Below, piece after piece: positions 1 through 64,000 of a stretch of 64,000 nucleotides of DNA. This DNA comes from Chryseobacterium fluminis. GTDB taxonomy: Bacteria; Bacteroidota; Bacteroidia; Flavobacteriales; Weeksellaceae. Every line of letters begins with the position of its first letter. The first letter of the stretch is position 1. The notes beneath the pieces were generated by a model. It had not been told where the DNA came from. It was given only the letters and a program-made list of their open reading frames with translations, and searched no databases. Made by a program: the position numbers and the translations under genes. Where the stretch lies: assembly GCF_026314945.1 (NCBI RefSeq), contig NZ_CP111121.1:2418001-2482000 (forward strand). The letters run 5' to 3'.

Positions 1-1
1 C

Positions 2-1600
2 AATACTCCAGATCTGGCGACACAACAGTTCAGCATCGATAAGGTTATTGTATTTCCCAATTATAATATTCAGGATGTAAAAGACGGGAAATACAGTGTC
101 CCGATGAACCCTGATTCGCTCTCAAAATATTCCTATGAGCACATCTATGTTGTAGATCCAAAGCATAAGTTTAAACCCAAAATTTTTGACAGGGCTCTGT
201 ATTTTAAAGAAGGGGACATTTATAACCGTACCAACCATAATCTTTCTTTAAACCGACTGATCAGTTTAGGTGTTTTTAAATTTGTGAAAAACGATTTTGT
301 GGTTTCAGACTCTTTAAATCATAAATTTGATGCCTACTATATGTTAACGCCAAGGGAACTTCAGTCTCTGCGCCTTGAAGCATTAGGAAGAACCAACTCT
401 GCCAACTATGCCGGAAGTGAGCTTAACCTGAACTGGACCCACCGAAATTTTTTCCGTGGTGCGGAACAGTTCAAGGCTTCTGTATACGGAGCATTTGACG
501 TGCAGGTGGGTGGACCTGAAAATGCCCAGAATATATTCAGAGCCGGAACCAATGTTCAGCTTTCGATCCCCAGAATTGTGGCACCGTTCCGTTTTAATTC
601 ATCCAGTGCGTTTGTTCCGAGAACCAATATCAGTCTGGGATATGAATTCCAGAACCGGACGCAATATTATACATTAAATACGTTCAGCGCATCATTCGGA
701 TACCTGTGGAAAGAAAATATAAGAAAGGAACATGACCTGAAAGTCCTGGATGTCACCTTGGTTTCACCGGCTAAGATAACTCCTCTTTATGACTCGCTGT
801 CGCAGAAAAGTGATGCAATGCGAAGAGTGGTCGAGAAGCAGCTTATTTTCGGCCCAACCTATTCTTACACCTATACGAATACGATGGTCAATAAGCCGAC
901 GACCATTTATTATAAAGGAACTCTGGACCTTGCCGGAAACATTACAGGGCTTGTATCCGGTGCAGACGTAAAAAAAGACAAAGAAAAGAAACTCTTCGGA
1001 ATCCCTTTCAGTCAGTATGCCAAGATTGAAAATGACTTCCGCCTGTATCATAAATTCACAGAAAAAACTTCACTGGCAACACGATTCATTGCCGGGGTCG
1101 CTTATCCTTACGGAAATTCCGAGAATATTCCTTTTTCCAAACAGTTTTTTTCGGGAGGAAGTAACAGTATCCGTGCCTTCCGTGCCAGAACTTTAGGGCC
1201 GGGAAGTTTTGATCCGAGAACGATCGAATCGGGTTATTACTTCGACCAGTCCGGAGATGTCAAGCTGGAATTAAATGCAGAATACCGCGCTAATCTTTAC
1301 AAATTTTTAAATGTTGCCGTATTTGCGGATGCCGGAAATATCTGGCTGATCAACGAGGATGCACAAAGACCGGGCGCTAAGTTTTCTAAAGAATTTTTAA
1401 GCGAAATTGCAGTAGGCGCCGGGGTGGGACTGAGACTGGATTTTTCTATTCTTGTTTTAAGACTGGATCTTGCCATGCCATTAAGAGTTCCTTATTATGA
1501 GAAAAATGACCGATGGGCATTTGACAGGATCAATTTTGGAGATTCCAACTGGCGAAAAGACAACCTCATTTTGAATATTGCAATCGGATATCCTTTTTAA
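2..1600 (+). CDS. TamL-like BamA/Omp85 outer-membrane assembly protein (3' part)
   Basis: The frame is open from base 2, so this is the C-terminal part of a gene that starts outside the window; the ATG at 104 is internal. The first residues look like the end of a POTRA-type repeat. The rest is a surface-antigen (Omp85) beta-barrel with the hallmark motif FFSGGSNSIRAFRARTLGPG, and it ends in an aromatic residue (...AIGYPF), as barrel proteins recognised by BAM do. In Bacteroidota this architecture is best known as TamL, the lipoprotein form of the translocation and assembly module, which helps fold outer-membrane proteins. The lipobox expected at the N terminus is not in view, so TamL rather than a second BamA is an inference. 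The next gene follows after one base, suggesting an operon with yihY. Confidence 0.85.
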   Translation, partial: NTPDLATQQFSIDKVIVFPNYNIQDVKDGKYSVPMNPDSLSKYSYEHIYVVDPKHKFKPKIFDRALYFKEGDIYNRTNHNLSLNRLISLGVFKFVKNDFVVSDSLNHKFDAYYMLTPRELQSLRLEALGRTNSANYAGSELNLNWTHRNFFRGAEQFKASVYGAFDVQVGGPENAQNIFRAGTNVQLSIPRIVAPFRFNSSSAFVPRTNISLGYEFQNRTQYYTLNTFSASFGYLWKENIRKEHDLKVLDVTLVSPAKITPLYDSLSQKSDAMRRVVEKQLIFGPTYSYTYTNTMVNKPTTIYYKGTLDLAGNITGLVSGADVKKDKEKKLFGIPFSQYAKIENDFRLYHKFTEKTSLATRFIAGVAYPYGNSENIPFSKQFFSGGSNSIRAFRARTLGPGSFDPRTIESGYYFDQSGDVKLELNAEYRANLYKFLNVAVFADAGNIWLINEDAQRPGAKFSKEFLSEIAVGAGVGLRLDFSILVLRLDLAMPLRVPYYEKNDRWAFDRINFGDSNWRKDNLILNIAIGYPF

Positions 1601-1601
1601 T

Positions 1602-2537
1602 ATGATCAACAATATAAAATTTTTCTGGGAAGTTTTAAAAGAATCTTTTACAGAATGGAATAATTCTTCTGCTTCAAGGGATTCTGCAGGTCTGGCTTAT
1701 TACGCGATTTTTTCGATTCCCGGACTTTTAATTATTATCATCTGGATTGCGGGTAATTTTTTTGGTGAGGAAGCGATTCGCGGACAGATCAGCAGTGAGA
1801 TCAGCGGAATTATGGGAGCAGATGTTGCCAAAAGTATCCAGGATATGATTGCCGGTGCGCTAATCGACAAGCAGAACGTTTTCATGAAAGCAGTAGGAGT
1901 CGGATCACTGGTTTTCGGTTCCACGACTCTTTTCTTTCAGTTACAGCATACCCTGAATACCCTGTGGGATGTACAGGCTGCTCCCAAAAAGGCATTCACA
2001 AAATTTCTATTAGACCGGGCCAATTCATTAGGAATGATTCTTATTTTAGGATTTCTATTAATGATTACCATGGTTTTGTCATCCCTCATCAGTGTTTTCA
2101 ATAATCTAATTACCCGCTACTTTGGCTTCGAGACCTATATGCTCGTAGAACTTGTAAATTTCGGAGTAGGATTTGGTTTTGTGATGTTACTCTTTGCAAT
2201 GATGTTTAAAATACTTCCCGACGTCCAGGTCAGCTGGAAGCCTGTATGGAAGGGTGCCTTCCTTACCGCAGTTTTATTTACGCTCGGAAAGTTTTTGCTG
2301 AGTCTTTATTTCGGAACGGCGAAGCCTACTTCTGCTTTCGGAACTGCAGGAACCGTTATTCTGATTATGATGTGGATCAACTATTCGTGTATGCTTATTT
2401 TCTTTGGTGCCGTATATACCAAAGTATATGCTTATAAAAAAGGATATACGATAATCCCTTCTAAACATGCGAAATGGAGTGATGCGAAGCTGTATGAAGA
2501 AACCCAGAGAAAAAAGGAAAATGAAAATATTTCATAA
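1602..2537 (+). CDS. YihY/virulence factor BrkB family inner-membrane protein
   Basis: A 311-residue polytopic membrane protein with about six hydrophobic segments. It has the family signature near the N terminus (SAGLAYYAIFSIPGLLIIII) and a conserved TLWDV stretch after the third segment. The family was long called ribonuclease BN in error; its real function is unknown, and transport or envelope roles are proposed. I chose ATG 1602 rather than an in-frame TTG at 1578, because the TTG lies inside the preceding barrel gene. The ATG follows that stop by one base, so the two are probably cotranscribed. The C terminus is charged and cytoplasmic-looking (KKENENIS). A strong terminator follows immediately. 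Confidence 0.88.
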   Translation: MINNIKFFWEVLKESFTEWNNSSASRDSAGLAYYAIFSIPGLLIIIIWIAGNFFGEEAIRGQISSEISGIMGADVAKSIQDMIAGALIDKQNVFMKAVGVGSLVFGSTTLFFQLQHTLNTLWDVQAAPKKAFTKFLLDRANSLGMILILGFLLMITMVLSSLISVFNNLITRYFGFETYMLVELVNFGVGFGFVMLLFAMMFKILPDVQVSWKPVWKGAFLTAVLFTLGKFLLSLYFGTAKPTSAFGTAGTVILIMMWINYSCMLIFFGAVYTKVYAYKKGYTIIPSKHAKWSDAKLYEETQRKKENENIS

Positions 2538-2542
2538 AAAAA

Positions 2543-2577
2543 GCCTCCCGTCTATTTTATTCGGGAGGCCTTTTTTA
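2543..2577. terminator. Bidirectional rho-independent terminator between yihY and argS
   Basis: An 8-bp perfect GC-rich stem (GCCTCCCG / CGGGAGGC) with an 11-nt loop is flanked by A-runs on the left and T-runs on the right. It can therefore stop both the plus-strand yihY transcript and the minus-strand argS transcript. Confidence 0.9.
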
Positions 2578-4335
2578 CATTCTGTTTACCGTTTCTATTC
2601 CCAGAAGCTGCAAAGATTTTCTGATCGTCTTTGCCGCTAAATCCGATATATTCAGACGGAACTGCGTCACATTTTTATCCTCGTGATTTAAGATTGGATT
2701 GCTCTGATAAAAAGAATTATAAGTCTTGACCAGGTCATAAACATAGTTGGCTACTAAAGCGGGACTTAATGTTTCTGCAGATCTGGCTACTACGGTTTTA
2801 AAATTAGCCAGCTGCATAATCAATTCTTTTTCGGATTGATTAAGATCAGTACTTTCTGCTTCTTTCTGCTCAAACTGAGCTTTCGCCAGTAACGACTGAA
2901 TACGGGCATATGTATACTGAATAAAAGGTCCTGTATTTCCGTTAAAATCGATACTTTCTTCCGGATTAAAAAGCATTTTTTTCTTAGGGTCAACTTTCAG
3001 CATAAAATATTTTAACGCTCCGATTCCTACATTTTCGTAGTTGGCGTTCTTTTCCTCTTCTGTGAAATGTTCCAGTTTTCCGAGTTCTTCAGACTTGGAT
3101 TTTGCAATATCATGCATATCCTGCATCAGTTCGTCGGCATCTACTACGGTACCTTCACGGGATTTCATTTTTCCGTTCGGAAGTTCAACCATTCCGTAAG
3201 ACAGGTGATACAGCTGGTCTGCCCATGAATATCCCAATTTTCCAAGAATTTTAAATAAAACCTGGAAATGGTAATCCTGCTCATTTCCGACCGTATAAAT
3301 TAATTTCTGAATATCGTTTTGTTTAAAACGCTCTACTGCGGTTCCCAGATCCTGCGTCATATACACGGAAGTTCCGTCGGAACGCAATAAAAGTTTCTGA
3401 TCCAGTCCTTCATCGGTAAGATCACACCATACAGAGCCATCTTCCTTCTGGTATAAAATACCTTTATCTAATCCTTCCTGAATAAGATCTTTTCCTAAAA
3501 TATAAGTGTTGCTTTCGTATTGTATCTGATCAAAATTTACGCCCAGTCTCTGATAGGTTTCCCCAAAACCTTTATACACCCAGGCATTCATTTCAGACCA
3601 GAGATTTCTTACTCTTTCATCACCGTTTTCCCAGTCCAAAAGCATTTGCTGAGCTTCTTTTATCAGAGGAGCCTCTTTTTTGGCCTGCTCTTCACTCATC
3701 CCCTGCTCTACAAGCTCTGAGATTTCTTTTTTATAATTTTTATCAAATTCTACATAGTAGTTCCCTACAAATTTATCCCCCTTGGTATCCGTCGTTTCCG
3801 GAGTTTCCCCACGCCCGAATTTTTCCCATGCCAGCATGGATTTGCAGATATGAATACCTCTGTCATTGATAATCTGGCATTTAATCACATCATATCCCGC
3901 TTCTTTAAGAATCTGCGAAACTGAAAAGCCTAATAAATTATTTCTTACATGTCCTAAGTGAAGAGGCTTATTGGTATTGGGAGAGGAGTATTCCACCATT
4001 ACGGTAGAATTTTTCTTTTCAATCACTGAAAAACCTTCTGTTACTGCCTTAAACTGATCCATAAAAAACCGGTTTTTAACTTTAACATTCAGAAAGCCTT
4101 TGACAACATTGAAGCTTTCCAGAAGATCAGTCTGCTCCGTTAAAGCCTGCCCTAATTCCACCCCGATACTTTCAGGATTTTTTTTCAGCTGTTTAACCAA
4201 TGGAAAAGTAACAATGGTAAAATCCCCTTCAAATTCAGTTTTATTTTCCTGAATTTCCAGATTAATATCTTTTAGCTGGTATACATTTAATATGATTTCA
4301 GAAAGTTTACTTTCTATAATATCTTTAATATTCAT
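2575..4335 (-). CDS. argS: Arginyl-tRNA synthetase
   Basis: Charges tRNA-Arg with arginine in the cytoplasm. The 586 residues match the normal length. Domains in order: an N-terminal additional domain (about 1-90), the Rossmann catalytic core with the class I HIGH motif as HLGH (126-129) inside SSPNTNKPLHLGHVRNN, the KMSK-equivalent loop as GKMKSREGTVV, and the DALR anticodon-binding domain at the C terminus (FRLNISDLAAKTIRKSLQLL). An in-frame upstream extension of 20 codons is open, but the conserved protein starts at MNIKDIIESK, and the extension overlaps the terminator of the upstream susD gene, so I use the ATG at 4335. Confidence 0.97.
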   Translation of the reverse strand: MNIKDIIESKLSEIILNVYQLKDINLEIQENKTEFEGDFTIVTFPLVKQLKKNPESIGVELGQALTEQTDLLESFNVVKGFLNVKVKNRFFMDQFKAVTEGFSVIEKKNSTVMVEYSSPNTNKPLHLGHVRNNLLGFSVSQILKEAGYDVIKCQIINDRGIHICKSMLAWEKFGRGETPETTDTKGDKFVGNYYVEFDKNYKKEISELVEQGMSEEQAKKEAPLIKEAQQMLLDWENGDERVRNLWSEMNAWVYKGFGETYQRLGVNFDQIQYESNTYILGKDLIQEGLDKGILYQKEDGSVWCDLTDEGLDQKLLLRSDGTSVYMTQDLGTAVERFKQNDIQKLIYTVGNEQDYHFQVLFKILGKLGYSWADQLYHLSYGMVELPNGKMKSREGTVVDADELMQDMHDIAKSKSEELGKLEHFTEEEKNANYENVGIGALKYFMLKVDPKKKMLFNPEESIDFNGNTGPFIQYTYARIQSLLAKAQFEQKEAESTDLNQSEKELIMQLANFKTVVARSAETLSPALVANYVYDLVKTYNSFYQSNPILNHEDKNVTQFRLNISDLAAKTIRKSLQLLGIETVNRM

Positions 4336-4365
4336 CGCAAAATTTTGAAATACAAATATACGGAA

Positions 4366-4392
4366 ATAAAAAAACCGCCCGAAGGCAGTTTT
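4366..4392 (-). terminator. Terminator of the first susCD operon
   Basis: On the minus strand AACTGCC, a TTCG loop and GGCGGTT are followed by a long T-run. The stem has one A-C mismatch. The stem and the flanking CATATGAATGTTA sequence are nearly the same as those after the second susD gene (9356-9383), so the two operon ends are related by descent. Confidence 0.75.
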
Positions 4393-4420
4393 CATATGAA
4401 TGTTATTAAATTGGATGTTA

Positions 4421-5995
4421 TTATTGGTCCCACCAGACTTTTGAAGTATTTTTATCTTCAGCAGGCAATAATCCCTGGACTCCTTTTAAATAATTGGCAT
4501 TATTAAAGTTAGCCTCTTCTACCGGATACCTTAATCTCCTCGGAATTACTCCTCCATTTACAGCACTTGGGGCAGGCAATAAAGCCGGGAAACCTGTTCT
4601 TCTGAATTCAGCCCAGGCATCAAAGCCGTTCAGAAACAGAGCAATCCACTTTTCTTCGCCTATTACTCTTTCGGCACCGAATAATGCTATGTCAGCCACT
4701 CTGGCTCCGGCGTATGCTGCAGCTCCGGGAGTAATCTTAGTTCCGCCAAAAGGATTTGTGGAAGGATTATAGGCATTGGTATTCAAAACATAATGATCAT
4801 CCAAAGTATTATAATTCAAAACAATTCCATTGGTGAGCATATCGGAAACAGCTTCACCTGTCCAGCCTTTTGCTGCTGCTTCAGCTCTGTTTAAATAAGT
4901 ATATCCTGCCGTCATTAAACTAATAGCCGAGCTGCTGCTCCTAAATTTCACACTAATGGTGGTGACTCCCGATGTTGAATAGCCGGCAGCAGCCAAATCA
5001 TTGGAATTATACCCGTATGGTAATCCGACGGCTGACATTTTTCCTGTGTTGGCATATAACGTCAATCTCGTATCCGGGGTATGGTTTGACGTCCTGTTAA
5101 AAGTATTACCGGACCCTTTCATAGATTCTACCAGTTCTCTTGAAATTCTATAATCAGCTGATCTGAAATCCGAGAAAGGGTTGGGATAAGAGTTTCCCGG
5201 CGCTATGGTAAACCATGCCTCATCAGCTACGGTCTCGATTACCCCGGCAGAATTGGATAGGGCATCCTTAAATTCAGTAGCGGCGTACCCTGTGGCTGCC
5301 GGATATTTCTTAGATAATTGCAATGTTGCCTGAAGCAGTACTGAATTGGCTAGTTTTTTCCATTTATTTAAGTTCCCGTAAAATAGAATATCCCCTGCAG
5401 GACTTGTTGATGAAGTATTTAAAAGATCCCTTCCGCTTTTAAGATCTGCAATAATAGCTTCATATACAGCTTTCTGACTATCATATTTTGGTAGAAATAT
5501 ATCTGATGTTGCTTTTGCGGCTTCCGAAAAGGGAGCATCACCATAGGTATCAGTAAGCCTTTTCATGATAATAGCCCTGAAAATTTTAGATACCCCAATC
5601 ATGTTTTCTGCGCTTCCCTGCAGTAATATTTCCGGAGAAGGATTATTAGAATATCCAGAAATAATTTCATTCAGATTATTAATCTGATTTACATAATATC
5701 TTGCCCACGCCCCGGGAGTGTCACCATACGTCTGTTCTGTAGTGTAAACCACCTGTGACTGGTATTGGGAAAACAGGATGGGCATCATCTGGTATGCGTT
5801 GCTGCCATCGCCTCCATTTTGTCCAAAATTCATAATTGCACCTGCCAATAAAGATTTGTAATTGGCTGAATAGATGGCATACTGGTCTTTATTAAAATCA
5901 TCACTATAATTTTCATTGTTACATGAAAGAGCAACACCCAAGAGTAGTGAATAAAGCCCTAATTTGTTTAATCTGCTCATAATTTGTTTTTTCAT
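4421..5995 (-). CDS. SusD/RagB-type nutrient-binding outer-membrane lipoprotein (SusD-like_2 type)
   Basis: A surface-exposed lipoprotein that caps a SusC channel and binds the oligomeric nutrient. The N terminus carries a lipoprotein signal with lipobox VALSC (Cys about residue 25). The body is helical and TPR-like, with typical family motifs: GDAPFSEA in the first third, YDSQKAVYEAIIADL, and near the C terminus FDAWAEFRRTGFPAL followed by PRRLRYPVEE. The 524 residues fit the family. It lies 10 bases downstream of the susC reading frame and is surely cotranscribed with it. The partner susC is frameshifted, so this lipoprotein may be orphaned. The substrate cannot be told: no glycosidase is next to it, and some relatives act on peptides. 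An in-frame ATG five codons in (5980) is an alternative start. Confidence 0.9.
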   Translation of the reverse strand: MKKQIMSRLNKLGLYSLLLGVALSCNNENYSDDFNKDQYAIYSANYKSLLAGAIMNFGQNGGDGSNAYQMMPILFSQYQSQVVYTTEQTYGDTPGAWARYYVNQINNLNEIISGYSNNPSPEILLQGSAENMIGVSKIFRAIIMKRLTDTYGDAPFSEAAKATSDIFLPKYDSQKAVYEAIIADLKSGRDLLNTSSTSPAGDILFYGNLNKWKKLANSVLLQATLQLSKKYPAATGYAATEFKDALSNSAGVIETVADEAWFTIAPGNSYPNPFSDFRSADYRISRELVESMKGSGNTFNRTSNHTPDTRLTLYANTGKMSAVGLPYGYNSNDLAAAGYSTSGVTTISVKFRSSSSAISLMTAGYTYLNRAEAAAKGWTGEAVSDMLTNGIVLNYNTLDDHYVLNTNAYNPSTNPFGGTKITPGAAAYAGARVADIALFGAERVIGEEKWIALFLNGFDAWAEFRRTGFPALLPAPSAVNGGVIPRRLRYPVEEANFNNANYLKGVQGLLPAEDKNTSKVWWDQ

Positions 5996-6005
5996 TTTAC
6001 TATTT

Positions 6006-9000
6006 TTAAAAATTTATTCTCACATTAACTCCAAAACCTTTGGTGGACGGTAATTGTCCGTTTTCTCCGTAATTTTCAGAAAGCTCTGAAGGGTCAAATC
6101 TATGGGTGTTGTCCTTCGAAACGGAAATCAGCCATGGATTTCGTGCTGTTACTCCAACTGACATATTGGAAATTCCGGTATTGGTAAACAGTGATTTTGG
6201 CAATTGATAATTCAAAGCTACTTCTCTCAGCTTAACATAACTGGCACTATGAATAAATGGCTCCGCAATTCTATTGGCATGGAATTGTTTAAAATAATCA
6301 CTGGCCTCAACATAAGTGTCTACCAGTGCTCCTGTAGTGCTTACCCCTGTCACTCTTACTCCTCCTCCGTCAGCAACGGCATCTCTTACGTTATGTCCTC
6401 TGTCATTCATAGCAGCGGTTTCTTCCAGTAACCCTCCCGAATTACCCCACTGTTCTGAAAGTGAGAAGAACTTGCCTCCTTTTTGAAAATCAATAGTAAA
6501 GCTTAAACTTATTGATTTATAGCTCAATGTATTGTAAAAGCCTCCTGTAAATTCGGGTAATATACTTCCGAAAGCCATATTAGGCTCATATTCATAAAGT
6601 CCCTTGGCATTAATGACAGCATTACCGTTTTGATCTCTTTTAATCCCTGTACCATAAAGCTGCCCCCACTCTAATCCTTCTTTTTGGAGTACGGAGACAT
6701 AACTGAATGAACTGGAGTTTCCATACTGGATAGATTCAAGATTGTCATTCACTTTTAAAATTTTTGATTTATTTACTGCCCAGTTAATTGAAGTGGTCCA
6801 GCTAAATCCATTTTTTAAACAGGTCTCCTGAGAGCGACAGCTCTACTCCTTTTCTTCTGGCATTTGCTGAATTGATTAAAATATCCAGTTTTCCTGTAGA
6901 AGAAGCTAAAGTTACCGGGATGGGTTCATTTTTTCTGGTTTCATTGTAATAAGTAGCTCCAAAGGAGAGTCTGTTTTTTAAAAATTTTAAGTCTATCCCT
7001 ATTTCTTTATTTTCATTGAGGGCAGGCTTTAAACCTTTACCAATAATTCGGGTGGGAAACCATGCGGTCTGATATAAATTATTTCCTACCGTTAGAGGTT
7101 GATTTCCATTTCTATATTTTGGGTTTGTAAGTGTGGCTGTTAAGTCGGCCGGAATCTGTGCAAAACCTGCTCTTAATTTTAGATAAGTAAGAGTATTATT
7201 TTTGGGAAGTAAATTATGCACCAAAACACTGGCTCCTACTGAATAACTTACAAATGAATTATCACTGTTCAAGTAAGCCGAATTAATATCATTCCTTATA
7301 GAAGCGTCCACAAAATAAGTATCTTTATACCCTGCTGATGCCGAGGCATATAAAGATTTGTATTGTTGTTTATAATCATAAGGGCTTGCAATAATTGGAA
7401 TGTTTGTATTTTTAAAATTAAACACATCCGTTGTTAAAAGCCACTGGGTTGTTCCGGTAACACCCATCAACTGCGAATTACCATCCCATCGCCTGTTTGT
7501 AATATTAGCTCCGCCAATAGCGGTAAGATCGATTTTATCAAACTTCTTTTGATAAGTCAAGCGTCCTTCATACTGATCTTCGGTATACTGACTTTCACTG
7601 ATCCCAAAACCGTTAAGCAGCCTCAGGTACCCGCCCGGTGTTGCTGATCCTGTTCCGGACCCGTTCTTAGATAACGAATTCGGCATAAAGTATCGGTTTG
7701 TTGATTCGTTCTGTGTCCTTGAAAAAGAAACCCTGGCAGTCAAACCTTTAGCAATCTTATAAGACGGAGCTACAGACAATAATAACGTATTCCGGTCTGT
7801 ATAATTTCTGAAATTTTTCATCCAGGTATACGGATTGATCCAGAATGCAGGTTTCGCTTTAAAACTTGTAGGTGAATAATCATCGGGGCCCCACCAGTTC
7901 CAACTTGCAGAGTACCCCTCCGGAGTTTTTAGATCCTGCAGCTCCCGTAATTTTCTCATATCTATATCCCTACCAAACCACTGGTTAAATGAGCCGGATG
8001 TCTGATTGCTGTAACCATCATCAAAATCTCCTGTCACTTTCCCGTCTGAATAATTCACAATCGCATCTACAGAGAATCGATCATTAAATTTATAAGAGCC
8101 GTTAAGATTCAGATAATTTCTCTTTAGGGAGGTATACGGAGTGATCCCGTTTTGGTTTAGGTTCGTAAAAGACAGTCTTGCAGTAAATGCTTCATTACCT
8201 CCTGCGACAGAAATCGAGTTCTTGTAGGTAAGAGCTTTATCATAAAAGTCTTTTACGTTATTGGGATGTGCTTCGTATTTTGCCGTTTTTCCGAAATAGG
8301 GGCTATCTTTCCACCAGGCATACCAGGGAATGTAATCCTGGCCGTCCATTTTTGGGCCCCAGGATTCATCGATATAATTATTATCGCCTGCCAGATATCT
8401 TTTTCCATGGAATACTTCCCATTCTGCCGGCATTGTTGCAGGATTAAATACAAAGGTTTTAAAGGATGCATTACCTTCTGCCCCTTGCCCATACTGGTTC
8501 TGGAATTTCATCGTCCTTGCCACAATGTCTACAGTGGTCGTAGAGTTGAGTTCTACACTGAGTCTTCGCTTACTTCCTTTCTTTGTTGTCATAACGATCA
8601 CTCCATACTGAGCCCTCACTCCATACAATGAGGTTGCATTGGGTCCTTTCAGTACATTTACCGATTCAATAATATCCATATCAATCGTATTAGGATCAAT
8701 GATGACTCCGTCTAATACATAGATAGGATCAGCATCACTCAGTAAACTCACCGCCCCCCTTAATCTTAGCTTACCAGTTTCTCCGAGTTTCGAGCCTGCC
8801 TGACCGTTTAATTGTACACCGGCAACTTTTCCGACGATAGAGTTCTTAACATCAACATTCTGTGTTAAATTTAAATCTTTGGCTTTTACTGTTTGATTAG
8901 CATACGAAAGAGACTTTTCCTCTCTTTTAATTCCGAGTGCAGTCACTACAACCGCATCGATTTCTTTTGTTTCCACTGTATCTTTCTTCTGTTGCGCTTT

Positions 9001-9060
9001 TGCGACCGCTATGGAAGAAGTCAACACCAAAACAACAAGACTTGTTGTCAGTTTCTTCAT
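6006..9060 (-). pseudogene. SusC/RagA-type TonB-dependent transporter, frameshifted
   Basis: Two reading frames (start 9060 to stop at 6802-6804, then continuing to 6006) together encode about 1009 residues of a SusC barrel, the same length as the intact paralogue at 10873-13911. The first part has a signal peptide (MKKLTTSLVVLVLTSSIAVAKAQ), a short conserved stretch with VVVTALGIKREEKSL, and the plug domain (PIYVLDGVIIDP, SVNVLKGPNATSLYG). The frame is lost in an A-run (coding strand; T6 at 6811-6816). With one A fewer the sequence reads LFKNGFSWTTSINW, the normal SusC sequence. The rest, up to the C-terminal FGVNVRINF, is intact in the shifted frame. The upstream ATG at 9060 fits the signal peptide better than longer in-frame extensions. 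Either a real recent lesion or a homopolymer sequencing error. Confidence 0.88.
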
Positions 9061-9083
9061 ATCAGATAAATTTTTGTATCCCA

Positions 9084-9110
9084 GCAAATTTGTTAAACTT
9101 TCTTAACAAG
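9084..9110 (-). promoter_or_regulatory. Conserved susC upstream box with TTGTTAA/TTAACAA dyad
   Basis: This 27-base block lies 24 bases before the susC start codon. On the minus strand it reads TTGTTAA, six bases, TTAACAA, then ATTTGC. The same block with one change sits at the same distance before the second susC (13935-13961). It is either the core promoter (TTG and TTTG elements) or a regulator site shared by both operons. Confidence 0.55.
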
Positions 9111-9355
9111 TCAAAGAAAAAAGAAAAAAAATTACAAAATCATCAATAAAACAAACTAAAAAGTATTAAATACTTAAATAAATACATTAAAAACATTAAT
9201 ATTTAAAATAAACATAACACATTCTATATAAAACAGAATAGCTTTTTTTAATAAATCCTCTTTTGCTCTACCTTAAAAATGTTACAAACTATTGATTTAT
9301 GACGAATCAATAAACAAACTTATCAATTCAAAGAAACTACCGCTTGCATCAGCAC
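9111..9355. other. AT-rich gap between the two susCD operons
   Basis: No credible reading frame. Very AT-rich sequence with A- and T-runs. It should carry the upstream promoter region of the broken susC on the minus strand; I see no clear full promoter beyond the box at 9084-9110. Confidence 0.5.
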
Positions 9356-9383
9356 ACAAAAAAACCGCCCGAAGGCGGTTTTT
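9356..9383 (-). terminator. Terminator of the second susCD operon
   Basis: A perfect 7-bp stem AACCGCC/GGCGGTT with a CGAA loop, flanked by a T-run on the minus strand (A-run 9358-9364 on plus). Near-copy of the terminator at 4366-4392. Confidence 0.85.
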
Positions 9384-9420
9384 TCATATGAATGTTAAAA
9401 TACTAAAATTTGTTTTGGTA

Positions 9421-10854
9421 TTAATTGATATCCCAGAACAGCTTTGTTGTTGCTTTGTCACCTCCGATTGCACTTGCAGCAGCAGATACATTGGCGTTGT
9501 TAGTAACATATTCCTGATCAGAATATGGCATTCTGAAAGGAATACCTCCAATATAAGATGATGGCGGAGCAGTAAGCACAGGATAATCCAATCTTCTTGT
9601 AAAGTTCCACGCGGCAAAAGGACTATTCCACATAGCAATCCAACCTTCATAACCGATTGACTGTTTCCAGTTGGCAGCATTGTAAGGATTGGCTAGAACA
9701 TAAGCATCTGCTTCAGCATCAGAGATCCCGTTTTCTTTCATAGAAGCTTTGACAGCATCTGCATATAACGTTGCTGCTGTTCCCCCGCTTACACTATATC
9801 CTCTCTGAGCGGCTTCAGCCTTTAAGAATAAAACTTCAGTGTAACTTAGCAAATTAGCCGGTGCATTACCAGTTAAGAATGTCGGATTTACATGAGAGTT
9901 ATTTGCAAAAGAGTTTTGCGTTCCGTAAGTACCTCCTTTATATATACCTCCTACTTGAGTAAAGTAAGCTGCTCTTCTAGGATCAGATTTAGCATTCATC
10001 GGGTTAACGATCACATTTGACGGAACAAAGTCATTTCGGCCTGCTGCTACCAAATCATCAAATAAAGGATTGGTAAATGTGTTCCCATCAAATCTCAAAG
10101 AATAAGAATCTTCTGCTGAAGACAATACACCTCCACTGATAGCGCTTTCTGCGGCAGCTTTGGACGTAGCAGGATCTACATCTGCCAGATTAATGGCGAG
10201 CCTGAGTTTTATAGAATTTGCTAATTTAAGCCACTTTGTCATATCTCCTTTATACACCAAATCTTCAGGATAACCTCCCTTCGCTGTATGAATTTTTGCG
10301 ACTGCTGCATTTAATCTTGAAATAAGGTCCAAATAAATAGTCTTTGCGTCATCATATTTGGGAGATTTGATGGTTTCAGCCTGTAATGCTTCTTTATAAG
10401 GAACATTCCCAAACGTATCTACAATGTTTTCCCAGGTGAAAATAGAAGCAATTTCCAAAGTTGCCCATTTATTGTCCACGACTTCAGGATCTGCATTTAT
10501 TTCATTCGGAAGATCTTTTTTAGCCTGCTCAAGTGGTGCTAATGTATAGACATACATTCTTCTGAAGTGATTTCTAGGTTGGTTTCTAGTCGTCAAATTA
10601 TAGTTTGTTTCCTGCGTATACGTTGTTTCAGTCCACTGTTGAGTAAAGAAACGGTAGTTATTGAAATTGACACTTCCAGTGTACGTATAATAAAACCCCT
10701 GATACATACTTGTAGCTAACATATTTCCTGAGGGCACACTGGATGGGTGCTTCGGATCTTCATTTAAAGAAGTAATATCGCTCTGACATGAATTAACCAT
10801 GAACATTGAAGCAACAATTCCTCCCGCGTATAATAGTTTTTTGAAATTTTTCAT
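9421..10854 (-). CDS. SusD/RagB-type nutrient-binding outer-membrane lipoprotein (SusD-like_2 type)
   Basis: Partner lipoprotein of the SusC encoded just upstream. It has a lipoprotein signal peptide with lipobox VNSC (Cys at about 23), followed by SDITSLNEDPKHPSSVP, typical of the family. Later motifs are DTFGNVPYKEALQ, KYDDAKTIYLDLISRL, and near the C terminus FAAWNFTRRLDYPVLTAPPS with IPFRMPYSDQE. The 477 residues are a normal length. It lies 18 bases after susC and ends in a strong terminator. It is divergent from the first SusD in sequence but built the same way, so the two operons probably take up different substrates. The substrate is not evident. Confidence 0.9.
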   Translation of the reverse strand: MKNFKKLLYAGGIVASMFMVNSCQSDITSLNEDPKHPSSVPSGNMLATSMYQGFYYTYTGSVNFNNYRFFTQQWTETTYTQETNYNLTTRNQPRNHFRRMYVYTLAPLEQAKKDLPNEINADPEVVDNKWATLEIASIFTWENIVDTFGNVPYKEALQAETIKSPKYDDAKTIYLDLISRLNAAVAKIHTAKGGYPEDLVYKGDMTKWLKLANSIKLRLAINLADVDPATSKAAAESAISGGVLSSAEDSYSLRFDGNTFTNPLFDDLVAAGRNDFVPSNVIVNPMNAKSDPRRAAYFTQVGGIYKGGTYGTQNSFANNSHVNPTFLTGNAPANLLSYTEVLFLKAEAAQRGYSVSGGTAATLYADAVKASMKENGISDAEADAYVLANPYNAANWKQSIGYEGWIAMWNSPFAAWNFTRRLDYPVLTAPPSSYIGGIPFRMPYSDQEYVTNNANVSAAASAIGGDKATTKLFWDIN

Positions 10855-10872
10855 TTTAAATGGTCTTAAATT

Positions 10873-13800
10873 TTAGAATTTAAATGTGAAGTTTACTCCA
10901 AGTTCTCTGGTAGTAGGCAGTGATCCTACTGATGATCCGTATGAATACAAGCCTCCCATTTGCGAAGATTCCGGATCGGCATACGGAAGATTCTTATGAA
11001 TGATCCAAAGGTTTCTTCCTACAATGGATATTTTAGCATCATTCATAAACGTATTGGCCAGTAAACTTTTCGGAAGAGAATAGGTAATACTTGCCTCTCT
11101 TAATTTTACATAAGATCCGTCATATACATATCTTTTATCCGGAGCAATAGCGTACCCATCATTAGGATTATTACCATATTCATTAGGATCAACGCCACTT
11201 ACAGCAGTTGTATTTACCTGTCCATTAGGATTAACTCCTGCCAGTACCGGTGTACCTGTTCTGTACCCATCCACAGCTGTTTCTGGGAATAATCCACTTG
11301 CAAGTCCGTAATACATATCTGATGAAAATACATCACCTCCATGGCGAACATCAATCAAAAAACTTAATGAAAAGTCCTTATATCTGAATGAGTTTCTTAA
11401 ACCTCCGGTCCATTTGGCCTGTACATTTCCGATCACTTTATTATTTTCAGTCTGGTATAATCCTGACGTTGGATCAACTACTTTTTCACCATTCAAATAT
11501 ACGTAATCACTTCCATAAATATCACCCCATTGATTGCCGACTGAGGCTACAATAGAGGCACCCCCTACTAGACTCACCAATTGATATACCTGTAAACCTT
11601 CAGCCAGCTCAACCACTTTACTTCTGTTTCTGGCCCAGTTTGCATCGATATCCCATGCAAAGTCTTTATTTTTTATCGGGCTGATTCCCAAATGCAATTC
11701 AATCCCTTGGTTATTAATCTGCCCTGCATTAATTGCAGCTCCTAAACTTCCGGAAGCAGCCGAAATATCAGGAGAGATCAGCTGGTCAAATGTTTTTGTA
11801 TCGTAATATGCTGCATCAAAAACAATTCGGTCTCTTAAGAAGTGAACTTCAGTACCTACTTCAAATTCTCTCGAACGCTGTGGCTTCAGATTGTCATTTT
11901 TCAGTATTGTTTGTGGTCTGTAAATATTTATATTTCCATTTCCTGTATTAAAATAGCCCGCTGTATAATAAGTATATTTTAATTGATACGGATCGGCAGT
12001 TCCCCCTACTTCTGCAAAGTTCCCCCGTACTTTCCAAAAATTCATTACCGATTTTTGAGATTTTAAAAGTTCTGATAAAATCAGGGAACCGGAGACTGAA
12101 CCATAGGTATATTTATTATTTCCATCCGGTAAAGTTGAGCTGACATCTCTTCTTATTGTCCCGTCCAAATAGAAGATTTTATTGAAGTCGAATGAAGCCG
12201 TTGCATATAAACTATTGGTTTGTGTTGTCGCTTCAAATTCTACAGGATTCAGAAGCGGGGCTTTCGAGTTGTCTAATGAATAGTAGCCTGCCGTGATCAG
12301 TCCTCCCTCTGTCGAAGCTTCGATAGTGCTTTCATAGTTTCTTCTAACGTTTCCTCCCGCAATACCGCTTATGTTCAGCCAAGATGTAAGATCATATTTA
12401 TAGTTTGCAAATACATCATAATTAGTCTCACTTCTTTTCAAATCGTATCTGTGATATCCTGAGCCGACTGCTTTGCCTGATACCCCGAAATTCTGAGGAT
12501 AAGATCCCGGAGCCAATCTTCTTTCAAAAACCAGATTTGTATTATCATAGCTTAATTTACCTGTAATATTGATATGGCTATCAAGATCATAAGTTAATTG
12601 AGCATATGAGAATGTTCTTGTTCTGTCATCGGTAGAATAATTCTGATAACGTTGGAAATAGGGATTGTTCCAGAAAGCAGGCTTACCGTTTGTATCACTT
12701 ACCCTGTTCCACGTCACGTTTCCATAGTTGTTAGCAAGTGTAGGACTTCCCACATTATTGAAATAAGAATTTTTTAAAGATTCCAAATCGACATTCGTTT
12801 GCCACCATTGTCTGAAACCTGTTACAATATTATCATTATATCCTGTTTCCGTTCTACCTGTAGTTCCCTGAAGAGTTAAAGTTGAATAAACAGTGGCATG
12901 TAATTTTGGATTTAAATCATAATTGATCTTTGTAGAGATTGTATTTTTTCTTAAATCCGAATTAGGCAATAGACCATTGGAAATATTGTTGTCATAAGTT
13001 AAATTAAAATTGAATCCTTTAGTTCCTTTAGAGAGTGAAATGGAGTTAACAAATGACATCGGAGTTTCAAAAAACTTGAGAGGCCCGTTTTTAGCAGCTA
13101 CCCAGGGAGTCGCCTTATTAAAGTTAGGTGATTTCGGATCGAAAGAATCCCATTGGTATACTAACAAATTAGGATCATAGGCCGGTCCCCATGAAGCATC
13201 ATCTCCGAAATTAGCATAATTGATACCATTTCCATCATCTCCATATTCAAAAGATGGCTGATATCCTGCTCCATATCTAGTCTGGTATTTAGCAAAGGTA
13301 GATTTATCTACAAAACCTCCCTGTACCGAGGAAGATAAAGTGATCCCCCAGGATTTATCGTCTTTTCCTTTACCATTTTTGGTTGTAATGACAATTACCC
13401 CATTGAGTCCTCTTTCTCCATATAAAGCAGAGGCTGCTGCTCCTTTTAAGACGTTTACCGACTCGATATCTTCCTGGTTAATATCGGAAAGGGCATTCCC
13501 CAGATCATATCCTCCGTTTTGGTTACCGAAAGAGGTAGATGAGTTATTAACTGGTGATCCATCAATAACAATGAGGGGATTACTTCCTCCCAGAGATTTT
13601 ACACCACGAATAACCAGGTTAGCTGACCCTCCGAAGTTGGAGTTTGTATTTACATTAAGACCGGCCACTTTACCGGAAAGCTGAGAAGCTATATTACCCG
13701 TATTGGTGGTCCCTTCGAATAATTTATCTGCTTTTACTTCCTGAGAAGCATAACCGAGAGATTTTTTCTCTCTTTTAATACCGAGTGCAGTCACTACCAC

Positions 13801-13911
13801 CGCATCGATTTCTTTGGTTTCCACTGTATCATTCTTCACCTGTTGGGCATAAGCCACAGCTAGGGATGAAGATAGTACTAAGACAAGCACACCAGCTGTT
13901 AGTTTCTTCAT
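10873..13911 (-). CDS. SusC/RagA-type TonB-dependent outer-membrane transporter
   Basis: A 1012-residue outer-membrane channel powered by TonB-ExbBD that imports the ligand held by the SusD lipoprotein. Signal peptide MKKLTAGVLVLVLSSSLAVAYAQ; then KEIDAVVVTALGIKREKKSL, which replaces the longer carboxypeptidase-like N-domain seen in many SusC proteins; plug domain with NPLIVIDGSPVNNSS and ESVNVLKGAAASALYGERG; a long 22-strand-type barrel; C-terminal strand LGVNFTFKF. It is intact, unlike its neighbour. The first 60 residues of both SusC proteins are strikingly alike and the upstream boxes match, so they are tandem paralogues. The distant downstream genes give no clue to the ligand. Confidence 0.93.
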   Translation of the reverse strand: MKKLTAGVLVLVLSSSLAVAYAQQVKNDTVETKEIDAVVVTALGIKREKKSLGYASQEVKADKLFEGTTNTGNIASQLSGKVAGLNVNTNSNFGGSANLVIRGVKSLGGSNPLIVIDGSPVNNSSTSFGNQNGGYDLGNALSDINQEDIESVNVLKGAAASALYGERGLNGVIVITTKNGKGKDDKSWGITLSSSVQGGFVDKSTFAKYQTRYGAGYQPSFEYGDDGNGINYANFGDDASWGPAYDPNLLVYQWDSFDPKSPNFNKATPWVAAKNGPLKFFETPMSFVNSISLSKGTKGFNFNLTYDNNISNGLLPNSDLRKNTISTKINYDLNPKLHATVYSTLTLQGTTGRTETGYNDNIVTGFRQWWQTNVDLESLKNSYFNNVGSPTLANNYGNVTWNRVSDTNGKPAFWNNPYFQRYQNYSTDDRTRTFSYAQLTYDLDSHINITGKLSYDNTNLVFERRLAPGSYPQNFGVSGKAVGSGYHRYDLKRSETNYDVFANYKYDLTSWLNISGIAGGNVRRNYESTIEASTEGGLITAGYYSLDNSKAPLLNPVEFEATTQTNSLYATASFDFNKIFYLDGTIRRDVSSTLPDGNNKYTYGSVSGSLILSELLKSQKSVMNFWKVRGNFAEVGGTADPYQLKYTYYTAGYFNTGNGNINIYRPQTILKNDNLKPQRSREFEVGTEVHFLRDRIVFDAAYYDTKTFDQLISPDISAASGSLGAAINAGQINNQGIELHLGISPIKNKDFAWDIDANWARNRSKVVELAEGLQVYQLVSLVGGASIVASVGNQWGDIYGSDYVYLNGEKVVDPTSGLYQTENNKVIGNVQAKWTGGLRNSFRYKDFSLSFLIDVRHGGDVFSSDMYYGLASGLFPETAVDGYRTGTPVLAGVNPNGQVNTTAVSGVDPNEYGNNPNDGYAIAPDKRYVYDGSYVKLREASITYSLPKSLLANTFMNDAKISIVGRNLWIIHKNLPYADPESSQMGGLYSYGSSVGSLPTTRELGVNFTFKF

Positions 13912-13934
13912 ATCAAATTAATTTGTTGTACCAT

Positions 13935-13961
13935 GCAAATTTGTAAAACTTTCTTAACAAG
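13935..13961 (-). promoter_or_regulatory. Second copy of the conserved susC upstream box
   Basis: Identical in 26 of 27 positions to 9084-9110 and at the same 24-base distance from the start codon. The dyad is imperfect here (TTGTTAA / TTTACAA). Confidence 0.55.
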
Positions 13962-14016
13962 ACAAAATAAAATCATAAAGAAATTACTATTTCTATCATA
14001 ACTACTATAATTTTCT

Positions 14017-14024
14017 TAATTTTG
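14017..14024 (+). promoter_or_regulatory. Bacteroidota -7 promoter box for rnhB
   Basis: TAATTTTG matches the TAnnTTTG consensus and lies 24 bases before the rnhB ATG. No clear -33 TTG at the usual spacing. Confidence 0.5.
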
Positions 14025-14047
14025 CATGATAAATAATCTTAAAAATT

Positions 14048-14632
14048 ATGGATTTGCTAAAGAAGTGGACGGATATTTATATTGAAGCAGGATGTGATGA
14101 GGTGGGAAGAGGATGTCTCAGTGGTCCGGTAGTTGCAGCAGCAGTTATTGTGGATGATGATTTTAAGCAAAATTTAGTTAATGATTCCAAAAAGTTAAAT
14201 TTCAAAACCCGGATGGAACTGGACAGTTATATAAAAGATAATGTTAAAAATTATGCCATTGCAGAACTTCCACCATCTTTCATAGACGAACATAATATAC
14301 TGAATTCCAGTATACATGCCATGCATCAGGCACTGGATCAGCTTACCATACGGCCCGAACTTATTTTAGTGGACGGCAATAAATTTCATCCCTATAATTA
14401 CATTCCTCATCAGTGTATTATCAAAGGAGATTCAAAAGTTTTATCTATTGCAGCGGCTTCGATTTTAGCTAAAAACTACAGGGACCAACTGATGATTGAG
14501 CTTCATGATGAGCATCCTGAGTACGGATGGAATACCAATTTCGGATATGCTACAAAAAAACACCAGGAGGCCCTGATAAAGCATGGTCCCACGAAACATC
14601 ACCGTTTTTCATTCCGATTGAAGTACGACTAA
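14048..14632 (+). CDS. rnhB: Ribonuclease HII
   Basis: Cleaves RNA in RNA-DNA hybrids and starts removal of misincorporated ribonucleotides. The 194 residues are the usual length. Motifs: GCDEVGRG with catalytic Asp17-Glu18, LVDGN with Asp109, and SIAAASILAKNYRD, which includes the family's SILAK helix. The C-terminal GYATKKHQEAL and GPTKHHRFSF are also typical. It has its own promoter box and a terminator that is shared with the convergent yidC gene, so it appears monocistronic. Confidence 0.96.
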   Translation: MDLLKKWTDIYIEAGCDEVGRGCLSGPVVAAAVIVDDDFKQNLVNDSKKLNFKTRMELDSYIKDNVKNYAIAELPPSFIDEHNILNSSIHAMHQALDQLTIRPELILVDGNKFHPYNYIPHQCIIKGDSKVLSIAAASILAKNYRDQLMIELHDEHPEYGWNTNFGYATKKHQEALIKHGPTKHHRFSFRLKYD

Positions 14633-14698
14633 AATCACCACCGTTTGAATTATAAAGTTTTCAACATTAGGTGATGTAATTTAAAATCTGTCTAAATA

Positions 14699-14732
14699 AA
14701 AAAGGAGAAGCAATATTTACTTCTCCTTTTTC
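14699..14732. terminator. Bidirectional terminator between rnhB and yidC
   Basis: A 10-bp perfect stem AAAGGAGAAG / CTTCTCCTTT with a 9-nt loop and T-rich tail on both strands. Confidence 0.85.
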
Positions 14733-14751
14733 GTTATACAAGATTAATTAT

Positions 14752-16548
14752 CTATTTTTTCTTTCTTTGCTGTTCTTGTGATTTTTGCTGTTCCTGCGCC
14801 TTCTCCATCATTTCTCTCATTCTCTTCTGGAATTTTCCTTCAGCTTTCGGCTTTTCTTTATTGGCCTGAATCTGGGCATGAATTTTCTTTTCATCCAGAA
14901 TCACATATTTAATGACCAGGATAATTAAGATATTAATCGCATTGGATACGAAGTAATACCACGAAAGACCCGATGCCGATGTATTAAGGAAGAATAGGAA
15001 TGTAATCGGGAAAATATACATCAGTACCTTCATATTCGGCATTCCCTCCTGTTGAGGCTGCTGCATATTTCCTGAAGTCATCACCGTGTAAATTAAAATG
15101 ACAATCGTACACGCAATGGCAAAAACACTTAAGTGATCTCCTAAGAACGGTACCTTAAACGGTAATTTAATCAGGTCATCGTACGCAGTAAGATCTTTGG
15201 CAAACCAGAATCCCTGTCCTCTCAGATCGATAAAGTTCGGGAAGAAACGGAATAAGGCATAGAAAATAGGAATCTGCACCAAAGCCGGTAAACATCCCGC
15301 CATCTGATTAACGCCTGCCTTTCGGTAGATCTCCATGGTCGCCTGCTGCTTCTTCATTGGGTCGGCATCCTTAAACTTAGCATTTGCTTCATCGATCTCC
15401 GGACGAATCACTCTCATCATGGCACTCAACTTATGTTGTTTATACATGATCGGTGATAAGATCAGCTTCACGATAATAGTCATTACAAAAATTACCCAAC
15501 CTGCGGATAATCCCCAGCCAGCGATAATCCCGTACATCCACATAAAGAAGTAACGGTTCATCCATCCGATGAAGGACCAGCCTAACGGTAAAATTTCATC
15601 AAAGTTTTTATCGTAGGATTTAAGTAACGGTAAATCAAGCGGCATAAAATACCAGGTGAAATCCTGATTCAGTTCGCTTCCTGTCATCTGAACAAAACCT
15701 TCATAATTCAGTTTTTTCAGATATTCTCCCTCTTCAATCGTTTCCTGGTTTCCTTTACTCTGGGTAAACCCGTTTTTGGCCTCGATCACAGAAGCAAAGA
15801 ACTGCTGTTTTACCCCAATCCAGTTAAGGGTTTCTTTTTCTTCATCCATCGTCGTCCTTCCATCGTAATCATATTTTTTATAATTATCGAAAGCATAGGA
15901 AAACTCAGAGTGAGACTGCTCCTGCGCTCTACCCTTTTCCAGATTTCTCACACTGTAATCCCAGATGAAATCTGCCTTATTATCAGATGTAATTTTAGCA
16001 AGGCCCTGAGTTCTTACTTTAAAATCAAGGGTATATTTCGGAAGTAATGTATAGATAAACTGAACAACAGCTCCGTTATAATTCGCGGTCATCGTCACTG
16101 AATTCCCGTTAACAGCAGGAGCAAATACCAAATCCTTGGTATTGATCACCTTTCCTGTTTTATCTTTAAACTGGAAACCGTAATTGGAATTATTTTTATT
16201 GATCAGATAAAGCGGAAGATCTGCTTTATCACTTTTATGATCGTATGCTTTGTATTCTGCCAGTTCTACTTTAGAAACCTGACCTCCCAGACTGGCAAAT
16301 TCAATTTTCAATTCGTTATTCGCCAGATTGGCAGTCTGAATCGCGCCGGGAGTTACATTAGGATTGATATTGCTTGCCTGAGTTTGTTTCACGGCAGTTT
16401 TTGCCTGTTCAGTTTTTTGCTGCTGAGCTTTTACCTCTTCTTCTTTCGATTGTTTGTTTTGGAAATAAAACATAAAACCGAAAAGAACCAAACATAAAAC
16501 CGCAAAACTAATCATTTGACTTTTATCGAGTCCGTTGTTCTGTTGCAT
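14752..16548 (-). CDS. yidC: Membrane protein insertase YidC
   Basis: Inserts and folds inner-membrane proteins, alone or with SecYEG. The 598 residues have the Gram-negative layout: an N-terminal membrane anchor (about 10-28), a coiled linker, a large periplasmic beta domain (about 60-330), and the conserved C-terminal insertase core with five segments (from WGLSAGWVIFVMTIIVKLIL to SWYYFVSNAINILIILVI). The positively charged helix after the core (HKLSAMMRVIRPEI) sits in the cytoplasmic hairpin as expected. The tail is Lys/Gln-rich and coiled (EKAQEQQKSQEQQRKKK), thought to contact ribosomes. Start ATG 16548. In many relatives yidC lies right behind pyrG; here a hydrolase gene on the other strand lies between them. 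Confidence 0.96.
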   Translation of the reverse strand: MQQNNGLDKSQMISFAVLCLVLFGFMFYFQNKQSKEEEVKAQQQKTEQAKTAVKQTQASNINPNVTPGAIQTANLANNELKIEFASLGGQVSKVELAEYKAYDHKSDKADLPLYLINKNNSNYGFQFKDKTGKVINTKDLVFAPAVNGNSVTMTANYNGAVVQFIYTLLPKYTLDFKVRTQGLAKITSDNKADFIWDYSVRNLEKGRAQEQSHSEFSYAFDNYKKYDYDGRTTMDEEKETLNWIGVKQQFFASVIEAKNGFTQSKGNQETIEEGEYLKKLNYEGFVQMTGSELNQDFTWYFMPLDLPLLKSYDKNFDEILPLGWSFIGWMNRYFFMWMYGIIAGWGLSAGWVIFVMTIIVKLILSPIMYKQHKLSAMMRVIRPEIDEANAKFKDADPMKKQQATMEIYRKAGVNQMAGCLPALVQIPIFYALFRFFPNFIDLRGQGFWFAKDLTAYDDLIKLPFKVPFLGDHLSVFAIACTIVILIYTVMTSGNMQQPQQEGMPNMKVLMYIFPITFLFFLNTSASGLSWYYFVSNAINILIILVIKYVILDEKKIHAQIQANKEKPKAEGKFQKRMREMMEKAQEQQKSQEQQRKKK

Positions 16549-16610
16549 TTTATTTTTATTAAAAATTTTTACCTATTGATCGTATGTAGCTGTCCTACAT
16601 TTTGAGTCGA

Positions 16611-16618
16611 CAAAAATA
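16611..16618 (-). promoter_or_regulatory. -7 promoter box for yidC
   Basis: Minus-strand TATTTTTG (TAnnTTTG). The predicted leader is about 60 bases. Confidence 0.5.
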
Positions 16619-16659
16619 CTGTTTTTTTATCAAAACTCTATGGTATAATCCATTACTAT

Positions 16660-16694
16660 ATCATAAACTCAGGCTGAGAATAATCAGTCTGAGT
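16660..16694. repeat. Hairpin resembling a duplicated pyrG-side terminator
   Basis: An 11-bp stem (16667-16677 with 16684-16694, one G-T pair) and a 6-nt loop. The left arm with its flank, ATCATAAACTCAGGCT, recurs almost exactly at 17999-18018 on the other side of the hydrolase gene, where it forms the active terminator. This copy has lost its T-run. The rest of the gene-free stretch 16549-16976 holds the two promoters listed and no credible coding frame. Confidence 0.5.
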
Positions 16695-16930
16695 ATATTA
16701 ATGACGTTTACCGATAATATATTACTTTTTTGGGCAGAAAATATAACTAAGTATGCCATGATGATCAGGAAGATCTATGATTTGTTAAATTAAATAAAAT
16801 CCTGTCTTGAAAATATTAACCAAGACCATCAACAATCAAATGTATATCAAAGATAAATGTCCAAGATGTTAATAATATAATTATGGACATTTCCGGAAAT
16901 GCTTATCAGGCAGTCGCCATAATCCTATTT

Positions 16931-16958
16931 TTGACAATAAGATACATCCTTATATTTG
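16931..16958 (+). promoter_or_regulatory. Bacteroidota promoter (TTG-N17-TATATTTG) for the hydrolase gene
   Basis: A -33-type TTG at 16931-16933, 17 bases, then a perfect TAnnTTTG at 16951-16958, 18 bases before the ATG. This is the best-formed promoter in the window. The TTG inside the -7 box cannot be the start codon. Confidence 0.7.
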
Positions 16959-16976
16959 CTCCTGAAAAAAAACATT

Positions 16977-17990
16977 ATGAAAATAAATATTTGGAAAGTT
17001 TTTGGTATTTTATTGATAATATTTATCGATGGTGCAAAAGCACAGAATACAGTAGAGCAATATAAGATTGATTCTTTAATTTACATTCATAAAAGTATTG
17101 AATTTAAAAAAGATACCATTAATTTTTTAGAGATAGCAAAACCTTCAGTCCATCAGGAAAAGAAAGATTTGATATTTTTTCTGCAGGGTTCAGATCCGTC
17201 CCCTTTAATTTCAGAAGATGACAACGGAAAATTCTTACTGCTCCCCTTTGACTTAAAAGAATTATCGGACAATACTGTCTTTGTCATCATTTCCAAACCT
17301 AAAATTCCTGTTTACCAACATTTCAAAGATCTGGATGACCATTTTAAAATTGATGACCAAAAGATATTAACTGAATATATGAAACGAAATACCCTGAAAT
17401 ATTTAGCGGATGAAGTCAATGTCCTGGTCAGGAAATATTCCAGGGATAACAGAATTAAAAACATTTATGTGATCGGGCATTCACAGGGAGGGAGAATCGC
17501 CTCTCATATTAAGAAGAACAGGATTAAAAAAATGGCCGTCTTATCCGTCAACCTTTTGGGACGCTACGAAGAAAGCATAAATAAGTTAAGGTATGAGGAA
17601 ATTTCTAAACAGGATAGTTTGGTTAATAATAAAATAGAAAAAGAATATAAGTCATTTGACATTTTAAAAGGTAGAAAAACTTTTAAAAATACATTTGAGG
17701 ACTTATCTTTAAAATCTTATAAGACATTTACTTTCCCAAGCACTTTTAACCAGATACTGAAGATTGAAATACCTGTTCTGGTTGTATACGGAACCAACGA
17801 TATTGGGGTTTGCTTAACCAATGATATGGTCAGATTACAGTTAATGGAAAAAAACAAAGAAAATATTCATTTTAAGACCTATCCTCTCCTGAACCATAAT
17901 TTTGAAAAACGAAATCCGGGTACACACGAAAATGAAACGCACTGGCAAAGGGTATTAAAGGAGACCATCATCTGGCTGAAAAAAGATTAA
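16977..17990 (+). CDS. Secreted or periplasmic alpha/beta hydrolase
   Basis: A 337-residue protein with signal peptide MKINIWKVFGILLIIFIDGAKAQ. The nucleophile elbow is GHSQGG in NIYVIGHSQGGRIASH. A probable acid lies in VVYGTNDIGV and a probable His in YPLLNHNFE, completing a Ser-Asp-His triad. It belongs to the broad esterase/peptidase-like alpha/beta hydrolases; the substrate cannot be read. Codon use is more AT-rich and Lys/Asn-rich than in its pyrG and yidC neighbours. The gene lies on the opposite strand to both, between copies of a terminator sequence, which suggests an inserted accessory gene. Start ATG 16977, set by the promoter and the signal peptide. Confidence 0.82.
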   Translation: MKINIWKVFGILLIIFIDGAKAQNTVEQYKIDSLIYIHKSIEFKKDTINFLEIAKPSVHQEKKDLIFFLQGSDPSPLISEDDNGKFLLLPFDLKELSDNTVFVIISKPKIPVYQHFKDLDDHFKIDDQKILTEYMKRNTLKYLADEVNVLVRKYSRDNRIKNIYVIGHSQGGRIASHIKKNRIKKMAVLSVNLLGRYEESINKLRYEEISKQDSLVNNKIEKEYKSFDILKGRKTFKNTFEDLSLKSYKTFTFPSTFNQILKIEIPVLVVYGTNDIGVCLTNDMVRLQLMEKNKENIHFKTYPLLNHNFEKRNPGTHENETHWQRVLKETIIWLKKD

Positions 17991-18003
17991 ATGATTTTAT
18001 CAT

Positions 18004-18038
18004 AAAAAAACTCAGGCTAAATTTGCCTGAGTTTTTTA
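18004..18038. terminator. Bidirectional terminator between hydrolase and pyrG
   Basis: Stem AAACTCAGGC / GCCTGAGTTT with a short A/T loop and T-run on both strands. Confidence 0.88.
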
Positions 18039-18051
18039 TTTTATATCAAAT

Positions 18052-19659
18052 TTATTTCGGTGTACAAGCCTTGATAAAGGCTCTGAATAAAGGATGCGGT
18101 GTTGCGACCGTACTTTTATATTCCGGATGATATTGTACTCCTACATAGAATGGGTGATCCGGCATTTCCAATGCTTCAACCAGTCCCGTTTCCGGGTTGG
18201 TACCCGTTGCCATGAAGCCGTTATTTTCAAATTCAGCAATATAATCACTGTTGAACTCGTAACGGTGGCGGTGTCTTTCGGTAATATGCTTCATGCCGTA
18301 AATATCGTTTAGTGCTGAACCGTTCTTTAAGGAACATTTCCAGGCTCCAAGACGCATTGTCCCACCTTTATCCACAACATTTTTCTGCTCTTCCATTAGG
18401 GAAATCACTGGATGTTCCGTAGAAGTATCGAATTCCATGGAGTTGGCTTTTGAATATCCTAAAACATTTCTTGCAAATTCAATCGTCATGATCTGCATTC
18501 CCAGACAAATTCCCAACATCGGAACTTTATTTTCGCGGGCGTACTGAGCGGTTAATACTTTTCCTTCGATTCCTCTGTCGCCAAAACCAGGTGCCACAAG
18601 AATTCCGTCTACTCCCTGTAAGGTATCTTTAATATTTTCAGAAGTAATTTCTCCACTGTAAACCCATCTTATTTTCACCTCCGTTTCAAGATCTGCTCCT
18701 GCATGTTTAAAAGCTTCTGCAATAGAAATATAGGAATCCTGGAGAGATACATATTTTCCGACTAAGGCAATTTCAATGGTCTTTTTAGGGTTCTGGAATT
18801 TGTTCAGGAAGCTTTTCCAGTCTTTCAGATCTGCTTCTTTATCACTTGTAAGATCCAATTCTTTAAGAACCACATCATCAAAGTTCTGTTTCTGAAGATA
18901 CATGGGAACTTCATAAATGGTTTCCAGATCTTTACATTCAATCACATTATCTAAGGAAACATTACAGAACTGAGCCAGTTTGGCTCTCTGATCTTTTGGA
19001 ATCGTGTGCTCAGTTCTGCACACCAGAACATCCGCCATAATTCCACTTTCCATCAGCTGACGAACAGAATGCTGCGAAGGTTTTGTTTTTAGTTCTCCGC
19101 TTGAAGCAAGGTAAGGCAATAAGGTCAGGTGAATGACCATAGAATTCTTCTCTCCCAATTCCCACTTCAGCTGACGGACCGTTTCTATGTAAGGCAGAGA
19201 TTCAATATCTCCTACCGTTCCTCCGATTTCCGTAATAATGATATCGTAGTTCTGTTTGGATAAAATTTTAATTCTGCGCTTGATTTCGTTGGTGATATGC
19301 GGAATTACCTGAACTGTTTTTCCAAGAAAGTCTCCTTTTCTTTCCTTTTCAATAACCGTCTGGTATATTTTGCCTGTGGTAACATTGTTATTCTGAGAAG
19401 TCGGAGCATCCAGGTAACGCTCGTAGTGACCTAAATCCAGATCTGTCTCTGCACCATCTTCAGTTACATAACATTCTCCGTGTTCATAAGGATTCAGTGT
19501 TCCCGGGTCGATATTGATATAAGGATCCAGTTTCTGAATAGTTACATTAAAGCCGCGTGATTTTAGCAGAAGTCCCAGAGAAGCAGAAACGATTCCCTTT
19601 CCCAAAGATGAAGTTACACCTCCTGTCACAAAGATGTACTTTGTATTCTTTTTACTCAT
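18052..19659 (-). CDS. pyrG: CTP synthase (glutamine hydrolysing)
   Basis: Makes CTP from UTP, ATP and glutamine, the last step of pyrimidine nucleotide synthesis. The 535 residues are standard. The N-terminal synthase domain has the P-loop-like FVTGGVTSSLGKGIVSAS and the UTP/CTP site sequence GGTVGDIESLPYIE. The C-terminal class I glutamine amidotransferase domain has the nucleophile Cys in LGICLGMQ and the His/Glu pair in QYHPEYKS. I use ATG 19659 (MSKKNTKYIFV), since the longer frame would start at a TTG with an unconserved hexapeptide. Confidence 0.97.
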   Translation of the reverse strand: MSKKNTKYIFVTGGVTSSLGKGIVSASLGLLLKSRGFNVTIQKLDPYINIDPGTLNPYEHGECYVTEDGAETDLDLGHYERYLDAPTSQNNNVTTGKIYQTVIEKERKGDFLGKTVQVIPHITNEIKRRIKILSKQNYDIIITEIGGTVGDIESLPYIETVRQLKWELGEKNSMVIHLTLLPYLASSGELKTKPSQHSVRQLMESGIMADVLVCRTEHTIPKDQRAKLAQFCNVSLDNVIECKDLETIYEVPMYLQKQNFDDVVLKELDLTSDKEADLKDWKSFLNKFQNPKKTIEIALVGKYVSLQDSYISIAEAFKHAGADLETEVKIRWVYSGEITSENIKDTLQGVDGILVAPGFGDRGIEGKVLTAQYARENKVPMLGICLGMQIMTIEFARNVLGYSKANSMEFDTSTEHPVISLMEEQKNVVDKGGTMRLGAWKCSLKNGSALNDIYGMKHITERHRHRYEFNSDYIAEFENNGFMATGTNPETGLVEALEMPDHPFYVGVQYHPEYKSTVATPHPLFRAFIKACTPK

Positions 19660-19763
19660 TAGATTAGGTTTGTGCAAAGTTAGGGGAAAAAGAAATACAA
19701 GTCAATTTTTTGTTGAATAATAAATAATCATTATATTTACTATTGATTATCAGTTTAATAAAA

Positions 19764-20321
19764 ATGTCAACAATAGATAAAAAACATATAAATGAGTCTA
19801 TAAAAAATTCTCTGGAAATTCAAAAGCCTCTTTATATTTTTAGAGAAGAAATTTCAATTCCTATTGGCAGCGGATATTATAGCATTAATAATTCCAGGGC
19901 AATCGCAAAAATCAAAAAATCAGATCTTAGCAAACTTTTTTTTTCAAAAAGAAAGAAAAAAAGATTTCCTATAAGTCGTAGCTCAAGTATGATTCGATTT
20001 TATAATAATAATATCACTGTAAAATCACAAAAAGAAAATAAGGCTTTATCTGGTGCAAAATTTATAAGTAAGTATCTTGATTTTTTAAACCTGGATGTTG
20101 AAGGAATTAAATATAAAGAAACAAATGAAAGTTACCTTATTGAATTCTTTTATCATAGAGATTATTTTTTAATCGAGTTTTTTCATGATGATGATATCGT
20201 TTTGTTAATTCGTAATAATGAAAATGATAACCGAAAGGCATGGGATTTTACAACGGATCAAATTATTAATTTATTACAGGTTATCAAAGAAAACACAGTA
20301 ATGAAAAATGTGCAAATGTGA
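19764..20321 (+). CDS. Unknown protein, first gene of an AT-rich overlapping pair
   Basis: A 185-residue soluble protein that I do not recognise. It has no signal peptide or membrane segment; it has a basic middle (FFSKRKKKRFPISRS) and a beta-rich, aromatic and acidic second half (YLIEFFYHRDYFLIEFFHDDD). Composition is strongly Lys/Asn/Ile-rich, unlike pyrG next door, as in acquired genes. Its stop overlaps the start of the next gene by 14 bases, so the two are translationally coupled. Size and composition would suit an immunity or defence-type small protein, but no domain supports this. Start taken at ATG 19764 (MSTIDKK) instead of an earlier ATT/ATG-poor extension. Confidence 0.65.
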   Translation: MSTIDKKHINESIKNSLEIQKPLYIFREEISIPIGSGYYSINNSRAIAKIKKSDLSKLFFSKRKKKRFPISRSSSMIRFYNNNITVKSQKENKALSGAKFISKYLDFLNLDVEGIKYKETNESYLIEFFYHRDYFLIEFFHDDDIVLLIRNNENDNRKAWDFTTDQIINLLQVIKENTVMKNVQM

Positions 20322-20835
20322 TGAAATTTGTATTCCAAAAAATTTACATTGGGATATGCGGCCTACTGATGAAAATTTTGAAAATGAAAATTTATATAGA
20401 AGAGTAAGAGTACCTATAGATCAAAATAGGATTAAAGAAAAAGAAATTTCGGCAATCATTTTCCCAATAAAAGATGATTCATGTAACAGAGAAAAATATT
20501 CAAAACCTATTGATGTTTTATATAATATCAATGCTAAAAATTGTGATGACCATTTTTTCAATTGTGCGATAGTAGGTATAAATTCAAATCATATTTTACC
20601 ACAATTTTTTACACCTGAAGGCTCTTCAGATATATTTACTTTCCAAATTCTACATTCACCTGTCGAATGTATGTATCCTCATTGTGAAGTTATAGTTTTT
20701 AAAAACAACACAAGAGTTTCTGATAATAAGCCCAAGTCAGTTAAAGCATTTATTCGTGATGTCATAATTAAAAACTGTATTATTATAAAAGATTTTGATA
20801 TTAATGAAAATTCTTCTGTCGGGCAGGAAGTATAA
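20308..20835 (+). CDS. Unknown protein, second gene of the overlapping pair
   Basis: A 175-residue soluble protein, not recognised. The N terminus has three closely spaced cysteines (CKCDEIC), and further Cys residues appear through the chain (DDSCNREK, NAKNCDDHFFNC, VECMYPHCEV), which hints at metal binding or disulphides, though no standard zinc-finger spacing is visible. It starts inside the previous gene and ends just before a terminator, so the two genes make a self-contained operon. No signal peptide. AT-rich and apparently accessory. Confidence 0.65.
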   Translation: MCKCDEICIPKNLHWDMRPTDENFENENLYRRVRVPIDQNRIKEKEISAIIFPIKDDSCNREKYSKPIDVLYNINAKNCDDHFFNCAIVGINSNHILPQFFTPEGSSDIFTFQILHSPVECMYPHCEVIVFKNNTRVSDNKPKSVKAFIRDVIIKNCIIIKDFDINENSSVGQEV

Positions 20836-20840
20836 AACAA

Positions 20841-20873
20841 GAAGGTCCTCAATTTTCATTGAGAACCTTCTTT
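20841..20873. terminator. Terminator after the unknown gene pair
   Basis: A 12-bp stem with one mismatch (GAAGGTCCTCAA / TTGAGAACCTTC) followed by TTT; it may also serve the convergent yceI gene. Confidence 0.7.
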
Positions 20874-20899
20874 CCTAAACCAAATTATATATATGAAAA

Positions 20900-21469
20900 C
20901 TATTGTTTAATTAACTCAAAATATAAGTTAACGTCAACGTCTTTAGCCACTCCTGCTCCCGTCGGATCATATTTGATATTATAATCTAAACGGTTAACTT
21001 TAAATGTTGTCTGAAAACCAAGAACTTCTTTTCCCTGTTGGTTTTTTGTCATGCCTCCGAAGGTAACAGGAACACTGATGTCTTTGGTAACGTCTTTGAT
21101 GGTCAGCTTCCCTTTTAACAGATAGGCATTATTTTTATCCTTCGTAATCGAAGTAGATTCAAAACTCATATTCGGATATTTTTCACCGTCAAAAAAATCA
21201 GGGCTTTTTAAATGCTTATCTCTCATGTCAACCCCTGTATTTACTGAGTTCACATCTACCATGAAAGACATGGTAGCACCGTCAAGATTATTGCCTTTAG
21301 TAGCTACCTTTCCGTCAAACTTATCAAATCTTCCCTGCACAAAGCTGATTCCCATATGTTTGATATTGAAATTCACCGAAGAGTGCATCGGATCAACAGC
21401 CCATCCCGTCTGCGCAAACCCTACGATGCTTAAAAGTGTTACTATAAAAGTTAAAATTCCCTTTTTCAT
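20900..21469 (-). CDS. YceI family periplasmic lipid-binding-like protein
   Basis: A 189-residue secreted protein with signal peptide MKKGILTFIVTLLSIVGFAQ. The mature part matches YceI: WAVDPMHSSVNFNIKHMG at the start, GRFDKFDGKV, then HLKSPDFFDGEKYPNMSFEST, the most conserved stretch, and DVTKDISVPVTFGG. The fold is a lipocalin-like barrel that binds polyprenyl or isoprenoid chains in studied members. The exact role is unknown and is often linked to stress. It is single-gene with no operon partner. Confidence 0.93.
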   Translation of the reverse strand: MKKGILTFIVTLLSIVGFAQTGWAVDPMHSSVNFNIKHMGISFVQGRFDKFDGKVATKGNNLDGATMSFMVDVNSVNTGVDMRDKHLKSPDFFDGEKYPNMSFESTSITKDKNNAYLLKGKLTIKDVTKDISVPVTFGGMTKNQQGKEVLGFQTTFKVNRLDYNIKYDPTGAGVAKDVDVNLYFELIKQ

Positions 21470-21532
21470 TGTATAAATTTTTAGATTAATTCCGGAGCAA
21501 AGGTAGGTTGTACAAAATACTCCGGCATTGAT

Positions 21533-21949
21533 CTATGTTAGTTTTTTATTTTTTGATGAAATTAATTTTAAATGAATTAGATAAAACGAATACATGATCA
21601 GAAATATAATGAATGAATTAACATACATCATTATCATTAACAAGTTTTCCGGGGTTGCATCCGAAAAACACAGAAAAGGATTATTTCCTGAAATAAGCAG
21701 GAAAAATAAATAAATGACCTCAAATAAAATGGCCATTCTCAGTACTGAATGATAACTTTTCCTGAAAATAATAACTGTTACCATTCCGATTGCTGTAATG
21801 ACCGAACAAAAAATCAGAATCAGGTAAGAATACATTCCGAAGCTTCCGCCCGGCAATTTTAAAAATCTCACGGTCCATTCACTGAACAGAGCATTTAAAA
21901 GACTCATAACTGTAAATACCACCAGGCTTTTAAGTATAATTTTTCCCAT
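21533..21949 (-). CDS. Small membrane protein of unknown function (four segments)
   Basis: 138 residues with four hydrophobic stretches (about 5-22, 38-60, 68-85 and 105-128), the last followed by a basic cytoplasmic tail (KLISSKNKKLT). No recognised domain. The ATG at 21949 is 59 bases from the radA start, which runs the other way, so the two share a divergent intergenic region. Confidence 0.6.
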   Translation of the reverse strand: MGKIILKSLVVFTVMSLLNALFSEWTVRFLKLPGGSFGMYSYLILIFCSVITAIGMVTVIIFRKSYHSVLRMAILFEVIYLFFLLISGNNPFLCFSDATPENLLMIMMYVNSFIIFLIMYSFYLIHLKLISSKNKKLT

Positions 21950-22008
21950 ACCTGAAAATTAATTAAAATTCGAAAGAGAAATTGAAAAAAAATTTTGAAC
22001 TTCGCGGT

Positions 22009-23361
22009 ATGGCAAAATTAAAAACAGCATATTTCTGTCAAAACTGCGGAACACAGTACTCTCAATGGATGGGACAGTGCAAAAACTGCGGAGAATGGAA
22101 TACTTTGGTGGAAGAAGTGGTAGAAAAAACCAATTCTCATACAACGCCACCTTTCTCAAAAACAAAACAGCACGTCATCAATATTGTTGAGGTTGAAACC
22201 AATGAAGAACCGAGAATAAAAACCCCTTCCGAAGAACTAAACCGGGTTTTGGGCGGAGGAATCGTTTTAGGCTCCGTTACTTTAATCGGAGGCGAGCCCG
22301 GAATCGGAAAATCGACTCTGCTTCTTCAGCTGGCCCTGAAAATGAAGAAAAAAGTATTCTATGTGTCAGGGGAAGAAAGTGCATCTCAGATTAAAATGAG
22401 AGCTGACCGGCTAACGGATGTTCAAAATCCGAACTGCTTCCTTTATACCGAGACCAATCTGGAAAAAATTCTTCATGAAGCTAAAAAACTGGCACCAGAT
22501 TTCGTAATTATAGATTCTATCCAGACGCTGCAGTCTCAATTGATAGAAAGTTCACCAGGCACGGTCTCTCAAATCCGTGAATGCTCAAATGAGATCATTA
22601 AATACGCAAAAGAAAACAGCATTCCTGTCTTTCTGGTAGGTCACATTACAAAAGACGGACAGATTGCAGGTCCTAAAGTACTGGAACACATGGTCGATGT
22701 GGTTTTAAACTTCGATGGTGACAGAAATCATCTTTTCAGATTATTAAGAGCCAATAAAAACCGTTTCGGATCCACCTCCGAAATCGGAATTTATGAAATG
22801 ATTGCTCAGGGCCTGAAAGAAATTAAAAACCCTTCCGAAATTTTAATTACCAAAAAGTTCGAAGAGCTTTCCGGAAATTCGGTAGCTGTAACAATTGAGG
22901 GAAACCGGCCGATGCTGCTGGAAATTCAGGCACTGGTAAGTACGGCCGTTTACGGAACTCCCCAGAGAAGTTCTACCGGCTTCGACTCCAAAAGACTCAA
23001 TATGCTGCTGGCTGTCCTGGAAAAAAGAGCAGGATTTCAGCTGGGAGCCAAAGATGTTTTCCTGAATATTACAGGCGGAATAAAAACGGATGATCCTGCC
23101 TTAGATCTCGCTGTCGTTGCTTCTATTCTTTCATCCAATGAAGATATCGCCATTTCTGAACATTACTGTTTTGCCGGAGAAATCGGACTAAGCGGTGAAA
23201 TCCGGCCGATCGCACAAGCCGAACAGAGAATAACGGAAGCCGAAAAATTAGGATATGAGAAAATTTTTGTGTCTAACTTAAATAAACTTTCCAAGAAAAA
23301 ATTCGGAATTATTATAGAAGAAGTCAGTAAAATAGAGGATTTTCACGAAAGACTATTTTAA
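22009..23361 (+). CDS. radA: DNA repair protein RadA
   Basis: A RecA-like ATPase that promotes branch migration during recombinational repair. The 450 residues show all domains: a four-Cys zinc finger (Cys10, 13, 24, 27), the RecA core with Walker A GGEPGIGKST (about 93-102), the RadA-specific KNRFGS motif in ANKNRFGSTSEIG, and a C-terminal Lon-protease-like domain (GSTGFDSKRLNMLLAVLEKR onward). I chose ATG 22009 (MAKLKTAYFC), because the zinc finger normally begins about 9 residues in; the longer frame would need a TTG start. There is no classic terminator; the inverted repeat at 23370-23434 starts 9 bases after the stop. Confidence 0.96.
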   Translation: MAKLKTAYFCQNCGTQYSQWMGQCKNCGEWNTLVEEVVEKTNSHTTPPFSKTKQHVINIVEVETNEEPRIKTPSEELNRVLGGGIVLGSVTLIGGEPGIGKSTLLLQLALKMKKKVFYVSGEESASQIKMRADRLTDVQNPNCFLYTETNLEKILHEAKKLAPDFVIIDSIQTLQSQLIESSPGTVSQIRECSNEIIKYAKENSIPVFLVGHITKDGQIAGPKVLEHMVDVVLNFDGDRNHLFRLLRANKNRFGSTSEIGIYEMIAQGLKEIKNPSEILITKKFEELSGNSVAVTIEGNRPMLLEIQALVSTAVYGTPQRSSTGFDSKRLNMLLAVLEKRAGFQLGAKDVFLNITGGIKTDDPALDLAVVASILSSNEDIAISEHYCFAGEIGLSGEIRPIAQAEQRITEAEKLGYEKIFVSNLNKLSKKKFGIIIEEVSKIEDFHERLF

Positions 23362-23369
23362 CATTAAAA

Positions 23370-23434
23370 ATATTCACTTAAGTTTGAAATATTATGTATA
23401 TTTGTTATAATAACCCACAAACTTAAGTGAATAT
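23370..23434. repeat. Perfect 17-bp inverted repeat around the metalloprotease promoter
   Basis: The left arm 23370-23386 and right arm 23418-23434 are exact reverse complements (core CACTTAAGTTTG), separated by 31 bases that contain TATATTTG. The right arm runs into the ATG of the next gene. An RNA that reads through from radA would fold the start codon into a 17-bp stem; a transcript from the internal promoter would not. Confidence 0.85.
23397..23404 (+). promoter_or_regulatory. -7 promoter box inside the inverted repeat
   Basis: TATATTTG, a perfect TAnnTTTG, 28 bases before the metalloprotease ATG. No good -33 element at normal spacing; the nearest TTTG is 10 bases upstream, in the left arm. 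Confidence 0.5.
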
Positions 23435-24977
23435 GAAAACAAAAATTACCACCCTCCTCGTTTTCTGTGTAACTTTATTTTCAGCACAGACGAGTGTTTT
23501 CCAGAATCCCGTTAACGAAGGCAATTTACCTGCTGATCAGAAAATAACCAAAGAGCTTGCTTCAAGCTACATATCGACCGATTATTATCTTCAGCCTTCA
23601 TTTGATCTCCAGTCTGATTTAAAAATAAATCTGCCGTCCCACAGACAGATCACTGCGAAATTCAGTCGTATATTCAGCTACGGCAACAAAACCGAATCTT
23701 ATGTTTACGCTATTGAAAACGAGCCTGATTCTGAATTGGTTCTATCAAAATCCGGCACGGTCATTACCGGAATGTACGCTCCTGCAACGGGAACAAAAGT
23801 GATGTTCCACCAGGTAAAAGGGGATATTTTTGCACTTTCTGTGGTAAGTGACCAGAAAATTCTGGATCAGGACTCCAAAGATGATTCTATTTTAGATTCT
23901 GCCATTCCCGGAGCCGGAAAAGTGAATTCCAATGTATGTCTTTCCACCACTCCGGTTTGCGCTGCTTCTACGATAGATGTAATGGTCGTTTATACCTCAG
24001 CTGCCAGAACTGCCTGGGGCGGCGTTTCTCAAAGCAACTCCTTCATTGCGACGGCCATTACCAATTTCAACACTGCTTTAATTAATTCCGGAGTTTCCAA
24101 TGTAACCATCAATCTGGTTTATTCAGGAGAAATTGCCTATACCGAACCCGGAAATATTAACACTGACCTCACAAGATTAAGAACGAACAACGACGGTTTT
24201 ATGGACAATGTTCATACCTTAAGAACCACCTATGGGGCAGATCTTGTGGCTCTGGTTACCGGAACGCCTACCAACACCTGCGGATTAGGCTATGTGAACA
24301 CCAATCCGACAAATTACAGCGGGGCAAGCGGATTTTGTGTAAGTCTGTACAATTGTGTAGTATCCAACTATTCTTTAGCGCACGAATTGGGCCACAATAT
24401 GGGATTACAGCATGACTGGTATGTAAATACCAGCACCTCACCCTGCAGCCACCATCATGGTTACGTGAACAGAACTGCCATTAATCTGGGTACCTCCAGT
24501 ACCTCATCACAGCGATGGAGAACCATCATGGCGTACAATGATGAGTGCTCGGCAACCGGCTTTAACTGTACAAGAATTAACCGTTGGTCTAATCCGTCTG
24601 TAAATTACAATACTGAGCCGACAGGAATTGCCATCGGGAATACCAATCCTTCGAATGAAGCCTATGGCTTCGCAAGATTTGCCTGTGTCGTGTCCAATTT
24701 TATGCCGGCCGCCGCTGATGCGCTGTCTACATCGGAAACACTGCAACAAGCCAGAGAATTTACGGTATATCCCAATCCGGCAAAAGATTTCATTACCATT
24801 TCATTAGATGGCCGTGAGAAATATTCATTTAAAATCTTTAATGCAGCGGGACAGTTTATATTACAGACAACAGAAAGAACCATCAGTCTCAAAGGCCTCA
24901 GTTCCGGAAGTTATTTTTTAAGTATTTATGATGACAAAGGATCTTTGGCAGGAAGTAAAAAGTTTATTGTCAGATAA
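23433..24977 (+). CDS. Secreted metzincin-type zinc metalloprotease with T9SS sorting domain
   Basis: A 514-residue secreted peptidase. Signal peptide MKTKITTLLVFCVTLFSAQ; a pro-like region to about 165; then a reprolysin-like catalytic domain with the zinc motif HELGHNMGLQH (HExxHxxGxxH) and a Met-turn in TIMAYNDEC. Paired cysteines occur around the active site. The C terminus is a type A T9SS sorting domain: YPNPAKDFITISL ... GLSSGSYFLSIYDDKGS ... KKFIVR. It should be exported by Sec, passed through the type IX system, and anchored or released at the surface. Start ATG 23433; an upstream in-frame GTG lies within the repeat arm. It ends in a strong terminator, so it is a single-gene unit. 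Confidence 0.93.
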   Translation: MKTKITTLLVFCVTLFSAQTSVFQNPVNEGNLPADQKITKELASSYISTDYYLQPSFDLQSDLKINLPSHRQITAKFSRIFSYGNKTESYVYAIENEPDSELVLSKSGTVITGMYAPATGTKVMFHQVKGDIFALSVVSDQKILDQDSKDDSILDSAIPGAGKVNSNVCLSTTPVCAASTIDVMVVYTSAARTAWGGVSQSNSFIATAITNFNTALINSGVSNVTINLVYSGEIAYTEPGNINTDLTRLRTNNDGFMDNVHTLRTTYGADLVALVTGTPTNTCGLGYVNTNPTNYSGASGFCVSLYNCVVSNYSLAHELGHNMGLQHDWYVNTSTSPCSHHHGYVNRTAINLGTSSTSSQRWRTIMAYNDECSATGFNCTRINRWSNPSVNYNTEPTGIAIGNTNPSNEAYGFARFACVVSNFMPAAADALSTSETLQQAREFTVYPNPAKDFITISLDGREKYSFKIFNAAGQFILQTTERTISLKGLSSGSYFLSIYDDKGSLAGSKKFIVR

Positions 24978-25001
24978 TTTCACTAAATAGAGCAATCTTG
25001 G

Positions 25002-25035
25002 TTCCCCGAATATTTAATCTATTCGGGGAATTTTC
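25002..25035 (+). terminator. Terminator after the metalloprotease
   Basis: A perfect 10-bp stem TTCCCCGAAT / ATTCGGGGAA with a 9-nt loop, followed by TTTT. Confidence 0.9.
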
Positions 25036-25058
25036 AATTTTAAGTCTTATCTTGGCGT

Positions 25059-25652
25059 ATGAATTATCTGGCACATTCTTATCTTACTTTCACCGACGGA
25101 CAGATCGTAGGACAGTTTCTGGAAGATTTCATCCGCAACAGAGACCGTTTTTCGTTTGCGAAAGATATCCAGGATGGAATCACCCTGCACCGGGCCATCG
25201 ATACCTTTACCGATTCCCATCCTGCCATTCATGAAGCTAAAAAAATTTTCAGCCCATTGGTAAGATTATACGCCGGAGCTTTCGTAGACGTCTCGATGGA
25301 CTATTTTGTAGCCAATGATCTGCAGCTGCATACCTTAGCGGAATGGAAGGCCCATTCGCTCCGGGTGTACCGGGTTCTGAACGAGCATGAACAATGGCTT
25401 CCTGAAAATTTTAAAATGATGCTAAAAAAAATGGAACAGGATGACTGGCTTTATAATTACAGAGAGGACCAGGGAATCAAATTCAGTATGAGAAACGTTT
25501 TAAACAAAGCAAAGTATCTGGAAAAGGATATTCCGGTATTTGAAGCATTTTTGGAAAATAAAGCAGCGCTGCAACAATGTTACACTCATTTTTTTCCGGA
25601 CCTTTTAGCCCATGCAAAAGGAGTTAATGCACTTCTACAGATTGAGCATTAA
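25059..25652 (+). CDS. Acyl carrier protein phosphodiesterase (AcpH/DUF479 family)
   Basis: A 197-residue cytoplasmic protein. Members remove the 4'-phosphopantetheine arm from acyl carrier protein. The N terminus MNYLAHSYLTFTDGQIVGQFLEDFIRN and the GITLHRAIDTFTDSHP stretch are family hallmarks, with His and Asp residues that form the HD-like metal site (H6, H46, D49, D53 by eye). FVDVSMDYFVANDL is also typical. Activity of Bacteroidota members has been inferred, not shown here. The last bases of the gene, GAGCATTAA, and its downstream flank are repeated at 27616. Confidence 0.88.
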   Translation: MNYLAHSYLTFTDGQIVGQFLEDFIRNRDRFSFAKDIQDGITLHRAIDTFTDSHPAIHEAKKIFSPLVRLYAGAFVDVSMDYFVANDLQLHTLAEWKAHSLRVYRVLNEHEQWLPENFKMMLKKMEQDDWLYNYREDQGIKFSMRNVLNKAKYLEKDIPVFEAFLENKAALQQCYTHFFPDLLAHAKGVNALLQIEH

Positions 25653-25714
25653 AGCAAAAAAACACTCACCCGAAAGCAAGTGTTCTGTCTATATTGTATT
25701 TGTGTTATAGAATG
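25644..25714. repeat. acpH 3' end and terminator block, copy 1
   Basis: Starts in the last codons of acpH (GAGCATTAAAGC) and includes a hairpin AACACT...AGTGTT with a T-run on the minus strand, which is the likely terminator of the surface gene at 25754. It recurs with small changes at 27616-27684. Confidence 0.75.
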
Positions 25715-25753
25715 TACGTCTTTGATCATTGGGAATAATGAATGAAGAGTATA

Positions 25754-26863
25754 TTAATCAATACGAACGATATTTATTGTATAGGATCCTGTTATAGGAG
25801 CTGCCGCAGTAGGTGTAGATCCGAAGGTTTTTCCTTGGAATGTCAATGTATCACCTGCTGCCATTTTTATTAATTCTGAAGTACTTGCCGTGATAAAACT
25901 TGCGAGGCCGGAGACTTCCGGCAAGGTAACTTTTGCCTTTTTGCGTGAATATTCCGTTCCGTTTAAATTTAATTTTACATCCGCAATATATCCATCTCCT
26001 CCATCTTCCGTATTGGCTCTCTGAGGAAAATCTATCGAGAAATCGACTTTGTATAAGCCTGTTGCCGCAGCAGTAAACGTAGTAACGGTTAATTCATTAA
26101 GATTATCGAAAGTTTCTGTCGGCGTTCCAATTGTTGTAAATGTATTATTTACAGTAATACTAACATTTCCTATAGCCCTAACTGCACTGATGCTGGATGA
26201 ATTCCGTAATTGTACAACTCCCGTACTGTTAACCGTGAGTGAACCAGAAGTTCCTGACGAGGCCTGTAGTCCTTCCAGCCTCAATGGATCAGTAGCATTA
26301 ACATGTAGTTTATTCGTAGGTGCAGAAGTTCCGATCCCTACGTTTCCTGTCGTAGAATTAATTCTCATTCTTTCCAGAAGATTCCCTCCCAGAGAATTTC
26401 CTATATAGAAATCCTCCTCTGAGCCATTACTCAATGTGGCTCCTGTACGGACAGAGCCTAATGCCCAATTCGTCCCTCCGGAAGTAGGACCACTGTTGGT
26501 AAAGCCAATTAATGAATAGTTTCCGGTAGCGAGTGGGGAAGTATTCCGTAAAGCAATGATCCCGTACTGGTTTGTACCTGCTGTAGCATCAATAAGGTTA
26601 TATCTGTTTGCATTGGCAACAGACGAAACGACATGAAGTTTTGTATCGGGAACAGTGGTTCCCACTCCCATATCTCCGGTCGATGTAATAACAACATCAT
26701 TTGCTGCCTGAGAAGCAGAAGGAGCTCCGGTCGCCGGGTTATCTTTAGCCCCGTCTACGTGCAAGGTTCCCTGAGGATTCTGCGTACTAATTCCTACCTG
26801 TGATTTAGCGAGACCACTTAAAACAAAAGTCAGAGATAAAATGTAAAATTTACTTATTTTCAT
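25754..26863 (-). CDS. Secreted surface protein with fibre-type repeats and jelly-roll-like end
   Basis: 369 residues. Signal peptide MKISKFYILSLTFVLSGLAKS. The mature start VGISTQNPQGTLHVDGAKDN and two later copies of the unit (MGVGTTVPDTKLHV, VGIGTSAPTNKLHV) resemble the short head-domain repeats of phage tail fibres and trimeric bacterial surface proteins. The C-terminal 140 residues (from about RAIGNVSITVNN) look like a C1q/TNF-type beta sandwich, with TFTAAATGLYKVDFSIDF. I infer a trimeric secreted or surface adhesin-like protein; there is no T9SS tail. A decayed close copy lies at 28929-29784 and a relative at 27745-28557. Start ATG 26863 fits the signal peptide. Confidence 0.7.
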   Translation of the reverse strand: MKISKFYILSLTFVLSGLAKSQVGISTQNPQGTLHVDGAKDNPATGAPSASQAANDVVITSTGDMGVGTTVPDTKLHVVSSVANANRYNLIDATAGTNQYGIIALRNTSPLATGNYSLIGFTNSGPTSGGTNWALGSVRTGATLSNGSEEDFYIGNSLGGNLLERMRINSTTGNVGIGTSAPTNKLHVNATDPLRLEGLQASSGTSGSLTVNSTGVVQLRNSSSISAVRAIGNVSITVNNTFTTIGTPTETFDNLNELTVTTFTAAATGLYKVDFSIDFPQRANTEDGGDGYIADVKLNLNGTEYSRKKAKVTLPEVSGLASFITASTSELIKMAAGDTLTFQGKTFGSTPTAAAPITGSYTINIVRID

Positions 26864-27615
26864 AATTTTAAAGTGTTTGTTATTGTTAATAAATACGTAA
26901 AACATTCTATGAATTAAAATTAATACATTATTTACTTAATATAATTCAAGAAATCAATGAAATAACTATTAATAGCGGGGCAAAGATAGTGATTTTGAAT
27001 ACATTAGCGTATAAAAAAAAACGATATTGATGATTGTTAAAAATAATTAATATGTATTATAATATATTATAATTTATTTTAAAGTCACCATTACAGAGCA
27101 GTGTAAGGATGATCATCAATTTATTTTTAGCCGCATGAAATAATTCCGGAAAAAATGCAAAATGAAATAACGTCTGGCAGAAGAAAAGATTTAATTGGGT
27201 GCATTTGTAAATATAAAATCAAGGTTTTCTAAACACAAAAAAATAGAGAAGAAGCCGTCTCATAATTCGCGAGGACGGCCTTTTTTATAAAATTTCCCGT
27301 ATTCTTATACGAAAATGGGGTCTGTTTAAGTAATTCTTATCCCACATCAACATTTGTGGTACACTTTCTTTATATTCCTTCGTATTGGTTTCCTAAAGTT
27401 GAGGTAACAAATCGCTTTGATAAAATCTGGTTTGAATTCCTACATTTTATTCGGGAAAAGGTAGCTCGCTCTGTAATTCACTTCGTAATGTCATAAACTT
27501 TAAACTTACCCCGATTTCAGCTAAAACGCTTAATTTCAGGGTTTGCTTTATAAATTTACGCATTAACTTACTCATATACAACAAATTAAATATTTTACGA
27601 ATATGCCTACACACA
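26864..27615. other. Long non-coding gap with a hairpin and possible relics
   Basis: AT-rich and without a supported gene. The first part should hold the promoter of the surface gene on the minus strand. At 27254-27279 there is a hairpin (GCCGTC ... GACGGC) followed by CTTTTTT on the plus strand, a terminator shape with no gene upstream. The stretch 27300-27580 has only short broken frames (the longest is a 42-codon minus frame at 27447-27575, MSKLMRKFIKQTLKL...), which may be a remnant of a lost gene. Confidence 0.5.
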
Positions 27616-27684
27616 GAGCATTAAAGCAAAAAAACCTACCATAAGTAAGTGTTCCGTCTATATTGTATTTGTGTTATTAGAATT
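27616..27684. repeat. acpH 3' end and terminator block, copy 2
   Basis: Begins GAGCATTAAAGCAAAAAAAC like the acpH gene end at 25644 and continues through GTCTATATTGTATTTGTGTTAT. There is no acpH gene before it, so it marks the edge of a tandem duplication that also produced the neighbouring surface gene. Confidence 0.75.
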
Positions 27685-27744
27685 TTTTATGCCTTGATGA
27701 TAGATATAAAAGTAAGATTTTAGAAACTTGTATATTACTTTTTA

Positions 27745-28557
27745 CTAATCTCCTATTCTGAATACCAACAGCTGGGTAGATGTTGCATTTAATGTCATTC
27801 CGGCACCAGTACAGTTACCAGACTGGCCTCTACCCAAAGATATTGGCCAAGTCCTTCCCGCAGGAAGAGTTGTAGCATAAGTTATGGTTCCTCCATGAAT
27901 TGCCACTCCACCTTCAGTATGAGAAGATGTACTGTGAACCCTCGTCGTCATTGAATTAATAGGAAAATCGACAAAATAAGAACTTATCGTACATCCTGTG
28001 CTGTTATGAGTTGCTTCGTACACTATGGTCATCTGGTAGGTCCCTGCAGGAAATGTTATTGTACTGTTCGCTGTGTTGTATGTTAATCCGGAAATTGTAT
28101 TTTTAATAACAGACATAGGAACCACCTGCGATTCTCCTGCACTTTGTGTACTTAAAAAATCATCCTGCACAGCTTCCAATCTAAATATTGCAGGATTGGG
28201 AATTGATAATGCTCCTAAAGTCCCGATATTTTTAACTACACCGCTAGGGTCAGTCACCAAAAGTTGATCTGTCGTTGTGCTCCCCGAAGTAAGTCCCTGA
28301 AGGCGCAACGGATCGGTTCCGTTAATGTGTACCTTATTGCTTGGTACTGTAGTTCCCACACCAAGATTACCTGCAGCAGATACAGATATATCGTCAGACT
28401 GTTGGGCTGTACTAGGAGTACCGGTTACCGGATTATCTTTGGCTGCATCAATATTGAAAACACCTTGCGGGTTTACTGTATTGATGCCTACTTGCGCTGT
28501 GACAGTAAGGCCAGCCCCTGTTAGGGTAATTAAAGAATAAAAAGTTTTTGATTTCAT
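27745..28557 (-). CDS. Secreted surface protein, relative of the 25754 gene
   Basis: 270 residues, signal peptide MKSKTFYSLITLTGAGLTVTA, then VGINTVNPQGVFNIDAAKDNPVTGTPS and NLGVGTTVPSNKVHINGTDPLRLQGL, the same N-terminal fibre-type units as the 25754 protein. The C-terminal half differs: a beta-rich domain (SGLTYNTANSTITFPAGTYQMTIVYEA) ending SIQLLVFRIGD-like, again jelly-roll in character. So the family swaps end domains behind a constant head. Start ATG 28557 is set by the signal peptide; the longer frame would begin upstream with no conserved sequence. Function unknown; adhesion is a guess. Confidence 0.68.
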   Translation of the reverse strand: MKSKTFYSLITLTGAGLTVTAQVGINTVNPQGVFNIDAAKDNPVTGTPSTAQQSDDISVSAAGNLGVGTTVPSNKVHINGTDPLRLQGLTSGSTTTDQLLVTDPSGVVKNIGTLGALSIPNPAIFRLEAVQDDFLSTQSAGESQVVPMSVIKNTISGLTYNTANSTITFPAGTYQMTIVYEATHNSTGCTISSYFVDFPINSMTTRVHSTSSHTEGGVAIHGGTITYATTLPAGRTWPISLGRGQSGNCTGAGMTLNATSTQLLVFRIGD

Positions 28558-28700
28558 AATGGTTATTTTAAAGTATTTTTTCACTAAACTATCAATATTG
28601 TAATTGTAATATTGTAGCTTGATTTGGTGATTTGATGAATAAAAACCTGTTAACATTCAACAAATAATAATATTTATATAAAATTAACAATGATATTAAA

Positions 28701-28708
28701 CAAATATA
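28701..28708 (-). promoter_or_regulatory. -7 promoter box upstream of the 27745 gene
   Basis: Minus-strand TATATTTG about 144 bases before the ATG. The gap 28558-28928 is otherwise AT-rich and holds no supported gene. Confidence 0.4.
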
Positions 28709-28928
28709 ATATTTTTCTACAAAAAAATCTTTTTGATGAATATTAATTTATACGAGAAGGAGTGTTGTGATTTTAATGCAATCAGTAATAATTCTAAGGG
28801 CTGGTTCATTCTGCGGTGCAATGTTCACAAGAACGTCTAAACAAAAAATTTAAAATAGAAGTGAAATTAAACATTGCAATGTTTAAATATAGGAATCAAT
28901 ATCTTTAATTATCGGGAAATCATTTGGA

Positions 28929-29784
28929 TTAATCAACCCGAACAACATTTACTATATAGCTTCCCGTAATAGGAGCTCCTGCGGTAGGTAGATCCGAAGA
29001 GCAGTAAACGTTATACCTGTTCATTCATTAAGATTATCAAAAGTTTCTGTAGGGTTTCCAACGATTACACCTGTATTATTTACTGTAATACTTATATTTC
29101 CGGTAGCTCTTATTGCACTAATGGAGGATGAATTCTGTAATTGTACGACTCCCGTACTGTTACCTGTGAGTGAACCTGAAGTTCCTGACGAGGCTTACAG
29201 TCCTTCCAGCCTCAATCGGTTTGCAGCATTAACATGTAGTTTATTCGTAGCCGCAGACGTTCCGATTCCTATATTTCCTGTTGTGGGATTAATTCTCATT
29301 CTCTCCATACGGTTTCCCCCAATAGAATTTCCTAAATAGAAATCTTCCTCGGAGCCGTTACTTGATGTGGCTCCTGTACGGACAGAACCCACAGCCCACC
29401 TGATGTAGACCCATTGTTTGTAAAACTAATAAGTGAATAATTTCCGGTTGCAAGTGCAGAAGTATTTCGTAAAGTAACGATGTCGAATTCGTTGGTTCCT
29501 GCCGTCGCATCAATGAGGTTGTACCTGTTGGCATTGACGACATAAGAGACAACATGGAGTTTCGTATCTGGAGCAGTTGTTCCTACTCCCATATTTCCCG
29601 TGGAAGTTACAATGACATCATTAGCTGCCTGAGAAGCAGAAGGAATTCCGGTACCGGGATTATCCTTAGACCCATCCACATGCCAGGTTCCCCGAGGATC
29701 CGATGTACTAATGCCTACCTGTGACTTAGCCATGCCGTTTAAGGCAAAAATCAGAGGTAAAACATAAATTTTATTCATTTTCAT
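28929..29784 (-). pseudogene. Decayed copy of the 25754 surface protein gene
   Basis: The first 130 or so codons are intact (MKMNKIYVLPLIFALNGMAKS..., then VGISTSDPRGTWHVDGSKDN) and close to the 25754 gene. A small deletion near 29400 (loss of the TNWALG equivalent) shifts the frame. The next segment (GSVRTGATSSNGSEEDFYLGN...) ends in a TAA at 29195 where the intact gene has CAG. The 3' part lacks about 245 bases, with the jelly-roll region cut from the TETFDNLNE equivalent directly to the last 20 codons. Several independent lesions show a true pseudogene, not a sequencing error. Confidence 0.85.
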
Positions 29785-29797
29785 AATAATTTGATTT

Positions 29798-29817
29798 GGT
29801 TATGGTTATGGTTATGA
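29798..29817. repeat. Short GGTTAT tandem repeat
   Basis: Three GGTTAT units, with a partial fourth, 14 bases upstream of the decayed surface gene start, in its promoter region. Confidence 0.6.
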
Positions 29818-30021
29818 TTTAAGGAAATAAAATAATTGGGTAATTGTTATTAATAAAATTAATCAATAAGCACATAAATTATTCACTAATTATTGAACAA
29901 ATATAGCTATTTAATACTAATTAGTATCAAAATACAGTAAATTATTAATATTTGTTAAAAAAAATTAATATGTCCAGACTTGAACAAATATGGAATATGA
30001 TAAGTTAATAATGTAAAATAA

Positions 30022-30059
30022 CGGATGCTGATTTTTTTATATCAAAAGATCAGCATCCG
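30022..30059 (-). terminator. Hairpin after the DUF6702 gene
   Basis: An 11-bp perfect stem CGGATGCTGAT / ATCAGCATCCG with a 16-nt T/A-rich loop, then a T-rich tail on the minus strand. The remaining gap 29785-30090 is AT-rich with nothing else visible. Confidence 0.6.
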
Positions 30060-30090
30060 AACGTAAAATAATGCTTCTGAGAAATAAATT

Positions 30091-30615
30091 TTAAAATTGC
30101 TGATACAAATACCGGTTCGGATACGTTAGTTTTTCACTTTTCCTTTTCCCGTTTACAATGATGTGAACAATATTGATCTGATCATCAAATAAATTGTACA
30201 GGAAACTTACGGCAGCTTCCACTTTCCTGGGATCTTCAACCGGTAAAGATTCCAGGTATATATTCACCGATTCCTGATCTTCTTCATATCCAATATAATT
30301 AACCTGCACAAACCTGGTATTCACCTTTAGTTTTAAATACTCTGAACAATATGCTTTTAAGGCTTCATTAAGCTGAGATCTGTATTTTGAATCATTGAAA
30401 TGGAAGGGTTTACCATACTTTTTAGATAGCCCGTCTTCTAAATCATCCAGAAAAAAGCGTCCTGTTATTTCAAACGTTTTTGATTTTGAATTGTAGTTTA
30501 TCTCTACAGAACCTACGTGATAAGGATGAAGGGTACTGGCTTTAGCGGAGCCTGGAAAACCCATCTGAAATAAAAATAAAAAGGCATAGAAAAGTGAGGT
30601 CAGTTTCAGAGACAT
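30091..30615 (-). CDS. DUF6702-like secreted protein
   Basis: 174 residues with signal peptide MSLKLTSLFYAFLFLFQMGFPGSAKA. The mature protein starts with STLHPYHVGSVEINYNSKSKTFEITGRFFLDDLEDGLSKKYGKPFHF, which is the pattern of the small Flavobacteriia family DUF6702, often found next to M1 aminopeptidase genes, as it nearly is here. Function unknown. I chose ATG 30615; the longer frame begins at a TTG that lies inside the promoter box at 30631-30638. Confidence 0.75.
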   Translation of the reverse strand: MSLKLTSLFYAFLFLFQMGFPGSAKASTLHPYHVGSVEINYNSKSKTFEITGRFFLDDLEDGLSKKYGKPFHFNDSKYRSQLNEALKAYCSEYLKLKVNTRFVQVNYIGYEEDQESVNIYLESLPVEDPRKVEAAVSFLYNLFDDQINIVHIIVNGKRKSEKLTYPNRYLYQQF

Positions 30616-30630
30616 TGAATTTATTTTAAG

Positions 30631-30638
30631 CAAATATA
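30631..30638 (-). promoter_or_regulatory. -7 promoter box for the DUF6702 gene
   Basis: Minus-strand TATATTTG, 15 bases before the ATG and directly after the T-run of the subtilase terminator, so the DUF6702 gene is transcribed on its own. Confidence 0.55.
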
Positions 30639-30667
30639 AAAAAAGTGGCAGTCATATGACCGCCACT
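30639..30667 (-). terminator. Terminator of the subtilase gene
   Basis: Stem AGTGGCGGTC / GACTGCCACT (one mismatch, loop ATAT) with a T-run on the minus strand. Confidence 0.85.
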
Positions 30668-30695
30668 CCATAATAAGATACAATAAAATTTAGTT

Positions 30696-33600
30696 TTATT
30701 CCTTGATTACTTTTTTCAGAATAGTTGTATCGTTATTAACCTTTATATTAAACAGGTACATGCCATTTACCAGTTCAGAAACATCAAGGGTATTGGAAGC
30801 AGCATTTACTTCAGCTTTTTTAATTAATTTTCCTGATGCATCAAAAATAGTTACGGCTGCTTTTTTAAATGTTCCGAGCGAGATGTTTACTTTATTTCTG
30901 GCCGGATTAGGATAAATATTGATCTGCGAAGCCAGAGCCGTTTCTGCAGTTCCTAAAGTAGTATTGGCCTTTACAAAATATCCTCCAAAACCGGTGGTCC
31001 GGAAAGTCACTTCCCAATATTTATAGGTATCATTCCAAACTACATCATCGGGATCCGGGGTAATGGTGGAAGTAAGGCCTCCTGAATAGGAAGCCACTGT
31101 TCCTACGCTCCCTAAGCTCGTTCCTGCATATTTTTCAATAACAATATTCGCTTTATTCGCCTGGTCTGTAGGGGACATCGGCAGCTTTACGGTACTGGTC
31201 TGGTTATAGGCGTCAAAATCATCCTGCTTAAAGTAAAGGGTAACTTTTCCGGTGGATGTACCGGCATTGGACTCAGGGTTGATCTCATATCTTCGGGCTA
31301 CATAGGACGGCTGAAGATTATCTGTCCAGACCTTTGATGTTATATTTCCTGCAACGGTACTTGCAGTTTCCTTTTCAATTCTGGCAATAAGCTGACAGCT
31401 GTTTGTAAAATAATTATAACCGTTGGCCACTGCAGATGTCTTGCTCTGATTGGTCGTGGCAATATTTTTTACCTCGGCAATATTTTCATATACCGTTGCT
31501 CTCATTTTCAGATCAAATACACTCGGAAGCCATGAGGTGCCATCGGCCGAAAATTTAGATCTGTCATTCAGAACAACACTTTCACCCTTTATCGCAATCC
31601 TTCCTGCCAAACCGTTAAGAACAATATAGAAGTCTTTGCCCGTTACAACCTGAAAATTAAGATCCGAAAGATCCAGGTAATTCCAGGTAAATTTTTGGGT
31701 AGCGTTCAGCCACGAAGGAATATTCTTTGTCGCTATAATATCTCCGGGATTACCATTGGCATCTACTTTTCTGATCTGAATATCTACCGGAATATTTCCC
31801 GGAATGGCAAATCCTGTCGTAAATGAGAAACCTCCCAGCTTACCCGTCAAAGCCGGTGTATAACGAACTGCCAGGGCAACATTATCCAGCGCAAAATTAT
31901 TTTCAGCATTGGCAATGATGTAAGGCTCATCATAAGTAATGGTTTCAGAATTGGATTTTATACAATTTACCTCAGCTGAAACGGCTTTATAAATATCCAG
32001 CTTTCCTGCTCCCCATCTCGCGTTAGGCACAGCTCCTGTCGCTCCGTCCTGTCTTGCGTTTATCATAAGACGGCTTTTCACCTGCGCGGCGGTAAGGGCA
32101 GGATTAGCCTGTAATAACAAAGCAACAGCACCAGCTACTCCGGGAGAAGACATGCTTGTTCCCTGGTTCCTCATGTAGTACATTCCGTCTATATTATCAC
32201 TGTCTCCTACATTGGCATCAATGGATCTGGTAGAAATTACATTTTGCCCTGACGCGGTAATCTCAGGCTTTTGAAAACCGTCTACTCTGGGACCCTCCGA
32301 ACTAAAAAAAGAAATAGATTCCTGTGGTGTCGGGGTTAAATAAGCACTTGTCGTGGAAGTCCAGCTTGCTCTTCCCATATAAGAGGCCACGGTGATAGCA
32401 TTGGAGGCGTTGCCGGGTGAGCCTACAATATATCCGTTGTCACCATTCTGCAGGGTTGTCTCAACATCCCGGCTATAAAGCCATCCGTGAGTATTAATCT
32501 GCTGCGTACCGTTATTGGTAATTTGTAACGTATAGGTGCCTTGGGCATTTATTGCAGAGCCGGCATTTCTGCTTACAATAAGCTCAATAAAGCGTTTGTT
32601 ATTATCAATATGAAGATAATTAAGCATCGTTGCCGAAAGACCACCTCCCAGAATACTGTGAGTGGTGTTCGTACCTATATTCTGTATATATTGCTGCCCG
32701 TCCGGAGCGGTCAGGGTAGCCGTTACCGGAGTCCCGTCATTGGCAAACATGATAAATGCAAACACTGAACTTGCCGAAGTATCGCTGGCAACGGTAAAGG
32801 TATAATTCTGTGAAGCATTGGGAGCGATATCTACGCTTCTGTGCATATTACTTCCATATGCATTTCCTGCTGCAATTACGACAACTCTTCCCGGACCTGA
32901 GGACGTAAAATTATTAACTGCCAACTCTTCAGGAGTTGTCCCGTCATGCGCGTGAGCCTGTGCTCCAAGACTCATATTGACAACAATAGGTCTGTTAAGG
33001 GCCGTTGCCACACTCTGGAAATAAGTCAAAGCATTAATGATGTTGGTCACCGAAAAAGATCCGTTCCCTCCTTTTACCACTACGATATCAGCTTCAGGAG
33101 CGAAGCCCTTGTGCCTTCTGTCTGCCATAGCCGCACCGTTTCCCGCTGCTGTTCCGGCTACATGCGTTCCGTGTCCGAAGATATCTGTTTCCCGGACAAA
33201 TTCGCAGGGGTACCATCCAGCTCATCTTCAATCTGCGCCCTGGTATACTCTACCCCCGTTGCAAATCCCGCTGGTGAGGTTTCAGCACCCTGTGGCGTAA
33301 GGGTCTGATCCCAAATTGAATAAATACGGCTTTTTGTCTGATCATTCAGCTTTCTGAAGTCAGGATGCTTCCAGTCTATTCCGCTATCGAGAATGCCGAC
33401 AAGAATTCCTGCTCCGTTGTAAGCTGTATTGTTCAGTGCCCCATCCTGTAACAGACTTGCTCCGGACTGTGCTCTGCTTACATCATTGTGCAGGAAGGTA
33501 AAGCTTGGCGCCATTACCGAAGTTACGTAAGGCAGCTGCATTAATTTTTCAAGATCTTCTATCCCAACCAGTGCAGTTGCAAAGCTGGGAAGTACGGTTT

Positions 33601-33922
33601 GTACCATAATTCCGTCCTGCTTTAATTTTTCCGGAGTTTTTGTATATACAATACAGGAATACATGGTCTGTGCACCTTTTGAAGTTACTACCAGATGTTT
33701 ATCGAGCTTCATCTCCGGCTTTTCAAGTTCCTTTACATTTAATCCTTTAGCAACAGCTTCTTTGTTTCTGAGTAAAATTTCGAACCGGAAATCAAGTTTT
33801 TGCACCTGCCCGAATATCAGAGACGAATAAAGCCCGACTAAAAGCAGAGCAACACTTAAAACAAGCTTCCTTCCTGAATGAAGAATGCTTACTTTTGCAG
33901 AAAGTAATTTTTTAATATTCAT
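30696..33922 (-). pseudogene. S8 subtilisin-like serine protease with T9SS sorting domain, frameshifted
   Basis: Two frames make one secreted subtilase of about 1075 residues. The upstream frame (33922 to 33158) has the signal/anchor segment LVLSVALLLVGLYSSLIFGQ, a propeptide, and the catalytic Asp motif GILVGILDSGIDWKHPDF. The downstream frame carries the catalytic His motif FGHGTHVAGTAAGNG (only readable in the second frame), the Ser motif NQGTSMSSPGVAGAVALLLQ, beta domains, and a type A T9SS tail (YPNPARNKVNISLG ... ELVNGMYLFNIKVNNDTT). The break is at about 33191-33195: CCCGG should be CCCGGG to give NLSRETDIFGHGTH. As it stands, translation stops after QISSDTERM, before the His and Ser, so no active enzyme would form. 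Confidence 0.87.
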
Positions 33923-33948
33923 ATCTTTATTTTTAAAACGCAAGTATA

Positions 33949-33956
33949 CAAATTTA
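33949..33956 (-). promoter_or_regulatory. -7 promoter box for the subtilase gene
   Basis: Minus-strand TAAATTTG (TAnnTTTG), 26 bases before the ATG at 33922. Confidence 0.5.
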
Positions 33957-34053
33957 ATTTAAAACATTATTTTGTGAAAAATTAACAAAAATTAAACAAA
34001 ATGATTAAAATTAATTTAAAAAATATACCAATTAAATACAAATATTCACATTC

Positions 34054-34632
34054 ATGACAGATTTTATATTTTATTTAAACCTAGGATGGGAACACATCAT
34101 TTCCAGGGATGCTTTAGACCACCAACTTTTTGTGCTGGCACTGATTGCAGCCTATCCTTACAGCGACTGGAAAAAAATTTTAATTTTGGTAACTGCATTT
34201 ACAATTGGGCACTCGATCACTTTGGCATTAAGCATCTTAGACGTTATACGAGTTTCATCTGCCTGGGTAGAATTTTTAATTCCTGCTACTATTGTTATTA
34301 CGTCTCTGGATAATATTGTCATGAAGAATAAGAAAAATACGCTGATGAAAATGAATTATTACCTCGCACTATTTTTCGGCTTAATCCATGGAATGGGCTT
34401 TGCCAATACAGCGAGAGTGATGATCGCCAAAAGCCAGAGTATTGCTGTTCCGCTTTTAGGATTTAATATAGGCCTGGAACTGGGGCAGATTGTCATTGTT
34501 TTCGCTATTTTAATTCTGTTATTTATTCTGCTTAAAATTTTTAAAGTCAACAGAAAAGACTGGGTGCTGTTTGTATCATCCGGGGTGTTTGCCCTGTCTC
34601 TGAAGATGGCTATCGAAAGACTTCCGTTTTAA
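34054..34632 (+). CDS. HupE/UreJ family membrane protein
   Basis: 192 residues with about six membrane segments. The N-terminal GWEHIISRDALDHQLFVLAL and FTIGHSITLALS carry the conserved His residues of the HupE/UreJ_2 family, followed by GLIHGMGFANTAR in the middle. Studied relatives move nickel or cobalt, but the flavobacterial version has no urease or hydrogenase beside it, so its substrate is open. It sits 66 bases before an M1 peptidase gene; this pairing recurs in Flavobacteriia. Confidence 0.85.
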   Translation: MTDFIFYLNLGWEHIISRDALDHQLFVLALIAAYPYSDWKKILILVTAFTIGHSITLALSILDVIRVSSAWVEFLIPATIVITSLDNIVMKNKKNTLMKMNYYLALFFGLIHGMGFANTARVMIAKSQSIAVPLLGFNIGLELGQIVIVFAILILLFILLKIFKVNRKDWVLFVSSGVFALSLKMAIERLPF

Positions 34633-34668
34633 GGGTAAAACATTTTTAAATTTTCAGCTACTTATCAT

Positions 34669-34676
34669 TATATTTG
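34669..34676 (+). promoter_or_regulatory. -7 promoter box for the M1 peptidase gene
   Basis: TATATTTG, 22 bases before the ATG. Confidence 0.5.
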
Positions 34677-34698
34677 ATCATTCTTAAATCATTTGTCT

Positions 34699-37074
34699 AT
34701 GAAACTAAAAATAACTGCATTATCAGTGTTTTTATATATAGGAACCTTTGCTCAGAACATTCAGAACAATCCGGGAAGCAACCACGGGAACAGGTTTGAA
34801 CAATTAGGAACCATTCTTCCGACTCCCAATATGTACAGAACCGCTTCCGGAGCTCCCGGGCACGGGTACTGGCAAAACAGAGCAGATTATACCATTTCTG
34901 CTTATCTGGATGAGGAAAGAAGGAATTTAAAAGGTTCCGAAACCATAACTTATTATAACAACTCGCCTGATGATCTTGATTATATCTGGCTACAACTGGA
35001 TGAAAACCAACAGTCCACTGTAAAAAAAGCAGATTTTCAGTCTTCATCCACGATTCCGAAATCCACCAGCGATCAGCAGCTGAAAGTTACAGATTTACCT
35101 GTAAAAGATAACGGATACGGCGTAAATCTTGAAAAAGTAACGGATGCCGCCGGCAAACCTCTGCCCTACACCGTTAATAAAACCATGATGCGTATCGATC
35201 TTCCTAAATCTCTGAAAAAAGGAGAAAAACTTGTATTCAAAGTTGACTGGAATTATAATATTCCCAACAGAATAAAAATGGGCGGACGTGGCGGATATGA
35301 AAATTTTGCAGAAGACGGGAATGATCTTTACACCATGACCCAATGGTATCCGCGAATGTGCGTCTACAGCGATTTTCACGGATGGCAGAATCATCAGTTT
35401 ACAGGACGCGGCGAATTTGCGTTGGTTTTCGGAAATTTTAAAGTTTCAATGAATGTTCCGGCCGATCATATTGTAGGGGGAACCGGGGAATGCAAAAACT
35501 ATGACCAGGTTCTGACGCCTGATCAGTTATCAAGATACAAAAAAGCTGAGAGCGCCGGCGAACCTATTGAAATCGTAACATTAGACGAAGCTAAAAAGGC
35601 AGAAAAAAGCCATTCGAAACAAAGAAAAACATGGAATTTTGAGGCGAATGATGTACGGGATTTTGCATGGACCTCATCCAGGAAATTTGTCTGGGACGGC
35701 ATGCGTGTGATCATTCCTGAAAACAACAATAAGGTAATGACCATGAGTTTTTATCCTAAAGAGGCCTACAATCTGTACAGAAAATATTCCACCAAAGCTG
35801 TGGCTCACACCATAAAAACCTATTCTGAATTTACGATTCCGTATCCGTACCCAGTAGCACAATCTGTGGAAGCGGCCAACGGAATGGAGTATCCGATGAT
35901 CTGCTTCAATTTCGGAAGAACAGAAAAAGACGGAACCTACTCTGAAGGTACCAAAAACGGGATGATCGGTGTTGTCATACATGAAGTGGGACACAATTTT
36001 TTCCCGATGATTGTAAATTCGGACGAAAGACAATGGAGCTGGATGGATGAAGGACTTAATACGTTCACAGAATATCTTACAGAGGAAAAGTGGGACAATA
36101 AATTCCCTTCAAAACGTGGCCCGGCATGGACGATCACAGATTATATGAAACTCCCGAAAGACCAGCTGGAGCCCATTATGAGTAATTCTGAAAATATCAT
36201 TCAGTTTGGTCCGAATGCGTATTCAAAACCCGCAACAGGTCTGAATATTCTCCGCGAAACCATCATGGGCAGAGAACTTTTTGATAAGGCTTTTAAAACC
36301 TATGCCAAGAGATGGGCCTTCAAACACCCCGAGCCTGCCGATTTTTTCAGAACGATGGAAGATGCAAGCGGTGAAGATCTGGACTGGTTCTGGAGAGGAT
36401 GGTTCTACGGAACGGATCCTGTAGATATTGCCATTGATAAAGTGACTGTCGCAGCTCCGGACCTGAATACCGTTCCGCAGGCTAAAGAAACGACCTATAC
36501 GGTAGATAAACCGTTACAGAACGAATTTGTTGACATTTCAAAAATCAGAAATAAAGAAGACCAAAGCATCAGTTTTGAAGTGGAAAAAGATAAAAGCCTT
36601 CAGGATTTTTATTATCACTATGACAGAGGACAGGAGAAGATCAATACCGATAAACTTTATACTACAAAATCGGACGAACATGAGGCCCTGGATAAGAATG
36701 ACAAGGAGAAGTTTAAAAATATAACGGCCTATCAGATCGATTTTATGAATAAAGGAGGACTTGTAATGCCCATCATTCTTGAATTTACTTTTGAAGACGG
36801 CTCAAAATTATACGATAAATCTTCGGCACAGATCTGGAGACAGAATGAGCAGAAAGTTTCCAAGACTTTTTATTTTGCTAAAAAACTGAAATCTGTTCAG
36901 CTTGATCCAATGAGGGAAACAGCGGATATCGATACCTCGAATAACTTCTGGAGCGCTGGCGGATCAGCTTCCGAAGCCTCAAAATTCCAGGTATTCAAAC
37001 AGAAGTTAAATGGTCCGGTAAGAGGCGGATCCAATGGAAAAGTAAATCCGATGCAGGCTGCAGGAAAGAAATAA
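34699..37074 (+). CDS. Secreted M1 family zinc aminopeptidase
   Basis: 791 residues. Signal peptide MKLKITALSVFLYIGTFAQ. An N-terminal beta domain is followed by the thermolysin-like catalytic domain: the substrate-binding loop reads GMEYPM (GAMEN equivalent), the zinc site is VVIHEVGHNFFPMIVNSDER with the third ligand Glu in WMDEGLNTFTEYL, 18 residues on. A helical C-terminal half and a basic tail (RGGSNGKVNPMQAAGKK) follow. No T9SS domain, so it is probably periplasmic or lipid-free secreted. It should remove N-terminal residues from peptides. Start ATG 34699 fits the signal peptide. Confidence 0.92.
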   Translation: MKLKITALSVFLYIGTFAQNIQNNPGSNHGNRFEQLGTILPTPNMYRTASGAPGHGYWQNRADYTISAYLDEERRNLKGSETITYYNNSPDDLDYIWLQLDENQQSTVKKADFQSSSTIPKSTSDQQLKVTDLPVKDNGYGVNLEKVTDAAGKPLPYTVNKTMMRIDLPKSLKKGEKLVFKVDWNYNIPNRIKMGGRGGYENFAEDGNDLYTMTQWYPRMCVYSDFHGWQNHQFTGRGEFALVFGNFKVSMNVPADHIVGGTGECKNYDQVLTPDQLSRYKKAESAGEPIEIVTLDEAKKAEKSHSKQRKTWNFEANDVRDFAWTSSRKFVWDGMRVIIPENNNKVMTMSFYPKEAYNLYRKYSTKAVAHTIKTYSEFTIPYPYPVAQSVEAANGMEYPMICFNFGRTEKDGTYSEGTKNGMIGVVIHEVGHNFFPMIVNSDERQWSWMDEGLNTFTEYLTEEKWDNKFPSKRGPAWTITDYMKLPKDQLEPIMSNSENIIQFGPNAYSKPATGLNILRETIMGRELFDKAFKTYAKRWAFKHPEPADFFRTMEDASGEDLDWFWRGWFYGTDPVDIAIDKVTVAAPDLNTVPQAKETTYTVDKPLQNEFVDISKIRNKEDQSISFEVEKDKSLQDFYYHYDRGQEKINTDKLYTTKSDEHEALDKNDKEKFKNITAYQIDFMNKGGLVMPIILEFTFEDGSKLYDKSSAQIWRQNEQKVSKTFYFAKKLKSVQLDPMRETADIDTSNNFWSAGGSASEASKFQVFKQKLNGPVRGGSNGKVNPMQAAGKK

Positions 37075-37085
37075 CATCACCGTAA

Positions 37086-37121
37086 ATAAAAAAAGAATCG
37101 CACATGCGGTTCTTTTTTATT
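37086..37121. terminator. Bidirectional terminator between M1 peptidase and response regulator
   Basis: Stem AGAATCGC / GCGGTTCT (one G-T pair) with flanking A- and T-runs. Confidence 0.85.
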
Positions 37122-37126
37122 TAATT

Positions 37127-37825
37127 CTACTGCAGATAATCCTTCAGATAACTTTTATATGTTCTTCCCAACGGCAGCTTCTCCCCTCCTTCCAAATAGA
37201 CCGAATTGGCATCATAAGAATGAATATGTGAAGAAAGAACAATATAAGATTTATGAATCCTTACAAAACCGAAATCCTGAAATTTTTCTTCAAAATTCGA
37301 CATCCTGTCTAAAATCATATATTTTTTAAAAGCAGTCACCAGAATTATATATTCTCCAAAACCCTCTACCCACAGAATATCTTTCAGAAACACTTTATTG
37401 ATAACATAATTTGATTTAAACATAATAAAATCTTCCCGGGTTTTATTTTCAGCAGATCTTTTGAATTGCAGAAAATCTTTTGCCTTGTTAATTGCTTTTT
37501 TAAAGGTTTCAAAATCCACAGGCTTTACCAGATAATGCACCACATCCAGTTCAAATGCCTTCACGGCATGCTGTGTTTCCAGGGTCATAAAAATACAGAG
37601 CGGTTTGTAAGGAAGGGTTTCGAGAAGTTCGATCCCGTTTACCAGCGGCATATTGATGTCTAAAATAACTAGATCGGGCTTGTTGGCACTTAAATATTCC
37701 AACGCATGAACGGGATTTTGAAAGGTCCCGATAACCTCCACATCATCTATTTTGTCACAATACTGTTTTACCAGTTGTAATGCAGGAAATTCATCGTCTA
37801 CGCTTACTATTTTTATATTAGGCAT
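37127..37825 (-). CDS. LytR/AlgR-type response regulator
   Basis: 232 residues. Receiver domain 1-120 with acidic Asp10/Asp11, phosphoacceptor Asp56 in LVILDINMP, and conserved Lys in LVKPVDFE. The C-terminal 100 residues form a LytTR DNA-binding domain (VNKVFLKDILWVEGFGEYIILVT ... FVRIHKSYIVLSSHI). It overlaps the kinase gene by 8 bases, so the pair is translationally coupled. LytTR regulators bind paired direct repeats; the divergent DUF2490-CitMHS operon is the natural first target, though I could not pick out clear repeats. Confidence 0.93.
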   Translation of the reverse strand: MPNIKIVSVDDEFPALQLVKQYCDKIDDVEVIGTFQNPVHALEYLSANKPDLVILDINMPLVNGIELLETLPYKPLCIFMTLETQHAVKAFELDVVHYLVKPVDFETFKKAINKAKDFLQFKRSAENKTREDFIMFKSNYVINKVFLKDILWVEGFGEYIILVTAFKKYMILDRMSNFEEKFQDFGFVRIHKSYIVLSSHIHSYDANSVYLEGGEKLPLGRTYKSYLKDYLQ

Positions 37826-38930
37826 TATAATTAATTTTTAAAACAGATTCGTAATTTTTGCTGCTTAAAGCCTGGGAAGAAAAATGGTATTGCCCGGGAT
37901 AATATTTTTCGAGTATCCCGGCAATCGCCTTATTTCCCAATCCCTGATATCCTATATCCGGGGAATAACATTTATTTTCGGCAATAGAATTTTCAACTCT
38001 GAAAATGATCTCACGGTTTTCTATAGTGCAACCCACTTTTACAAAAGATGACGGCTCCATCCCGATGGCAGAGTGCTTCAGCGAGTTCTCAAACAGTGTG
38101 AGGAAAACGGACGGCGGAATCTCAATAACATCCCACACCTCCTCATGCTGAAGCTCAAACAGGATATCCAGCTGATTATTGAATTTTAACTGATACAGTT
38201 CAGCAAGAGACTTTAATGAAGAAAATTCCTGCCCGATGCTAATTTTTTCTTTTCCGCTGTCATAGATAATGTACTGCAGCAATTTGCTGAGCTCTAAAAT
38301 CGAATGCGATGTCTTTTCTGTCGGCACAAAGCTGGATACATAAATATTATTGAGTGTATTTAATAAAAAATGGGGGCTCAGCTTAGATTTAAGCAAATCG
38401 ATATACAACTGTTCTTTCTGCTCGCCAAGATCTGCAACATCCTGCTCAATAAGGAATTTATCTTTTGTAATGCCTAAAAAGGAAGCTACAAGGATCACAA
38501 TTGCCTGGGTAAGGTAGACATTATACAGAAAAGTGATATTCGACTCTCCCCTCATAAAGGGTATCCCAAAAATAGCCGGTTCGGATAAAATCCTGAAAAG
38601 ACTGGAGGTCAGAAAGCACATCAGCGCGTACAGGATAAACTCGGGATACTTATTGGATAAATAAAATTTCGGAACCAGATACTGATATACCCAATAATAA
38701 ATTCCCAGGCTGTACATCATATTAAAAATAATACTCCAGATAAGATCCGGAGGGTTCAGGTAGCTGTTTTCGGTAAAATAAATGATCAGAACCAGCACCA
38801 GAAAGAAAAATGCATGCTGAAATCCCAACAGGAACTTCCAACGGTAAGACATCAGTTTTTTTAAAATTTCAGAACTGAATAAACCTCTGAAAATCATTAA
38901 TATAACTACAATATTGAGGAGTAAAAACAT
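37818..38930 (-). CDS. LytS-type sensor histidine kinase
   Basis: 370 residues. About four to five N-terminal membrane segments (residues 1-160) act as sensor; a short coiled linker (DVADLGEQKEQLYIDLLKSK) leads into the His_kinase domain with the phosphoacceptor in LSPHFLLNTLNNIYVSS, then a degenerate HATPase with N-box NSLKHSAIG and a glycine loop GYQGLGNKAI. The small periplasmic loops suggest that it senses something in or near the membrane, or partners the transporter opposite. An internal ATG (MIFRGLF) is a possible alternative start. Confidence 0.92.
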   Translation of the reverse strand: MFLLLNIVVILMIFRGLFSSEILKKLMSYRWKFLLGFQHAFFFLVLVLIIYFTENSYLNPPDLIWSIIFNMMYSLGIYYWVYQYLVPKFYLSNKYPEFILYALMCFLTSSLFRILSEPAIFGIPFMRGESNITFLYNVYLTQAIVILVASFLGITKDKFLIEQDVADLGEQKEQLYIDLLKSKLSPHFLLNTLNNIYVSSFVPTEKTSHSILELSKLLQYIIYDSGKEKISIGQEFSSLKSLAELYQLKFNNQLDILFELQHEEVWDVIEIPPSVFLTLFENSLKHSAIGMEPSSFVKVGCTIENREIIFRVENSIAENKCYSPDIGYQGLGNKAIAGILEKYYPGQYHFSSQALSSKNYESVLKINYNA

Positions 38931-39045
38931 TTTTTAATGCCGGTTTCAAGGATTCCAAATATACCATCTTTTTAATGTGAAAATGCAGTTCACTGATAAA
39001 AAATGCCTTTGATTGAAAAATTCATCGGCCGATATGTGGATTGGA

Positions 39046-39053
39046 TATATTTG
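39046..39053 (+). promoter_or_regulatory. -7 promoter box for the DUF2490-CitMHS operon
   Basis: TATATTTG, 28 bases before the ATG, in the 151-base gap shared with the divergent kinase gene. Any LytTR site should lie at about 38935-39045. Confidence 0.5.
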
Positions 39054-39081
39054 AGAAATTACAATATTAACCAAGTGTTAC

Positions 39082-39774
39082 ATGAAAATTACATTTAAAT
39101 TAATTCCCGTATTGGCCCTGTTTATTGCTCCTCTTTTTAAGGCTCAGAGCAGGGACAATTACAATATGTGGTTTCAGTATCTGATGTCGGCAAAGCTCAC
39201 CGACAAGAATACTTTAACAGCCCTTGCACAATACCGCTCGTTTGATTTGGCGTACGACACCAGACTCTTCCTGGCCAATGCCTATATAGATCACAAAGTT
39301 GCCAAGGGGATCAAACCGGCTGTCGGAGCCATGTTCCTTATTCTGGAATCGTACACTTCGAATGACACGAAAAGAATACGGTATGAGAAAAGACCTTTCC
39401 AGCAGGTCACCATGGAAAATAATATCGGGCGTACTTCTGTCTCCAACCGCCTGCGTGTGGAAGAGCGATTCATTAACAATCCCGATGAATTTGTGGTCAG
39501 ACTGCGGTATCTTATTTCGGTGAAAATACCCTTCAGCAGAAAAGGTGAAAAAGAAAAACTGTATGGCATTCTGAAAAACGAGATCAGAATGAATATCGTG
39601 AAAGACGAGCCTTTTGACAGCAACCGTATTACTGCCGGCATCGGAGTGAAAACCGGGAAAAATTCGGCGCTGGAACTCGCTTTTATCAATCAGCTGGAAA
39701 CCGGAAAAACCAGTAACTATGGCTTTATCGGTTTCAGAAACAGCTTCGACTGGCGAAAAAAAGAACAACAATAA
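39082..39774 (+). CDS. DUF2490 outer-membrane beta-barrel-like protein
   Basis: 230 residues, signal peptide MKITFKLIPVLALFIAPLFKAQS. The body alternates short beta strands (LSAKLTDKNTLTALAQYRSFDLAYDTRLFLANAYIDH; SVSNRLRVEERFI; YLISVKIPF) and ends in a strand with FIGFRNSFDW, as expected for DUF2490. It is probably an outer-membrane barrel. Only 23 bases separate it from the CitMHS transporter, so it may supply the outer-membrane step for the same substrate; that is an inference from operon structure. Confidence 0.8.
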   Translation: MKITFKLIPVLALFIAPLFKAQSRDNYNMWFQYLMSAKLTDKNTLTALAQYRSFDLAYDTRLFLANAYIDHKVAKGIKPAVGAMFLILESYTSNDTKRIRYEKRPFQQVTMENNIGRTSVSNRLRVEERFINNPDEFVVRLRYLISVKIPFSRKGEKEKLYGILKNEIRMNIVKDEPFDSNRITAGIGVKTGKNSALELAFINQLETGKTSNYGFIGFRNSFDWRKKEQQ

Positions 39775-39797
39775 AATAATCATTAAATCATAATAAT

Positions 39798-41084
39798 ATG
39801 CTTACAATTCTTGGATTTCTGATGATCATCATTTTTATGGTTCTGATTATGAACAAAAAAATGACCCCGCTTACCGCCCTGGTTTTAGTACCCATTATCA
39901 TTGCTATCGCAGCAGGCTACGGATCCGAACTTGGAGACATGACAAAGAACGGCATTAAAGAAATTGCAATGACCGGGGTTATGCTGATATTCGCAATTCT
40001 CTTTTTCAGTTTAATGATCGATACGGGGTTATTTGAGCCATTGGTAAAGTTTATTTTAAAGGCTGTAGGAGATAATCCGGTTAAAACAACCGTCGGAACG
40101 GCTATTCTTACGACTTTGGTCTCTCTGGATGGCGACGGATCTTCTACTTATATCATCGTGGTGGCAGCCATGCTTCCTTTATATAAAAAACAGGGAATGA
40201 ATCCCCTTATTCTCACCTGCATTGTGATGCTGGCCGGAGGGATTATGAATATTCTGCCGTGGGGCGGACCTACAGCGCGGGTGATGAGCTCCCTTAAACT
40301 CAGCCACACAGAAATATTTGTGCCCATGATTCCTATCATGCTGATCGGTATTCTATGGGTCATAGCGGTAGCTTATATTCTTGGTGTAAAGGAAAAAAGA
40401 AGGATTGCAAAATATGGAAGGTATACCCGATACAGTATCAATGATATTGTAGGAGAAACAGATTCTACATTACTGAGACCAAAGCTGCTTTGGGTAAATT
40501 TCCTGCTTACCATTGCCCTGCTGGTGGTTATGACGCTTGACCTGATCCCATTGGCGATTGCTTTCATGCTGGCTTTTTGTATTGCCGCAGTCATTAATTA
40601 TCCCCAGCTTAAGGATCAGCAGAAAATAGTTACCAAACATGCCGGCAACGCCTTATCGGTAGCAGGAATGATTTTCGCAGCTGGTATTTTTACCGGAATT
40701 ATGAACGGTACCGGAATCATGCAGGCGATGGGAAACAGCATCATAGGAATTGTCCCTGAAAGCTGGGGCGGTTTTCTGAACATTATTACCGCGGTATTCA
40801 GTGTTCCGCTTACTTTTTTCCTTACCAATGATGCGTATTATTTTGGAATTTTACCCATCATCACCGCTACCGGAGCGCAAATGGGAATTCCTGCAGATGT
40901 ATTGGGACGGGCCAGCCTTGTAGGCCAGGCTTCCCATTTACTCAGTCCGCTTGTGCCATCCACATACCTGTTGGTGTCCCTGGCAGGGGTAGAATTTTCG
41001 GATCATCTAAAATATACCTTGAAATGGGCGATCGGGTCATCCATCATCATGCTGGTCAGTGCCCTGATTCTTGGGGTGATATAA
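39798..41084 (+). CDS. CitMHS/SLC13-like transporter (citrate-type)
   Basis: 428 residues and about 12 membrane segments. The sequence begins MLTILGFLMIIIFMVLIM and carries the family stretch LTTLVSLDGDGSSTYIIVVAAMLPLYKK, GGIMNILPWGGPTARVMSSL in the middle, and a second repeat with SVPLTFFLTNDAYYFGILPII and ASLVGQASHLLSPLVPSTYLLV. Such proteins exchange protons or metal-citrate complexes for uptake. Cotranscribed with the DUF2490 barrel gene and divergent from the LytS/LytR pair, which probably controls it. Specificity for citrate is known for Bacillus members and only inferred here. Confidence 0.88.
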   Translation: MLTILGFLMIIIFMVLIMNKKMTPLTALVLVPIIIAIAAGYGSELGDMTKNGIKEIAMTGVMLIFAILFFSLMIDTGLFEPLVKFILKAVGDNPVKTTVGTAILTTLVSLDGDGSSTYIIVVAAMLPLYKKQGMNPLILTCIVMLAGGIMNILPWGGPTARVMSSLKLSHTEIFVPMIPIMLIGILWVIAVAYILGVKEKRRIAKYGRYTRYSINDIVGETDSTLLRPKLLWVNFLLTIALLVVMTLDLIPLAIAFMLAFCIAAVINYPQLKDQQKIVTKHAGNALSVAGMIFAAGIFTGIMNGTGIMQAMGNSIIGIVPESWGGFLNIITAVFSVPLTFFLTNDAYYFGILPIITATGAQMGIPADVLGRASLVGQASHLLSPLVPSTYLLVSLAGVEFSDHLKYTLKWAIGSSIIMLVSALILGVI

Positions 41085-41182
41085 GGTCATTGCAGGAATT
41101 TGCGGAATTCTGCCCATCAATGTCAGTAATAATTCTACAAAATGCCACCACATCAATCTATTTCATATCTCAATATAAATTT

Positions 41183-41190
41183 TATTTTTG
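41183..41190 (+). promoter_or_regulatory. -7 promoter box for the symporter gene
   Basis: TATTTTTG (TAnnTTTG), 21 bases before the ATG. Confidence 0.5.
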
Positions 41191-41211
41191 TACCCATAGA
41201 AATCCCTACTC

Positions 41212-42426
41212 ATGCCAGGCTATCCAACAAAGAAAACATTTACGGGTAAATATCTCAGGAATCTCACCCTGTACGTATTTATAGCTATTATCGGCGGGGT
41301 GATTTCGGGGCATCATTTTCCCGGATTCAGTAAAAAACTGGAGCTTATTAATTTTTACTTTTTCACCATCCTGGAGGCATTAATTCTTCCCGTGATTTTT
41401 ATTGCGATTATTTATGGGATTCTGAATCTGTTTGAAACAAAAAATTCAAGAAAAATCATTCTTCATACAGCGGTTTATTTTATTTCCGTTACCTCTTTAT
41501 GCATCATTTTAGGTTTTTCCCTTGGCTTCCTGATAAAACCCGGCGCCGACACAGGGATAAATCTTACAGAAATACACGCCACCATTCCGAAACGCTTTGA
41601 ATTTTCTCCGGGAAATCCGGATATCTATTCATTCTACAACAGCAGATACTCTATATTTCTGATGCTTTCCATTATCTTCGGAATCGTTGCGGGTCAATTA
41701 AAAATTAAAAAACTGACGCCCGCTTTAAACTCCGGAATGGAATTATTTTACGTCGTCATAAAATATCTATACCTTGTCCTACCCATCATTATTTTCTGTA
41801 ATATTGCTTATGGCATTTCAGTATATGGCATTACCACTCTTCTTCCCTTAAGTAAGATTGTAGCCACGGTTTATCTGGGGAGTCTTATTTTTATCTGTGG
41901 AATCTTAGGCTCCATCTGCCATTTTTATCAACTGAACTTCAGAGAATTTCTTATGAGTATAAAAGATGAAATCATTCTTGTCATGACCACATCATCTTCC
42001 AAAACGGCATTTCCCATGATTTTTGAAAAACTCGAAAGCCAGGGATACCCTCAAAACGTGATCCGGTTTCTGATTCCGCTGGGATACAATTTCAATCTTG
42101 CGGGGGCATGTATCTATATTTCCGCTTCGTGTATGTTTCTCGTTCAGTTTTATGATATTTCTATGGATTTTCGGGATTACTGTGTCCTCTTCCTGATTAT
42201 TTCCATTACCTCAAAAACAGCTTCCGGAGTTCCGGGATCAGGGTTTCTGGCACTCATTTTTACACTTGAAAAATTCGGGAAAATCCCATTAACCGATATT
42301 GCCCTTCTCTACAGTGTCGACCGTTTTATGAATGAAGCCAGATCTGTTACCAATTTTATAGGAATCGCAGTCTCGGCTGCCCTCATTTCAAAGCTTCATC
42401 CACTTCAGGAAGACAGATGTTTTTGA
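41212..42426 (+). CDS. SLC1-type dicarboxylate/amino acid:cation symporter, divergent
   Basis: 404 residues with about eight membrane segments plus two re-entrant hairpins. Hairpin 1 reads TTSSSKTAFP, where classic DctA/GltP proteins have a Ser-rich loop ending ETALP. The segment that normally carries N(M/L)DGT reads GYNFNLAGACIY, so the Asp and Thr of the sodium-site motif are replaced by Ala residues. The last segment keeps DRFMNEARSVTNFIG. The fold is clear but the coupling ion and substrate may differ from those of standard members. It has its own promoter box and stands alone. Confidence 0.85.
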   Translation: MPGYPTKKTFTGKYLRNLTLYVFIAIIGGVISGHHFPGFSKKLELINFYFFTILEALILPVIFIAIIYGILNLFETKNSRKIILHTAVYFISVTSLCIILGFSLGFLIKPGADTGINLTEIHATIPKRFEFSPGNPDIYSFYNSRYSIFLMLSIIFGIVAGQLKIKKLTPALNSGMELFYVVIKYLYLVLPIIIFCNIAYGISVYGITTLLPLSKIVATVYLGSLIFICGILGSICHFYQLNFREFLMSIKDEIILVMTTSSSKTAFPMIFEKLESQGYPQNVIRFLIPLGYNFNLAGACIYISASCMFLVQFYDISMDFRDYCVLFLIISITSKTASGVPGSGFLALIFTLEKFGKIPLTDIALLYSVDRFMNEARSVTNFIGIAVSAALISKLHPLQEDRCF

Positions 42427-42504
42427 GATTCCTACCCTTTTTTTTCTGCCAAAATTTCCGCTTCCCCTGATAAAAAATCTGCCATTTCAGTCACAGGCTG
42501 CCGA

Positions 42505-42519
42505 TGGCACGCATTTAGA
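42505..42519 (+). promoter_or_regulatory. Possible heat-shock/sigma-54-like element before groES
   Basis: TGGCACGCATTTAGA resembles the first half of a -24/-12 promoter (TGGCAC) but has a poor second half. It is 41 bases before groES. No TAnnTTTG box or CIRCE repeat is visible here. Confidence 0.3.
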
Positions 42520-42559
42520 GAATTACAACACAGAAATAATTTAAAAAATTAAATATATT

Positions 42560-42838
42560 ATGTCAGTAAACTTTAAACCATTAGCAGACAGAGTTTTGAT
42601 CGAGCCGATCGCTGCAGAAACTAAAACAGCTTCAGGTATTATTATTCCGGACACCGCTAAAGAGAAACCTCAGGAAGGTACAGTAGTAGCAGTAGGTCCA
42701 GGAAAGAAAGATGAGCCTACAACTGTACAGGTAGGTGACAAAGTTCTTTATGGAAAATATTCAGGTTCCGAACTGAAACTGGAAGGAAAAGATTATTTAA
42801 TTGTAAAAGAAGGAGATTTACTGGGAGTTATCGGTTAA
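42560..42838 (+). CDS. groES: Co-chaperonin GroES
   Basis: 92 residues, the normal length. It forms the heptameric lid of GroEL. The N terminus [26 protein letters not shown] includes the mobile loop, and the middle has [12 protein letters not shown] and [14 protein letters not shown], all typical. It precedes groEL by 93 bases with a small AT-rich hairpin between them and no terminator, so the two form the usual operon. Confidence 0.98.
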
Positions 42839-42856
42839 TTTGTAAAAAGTAAAATG

Positions 42857-42883
42857 TATTCATGTAAAATGACTTCATGAATA
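42857..42883 (+). other. Intercistronic hairpin between groES and groEL
   Basis: TATTCATG / CATGAATA, an 8-bp perfect stem with an 11-nt loop and no T-run. It may set mRNA stability or the ratio of the two proteins. Confidence 0.4.
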
Positions 42884-42925
42884 TACATTCATTAATACAT
42901 TGTACAAAGTACATTAATACAATAA

Positions 42926-44557
<1,632 letters not shown>

Positions 44558-44586
44558 CAGCGTAAGCTAAGACAAATTAATATATT

Positions 44587-44618
44587 AACCGTTCTGTTTG
44601 TTGCAGGGCGGTTTTTTT
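44587..44618 (+). terminator. groEL terminator, copy 1
   Basis: AACCGTTCTG / CAGGGCGGTT with G-T pairs, a 7-nt loop and T7. Copies occur at 45157 and 46276. Confidence 0.88.
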
Positions 44619-44654
44619 GTTTGTAAGGTTTAAGCTTTTTGGCAAAAGTGCCTG

Positions 44655-44702
44655 GGTTAATATCCTTGTCAAGGTTTTTAAACCTTGACAAGGATATTAA
44701 CC
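44655..44702. repeat. Perfect 23-bp palindromic repeat
   Basis: 44655-44677 and 44680-44702 are exact reverse complements with two bases (TT) between them; the core is CCTTGTCAAGG. No T-run follows. It looks like an intergenic REP/MITE-type palindrome rather than a terminator, which is already supplied by 44587-44618. Confidence 0.85.
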
Positions 44703-44809
44703 TACAACAATACAAGTAACATGAATTACTCTTCAAACGGTCAGCATTCAATATTACTATCGAAAATGCCCTATAAATAGATATATTTGTAAAAAAGATT
44801 ACAGAAAAT

Positions 44810-45121
44810 ATGGAAAACAAATATTTACTTCATGGGAAACTGACCGCAAAATCAGGACAGCAAAAGGAACTTGCCGACATTTTAATACAGGCATCCCGAC
44901 TTGTATCAGCCACTAAAGGCTGCCAACTGTATGCTGTTAGCTATGACAAAGAGGATGAAGCTTCCGTTTACGTTACGGAAATTTGGGACAGTAAAAACGA
45001 CCATGACGATTCTCTGAAAGCAGAAGGCGTCAGAGAACTTATCATGAAAGCAATGCCTTTATTAGACGCTCCACCTACGAAGGGACAGGAACTGGAAGTT
45101 TTAGGTGGCGCAGGAATATAA
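44810..45121 (+). CDS. Antibiotic biosynthesis monooxygenase-fold protein (YgiN-like)
   Basis: 103 residues, a ferredoxin-like alpha/beta ABM domain: KYLLHGKLTAKSGQQKELADILIQAS, TKGCQLYAVSYDKEDEASVYVTEIWDSKNDHDDSLK, and a C-terminal strand. Relatives act as quinol monooxygenases or unknown small redox enzymes, as dimers. It lies between two groEL-type terminators and looks like an insertion behind groESL. Start ATG 44810. Confidence 0.9.
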   Translation: MENKYLLHGKLTAKSGQQKELADILIQASRLVSATKGCQLYAVSYDKEDEASVYVTEIWDSKNDHDDSLKAEGVRELIMKAMPLLDAPPTKGQELEVLGGAGI

Positions 45122-45156
45122 GACAACAGTCACCGACCGAAGCAATTTCATATACG

Positions 45157-45187
45157 AACCGTTCTGTTTTTACAGGGCGGTTTTTTT
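45157..45187 (+). terminator. groEL-type terminator, copy 2
   Basis: AACCGTTCTG / CAGGGCGGTT and T7, identical in the stem to copy 1. It ends the ABM gene. Confidence 0.88.
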
Positions 45188-45232
45188 ATGGTATATTTAC
45201 AGCTAACCATGAAATATGAAAAATATTTTAAA

Positions 45233-46132
45233 ATGAAAATCAATTTTCTTTCCAGTTTATATATCGCGCTCTTAATGATCATTTTACCGGAATGTGCATT
45301 TTCACAATCGGCCGACTTTACCATTCGGGACGTAAAGTTCGAAAGCCAGGGTATCACTCTCGCGGGCTCTGTTTTAGAACCTGAAAAACCATCGGCTGCC
45401 GTTGTGATTGTTCACGGATCCGATCCTGTAAAAAGAGAGATGGAATTTGCCAAACGTCTTGCCCAACAAGGCATTGCCGTCTTCACGTATGACAAACGGG
45501 GCGTAGGAGAATCCGGCGGTGTGTATGTAGGCCCATCGGTCGGCACCAATAATATCGACCCCGGTAATCTTAATCTGTTGGCGCAGGATGCCAATGCAGC
45601 CGTAACAACATTCCGGACCTATCTGAAGCATAAAAAAATACCCATCGGATTGGTAGGCTTCAGCCAGGCAGGATGGATCATCCCGATAGCAGCCGGAAAA
45701 AACCCAAACATTGAATTTATGGTCCTATTCAGCGGCCCCACCATTACCACTCTGGAACAGCTCCGGTTTCAGTTTTATACGAATGGAAACACTCATTTCT
45801 GGGAAAACCATACAGAAGCTGATGCCCTTGACCATACCCAAAATGCCCCCGACCGATATCAATTTACAGCAACCGATCCCAAAATCTCCCTGAATACGCT
45901 TACCATTCCCGGACTTTGGCTTTTTGGTGAAAAAGACATACAGATTCCGGTAAAGTTGTGTATAGAACAGTTGAATGCCCTTAAAGCTCAGGGCAAACCT
46001 TTTGAGTATACTTTATTTCCTAAGCTTGGACACAATACGTCTTCCGGCAAGGACACCGTTCCTGTTGATATTGCTGTACAATGGATCAGGCAGAAAGCGC
46101 TGGGTATTAAAAATTCTAAATTTTCAAAGTAA
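45233..46132 (+). CDS. Secreted alpha/beta hydrolase (dienelactone hydrolase/esterase-like)
   Basis: 299 residues from ATG 45233, with signal peptide MKINFLSSLYIALLMIILPECAFSQ. The nucleophile elbow is GFSQAG in IGLVGFSQAGWIIPIAAG; the oxyanion region is VVIVHGSDP; VFTYDKRGVGESGG follows. The acid is in WLFGEKDIQIPV and the His in FPKLGHNTSS. It is of the large serine hydrolase/peptidase-like group; substrate unknown. Upstream ATGs at 45188 and 45209 are in frame; 45188 overlaps the T-run of the terminator and precedes a TATATTTA box (45192-45199), so I prefer 45233, with 45209 possible. It sits between groEL-type terminator copies 2 and 3. Confidence 0.85.
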   Translation: MKINFLSSLYIALLMIILPECAFSQSADFTIRDVKFESQGITLAGSVLEPEKPSAAVVIVHGSDPVKREMEFAKRLAQQGIAVFTYDKRGVGESGGVYVGPSVGTNNIDPGNLNLLAQDANAAVTTFRTYLKHKKIPIGLVGFSQAGWIIPIAAGKNPNIEFMVLFSGPTITTLEQLRFQFYTNGNTHFWENHTEADALDHTQNAPDRYQFTATDPKISLNTLTIPGLWLFGEKDIQIPVKLCIEQLNALKAQGKPFEYTLFPKLGHNTSSGKDTVPVDIAVQWIRQKALGIKNSKFSK

Positions 46133-46157
46133 TTATAATCATTATTATCGACTCTAA

Positions 46158-46250
46158 GAAGGTTTAAGGGTTGCTCTTGGAAATATAGGAGCTTCTCTGA
46201 AAAGACGGGCAGCTATGCGAATGGGTTTTGGAATGCCGGGAATGATGTAG
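46158..46250 (+). pseudogene. Relic of a groEL 3' end
   Basis: The last 46 bases (46205-46250) match the end of groEL (44511-44557) at about 40 positions and translate as AMRMGFGMPGMM before a stop, against [12 protein letters not shown]. The bases before them (GGTTGCTCTTGGAAATA...GCTTCT) match groEL near 44435-44458, with about 50 bases lost between. It is followed by the third copy of the groEL terminator. So a groEL end, not a whole gene, persists 1.7 kb downstream of groEL. Confidence 0.8.
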
Positions 46251-46275
46251 TTATTACTGATACTTTAACTATATA

Positions 46276-46302
46276 AACCGCTCTATTTTGTAGGCGGTTT
46301 TT
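46276..46302 (+). terminator. groEL-type terminator, copy 3
   Basis: AACCGC / GCGGTT stem with a 12-nt loop and a T-run. More diverged than copies 1 and 2. Confidence 0.7.
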
Positions 46303-46354
46303 ATTACAAATTGTTGGAAAATAGAAAATTTCAGTTACTTTATAATACTATTTA

Positions 46355-47209
46355 TTAAGAACGTTTTCTATTAGTTTTTAAAATTTGTTCTCTATATCGT
46401 GTTAAATATTTTGGCATTTCATCTGGAAGTTGCTTTTCAATTTCAACTTTTTCAATAATTTTTTCAGGAGCATCAATTTTATGGTTAAAAACTTTTATTC
46501 CCGTAATAATCTGGTTACCAGAATACTTAGTTTTCCTCATGCTTAGCCTAAAACCGCAACTTTTTACAATCTCTAAAATATCAGAAATAACATGGTGAAA
46601 ATCTTGTTGAGACGAAAAAGTTAAATCATCAACGAATCTTGTATAGGTAATATCATATTGTCTGCAAAATGTAATTAATTGATTATCAATTTTAAGAAAC
46701 ACAATATTTGCAATGTGTGTACTAGTCGGTGTCCCTTGTGGCAACTCTCCTTTCCAAGTAACAAATCTTGTAATATAAAATGCAAATTGTTCATTAAATC
46801 CTAAATCTATAAATGTTTGATACACCATAGGAGATTTAACAGAAGGAAAAAATTCTTGTAAATCTGTTGTAAGAACATACTTTTTTCCTTGATGTTTTTT
46901 AGCATTAGTGATATTATTGTTTTTTTTTACCCCACCATGAACATTACTTGGAAGTGAAATTTTCTCAAGAATATTAATTTTTATGTTATTTTGTAAAGTT
47001 TTTAATTTTAAAAAAGATGGCCTAATATATCTTTTTTTAACAGTTCCATCTTTATAAGTTTTTGGGAGTCCAGTAGTTTTATCATTTTTAATAATTTCCC
47101 ATTCATCATAATAGTTATCCAAAAAACTTATCAATTCTTTAAGCTCTCTTTCCGGGATCCTTACTATAGAAGGAAAGTGTAAACGCATTTTAGACTTTGA
47201 AGAATTCAT
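46355..47209 (-). CDS. Retron-type reverse transcriptase
   Basis: 284 residues with the full set of retron RT motifs: NAxxH as NAKKH (102-106, region X), motif A TTDLQEFFPSV with Asp116, motif B GELPQGTPTSTHIAN (155-168), catalytic FVDD (192-195, usually YADD), motif D GFRLSMRKTKY, and ITG at 235-237 in place of VTG (region Y). The short Lys/Arg-rich tail lacks any fused effector or maturase domain, which argues against group II introns. It overlaps the XRE gene by 20 bases. In retrons such enzymes copy a structured RNA into msDNA, and the trio acts in phage defence. Composition is AT-rich compared with groEL and the hydrolase next door. Confidence 0.9.
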   Translation of the reverse strand: MNSSKSKMRLHFPSIVRIPERELKELISFLDNYYDEWEIIKNDKTTGLPKTYKDGTVKKRYIRPSFLKLKTLQNNIKINILEKISLPSNVHGGVKKNNNITNAKKHQGKKYVLTTDLQEFFPSVKSPMVYQTFIDLGFNEQFAFYITRFVTWKGELPQGTPTSTHIANIVFLKIDNQLITFCRQYDITYTRFVDDLTFSSQQDFHHVISDILEIVKSCGFRLSMRKTKYSGNQIITGIKVFNHKIDAPEKIIEKVEIEKQLPDEMPKYLTRYREQILKTNRKRS

Positions 47210-47480
47210 TTACCAGAGATTTAACTGATGGATTGATTAGGTTAAAAGCATCACGTTTTTCTGGTTTAACATCTTCATTATTTAATGAAAGAAAAAATAA
47301 AATAGGCAAAGGTATATCTAAACAACCACTAATTTCTTTTAGTTTTGATAGATTAGGTTCCTTAGAATTTGATTCGATTTGAGATAAATAAGTTTGTGTA
47401 ATACCACACGAAGTAGCAAACTCTTTTTGAGTTTGCCCCCTTTGCTTTCTGATATTCCGTATTGTAGTACCTAAATCCAT
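47190..47480 (-). CDS. XRE-family HTH protein, partner of the reverse transcriptase
   Basis: 96 residues. The first 65 form a standard XRE/Cro-like helix-turn-helix: LGTTIRNIRKQRGQTQKEFATSCGITQTYLSQIESNSKEPNLSKLKEIS. The C-terminal 30 residues (NNEDVKPEKRDAFNLINPSVKSLVNEFFKV) are a small helical extension. Its stop lies inside the RT gene, so the two are translated together. In several retron classes a small DNA-binding protein is the effector or regulator; which it is here is unknown. ATG 47480 chosen over a TTG two codons upstream. Confidence 0.88.
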   Translation of the reverse strand: MDLGTTIRNIRKQRGQTQKEFATSCGITQTYLSQIESNSKEPNLSKLKEISGCLDIPLPILFFLSLNNEDVKPEKRDAFNLINPSVKSLVNEFFKV

Positions 47481-47553
47481 GATCAATATATTAAAAAAGT
47501 TTAAAGAAGTGTCGAAGATTGCTAAATAGTTGTGTTGAATCCATATTATTAAA

Positions 47554-47787
47554 TTATTTTGTTAAAAAATTATAGATTAACTCTAAAATATCAGATATTT
47601 CAACCTGATAATGCTTATCAGTTAAACCTTTTTTACTTCTTAACATTGTTAACTTAGCAATTGCCTCGTTTAACAAATTCAATTCAACCTCCGAAAGAGA
47701 ACACTGGCTCTGTGAAATGATAGTTTGTAAATCTTTGATCAAACTATCAATGTTTTTAAGTCTTTTTAATCTAGACATAATATTCAT
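47554..47787 (-). CDS. Small helical protein of unknown function in the retron-like operon
   Basis: 77 residues, predicted nearly all helical with heptad-like leucines (SRLKRLKNIDSLIKDLQTII ... SEVELNLLNEAIAKLTMLRS ... ISDILELIYNFLTK). No known domain, no signal peptide. It is 73 bases upstream of the XRE gene, same strand, and directly downstream of the structured segment. It may be a third component. An ATG three codons in (47778) is an alternative start. Confidence 0.6.
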   Translation of the reverse strand: MNIMSRLKRLKNIDSLIKDLQTIISQSQCSLSEVELNLLNEAIAKLTMLRSKKGLTDKHYQVEISDILELIYNFLTK

Positions 47788-47822
47788 TTTTAAATTATTG
47801 GGGCACTATTGCTCCCTGCTAA

Positions 47823-48036
47823 TTTTCAACAATATATAGCCAATAACCGAATACGTAAGCAATGTTCTCTATGCACTCTTTAACTTCCCTGCTCTCAAAA
47901 ATGGATGAGAGCATAAATCAAACTAAAATCATCTCTACCTAATTCTCAATTAAATCTTATCCAATTATCAAATGGGTTAACCTAGGGGTTAATAATCAAA
48001 TAATCGATTAGCCTATTCCCTATTGATTGTTGAAAA
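47823..48036 (-). ncRNA. Candidate retron msr-msd RNA
   Basis: A 214-base non-coding stretch upstream of the small protein, XRE and RT genes, same strand. Its ends are a perfect 11-bp inverted repeat, TTTTCAACAAT (48036-48026) and ATTGTTGAAAA (47833-47823), placed as retron a1/a2 arms should be. Inside are hairpins TTAACC-CCTA-GGTTAA, CCATTT/AATTGG and a perfect 8-bp stem TGCTCTCA/TGAGAGCA (47890-47913 area) with an 8-nt loop. I cannot assign the branching G or the long msd stem, so this is a candidate based on position and repeats. The rest of 47788-48395 has no coding frame. Confidence 0.45.
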
Positions 48037-48160
48037 GGGTTGAGAGGGTGGAAAGGTTTGGTCTGAAAAGCCTCAATTGTGAGGTATTTAATTCGCATTA
48101 AATAAAAATAAACTCTATTCTGTTACTAACTTTAAAAACATTTTCAAAGAACTACTGATG

Positions 48161-48168
48161 CAAATATA
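48161..48168 (-). promoter_or_regulatory. -7 promoter box for the retron-like operon
   Basis: Minus-strand TATATTTG, about 125 bases before the 5' arm of the candidate ncRNA. No other good box lies between it and the operon. Confidence 0.45.
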
Positions 48169-48395
48169 TAAAAAATTACTCACAGTTAATATAATTTGAT
48201 AATATATTTTAATAAAATCACATAAATAATTGATAATCAGTTATTAAAATCCATTATCTACAGCAGAGTAAATACAGAAAGGTGTAACATTCAGCTTTAA
48301 GCTATCTAAATCCAATAAACTACACTTCGAGCATTTACATTTAAGAGAACGAAGTATCGTCTTAAAAATAATAAAATCCCAGCACTCGCTAGAAT

Positions 48396-48656
48396 TTACT
48401 CATCAATCTTATATTTTTCAATATCAAATTCAAAATTAAATAGTTCCTTAGGCGAAATTTTAAATGCTGAAGCCATTTTAAGAAGAGTTTCAATGGTAGG
48501 ATTTCCTTTACCATTTTCATATTTATTATAATTACTGGAATCAAAAACCGAGTTTTGTGCAACGGCGTCCATAGAATTATATTTTTCCTTTCTTATCTCT
48601 TTGAGATGTTCAGAAAAACACTGCATGTACAATTTTAAAACGTCTTTGCTATCCAT
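48396..48656 (-). CDS. XRE-family transcriptional regulator
   Basis: 86 residues with a central HTH (HLKEIRKEKYNSMDAVAQNSVFDSSNYNKYENGKGNPTIETLLKMASAFKISPKELFNF), where the recognition helix is SSNYNKYENG. The tail DIEKYKIDE is acidic. ATG 48656 is chosen, since the longer frame adds a hydrophobic stretch (LIEILKLLLIIKL) that does not belong to the family. A perfect 18-bp palindrome lies 46 bases upstream, probably its own operator. Confidence 0.85.
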   Translation of the reverse strand: MDSKDVLKLYMQCFSEHLKEIRKEKYNSMDAVAQNSVFDSSNYNKYENGKGNPTIETLLKMASAFKISPKELFNFEFDIEKYKIDE

Positions 48657-48702
48657 TAATTTTATAATTAATAGCAATTTTAGAATTTCAATCAAATATT
48701 TC

Positions 48703-48720
48703 ATGGTAATATATTACCAT
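48703..48720. promoter_or_regulatory. Perfect 18-bp palindrome, probable XRE operator
   Basis: ATGGTAATATATTACCAT, symmetric over all 18 bases. It sits between the XRE gene and the divergent promoter of the structured RNA, so it could control both. Confidence 0.6.
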
Positions 48721-48781
48721 ATATCAGAAAATTTATTATTTTTGTCTACAGATTATATCTGAAGATGTAATTTTGCGATAC

Positions 48782-48954
48782 TTCAAAGAAATATAGAAGC
48801 TATTGCTTAGAATCTCGACTTGAAAACTGGTAATTTAAAAGCAACGAGAAGATAAGCAGGAAGCTCACGACCTAGGCGTGGGTTCTCCTTATCTGTTGCA
48901 CGGTATACCAGTACCTCAAGTCGGATATTGTAGAGTCCCATGCCGTTTTTTATT
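48782..48954 (+). ncRNA. Rod-like structured RNA, 6S-like candidate
   Basis: Nested complementary blocks fold this stretch into one long interrupted rod: CGACTTGA (48816-48823) with TCAAGTCG (48916-48923); ACTGGTA (48826-48832) with TACCAGT (48906-48912); GCAAC (48841-48845) with GTTGC (48895-48899); AGATAAG (48850-48856) with CTTATCT (48888-48894); CTCACG (48864-48869) with CGTGGG (48877-48882). TAATTTTG at 48768-48775 is a -7 box giving a start near 48782, and a T6 run at 48946-48951 marks the likely end. A rod with an internal bulge and no coding frame suits 6S RNA, including the Rfam 6S-Flavo class, but I cannot confirm the family. Confidence 0.5.
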
Positions 48955-49081
48955 TCATGCTGTTCTGCCTTTCTACAATTATTTTTTCTAAGCCTGCTTT
49001 ATCCCATAAGTATCATGACAGGTTACGGTGGAGTGTACAATCCATTGCGGCTTTCGGGCCAGAAAAAACTAAAATCTATTA

Positions 49082-49618
49082 ATGATAAAAAAATGCAGAC
49101 CTATGAAAAAAACCAGAACCCCCCAATTTTCGGCAGCGGGCAAAAAGCACTCTGCCCTACAGCAGATGGAGACTTATTTCCAGTTCCATGACCTAACCAA
49201 TTCTAAAAACAGATTAAACAATATTGTCAATTATGCAGTAAAAAAGAACAGCTGGATCAAAGAAGAACCCTCTGACCTTTTTCATTTTCGCCAGTCTATG
49301 AAATCGCTGGTGCGGGCAGGCTACCGCATCACGCTTAAGGAAAACAAATGGGAAGCCGATGACAAGAAAGAAAATGCTACCCCACTGCTTCTCGGCTCAC
49401 TTTCAGAGAAGGAATACCGGAATCCCCTGTTGGTCTTTAAGAAAGCATTTTCAGAATACAGCGTCCGGGAATTTGACTATTTTATGAGCGGAATGATCTA
49501 TTCCTCCCTCGGCGTCTACGACAGTGTCCCGGAAAAAAATATCGTGAGCCCGTACATTCACCTGACCAAAATGCTGGATGCCGCCCACCTTATTCTTGAA
49601 CGGAGAAGCAGGAAATAA
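49082..49618 (+). CDS. Unknown cytoplasmic protein
   Basis: 178 residues, basic at the N terminus (KKTRTPQFSAAGKKHSALQQMETYFQFHDL) with mixed helices after. No signal peptide, membrane segment or recognised domain. It is less AT-rich than the retron-like island before it, so it probably belongs to the core or to another module. ATG 49103 (MKKTRTPQ) is an equally good start. Followed by the repeat element at 49623-49788. An overlapping frame at 48940-49191 has no protein character and is left out. Confidence 0.7.
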   Translation: MIKKCRPMKKTRTPQFSAAGKKHSALQQMETYFQFHDLTNSKNRLNNIVNYAVKKNSWIKEEPSDLFHFRQSMKSLVRAGYRITLKENKWEADDKKENATPLLLGSLSEKEYRNPLLVFKKAFSEYSVREFDYFMSGMIYSSLGVYDSVPEKNIVSPYIHLTKMLDAAHLILERRSRK

Positions 49619-49622
49619 AAAT

Positions 49623-49788
49623 CCCGCTACCGCACAAATCCTTACCCGCTACCCACGACGCTACCGCACGAATCCTTTCGTGTGGTTTTAATAATATACT
49701 CAGATATTCTTAAAACAATTTTATTTTTTTTTCTGTAAGCCACACGATACAATCGTGCGGCAGCGGGTGATAGAATCGTGCGGCAGCA
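49623..49788. repeat. Large imperfect inverted repeat with CCGCACGA units
   Basis: The left part (49623-49685) contains CCGCTACCGCACAAATCC and CTACCGCACGAATCC...CGTGTGG; the right part (49740-49788) is its reverse complement with changes (CCACACGATACAATCGTGCG, GAATCGTGCGGCAGCA). About 55 AT-rich bases lie between. Each arm has two CCGCACGA-type units. Could form a long cruciform; resembles a MITE or REP cluster. No terminal T-run. Confidence 0.7.
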
Positions 49789-49852
49789 GTTTACTAAAAT
49801 TCCGGAAATAGTCTGCGGTTTTCTTATTTTTACGGTGATAAAGAAATAGGAT

Positions 49853-50443
49853 ATGAAGAAAATAGAACAGAAAATAGATGAAGCCTTCAGAAATACCTTC
49901 CTTTTCCCAAGGGAAAAGGTGGTGACCGATTTTTTGGCCGGGGTGATGAATTCGAAATATAAGTTCAGAGAGGATGATCAGAAAATTGAAGTGATCAGCT
50001 TATATTATTATGCCTCAAGTCCGTTAAGCTTTTTATTTGCGATGCCTCATTACGGATATTATTCTCCTGATAAAACCACAGGTATCGCAGAGCTGCATTT
50101 AAAAGAATATGCCTTGGAAGACTACTCTCCTGCTGATGTTCAGGAATTGTGTAAAACAGTTCTGGACGAAAACGGTATTGATTATTCTGCTTATCTGGAT
50201 GAAGAGGATCAGTTGGATTATGCGCACTACTGGGAAAACCAGTTCGGTCTGGAATGTGATTTTTTAATGAACTGCTGGAGACATGCGAAAGAAAAAACAC
50301 AATCTAAAATGCTGGGATTTTTAGAATCTTCAGATAGCGGAGGTGGAATGTATGATTTAAATAACGGGTATGATGTTCCGTTCGATGTTGATCTTGATGA
50401 ATATCTGCAAGCTCAGGGTTTCAGTATTCAAAAAGTAAACTAA
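49853..50443 (+). CDS. Unknown acidic cytoplasmic protein
   Basis: 196 residues, strongly acidic in the second half (ENGIDYSAYLDEEDQLDYAHYWENQ; DVDLDEYLQAQGFSIQKVN) with many Tyr. No signal peptide or membrane segment and no family that I recognise. The middle has LFAMPHYGYYSPDKTTGIAELHLKEYALEDYSPADVQELC. Stands alone between the repeat and a 260-base gap. That gap (50444-50704) holds a short run that reads GNGRNGKDVGNLMSQQGVVL in one frame, perhaps the end of a lost gene, and the promoter region of the next gene. Confidence 0.7.
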   Translation: MKKIEQKIDEAFRNTFLFPREKVVTDFLAGVMNSKYKFREDDQKIEVISLYYYASSPLSFLFAMPHYGYYSPDKTTGIAELHLKEYALEDYSPADVQELCKTVLDENGIDYSAYLDEEDQLDYAHYWENQFGLECDFLMNCWRHAKEKTQSKMLGFLESSDSGGGMYDLNNGYDVPFDVDLDEYLQAQGFSIQKVN

Positions 50444-50704
50444 TTCCTCTATAACCTGCCTGTGGTATATGTGAAGGAGTAAAACGGACATTCCACCGGG
50501 TCGCAGCGGGAAACGGAAGAAATGGTAAAGACGTTGGAAATCTGATGTCCCAGCAGGGTGTTGTATTAAAATTATAAACACTTAGCAGATAATTAATAAA
50601 TATAAATTTATTTTTTTCACAAAACAGTGTGTTTTTTTCATCTTTGCCCGTTTTTTGCTGTTGCCTCCCTATCCATCACTTTATATTAATGAAAATATAC
50701 GATT

Positions 50705-51457
50705 ATGAAAAAGCATCTCACTCTGGTATTTTGCGCACTTCTTTTAACGGAAGCCGGTGCCCAGGAGGTCAGTACTGTTCCTGCGGAAAAACTCAATATC
50801 ATTAAAACCAATGTCACCGCGTACGCATTCCGGAATATCAACTTAACGTACGAAAGGTCATTCAACAGATGGCTGTCTGTGAATGTGGGATTCGGCACCA
50901 TGCCTGAAGGAAAAGTCCCCTTTATGAATTCATTTTTAAGTGATGAAGATGAGAAAAGATTTCAGAATCTTGAAGTTAAAATGTTTAATTTCACCATCGA
51001 GCCCCGTGTATATATTGGGCAGGGTTATGGGAAAGGATTTTATTTTGCACCGTATTACCGGTATTCCAAAGTTACTTCCAATACATTCGATTTTTATTAC
51101 GATTATAATTTCAGCGGAACTACTTATCAGATTCCGTTGCAGGGCCACGGAGATACCCGCGGAAACAGCGGCGGACTGATGGTGGGTGCCCAGTTTTTCC
51201 TTACCCGAAGCCAGAATCTTGTCCTCGATTTCTGGATTGCAGGCGCGCATTACGGCAGCGGTAAGGGCGAGTTCAGAATGACCAGTGACGTTGTCCTTAC
51301 TCCCGATATGCAGGCTCAGCTGAAACAGGAAATAGAAAATCTCGACATTCCTGTTGTCGACTATACTGTAGAGACCAATGCCAATGGTGCCGTAGTAAAA
51401 GTGGACGGCCCGTGGCTAGGCTTCAGGAGCGGATTATCCATAGGCTATCGGTTCTAG
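50705..51457 (+). CDS. DUF3575-like outer-membrane beta-barrel protein
   Basis: 250 residues. Signal peptide MKKHLTLVFCALLLTEAGAQ, then KLNIIKTNVTAYAFRNINLTYERSFNRWLSVNVGFG, the DUF3575 start pattern. Beta-strand alternation throughout, GGLMVGAQFFLTRSQNLVLDFWIAGAHYGSGKGEF in the middle, and a closing strand GFRSGLSIGYRF with terminal Phe, as in BAM substrates. Function unknown. It is 57 bases before the MHS transporter gene on the same strand; a link is possible but not clear. Confidence 0.8.
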   Translation: MKKHLTLVFCALLLTEAGAQEVSTVPAEKLNIIKTNVTAYAFRNINLTYERSFNRWLSVNVGFGTMPEGKVPFMNSFLSDEDEKRFQNLEVKMFNFTIEPRVYIGQGYGKGFYFAPYYRYSKVTSNTFDFYYDYNFSGTTYQIPLQGHGDTRGNSGGLMVGAQFFLTRSQNLVLDFWIAGAHYGSGKGEFRMTSDVVLTPDMQAQLKQEIENLDIPVVDYTVETNANGAVVKVDGPWLGFRSGLSIGYRF

Positions 51458-51514
51458 GATAAAAATATAGGGAAACATTTTGACAGGTAGGGGAAAAATA
51501 AATATCTTTCCCTT

Positions 51515-52807
51515 ATGAATTCACCACAAATCACCACGGCCCAGAGAATTAAAGCGATCGTAGGCGGATCTATAGGAAACCTGGTAGAATGGTATGACTG
51601 GTATGCCTATGCTGCCTTTGCCATTTATTTTTCCAATTCTTTTTTTCCGGACTCGGATCTTACGGCACAATTATTAAATACGGCAGGAATTTTTGCGGTA
51701 GGGTTTCTTATGCGGCCTTTCGGAGGATGGCTTTTCGGAAGTATTGCCGACAGAGTGGGAAGAAAAAAGGCGATGACCCTCTCTGTTCTCCTGATGTCAT
51801 TCGGGTCATTATTAATCGCCTTAACCCCAACGTATAAAACAATAGGCGTCCTGGCTCCCCTTCTCTTATTGGTAGCCCGTCTTTTACAGGGATTAAGCGT
51901 AGGCGGTGAATATGGTGTTTCCGCAACGTACCTCAGCGAAATGGCGACAAGCGAAAGGAGAGGATTTTATTCGAGTTTTCAATATGTAACCCTTATTGGC
52001 GGACAGCTGATCGCATTGGGTATTCAGCTGATTTTGCAGAAACTGTTATTATCGGAAACCCAGCTGGAAGACTGGGGCTGGAGAATTCCTTTTGTCATCG
52101 GGGCCCTGCTTTCTGTGATCGCCCTGTATTTACGGGCCAATCTTCATGAAACTGAAGCCTTTGAAAACAAAAAGCAGGCTGATGTGAATAAAAAAGGATC
52201 TGTAAAAGAACTTTTGAAACATCCGAAAGCGCTCATTACTGTGGTGGGATTAACGCTTGGTGGTACACTGGCCTTTTATACGTATACTACTTATATGCAG
52301 AAATTCCTCGTGAACACGGTTCATCTTACCAAAGAAGAATCTACACTCATTTCTTTTATTTCATTATTCATATTCGCTTGCCTGCAGCCCGTTTTCGGTG
52401 CTTTATCAGATAAAATCGGGAGAAGGCCTTTATTATTAAGTTTCGGAATACTGGGAACTGTTTTCACCTATCCCCTTTTAAATGCTTTAAGTACCACAAC
52501 CTCGATGTGGGGTGCTTTCTTTTTAATTATGTCTGCATTAATTATCGTGAGTGGGTATACCTCCATCAATGCCGTTGTAAAGGCAGAGCTTTTTCCATCA
52601 GAAGTAAGAGCCTTGGGAGTAGGACTTCCGTACGCATTAACGGTCGCCGTCTTTGGCGGAACAGCAGAGTATATCGCTCTTTGGTTCAAGCAGGCACAGG
52701 TAGAACATTATTTCTACTGGTATATTACAGCGTGTATTTTCTTCTCTTTCATCGTATATGCAACTATGAAAGACACGAAAAAAAATTCTGCACTGGACAG
52801 AGATTAA
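51515..52807 (+). CDS. MHS-type MFS transporter (metabolite:H+ symporter)
   Basis: 430 residues, 12 membrane segments. The start GSIGNLVEWYDWYAYAAFAIYFSNSFFPD is the metabolite:H+ symporter subfamily signature, and RPFGGWLFGSIADRVGRKKAM is the loop 2-3 MFS motif. GLSVGGEYGVSATYLSEMA and a second DKIGRRPLL copy follow. Close relatives carry alpha-ketoglutarate, proline/betaine or shikimate; the substrate is not readable here. It ends in the strongest hairpin of the window. Confidence 0.92.
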   Translation: MNSPQITTAQRIKAIVGGSIGNLVEWYDWYAYAAFAIYFSNSFFPDSDLTAQLLNTAGIFAVGFLMRPFGGWLFGSIADRVGRKKAMTLSVLLMSFGSLLIALTPTYKTIGVLAPLLLLVARLLQGLSVGGEYGVSATYLSEMATSERRGFYSSFQYVTLIGGQLIALGIQLILQKLLLSETQLEDWGWRIPFVIGALLSVIALYLRANLHETEAFENKKQADVNKKGSVKELLKHPKALITVVGLTLGGTLAFYTYTTYMQKFLVNTVHLTKEESTLISFISLFIFACLQPVFGALSDKIGRRPLLLSFGILGTVFTYPLLNALSTTTSMWGAFFLIMSALIIVSGYTSINAVVKAELFPSEVRALGVGLPYALTVAVFGGTAEYIALWFKQAQVEHYFYWYITACIFFSFIVYATMKDTKKNSALDRD

Positions 52808-52820
52808 TATATCCGGCTAT

Positions 52821-52866
52821 AACATCGGGGCGGCTCAGATAAATCTGAGCCGCCCCGATGTTTATT
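52821..52866. terminator. Strong bidirectional terminator after the MHS gene
   Basis: A perfect 20-bp GC-rich stem (52821-52840 with 52843-52862) and a tiny AA loop, with a T-rich tail on the plus strand. It also ends the 70-residue minus-strand gene. Confidence 0.92.
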
Positions 52867-52867
52867 T

Positions 52868-53080
52868 TTAATGATAAGCCTGCTTAAACTTTTCAATGAT
52901 ATTATCCAGATTATGCCGCTGTACATATACGCTCTTCACCTCTTCGTACCTCGGAGATTTATAGAAAACCTCGTGGAAATCCATACTTCCGTTACCTACT
53001 TTTACCACTTTCTGTACTTCGATATTTAATTTTTTCAATTCCTCCTTAAAACTGTGGAATTCATCATTAATATTATTCAT
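52868..53080 (-). CDS. Small unknown protein
   Basis: 70 residues, charged and helical (NDEFHSFKEELKKLNIEVQKVVKVGNGSMDFHEVFYKSPRYEEV...). No domain recognised. Kept as a gene because its composition is protein-like and its stop abuts the strong terminator. The gap 53081-53355 behind it is AT-rich and holds nothing else that I can support. Confidence 0.6.
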   Translation of the reverse strand: MNNINDEFHSFKEELKKLNIEVQKVVKVGNGSMDFHEVFYKSPRYEEVKSVYVQRHNLDNIIEKFKQAYH

Positions 53081-53355
53081 TTATATTTTTGGATTTAGGG
53101 TTAAAATTACTTTTTTATATCAAACACCCTACCAATTTATAGGGGTGATGTCGAAATTCACATTAAAGTTAGTAAATTTATTGGTACTAATCCCACATTA
53201 TGTTAGCATTTTTGTAGTTTATTTTATATTATGTCGACTATTTCGTAAAATTTCCGCTGCTTGTTTAGATTTAATATGTATAAAAAATTTAAACAAACAT
53301 CCTGAAACCTTTTACCCAAGGCATTTTTGAGATATTCACGGGTAAATTGTATAAA

Positions 53356-53396
53356 AAAGAGAGCCGTGTATTCCGGCCCTCTTCTTTAGATCTTCG
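53356..53396 (-). terminator. Terminator of the ABC exporter gene
   Basis: Interrupted stem AAGAG-A-GCCG / CGGC-C-CTCTT with a T-run on the minus strand (A6 at 53352-53357 on plus). Confidence 0.7.
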
Positions 53397-53407
53397 TTAT
53401 GTAAGTT

Positions 53408-55162
53408 TTAACTTTCCTTTTCGTCGATTTCAACTTCATGTCTCAACTGCGCTTTGTACAAGGTCGCATAATATCCGTTTTTATCAAGAAGTTCCAGATG
53501 TTTTCCTTCTTCCACAATTTTTCCATGTTCCATTACAATGATCTTGTCTGCCTTTTCAATGGTTGAAAGCCGGTGTGCAATGATAATGGACGTTCTGTTC
53601 TTTGTAATTTTTTCTGTAGCGCTCTGGATCAGTTTTTCACTTTCATGATCAATGGAAGAAGTGGCTTCGTCTAAAATTAAAATCTTAGGATCTGATAAAT
53701 AGGCTCTCAAAAATGACAATAGCTGTCTTTGGCCGAGAGAAATCGATGACCCTCTTTCACTCACCACATAATCGTACCCTCCCGGAAGCTGCTCGATAAA
53801 CTGGTCCACTTCAATTTCCTTCGCTCCCGCTTTTATTTTTTCTAAAGTAACGGATTCATCTCCAAATGCAAGATTTTCGAAAATACTTCCGTGGAACAGG
53901 AAAACATCCTGCAGCACAACTCCGATATGGCTTCTTAAATTATACAGCTCATAGTCTTTAAGGTCTACATCATCAATCAGAATATTTCCGGAATTAATGT
54001 CATACAGCCGGGTGATGAGACTGATAATCGTGGATTTTCCGGCTCCGGTAGCACCTACAATAGCCACCGTTTCTCCGGGATTTACCGTAAAATCGATTCC
54101 CTTCAGGACCTCCTGTTTTTCATCGTAGGCAAAATGAACATTTTTAAATTCAATCTTACCGTCAAAATGATCTTTCTGCACTGTTCCTGTATTCGGCATC
54201 GAATTTTCCTCATCCATTAAACCCAACACCCTTTCTGCCCCTACAATACCTCTCTGGATATTGTTAAACCGGTCTGCAATCTGCCGCAACGGACGGATCA
54301 GCATTGAAATATACTGTATAAACGCAATCACGACTCCCGCACTGATGGTGATATAGCCGCCATAAAAAAGGATAAACCCGATGAAGAGGGAAGAAATTAA
54401 TTCTACCACCGGAAAGAACAGTGAGAAAATAAAAACGGTTCTTAATAATGCTCCTTTCAAAGTGATATTAATGTCATCGAATTTTTTAAACTCAGCTCCC
54501 TGTCTGTTGAACACCTGAATGATCGGCATCCCGGCAAGTCTCTCCTGAACAAAAGAGTTCTGTGTAGACGTCCAGTTTCTTTCATCACCAAATGCCTTTT
54601 TCAGTCTTTTCTGGAAAAACCTCGTGATCATAACCATCAAAGGCAGAATCGCCAATGTGATGTAGCTCAGGTGAACATCGGTATTGAACATCATGATCAG
54701 GACGAATATAATTCTCAGAATATCTCCGAAAACCATCAGGAAGCCGTCTGTATAAACCGTAGCAATAGTCTCGACATCTCCTACCGCCCTCGTTACAAGC
54801 TGCCCGATAGGGGTTTTATCAAAAAAAGAAGTTTTAAAATAAATAAGTTTAGCATAAAGCCTTTCCCTGATATCTCTGATTACATTCTGAGAGATAAAAT
54901 TGGAGAAATACACCAGGAAAAAGTTTAAAAAGGTTTCTGCAAACACCAGTCCTACCAAAATGTAGATGTGTTTCATCATTAAAGCCTTGTCCTGCAGTTT
55001 GGTAATATCGTTGTCCACCACTTCCATCGTGAGATAAGGTCTATAGGTGGAAACGATTGAGAGTATGATGGAAATGATCAGCGTAAAGATGAACCAAGAA
55101 CGGAATTTCATCCCGATAAAGAACAGCCTCCTAATAATCCCCCAGGTATCTTGTTTTTTCAT
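53408..55162 (-). CDS. ABC exporter, fused membrane and ATPase domains (MsbA/MDR type)
   Basis: 584 residues. Six membrane segments (about 15-320) are followed by an ATPase domain: Walker A GATGAGKST, Q-loop LQDVF, signature ISLGQRQ, Walker B ILILDEATSS, and H-loop IIAHRLST. It works as a homodimer or with a second half-transporter; lipid, drug or peptide export are all possible. It ends in an acidic tail (RHEVEIDEKES). Start ATG 55162. Gene order with truA and the small membrane protein suggests one minus-strand operon, though 278 bases separate it from the upstream gene. Confidence 0.94.
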   Translation of the reverse strand: MKKQDTWGIIRRLFFIGMKFRSWFIFTLIISIILSIVSTYRPYLTMEVVDNDITKLQDKALMMKHIYILVGLVFAETFLNFFLVYFSNFISQNVIRDIRERLYAKLIYFKTSFFDKTPIGQLVTRAVGDVETIATVYTDGFLMVFGDILRIIFVLIMMFNTDVHLSYITLAILPLMVMITRFFQKRLKKAFGDERNWTSTQNSFVQERLAGMPIIQVFNRQGAEFKKFDDINITLKGALLRTVFIFSLFFPVVELISSLFIGFILFYGGYITISAGVVIAFIQYISMLIRPLRQIADRFNNIQRGIVGAERVLGLMDEENSMPNTGTVQKDHFDGKIEFKNVHFAYDEKQEVLKGIDFTVNPGETVAIVGATGAGKSTIISLITRLYDINSGNILIDDVDLKDYELYNLRSHIGVVLQDVFLFHGSIFENLAFGDESVTLEKIKAGAKEIEVDQFIEQLPGGYDYVVSERGSSISLGQRQLLSFLRAYLSDPKILILDEATSSIDHESEKLIQSATEKITKNRTSIIIAHRLSTIEKADKIIVMEHGKIVEEGKHLELLDKNGYYATLYKAQLRHEVEIDEKES

Positions 55163-55271
55163 TGTACGAGTTGAAGAAAGAATTAAAATAAAATTCTATG
55201 CAAAAATAAGACTTTCTAATTTCTCAGCCTTTACAACTTTGCGAATTCCTGATGAAAAATTAAGATTAAAA

Positions 55272-55385
55272 TTATTTACGGTGTAGATGATTTCTATCCC
55301 GGTCTGTCACCGCGCCCGTTTTCCCGTTATTTTTTCTTTGAGAAGCTGTTTCCGGCTTTTTGCGCATGGTATTTCGGGTCATCAT
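55272..55385 (-). other. Possible small basic ORF between ABC exporter and upstream gene
   Basis: A 37-codon frame (MMTRNTMRKKPETASQRKNN..., ending DRNHLHRK) with ATG at 55385, highly basic. A second frame of 33 codons (MFQSHRFNYQHKHSHDDPKY...) overlaps it. One of them may be real, but neither has support beyond open frame and composition. Confidence 0.25.
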
Positions 55386-55440
55386 GGCTGTGTTTATGTT
55401 GGTAATTAAAACGGTGGCTTTGAAACATCAGTCCACCACA

Positions 55441-55779
55441 TTATCTTTCTTCCCTGTTTTTCATCTCTTCAATATTCAGGAAAAGTTTTCTTAAGGCTTC
55501 CTTCTGAAATCTGTTTTCCAGGACTTTATAAAACCCATACACAGCACCGATGGCAAATAACCAGCTTACGATATTAACCACAGAAAAACCGGTATAATTA
55601 ATTTCGTTATTGGCGTTGGTACTCTCCTGATAGATTCCGTAGCAGTAAAGAAATGCGATCTGGAATCCCAGGTAGATCCCAATAGCCAGCAGACCCAGCA
55701 GCCACTTTGTTTTCCCAAATCGTTCTGCAAGTTCTGTGTAGTGCCCGTAGGCACCAATCAGAATAAAGACTGACATCAT
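55441..55779 (-). CDS. Small membrane protein of unknown function (two segments)
   Basis: About 112 residues: MSVFILIGAYGHYTELAERFGKTKW, then hydrophobic LLGLLAIGIYLGFQIAFLYCYG and VVNIVSWLFAIGAVYGFYKVL, then a charged helix (LRKLFLNIEEMKNREER). A conserved unknown type in the lineage. It follows truA closely; a TTG at 55800 overlaps the truA stop and could be the start, but ATG 55779 is preferred. Function unknown. Confidence 0.65.
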   Translation of the reverse strand: MMSVFILIGAYGHYTELAERFGKTKWLLGLLAIGIYLGFQIAFLYCYGIYQESTNANNEINYTGFSVVNIVSWLFAIGAVYGFYKVLENRFQKEALRKLFLNIEEMKNREER

Positions 55780-55796
55780 TTTATTACTTGTTTTAT

Positions 55797-56531
55797 TCAA
55801 CTAAACTCATATCCTACGTCTACCAGGTACAAACCGTGTGCCGGTGCTGAAGTCCCCGCAGAATTACGGTGCTTATCTTCTATGACCGTCCGCAGATCTT
55901 CAGGCTGCAGTTTTCCCGCACCTATGTCTACCATCGTACCTACAATCGCCCTGACCATATTTCTTAAAAAGCGATTGGCTGAGACCGTGAATTTCAGTTC
56001 GCTGCCGTCTTGCTCCCACTCTGCCCTGTACATTTTACAGAGATTGGTTTTGTTATCGGTATGCAGCTTGGCAAAACTTGTAAAATCCTCGTATTCGAAT
56101 AAAATCTTACAGGCTTCGTTCATCCTGTTAACATCCAGTGATCTTCTCCAGTGCTGCCATGCCGACTTTTCCGTAAAAGGATTTTTTTCCAGCGAGATAT
56201 AATATTCATACGTTCTGAAAGTTGCATCAAAACGCGCATGAAAATCATCTTTCACCGGAAAAATTCTCTTAATGGAAATATCAGCAGGAAGGAAACTGTT
56301 CAGTCTGCGGCTAAAATCCTGATCCAGTATTTTTTCAGTATCAAAATGGGCAAACATTTTTTTCGCATGAACGCCGGTATCTGTTCTTCCGGCTCCTGTT
56401 GTTTTTATTTTCTCTCTTAAAATCGTGGAAAGTGCTCTTTCCAGTTCTTCCTGCACGGAAACAGCATTAGGCTGGATCTGATAGCCGAAATACTTTTTAC
56501 CGTTGTAGGAGAATTCAATAAAATACCTCAA
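55797..56531 (-). CDS. truA: tRNA pseudouridine(38-40) synthase
   Basis: 244 residues. Converts uridines 38-40 of the tRNA anticodon stem to pseudouridine. Catalytic Asp51 is in GRTDTGVHA; YFIEFSYNGKKYFGYQIQPN at the start and FLRNMVRAIVGTMVDIG near the end are family stretches. The start is TTG 56531 (reads MRYFIEFSYNG, as in relatives). An upstream in-frame TTG at 56552 lies inside the -7 promoter box and cannot be used. The gene downstream begins just inside or after its stop. Confidence 0.94.
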   Translation of the reverse strand: MRYFIEFSYNGKKYFGYQIQPNAVSVQEELERALSTILREKIKTTGAGRTDTGVHAKKMFAHFDTEKILDQDFSRRLNSFLPADISIKRIFPVKDDFHARFDATFRTYEYYISLEKNPFTEKSAWQHWRRSLDVNRMNEACKILFEYEDFTSFAKLHTDNKTNLCKMYRAEWEQDGSELKFTVSANRFLRNMVRAIVGTMVDIGAGKLQPEDLRTVIEDKHRNSAGTSAPAHGLYLVDVGYEFS

Positions 56532-56549
56532 TATAATAAAATAACGCTG

Positions 56550-56557
56550 CAAAAGTA
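56550..56557 (-). promoter_or_regulatory. -7 promoter box for truA
   Basis: Minus-strand TACTTTTG, 18 bases before TTG 56531. It decides the start codon of truA. Confidence 0.55.
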
Positions 56558-56645
56558 CTTTAATTTAATGATAATCAGCAATTGAATTTTTAAATAAATG
56601 TTGAAAACCCGCTACTTTATTGGGTGAAATCCATACGAAATTTCC

Positions 56646-56653
56646 TATTTTTG
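56646..56653 (+). promoter_or_regulatory. -7 promoter box for lpxK, almost on the start codon
   Basis: TATTTTTG ends 7 bases before the ATG at 56661, so the message should have almost no leader. Confidence 0.55.
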
Positions 56654-56660
56654 CAAATGT

Positions 56661-57686
56661 ATGAAAAGATGGTACCTCTATCCTTTTTCCCTCGGGTATC
56701 ATATGGTGACGGGTATCCGAAACACAATGTATGATCTGGGAATTTTTAAATCAACGAAATTCAAAACTCCGATAATCTGTGTCGGCAATCTATCTGTGGG
56801 CGGAAGCGGAAAATCGCCAATGGTCATGTACCTGGCTCAGTATCTGTCTAAATACTACAGAACGGGCGTTCTCTCACGCGGCTATGGAAGACTCACAAAA
56901 GGATATGCCGTGACCAATTATGAAAGTAATTATAAGGTGGTGGGTGATGAAGCCATGCAGCTGTTTGAACGTTTCAAAAACCGCTTTGTCATTGCCGTTT
57001 CTGAAGACAGGGTTCCGGGGGCCAAAAAAGTAATTGAGGATATGGACCTGGATGTGCTGGTATTGGATGACGCGATGCAACACCGGGCTATAAATCCCGG
57101 ATTCAATATTCTGATGACAGACTTTAACGATCCTTATTTTAAAGATCACCTTCTTCCGGGAGGAGATCTTAGGGAATCAAGAGCCGGATCGAAAAGAGCT
57201 GATATCATCATGGTCAGCAAATGTCCTGATGAACTGACGGAGGAGACCAAACAATATTATATTTCGAGAATCAGACCGGACCGGACTCAGAAAGTATTCT
57301 TTTCATCCATCGGATATGACGAAAATGTATACGGAAGAGAAAAAATGCTTCCGGATAACAATCTGAACTATTATGATATTCTCTTGATTACGGGAATCGC
57401 CAATCCTAAGCCTCTACTCACCCATCTGGCCAGGTTCTCCCAAAGAGTAACACATCTGAAATTCAGGGATCACCATAATTTTACGGATGATGATATTAAA
57501 AAAATCATCGCCGAATATAAAAAACTGGGCGAATATAAATTAATCTTAACAACAGAAAAAGACTACGTCCGTCTTAAAACTTTTGACTATCTTAGGGATA
57601 TTGTTTACTACTGGCCTATTAATGTAATCATTGACAGAAAGGAAGAATTCAACCAAATTATCTTGGATTATGTTAGAAAAAATTAA
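56661..57686 (+). CDS. lpxK: Tetraacyldisaccharide 4'-kinase (lipid A synthesis)
   Basis: 341 residues. Phosphorylates the 4' position of the lipid A disaccharide at the inner membrane. The N-terminal membrane-associated helix (LYPFSLGYHMVTGIRNTMYDLG) is followed by the P-loop VGNLSVGGSGKSP (usually GGTGKTP; Ser replaces Thr at both sites, still functional in type). LVLDDAMQHRAINP is the catalytic DxDDxxQH equivalent, and ITGIANPKPLL lies late. It overlaps the next gene by 17 bases, so the two are coupled. Confidence 0.95.
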   Translation: MKRWYLYPFSLGYHMVTGIRNTMYDLGIFKSTKFKTPIICVGNLSVGGSGKSPMVMYLAQYLSKYYRTGVLSRGYGRLTKGYAVTNYESNYKVVGDEAMQLFERFKNRFVIAVSEDRVPGAKKVIEDMDLDVLVLDDAMQHRAINPGFNILMTDFNDPYFKDHLLPGGDLRESRAGSKRADIIMVSKCPDELTEETKQYYISRIRPDRTQKVFFSSIGYDENVYGREKMLPDNNLNYYDILLITGIANPKPLLTHLARFSQRVTHLKFRDHHNFTDDDIKKIIAEYKKLGEYKLILTTEKDYVRLKTFDYLRDIVYYWPINVIIDRKEEFNQIILDYVRKN

Positions 57687-58485
57687 GCAGACTGCAGATT
57701 TCATAAGAAACATCATTAAGGAAACGCCTGATTTTGCGATTGTCCTGGGATCGGGATTAGGAAAACTGCAGGATGAGGTCAAAGCCCTTCATACTTTAGA
57801 ATATTCTGAAATTCCACATTTCCCTCAGACTACAGTGGTGGGACATAGCGGAAGATTAATCTATGGAATTCTGGAAGGCAGAAAGGTCCTGATGATGAGT
57901 GGCCGTTTTCATTATTATGAAGGACATTCTATAGAAACCGTTATTTACCCGATCAGGTTTTTTCATTTATTAGGAATTAAAAATCTTATTTTATCCAATG
58001 CTTCGGGTGGCGTTAATCCCGATTACAAGGTTGCGGATATTGTCATCCTGAAAGATCATATCAATATGATGCCCGAACATCCGCTTCGTGGTAAAAACAT
58101 CGATTCTTTCGGTCCCCGTTTTGTTGATATGAGCGAGCCTTACAGCCGGAAAATGATTTCTGTTGCTGAGCAGGCGGCTTCGGAAAACAACATTAAATTT
58201 CAACAGGGCACCTATGTTGCTCTGCAGGGTCCTACTTTTGAAACCCCTGCAGAGTATGGAATGATCAAAGCCATTGGCGGGGATATGGTCGGCATGAGCA
58301 CAGTCCCTGAAGTTATTGTAGCTAAACATATGGGAATGGATACTTTTGCACTTTCTGTCATTACGGATCTGGGAGGTCCGGATATTGCCTTTTCCGTATC
58401 TCATGAAGAAGTTCTGAATGCGGCGAATAAGGCGATGCCGAACGTAATTACAATCGTGAAGGGTCTGGTAAAAAATTACCGGTAA
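57670..58485 (+). CDS. Purine nucleoside phosphorylase (type I, PNP/MTAP family)
   Basis: 271 residues. Splits inosine and guanosine with phosphate in purine salvage. DFAIVLGSGLGKL holds the phosphate-binding Ser, GRFHYYEGH is the His loop, LILSNASGGVNPDYKVADIVILKDHINMM is the family core, GTYVALQGPTFETPAEYGMIKAIGGDMVGMSTVPE is the purine site with Glu and the STVPE loop, and SVITDLGG the Asn/Asp site. Start ATG 57670 (MLEKIKQ) lies within the lpxK end; the longer frame upstream is only lpxK overlap. Confidence 0.94.
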   Translation: MLEKIKQTADFIRNIIKETPDFAIVLGSGLGKLQDEVKALHTLEYSEIPHFPQTTVVGHSGRLIYGILEGRKVLMMSGRFHYYEGHSIETVIYPIRFFHLLGIKNLILSNASGGVNPDYKVADIVILKDHINMMPEHPLRGKNIDSFGPRFVDMSEPYSRKMISVAEQAASENNIKFQQGTYVALQGPTFETPAEYGMIKAIGGDMVGMSTVPEVIVAKHMGMDTFALSVITDLGGPDIAFSVSHEEVLNAANKAMPNVITIVKGLVKNYR

Positions 58486-58727
58486 GCTTTGCAAATTTAC
58501 CTGAAGCCTTAGCAGTGAGTTAACGCTTTATTTTTTGCTGTTAAAATTTATCAATTATCTTTAACTATAAATCTCGGCAAAAGCATCACAGAGAGATATT
58601 ATGCTAAGTCAGGCCGTTGCCTGGTCTTGGCGAATTTGTAACCGAATTCTTGTAAGCAATAGACATCTTCAATCTCATCCATTTTTATTAATCCTTAAAA
58701 ATCAATCTGCAATTGCATATCATTGTT

Positions 58728-58735
58728 TAGATTTG
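58728..58735 (+). promoter_or_regulatory. -7 promoter box for the thioredoxin-like gene
   Basis: TAGATTTG (TAnnTTTG), 20 bases before the ATG. The preceding gap 58486-58727 shows no other feature. Confidence 0.5.
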
Positions 58736-58755
58736 CATAAAATGAAATTGAAAAT

Positions 58756-59271
58756 ATGAGAAAGTTATTCGTCTTATTATGGATAGGAATTTTCGGAATA
58801 AGCTATTCGCAAGAGGTTCCGGCAGTTCTTAAAACAGGTTTTTCCAAGGAGGCCTTAAACCAGAAACTGGAAGATGAAGAAGGAAAAAGCATCACGGTAC
58901 AGCAGATTCTGGATCAGCATAAAGGAAAAGTTCTGGTAATTGATTTTTGGGCCGGATGGTGCAGGGACTGTCTGAAAGCGCTTCCAAAAGCAAAAGAACT
59001 GGAGGAAAATAATAAAAATATTGATTTCATATTCCTTTCACTAGACCGTTCCAAAGAAGGTTTTAACAGAAGTCTGGAGAAATTTGAAATGAAAGACAAG
59101 GAAAACTATTGGTTTGCTTCGGGCTGGAAAAATGATTTTAATAATTATGTGGATCTTAACTGGATTCCAAGATATATGGTGATTGATCAGAAATCTGCGA
59201 TTGCAAAATACTACGCTATTACGCCGGAAGATCCGGAAATACAAACAACCATTGATCAACTTTTAAAGTAA
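58756..59271 (+). CDS. TlpA-like thioredoxin-fold protein, secreted
   Basis: 171 residues. Signal peptide MRKLFVLLWIGIFGISYSQ; then a thioredoxin fold with active site WCRDC (68-72; CxxC as Cys69/Cys72, in DFWAGWCRDCLKALP) and a cis-Pro in WIPRYMVID. FLSLDRSKEGFNRSLEKFEM is the TlpA-type insertion. It should be a periplasmic disulphide reductase. Single gene. Confidence 0.92.
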   Translation: MRKLFVLLWIGIFGISYSQEVPAVLKTGFSKEALNQKLEDEEGKSITVQQILDQHKGKVLVIDFWAGWCRDCLKALPKAKELEENNKNIDFIFLSLDRSKEGFNRSLEKFEMKDKENYWFASGWKNDFNNYVDLNWIPRYMVIDQKSAIAKYYAITPEDPEIQTTIDQLLK

Positions 59272-59330
59272 TTAATATTCTGCTAAAAGTTCAAACTTTA
59301 AATTATCAACAATAAAAATACAGGAATCCA

Positions 59331-59338
59331 TATCTTTG
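59331..59338 (+). promoter_or_regulatory. -7 promoter box for dinB, almost on the start codon
   Basis: TATCTTTG ends four bases before the ATG at 59343, implying a leaderless message. Confidence 0.55.
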
Positions 59339-59342
59339 CGGT

Positions 59343-60437
59343 ATGGATTCTTCTTTTCCCATCCGCAAAATAATTCATGTCGATATGGATGCATTTTATG
59401 CTTCCGTGGAGCAGTATGACAATCCTGTTTTAAGGGGAAAACCTATTGCTGTGGGTGGCGGACACCGGGGTGTTGTTGCTGCGGCGAGTTATGAGGCCAG
59501 AAAATTCGGTGTACGGTCGGCCATGCCCAGCAAAACCGCCAAAGAAAAGTGCCCCCATCTGATTTTTGTTTCACCCAGATTCCCCCGTTATAAAGAGATT
59601 TCGAGAAAAATCAGAGAAATTTTCTATGAATATACAGATCTGGTGGAACCGCTTTCCTTAGATGAAGCCTATCTGGATGTTACTGAAAACAAAAAGGGAA
59701 TAGAATCGGCCAATCAGATTGCTAAAGAGATCCGCCAGAAAATTTTTGAAGAAACGGGACTTACGGCGTCTGCCGGCATTTCGGTCAATAAGTTTCTGGC
59801 CAAGGTAGCCTCAGATATCAATAAGCCCAATGGTCAGAAGACGATTCATCCCGAAAAAATGGAAGGATTTCTCGAGGAATTGCCTGTCGAAAAATTTTAC
59901 GGTGTGGGTAAAGTCACGGCTAACAAAATGTTCAGTTTAGGGATCTATAAAGGAAAAGATCTAAAGAAGCGGTCTATTGAGGATCTTACCAGAATGTTCG
60001 GGAAATCGGGCGCGTACTATTATAATGTGGTTCGGGGAATTCATACTTCAGAGGTAAAACCTCATCGTATCCAGAAAAGTGTTGCGGTAGAAAGAACCTT
60101 CCTGGAAGATCTTTTTGACGAACAGCAAATCAATGAAAAACTGGAAAATTTAAGTGAAGAGCTTCACAACCGTTTACAGAAAAACAATATTTCAGGCCGA
60201 ACCTTAACTCTGAAAATCAAATACAAAGATTTTTCTTTATTTACCAGAAGTATGACCAAGGAAGAATATTTTTCATCTCCAGATCAGTATTTTAAAATGG
60301 GAAAAAAGCTTTGGGAACTCCGCCCGTTCGATAAAGCGGTACGATTATTGGGATTGTCTCTGTCTCACCTCAATACTGAAGAAAAAAAACAGATTTCTGT
60401 TCAGTTGAAAATCCGGTTTGAGGAATTTGAAGATTAA
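59343..60437 (+). CDS. dinB: DNA polymerase IV (Y family)
   Basis: 364 residues. Error-prone translesion polymerase. N-terminal palm/fingers with HVDMDAFYASVEQ (first catalytic Asp), AASYEARKFGVRSAMPSKTA, PLSLDEAYLDVTENK (second catalytic DE), and SAGISVNKFLAKVASDINKPNG; then thumb HhH (GVGKVTANKMFSLGI) and little-finger domain (KSVAVERTFLEDLFD...). Complete. It ends with IRFEEFED, which lacks an obvious beta-clamp QLxLF motif. The amylase gene starts 37 bases later. Confidence 0.96.
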   Translation: MDSSFPIRKIIHVDMDAFYASVEQYDNPVLRGKPIAVGGGHRGVVAAASYEARKFGVRSAMPSKTAKEKCPHLIFVSPRFPRYKEISRKIREIFYEYTDLVEPLSLDEAYLDVTENKKGIESANQIAKEIRQKIFEETGLTASAGISVNKFLAKVASDINKPNGQKTIHPEKMEGFLEELPVEKFYGVGKVTANKMFSLGIYKGKDLKKRSIEDLTRMFGKSGAYYYNVVRGIHTSEVKPHRIQKSVAVERTFLEDLFDEQQINEKLENLSEELHNRLQKNNISGRTLTLKIKYKDFSLFTRSMTKEEYFSSPDQYFKMGKKLWELRPFDKAVRLLGLSLSHLNTEEKKQISVQLKIRFEEFED

Positions 60438-60474
60438 TTCATTATATTGTATACACCAAATTTTACTTTTTACT

Positions 60475-61947
60475 ATGAACCAGACAATGATTCAATTTTT
60501 CCATTGGTATTCCGAAGGCCAGGGAAAACTGTGGAAACACTCAGCGGAACAGGCAGACTATTTATCCGAACTCGGCATTACATCGGTTTGGTTTCCACCC
60601 GCCTACAAAGGAACAGACGGCGAAAACTCTATCGGCTACGATGCATACGATTTATTTGATCTCGGAGAATTCGACCAGAAAGGAAGCATTTCTACAAAAT
60701 ACGGAACGAAGGAGGATTATATAAATGCCATTAAAACTTTAAAAGAAAAAAACATCCAGATTATTGTTGATATTGTTTTGGGTCACAAAGCCGGAGGTGA
60801 CGAACTGGAGACTTTTAAAGCGGTAAAAGTTGACGAAGAAAACAGAGAAAAAATAATTTCCAATGAGATAGAAATACAATCGTATACCAAATTTACATTT
60901 CCCGGACGGGGAAAGAAATATTCAGATTTTGAATGGAATTTTACCTGCTTCAGTGGTGTTGATTACGCTGAAGGAAAGGATTCTCATATTTATAAAATTA
61001 AAAATGAGTATGGAACCGAGTGGGAAGAAATGATCGATGATGAGAAGGGAAATTATGATTATCTCATGTTCAACGATGTGGAACACAGAAATCCTTTCGT
61101 ACGGGAAGAGCTGAATAACTGGGCAAAATGGTATTTCGAACAGACCGATTTTGACGGTGTAAGACTGGATGCTTTAAAGCATATTTCATTTGATTTTTAT
61201 AAGGAATGGCTCACTTTACTGCGTTCCAACTCCGGAAAGAATATTTTCGCTGTCGGAGAATACTGGGCACCGGGGCAATTAAATTTACTGCAGAAATATA
61301 TTGAAGCAACTGAAGGCTGCATGAGTCTTTTCGACAGTTCGCTTCACAACAATTTTCATACGGCTTCCCATGAAGGAGATTCTTACGATTTACGAAGAAT
61401 TTTTGATGAAACACTTACTCAGTCAGATCCGCTGCATTCGGTAAGCCTGGTCGACAATCACGATACACAGCCTCTACAGGATCTGGAAGCTCCGGTTGAA
61501 GAGTGGTTTAAACCATTGGCTTATGCCTTGATTCTGCTAAGAGAAAATGGCTATCCCTGTGTATTTTATCCAGATCTGTACGGTGCTCATTATGTAGATA
61601 AAGACAGAGAGGGCAATGACCAGGAAATATTCTTAAATAAAGTAGACGGAATCGAAGAACTTCTCCAAGCGAGGAAAAATCACGCTTACGGCGAACAGAA
61701 AGATTATTTTGAAGATGCCAACTGTATTGGCTGGACCCGTTCAGGAGACGATAACCACTCTGGTTGTGCTGTGGTGCTGAGTAATAAAGATGCTTATGAA
61801 AAGCCAATGGAAATGGGTGAACACTATATTGGGAAAACCTTTTATGACTTATTGAAAAGATCTGAAGAAAAAGTAACGATCGATGACAACGGCTGGGGAA
61901 ATTTCCCCGCTCCGGCAGGTAACGTAAGCGTTTGGGTCGCTGAATAA
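60475..61947 (+). CDS. Cytoplasmic alpha-amylase (GH13)
   Basis: 490 residues with no signal peptide. A TIM barrel with GH13 regions: IIVDIVLGHKAGG (region I), FDGVRLDALKH with nucleophile Asp232, FAVGEYWAP with acid Glu262, and SLVDNHDTQP with Asp330. A small beta C-terminal domain ends FPAPAGNVSVWVAE. It matches the AmyA-like bacterial cytoplasmic group, which degrades internal maltodextrin or glycogen. ATG 60475 (MNQTMIQFFHWY) is the conserved start; a longer frame overlaps dinB and is not protein-like. Confidence 0.94.
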   Translation: MNQTMIQFFHWYSEGQGKLWKHSAEQADYLSELGITSVWFPPAYKGTDGENSIGYDAYDLFDLGEFDQKGSISTKYGTKEDYINAIKTLKEKNIQIIVDIVLGHKAGGDELETFKAVKVDEENREKIISNEIEIQSYTKFTFPGRGKKYSDFEWNFTCFSGVDYAEGKDSHIYKIKNEYGTEWEEMIDDEKGNYDYLMFNDVEHRNPFVREELNNWAKWYFEQTDFDGVRLDALKHISFDFYKEWLTLLRSNSGKNIFAVGEYWAPGQLNLLQKYIEATEGCMSLFDSSLHNNFHTASHEGDSYDLRRIFDETLTQSDPLHSVSLVDNHDTQPLQDLEAPVEEWFKPLAYALILLRENGYPCVFYPDLYGAHYVDKDREGNDQEIFLNKVDGIEELLQARKNHAYGEQKDYFEDANCIGWTRSGDDNHSGCAVVLSNKDAYEKPMEMGEHYIGKTFYDLLKRSEEKVTIDDNGWGNFPAPAGNVSVWVAE

Positions 61948-61963
61948 TATTATAATAAATAAC

Positions 61964-61998
61964 AGTTTGTCAGTCTCTACCGGACTGACAAACTATTT
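61964..61998 (+). terminator. Terminator after the amylase
   Basis: A perfect 12-bp stem AGTTTGTCAGTC / GACTGACAAACT with a 7-nt loop and TTTT. Confidence 0.9.
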
Positions 61999-62019
61999 TG
62001 ATCTCTATATTTCCTCAAA

Positions 62020-63348
62020 TCAGATTTTTTGAAGTTCCAGAATTTCCGGTTTTTCTGAATCGTCTGCTATTTTGCCGCTTCTGGCAAATTCCGCCCAGAC
62101 TGCTCTCAGTTTTTTCCCGTTTTCCTGAATATATTCCCACAGGACGTTTTTCAGTAATCCTGAAGACTTCCAGGCTTCCTCATTTTCAAAAATCAGGGGC
62201 AGATCCAGACAGTGGGAAGCTCCGGTGTAGTTGTTCTTTAAGCTGGAAGATATTCTGTAGTGATAGATATTTCCACCACCATCTTTATAATTCCGGGCAA
62301 AAATCTGTGCGGGTTTTTCGTAAATAAACGCGGTTGTTTTACGGACGATCTTATTGAGTATTTTTTCATGCAGATACGTGTACAGACCTCTTTCCGCTGT
62401 TTTAACATAGAATGCCGTTTCGTCGTAATTGGAACCGATTAATACATCATATTTTTTTGCATTTTTCTTCCATTTATCCAGGCTTTCTTCCTCCCTGCAC
62501 AACGGTGGATATCCGTACTGGGTACAAAAAGGCATGGATGCCTTCAATCCGAATTTCAACGCAGAAGGCAGAAACGGCTGATAAGCTTCCACCATTTTCA
62601 GTACATCAGATTCACCGTTTAAAAATTGGGTCTTATTAAAAAATCCTGAAGACATTCTTTGCCTTTTCAGGCGAAAACCCAAAGGAGCACTCTGGATGAT
62701 CACCCTATGAAAAAGATCTTCAACCCCTTCAGAGATCATTAAATGAGCAATGGCATCACCTCCCGAAGATTGTCCGAAAAGAGTTATATTCCCGGGATCA
62801 CCGCCAAAATCGGCAATGTATTTCCTGATCCACTGGAGAGCCGCGATCATATCAAATAATCCAAGATTGGCCGGCCTGTGATCATTTCCGCCTAAAAAAC
62901 CGAAAAGTCCCAGCCGATAAGAAACTGCCACGACAATGATATTTTGTTCTTTTACCCAAACCGAAGGATCGGATGTAGGAAGGTCACCACAACCTACTTC
63001 ATATGATCCTCCATGAATCCAGATAACAACAGGTAGCTTTTCACCTTCATCAAAAACTTCGGGGCGCGTAATCGTCAGAAATTGCGAAGATTCATCAGGC
63101 TGAAAATTTTCAATATCAGTTTTTCCGATTAATCTTTCCAGCAGAGGACTGATATGTTGGGGACAAACCGGAGTTTTAACGGCGATCCCGTATGATTCTG
63201 CAGTATCTAATAAGACCGGTAATTTATATCTTTCGGATCGGGCATAGCGAATGCTTTTAGCTTTGATCACTCCATTATCTTTTAAAGCTAAAATTTTTCC
63301 GAACCGGGTATCAAAAGTATGGGTTCCTATAGTCTGCTGTGCGGTCAT
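62020..63348 (-). CDS. Type B carboxylesterase
   Basis: 442 residues, no clear signal peptide. The nucleophile motif is FGQSSGGDA (usual GESAGG), in GNITLFGQSSGGDAIAHL, and the oxyanion region is VVIWIHGGSYEVGCG. The acid is in GSNYDETAFYV, and the His in GASHCLDLPLIF. These define the carboxylesterase/lipase type B family; substrate unknown. It is shorter than many members. Its stop is 22 bases after the amylase terminator, so the two genes converge. Confidence 0.92.
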   Translation of the reverse strand: MTAQQTIGTHTFDTRFGKILALKDNGVIKAKSIRYARSERYKLPVLLDTAESYGIAVKTPVCPQHISPLLERLIGKTDIENFQPDESSQFLTITRPEVFDEGEKLPVVIWIHGGSYEVGCGDLPTSDPSVWVKEQNIIVVAVSYRLGLFGFLGGNDHRPANLGLFDMIAALQWIRKYIADFGGDPGNITLFGQSSGGDAIAHLMISEGVEDLFHRVIIQSAPLGFRLKRQRMSSGFFNKTQFLNGESDVLKMVEAYQPFLPSALKFGLKASMPFCTQYGYPPLCREEESLDKWKKNAKKYDVLIGSNYDETAFYVKTAERGLYTYLHEKILNKIVRKTTAFIYEKPAQIFARNYKDGGGNIYHYRISSSLKNNYTGASHCLDLPLIFENEEAWKSSGLLKNVLWEYIQENGKKLRAVWAEFARSGKIADDSEKPEILELQKI

Positions 63349-63482
63349 TCAAACAAAATTATTTTTCATCTTAAATGTATGAATTTTTTGTTCTGATCAA
63401 CACAATTGTCCTGGAGATTAACATCTCTTTATTTTAAACCGTTCATTAAGGAGCTGGCTTTCCGGTTTTATTATTTTACTGA

Positions 63483-64000
63483 TTAGTTCAAGGCTTTATA
63501 TTCAGTCGGGGACACTCCGACTTTACTTTTGAACAGTCTGGTAAAGTGTTGTGGATATTTAAATCCCAGATCATAGGATATTTCACTGATTGATTTTTTA
63601 GTATCATCAAAAATCTGCTCTTTGGCGATCTCTATTAATTTGTTGTGGATAAATTCCTGTGCGGAGATCCCCATTTCCTTTTTAATGATATCACCGAAAT
63701 AATTAGCGGAAAGATGAAGCTGTTCTGCAAAATAATTCACCATCGGGAAACCCATGTTTTTAGGCTTATCAGATTTCAGATACTCATTCAAAAGATTTTC
63801 AAATTTCCCGATAACGCCCTGATTGACATGATCTCTCGTAATAAACTGGCGGTCGTAAAAGCGCATGCAGTAATTTAAAAACAATTCAATATTATTAACA
63901 ATTAATGATTTACTGTGTTTATCGATCGCTTGGGAGAGTTCATGTTTTATATTTTTAAAACATTCAAGAATAATTTCCCTTTCTTTTTCCGAAAGATGCA
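63483..64000 (-). CDS. AraC-family transcriptional regulator (5' end outside window)
   Basis: The frame is open from the right window edge to the stop at 63483, so the N terminus is missing. The last 100 residues are an AraC/XylS double HTH: FAEQLHLSANYFGDIIKKEMGISAQEFIHNKLI and SISEISYDLGFKYPQHFTRLFKSKVGVSPTEYKAL. The part in view before it is a helical linker (HELSQAIDKHSKSLIVNNIELF). It may control the adjacent esterase, which is on the same strand, but the gap of 134 bases and lack of a known site leave this open. Confidence 0.9.
   Translation of the reverse strand, partial: HLSEKEREIILECFKNIKHELSQAIDKHSKSLIVNNIELFLNYCMRFYDRQFITRDHVNQGVIGKFENLLNEYLKSDKPKNMGFPMVNYFAEQLHLSANYFGDIIKKEMGISAQEFIHNKLIEIAKEQIFDDTKKSISEISYDLGFKYPQHFTRLFKSKVGVSPTEYKALN

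Follow-up and report, generated by a model that had tools for sequence, protein, structure and literature searches.

The reverse transcriptases (RT) of retrons carry two signatures, NAxxH in region X and VTG in region Y, and in the canonical order of the retron non-coding RNA (ncRNA) the a1 and a2 arms enclose hairpins followed by the msd. In Ec86 (Eco1), which belongs to another retron type and has another effector than the locus described here, the a1/a2 arms lie around hairpins, as they do in this locus. Type VI is reportedly one of the classes in the retron classification of Mestre et al. (2020). A passage of PMC8541194 describes type VI retrons as an RT with a DNA-binding protein and a small auxiliary protein, and the term "Type VI" in a passage of PMC8934634 designates a CRISPR type and not a retron. 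In the open-licence papers searched, type VI retrons appear in brief mentions only, and no description of their mechanism was found.

The window is a stretch of 64,000 nucleotides of the genome of Chryseobacterium fluminis (contig NZ_CP111121.1). The reading of its open reading frames (ORFs) gives, on the minus strand, the order leader, small protein (SP), XRE protein and RT:

46352 to 48242, minus strand: cassette block with promoter, common to Chryseobacterium antibioticum (locus L002) at 91% identity
46355 to 47209, minus strand: RT of a type VI retron, 284 amino acids (NAKKH, FVDD, ITG); PADLOC RT_VI 2.5e-69, Ec86 RT in PDB 5e-26
47190 to 47480, minus strand: XRE/HTH_3 DNA-binding protein, 96 amino acids, ATG at 47480; PADLOC HTH_VI 1.1e-29, Pfam HTH_3
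47554 to 47778, minus strand: SP, presumed effector, 74 amino acids from the probable start 47778; PADLOC SP_VI 7e-26

RT_VI was the top model among 71 PADLOC models (2.5e-69); the next RT model reached 1.4e-55 and the RT_II-A models, which also rank below RT_VI, 5e-51. In the profile search the XRE gene adjoins the RT gene and the SP gene lies upstream. NAKKH (residues 102-106) occupies region X and ITG (residues 235-237), a conservative variant of VTG, occupies region Y. These two motifs and the catalytic FVDD (residues 192-195) are present, as stated in a preliminary description made from the letters only. RVT_1 is the sole Pfam match of the RT. The same description was right about the 20-base overlap of the RT gene with the XRE ORF, which ends at 47190, about a 77-codon ORF at 47554-47787, and in calling the locus a compact retron that includes an XRE protein and a small one, all three PADLOC models (RT_VI, HTH_VI and SP_VI) giving a match. 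It had considered FVDD/ITG and the third gene as unusual; however, phenylalanine is found at the first catalytic position in four of seven aligned RTs, that of the window included, and the three components are, in the passage of PMC8541194, those of type VI retrons in general. On profiles, motifs and gene order, the locus is almost certainly a type VI retron. Known type VI retrons share with the window locus the three proteins, their order and the leader ahead of them, and no essential difference was found. With the RT of Ec86, the RT of the window is homologous (5e-26).

The genome of the window contains a single match to this RT, and the nearest named relative by RT is C. antibioticum L002 (88% identical). 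The same hydrolase gene is present beyond the RT end in both (45188-46132 in the window, 5982-6852 in L002), at ~0.2 kb from the RT gene in the window and at about 2.1 kb in L002; defence genes may be exchanged on this hydrolase side. A second XRE gene (48399-48704, same strand) lies upstream of the retron promoter in the window, and other XRE genes lie upstream of the retron in L002.

The SP ORF encodes 77 amino acids from 47787 or 74 amino acids from an internal ATG at 47778. The latter is the probable start because the database entry of the window protein itself (P0001) is 74 amino acids long and because of the N-termini of the homologues, which read MSRLK or MRMSRLK among the matches listed. 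The database matches at E<=0.001 are 33 proteins, including that of the window, and none of the 33 has a Pfam domain. SP is predicted as a three-helix bundle (pLDDT 94.7), for which Foldseek gave no match at E<=0.001. NINJ1 was considered as a relative, but the top VIA-align Z of 9.7 is within the stated noise for helical bundles and no link was drawn. The preliminary description had left the role of effector to either the XRE protein or the 77-residue protein. In four of the loci read (L047, L048, L052 and L079), the RT_VI gene directly follows a small ORF and the intervening XRE gene is absent; this absence points to SP and disfavours the XRE protein. We presume that SP is the effector and that it is toxic.

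The small proteins of type VI retrons are so diverse that the PADLOC model SP_VI detected three of ten scanned and missed seven, in a set picked to include divergent ones. In Pseudomonadota, the small ORF in the place of SP has ~50 codons in eight of ten loci and 67-75 in L099 and L100; the five proteins with computed composition are cationic and end in a hydrophobic or amphipathic helix. What the small proteins of Bacteroidota and Pseudomonadota have in common is their place and, partly, the leader. Several records of phages and plasmids (among L083, L084 and L094-L100, of which L097 is a Shewanella Mu-prophage copy) leave the small ORF that precedes the XRE gene unannotated or annotate it differently. 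Given this patchy annotation, type VI effectors are likely undercounted. A 17-codon ORF between SP and XRE (47491-47544) was considered as a hidden peptide effector and rejected, as it is not kept in L076, L008 and L078; a close copy of the peptide exists in L002 only. What does recur, in several close loci, is a nucleotide stretch like CACTTTAAATTTTTT, possibly a regulatory site.

For the comparison of leaders, loci were gathered by RT and SP searches and leaders were read in annotated loci. The 25-locus set contains the loci with an SP start named from the ORF reading. With the addition of L088 (26 loci), those having a TTCTTTGA-type anchor form the 22-locus set; L078, L009, L010 and L011 have no anchor. 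L001, L006, L035-L043, L053, L054 and L082 were set aside as second copies, and the leader comparison leaves out L013-L034, L044, L045, L059-L064, L066-L075 and L089-L092. L086 and L087, which adjoin other gene sets, and L101, with too little upstream sequence, were not used; the near-copies L094 (of L093) and L096 (of L095) were not counted. A scan with a single RT detected no close viral carrier; an alignment-based viral scan gave five loci, of which L088 was used. The type VI retron L078 (1-6810), on a Riemerella anatipestifer plasmid, adjoins IS4351 and a predicted floR gene. The leader of the window contains the following elements:

48161 to 48168, minus strand: promoter-like TATATTTG (Bacteroidota -7 type), from sequence reading
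48144 to 48151, minus strand: leader motif TTCTTTGA, used as anchor
48116 to 48134, minus strand: a1 arm, pairs with a2
48085 to 48104, minus strand: presumed msr hairpin 1 (TATTTAAT..ATTAAATA), by eye
48071 to 48084, minus strand: presumed msr hairpin 2 (CCTCA..TGAGG), by eye
47886 to 47893, minus strand: R1, first copy of AGCAGGGA, in the presumed reverse-transcribed part
47835 to 47853, minus strand: a2 arm, the partner of a1 or, through 47840-47851, of a3
47813 to 47820, minus strand: R2, second copy of AGCAGGGA, in the SP leader
47790 to 47801, minus strand: a3, competing partner of a2, ending 11 nt before the SP start

TATATTTG resembles a promoter motif of the Bacteroidota type, and transcription would probably start below it, near 48155. 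The leader start is marked by TTCTTTGA or a one-base variant in 22 of the 26 loci. The preliminary description had bracketed 214 bases of this region with a perfect 11-bp inverted repeat (47823-47833/48026-48036). The repeat is present, as part of the inverted pair I1, but it does not stand out from chance, as 29 inverted pairs were counted in a stretch of 721 bp and a second one of these (I10) likewise matches perfectly over 11 bp. Conservation of these arms, set as a test beforehand, is not observed: L002, in spite of its 88% identical RT, has four of the 11 pairs disrupted, and L076 has no 5' arm (both by eye), so that the repeat was rejected as a1/a2. The proposed ncRNA was also too short at its 5' end, the ncRNA reaching 48134. 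The leader (47790-48060) folds 1.6 s.d. better than shuffled sequences, 13 of 200 shuffles being as good. No retron family of Rfam was matched, an absence from the library that is uninformative about retron status; the sole Rfam match, a CRISPR repeat, was below the gathering score and was judged a chance hit.

The arms with the strongest support lie elsewhere, at 48116-48134 (a1) and 47835-47853 (a2). Across loci, a1 is located within 50 nt after the TTCTTTGA-type anchor and a2 precedes the SP start by about 45-90 nt. The mean helix score in the 22 anchored loci is 25.4 for own a1:a2 pairs and 17.9 for crossed pairs; own pairs exceed the crossed median in all 22 loci and none of 20,000 permutations reaches the mean. 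The non-redundant set gives the same picture (19/19 loci, 0/20,000 permutations). In an alignment of seven loci, 93.1% of the cells are paired at the a1:a2 position against 23.8-45.5% when the arms are slid, and 12 both-sided changes are found (0/500 shuffles); the number of pairs with a both-sided change, six, is not unusual in this alignment (74/500 shuffles). The consensus fold of RNAalifold recovers the a1:a2 helix unprompted. The locus thus has the ncRNA with complementary a1/a2 arms that characterizes a retron, with arms other than those of the preliminary description, and there is little doubt from these comparisons that the two segments are conserved a1/a2 arms. Between them, two small hairpins (by eye) are followed by the presumed msd. 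The locus L009 (1-3843, minus strand) has intact SP, XRE and RT genes and a leader without a1 and R1, in which R2 and an a3-like stretch are kept; here the ncRNA may have undergone a natural deletion.

The a2 arm has a second partner, a3, and the pairings a1:a2 and a2:a3 are mutually exclusive. For a2:a3 the own score is 20.1 against 16.0 for crossed pairs, 18 of 22 loci are above the median and none of 20,000 permutations reaches the observed value. The control pairing a1:a3 gave no signal in the 22 anchored loci (p=0.33). In Pseudomonadota, a2:a3 scores 20.5 against 16.2 crossed, with nine of ten loci above the median (p=0.0001). In our estimation, the a2:a3 pairing is likely to be functional. 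A switch in the accessibility of the start codon was considered and abandoned, as folding models of 11 loci showed no consistent change: with a1:a2 forced, the predicted access of the SP start was 0.48 vs 0.46.

The leader also contains an exact repeat, one copy (R1) about 20-45 nt upstream of a2 and the other (R2) in the SP leader, 35-42 nt ahead of the SP start. The R1/R2 windows were picked after reading of the sequences, and identical windows were used for own and crossed pairs. A common word of at least 8 nt is found in 19 of the 25 loci, against 10.2% of 2,612 background windows of the same loci, and 21 of the 25 have a word of at least 7 nt with the copies spaced by 59-73. The mean length is 8.0 nt in own pairs and 6.2 nt in crossed pairs (0/20,000 permutations, 25 loci), with the same outcome after removal of near-duplicates (21 loci), and the identity drops to background immediately outside the repeat (17 loci). 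The words vary in step between loci: AGCAGGGA in the window, TGTAACAGG in L047, AGGCGGGC in L049, AGTGCATTA in L080 and TTTTAGGCACGTG in L079. Four of the 25 loci (L009, L048, L055 and L056) have a weak repeat or lack it. Four loci (L012, L052, L058 and L077) were examined after the main counts; the repeat is in register in L012, L052 (9 nt) and L077, L012 and L077 being close to L010, whereas L058 has it off register only. It measures 10 nt in L088. The loci L010, L011, L012 and L077, from three Chryseobacterium genomes and one other genus of the family, form a second, distant type VI lineage with an RT about 36% identical and the R1/R2 word GAAGCAGG. In Bacteroidota, the identity of R1 and R2 is very likely functional, to judge by its co-variation.

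The evidence from Pseudomonadota is mixed. Between the apical loop of the strongest hairpin and the SP leader, a common word of at least 6 nt occurs in six of ten loci and of at least 5 nt in nine of ten, the latter length being often reached by chance. The repeat gave p=0.036 and 0.58 with two choices of windows, and p=0.0009 by shuffling and 0.06 across loci. We consider R1=R2 in Pseudomonadota as a lead and not as a result. Its core is GGCGA in most Pseudomonadota loci and GCAGG in most Bacteroidota loci. Such a core, conserved within each group, is what would be expected of a protein site, and R1 and R2 could be twin docking sites through which a single protein, with the RT as the best candidate, binds both the ncRNA and the SP leader and so represses SP translation. 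This reading is quite improbable in our estimation, as the two copies move in step to unrelated words (those of L080 and L079). The XRE protein cannot be the reader of R1/R2 in L047, L079 and L052, whose operons have no XRE gene.

The RNA strand itself contains a segment, R1', upstream of R1, that pairs with R1 (p=0.00015) and also with R2 (p=0.007). Together with a1:a2 and a2:a3, which exclude each other and both co-vary, R1':R1 versus R1':R2 could constitute an RNA switch controlling SP translation or the processing of the transcript, the cDNA having no role. We hold this for unlikely, a little less so than the protein sites: R1':R2 is weaker than R1':R1 and is partly entailed by R1=R2, p=0.059 was obtained when any third element able to pair with the repeat was sought, and the predicted access of the start codon is unchanged.

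We favour, tentatively and as a possibility that falls somewhat short of probable, a reading in which msDNA is an antisense DNA silencing the SP mRNA by the logic of type I toxin-antitoxin systems. In hok/sok, a type I system treated in part of the review PMC12409349, the mRNA of a small protein is held by an antisense nucleic acid, which provides a working analogy for the window; here the antisense would be DNA reverse-transcribed from the leader of the same transcript and not a separate RNA. The co-variation across loci shows each of a1:a2, a2:a3 and R1=R2. The RT would prime at the a1:a2 end and copy the segment upstream of a2, R1 included; R1 sits where, by analogy, a canonical retron would begin its cDNA. 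The predicted msd cDNA would carry the complement of R1 and therefore that of R2, and it could pair, either in cis or in trans, with the R2 copy of the SP leader, the hybrid leading to RNase H cleavage or to hindered translation. RNase H1 is tied to retron termination and defence in a passage of PMC8989520, and is a plausible partner of SP silencing. With a2 holding a1 or a3 and not both, the folding of the ncRNA would be coupled to the state of the SP leader. Phage infection would remove or capture the msDNA, SP would be made and growth of the infected cell would cease. The XRE protein would have an auxiliary, regulatory role.

Several observations speak against this antisense reading, among them the loci with a weak, missing or off-register repeat, the mixed statistics of Pseudomonadota and the lack of a consistent change in the access of the SP start. 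For control by antisense, an R1/R2 pairing over eight base pairs is short, and the distance of 35-42 nt between R2 and the SP start makes a direct block of the ribosome not obvious. In modelled msDNA of 21 loci, anti-R1 is not especially unpaired (0.57 vs 0.61), so that modelling gives no support to anti-R1 as a specially single-stranded part of the Bacteroidota msDNA. The pairing of R1' with R2 in the RNA strand goes against a reading by cDNA only. The review PMC12409349 presents a tripartite complex as the general retron scheme. Applied here, an RT-msDNA complex would keep SP (or XRE) inactive until damage of the msDNA by a phage frees the effector, a3 and R2 merely tuning the expression of the operon. 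SP, confidently modelled as a three-helix bundle, could be held by such a complex; the exact, co-changing repeat in msd and SP leader is left unexplained. We regard this canonical scheme as rather unlikely, if the least so of the three alternatives, and prefer antisense DNA because it best accounts for a repeat common to the template region and to the leader of the effector. No retron regulation by reverse-transcribed antisense DNA was found in the open-licence papers searched; preprints or subscription papers may already describe the mechanism.

The gene make-up of the locus was already known. What appears new, from the comparison of leaders, is the link between the ncRNA and the SP mRNA by a2:a3 and R1/R2, and both links recur in type VI loci elsewhere as in the window. 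The leader layout recurs in Bacteroidota and in phage- and plasmid-borne copies of Pseudomonadota, in the latter firmly for a2:a3 and weakly for the repeat, which gives type VI retrons a shared and testable logic. The sequence rule a1, R1, a2, R2, a3, small ORF could serve to find members with unannotated effectors. With slightly more reserve than for the window locus, type VI retrons in general may be DNA-antisense toxin-antitoxin systems, in which an msDNA derived from the toxin's own leader would act until phage enzymes remove it. If the msDNA acts by pairing with the mRNA, DNA would serve retrons as an antisense regulator, and a reprogramming of R1/R2 could be possible in principle.
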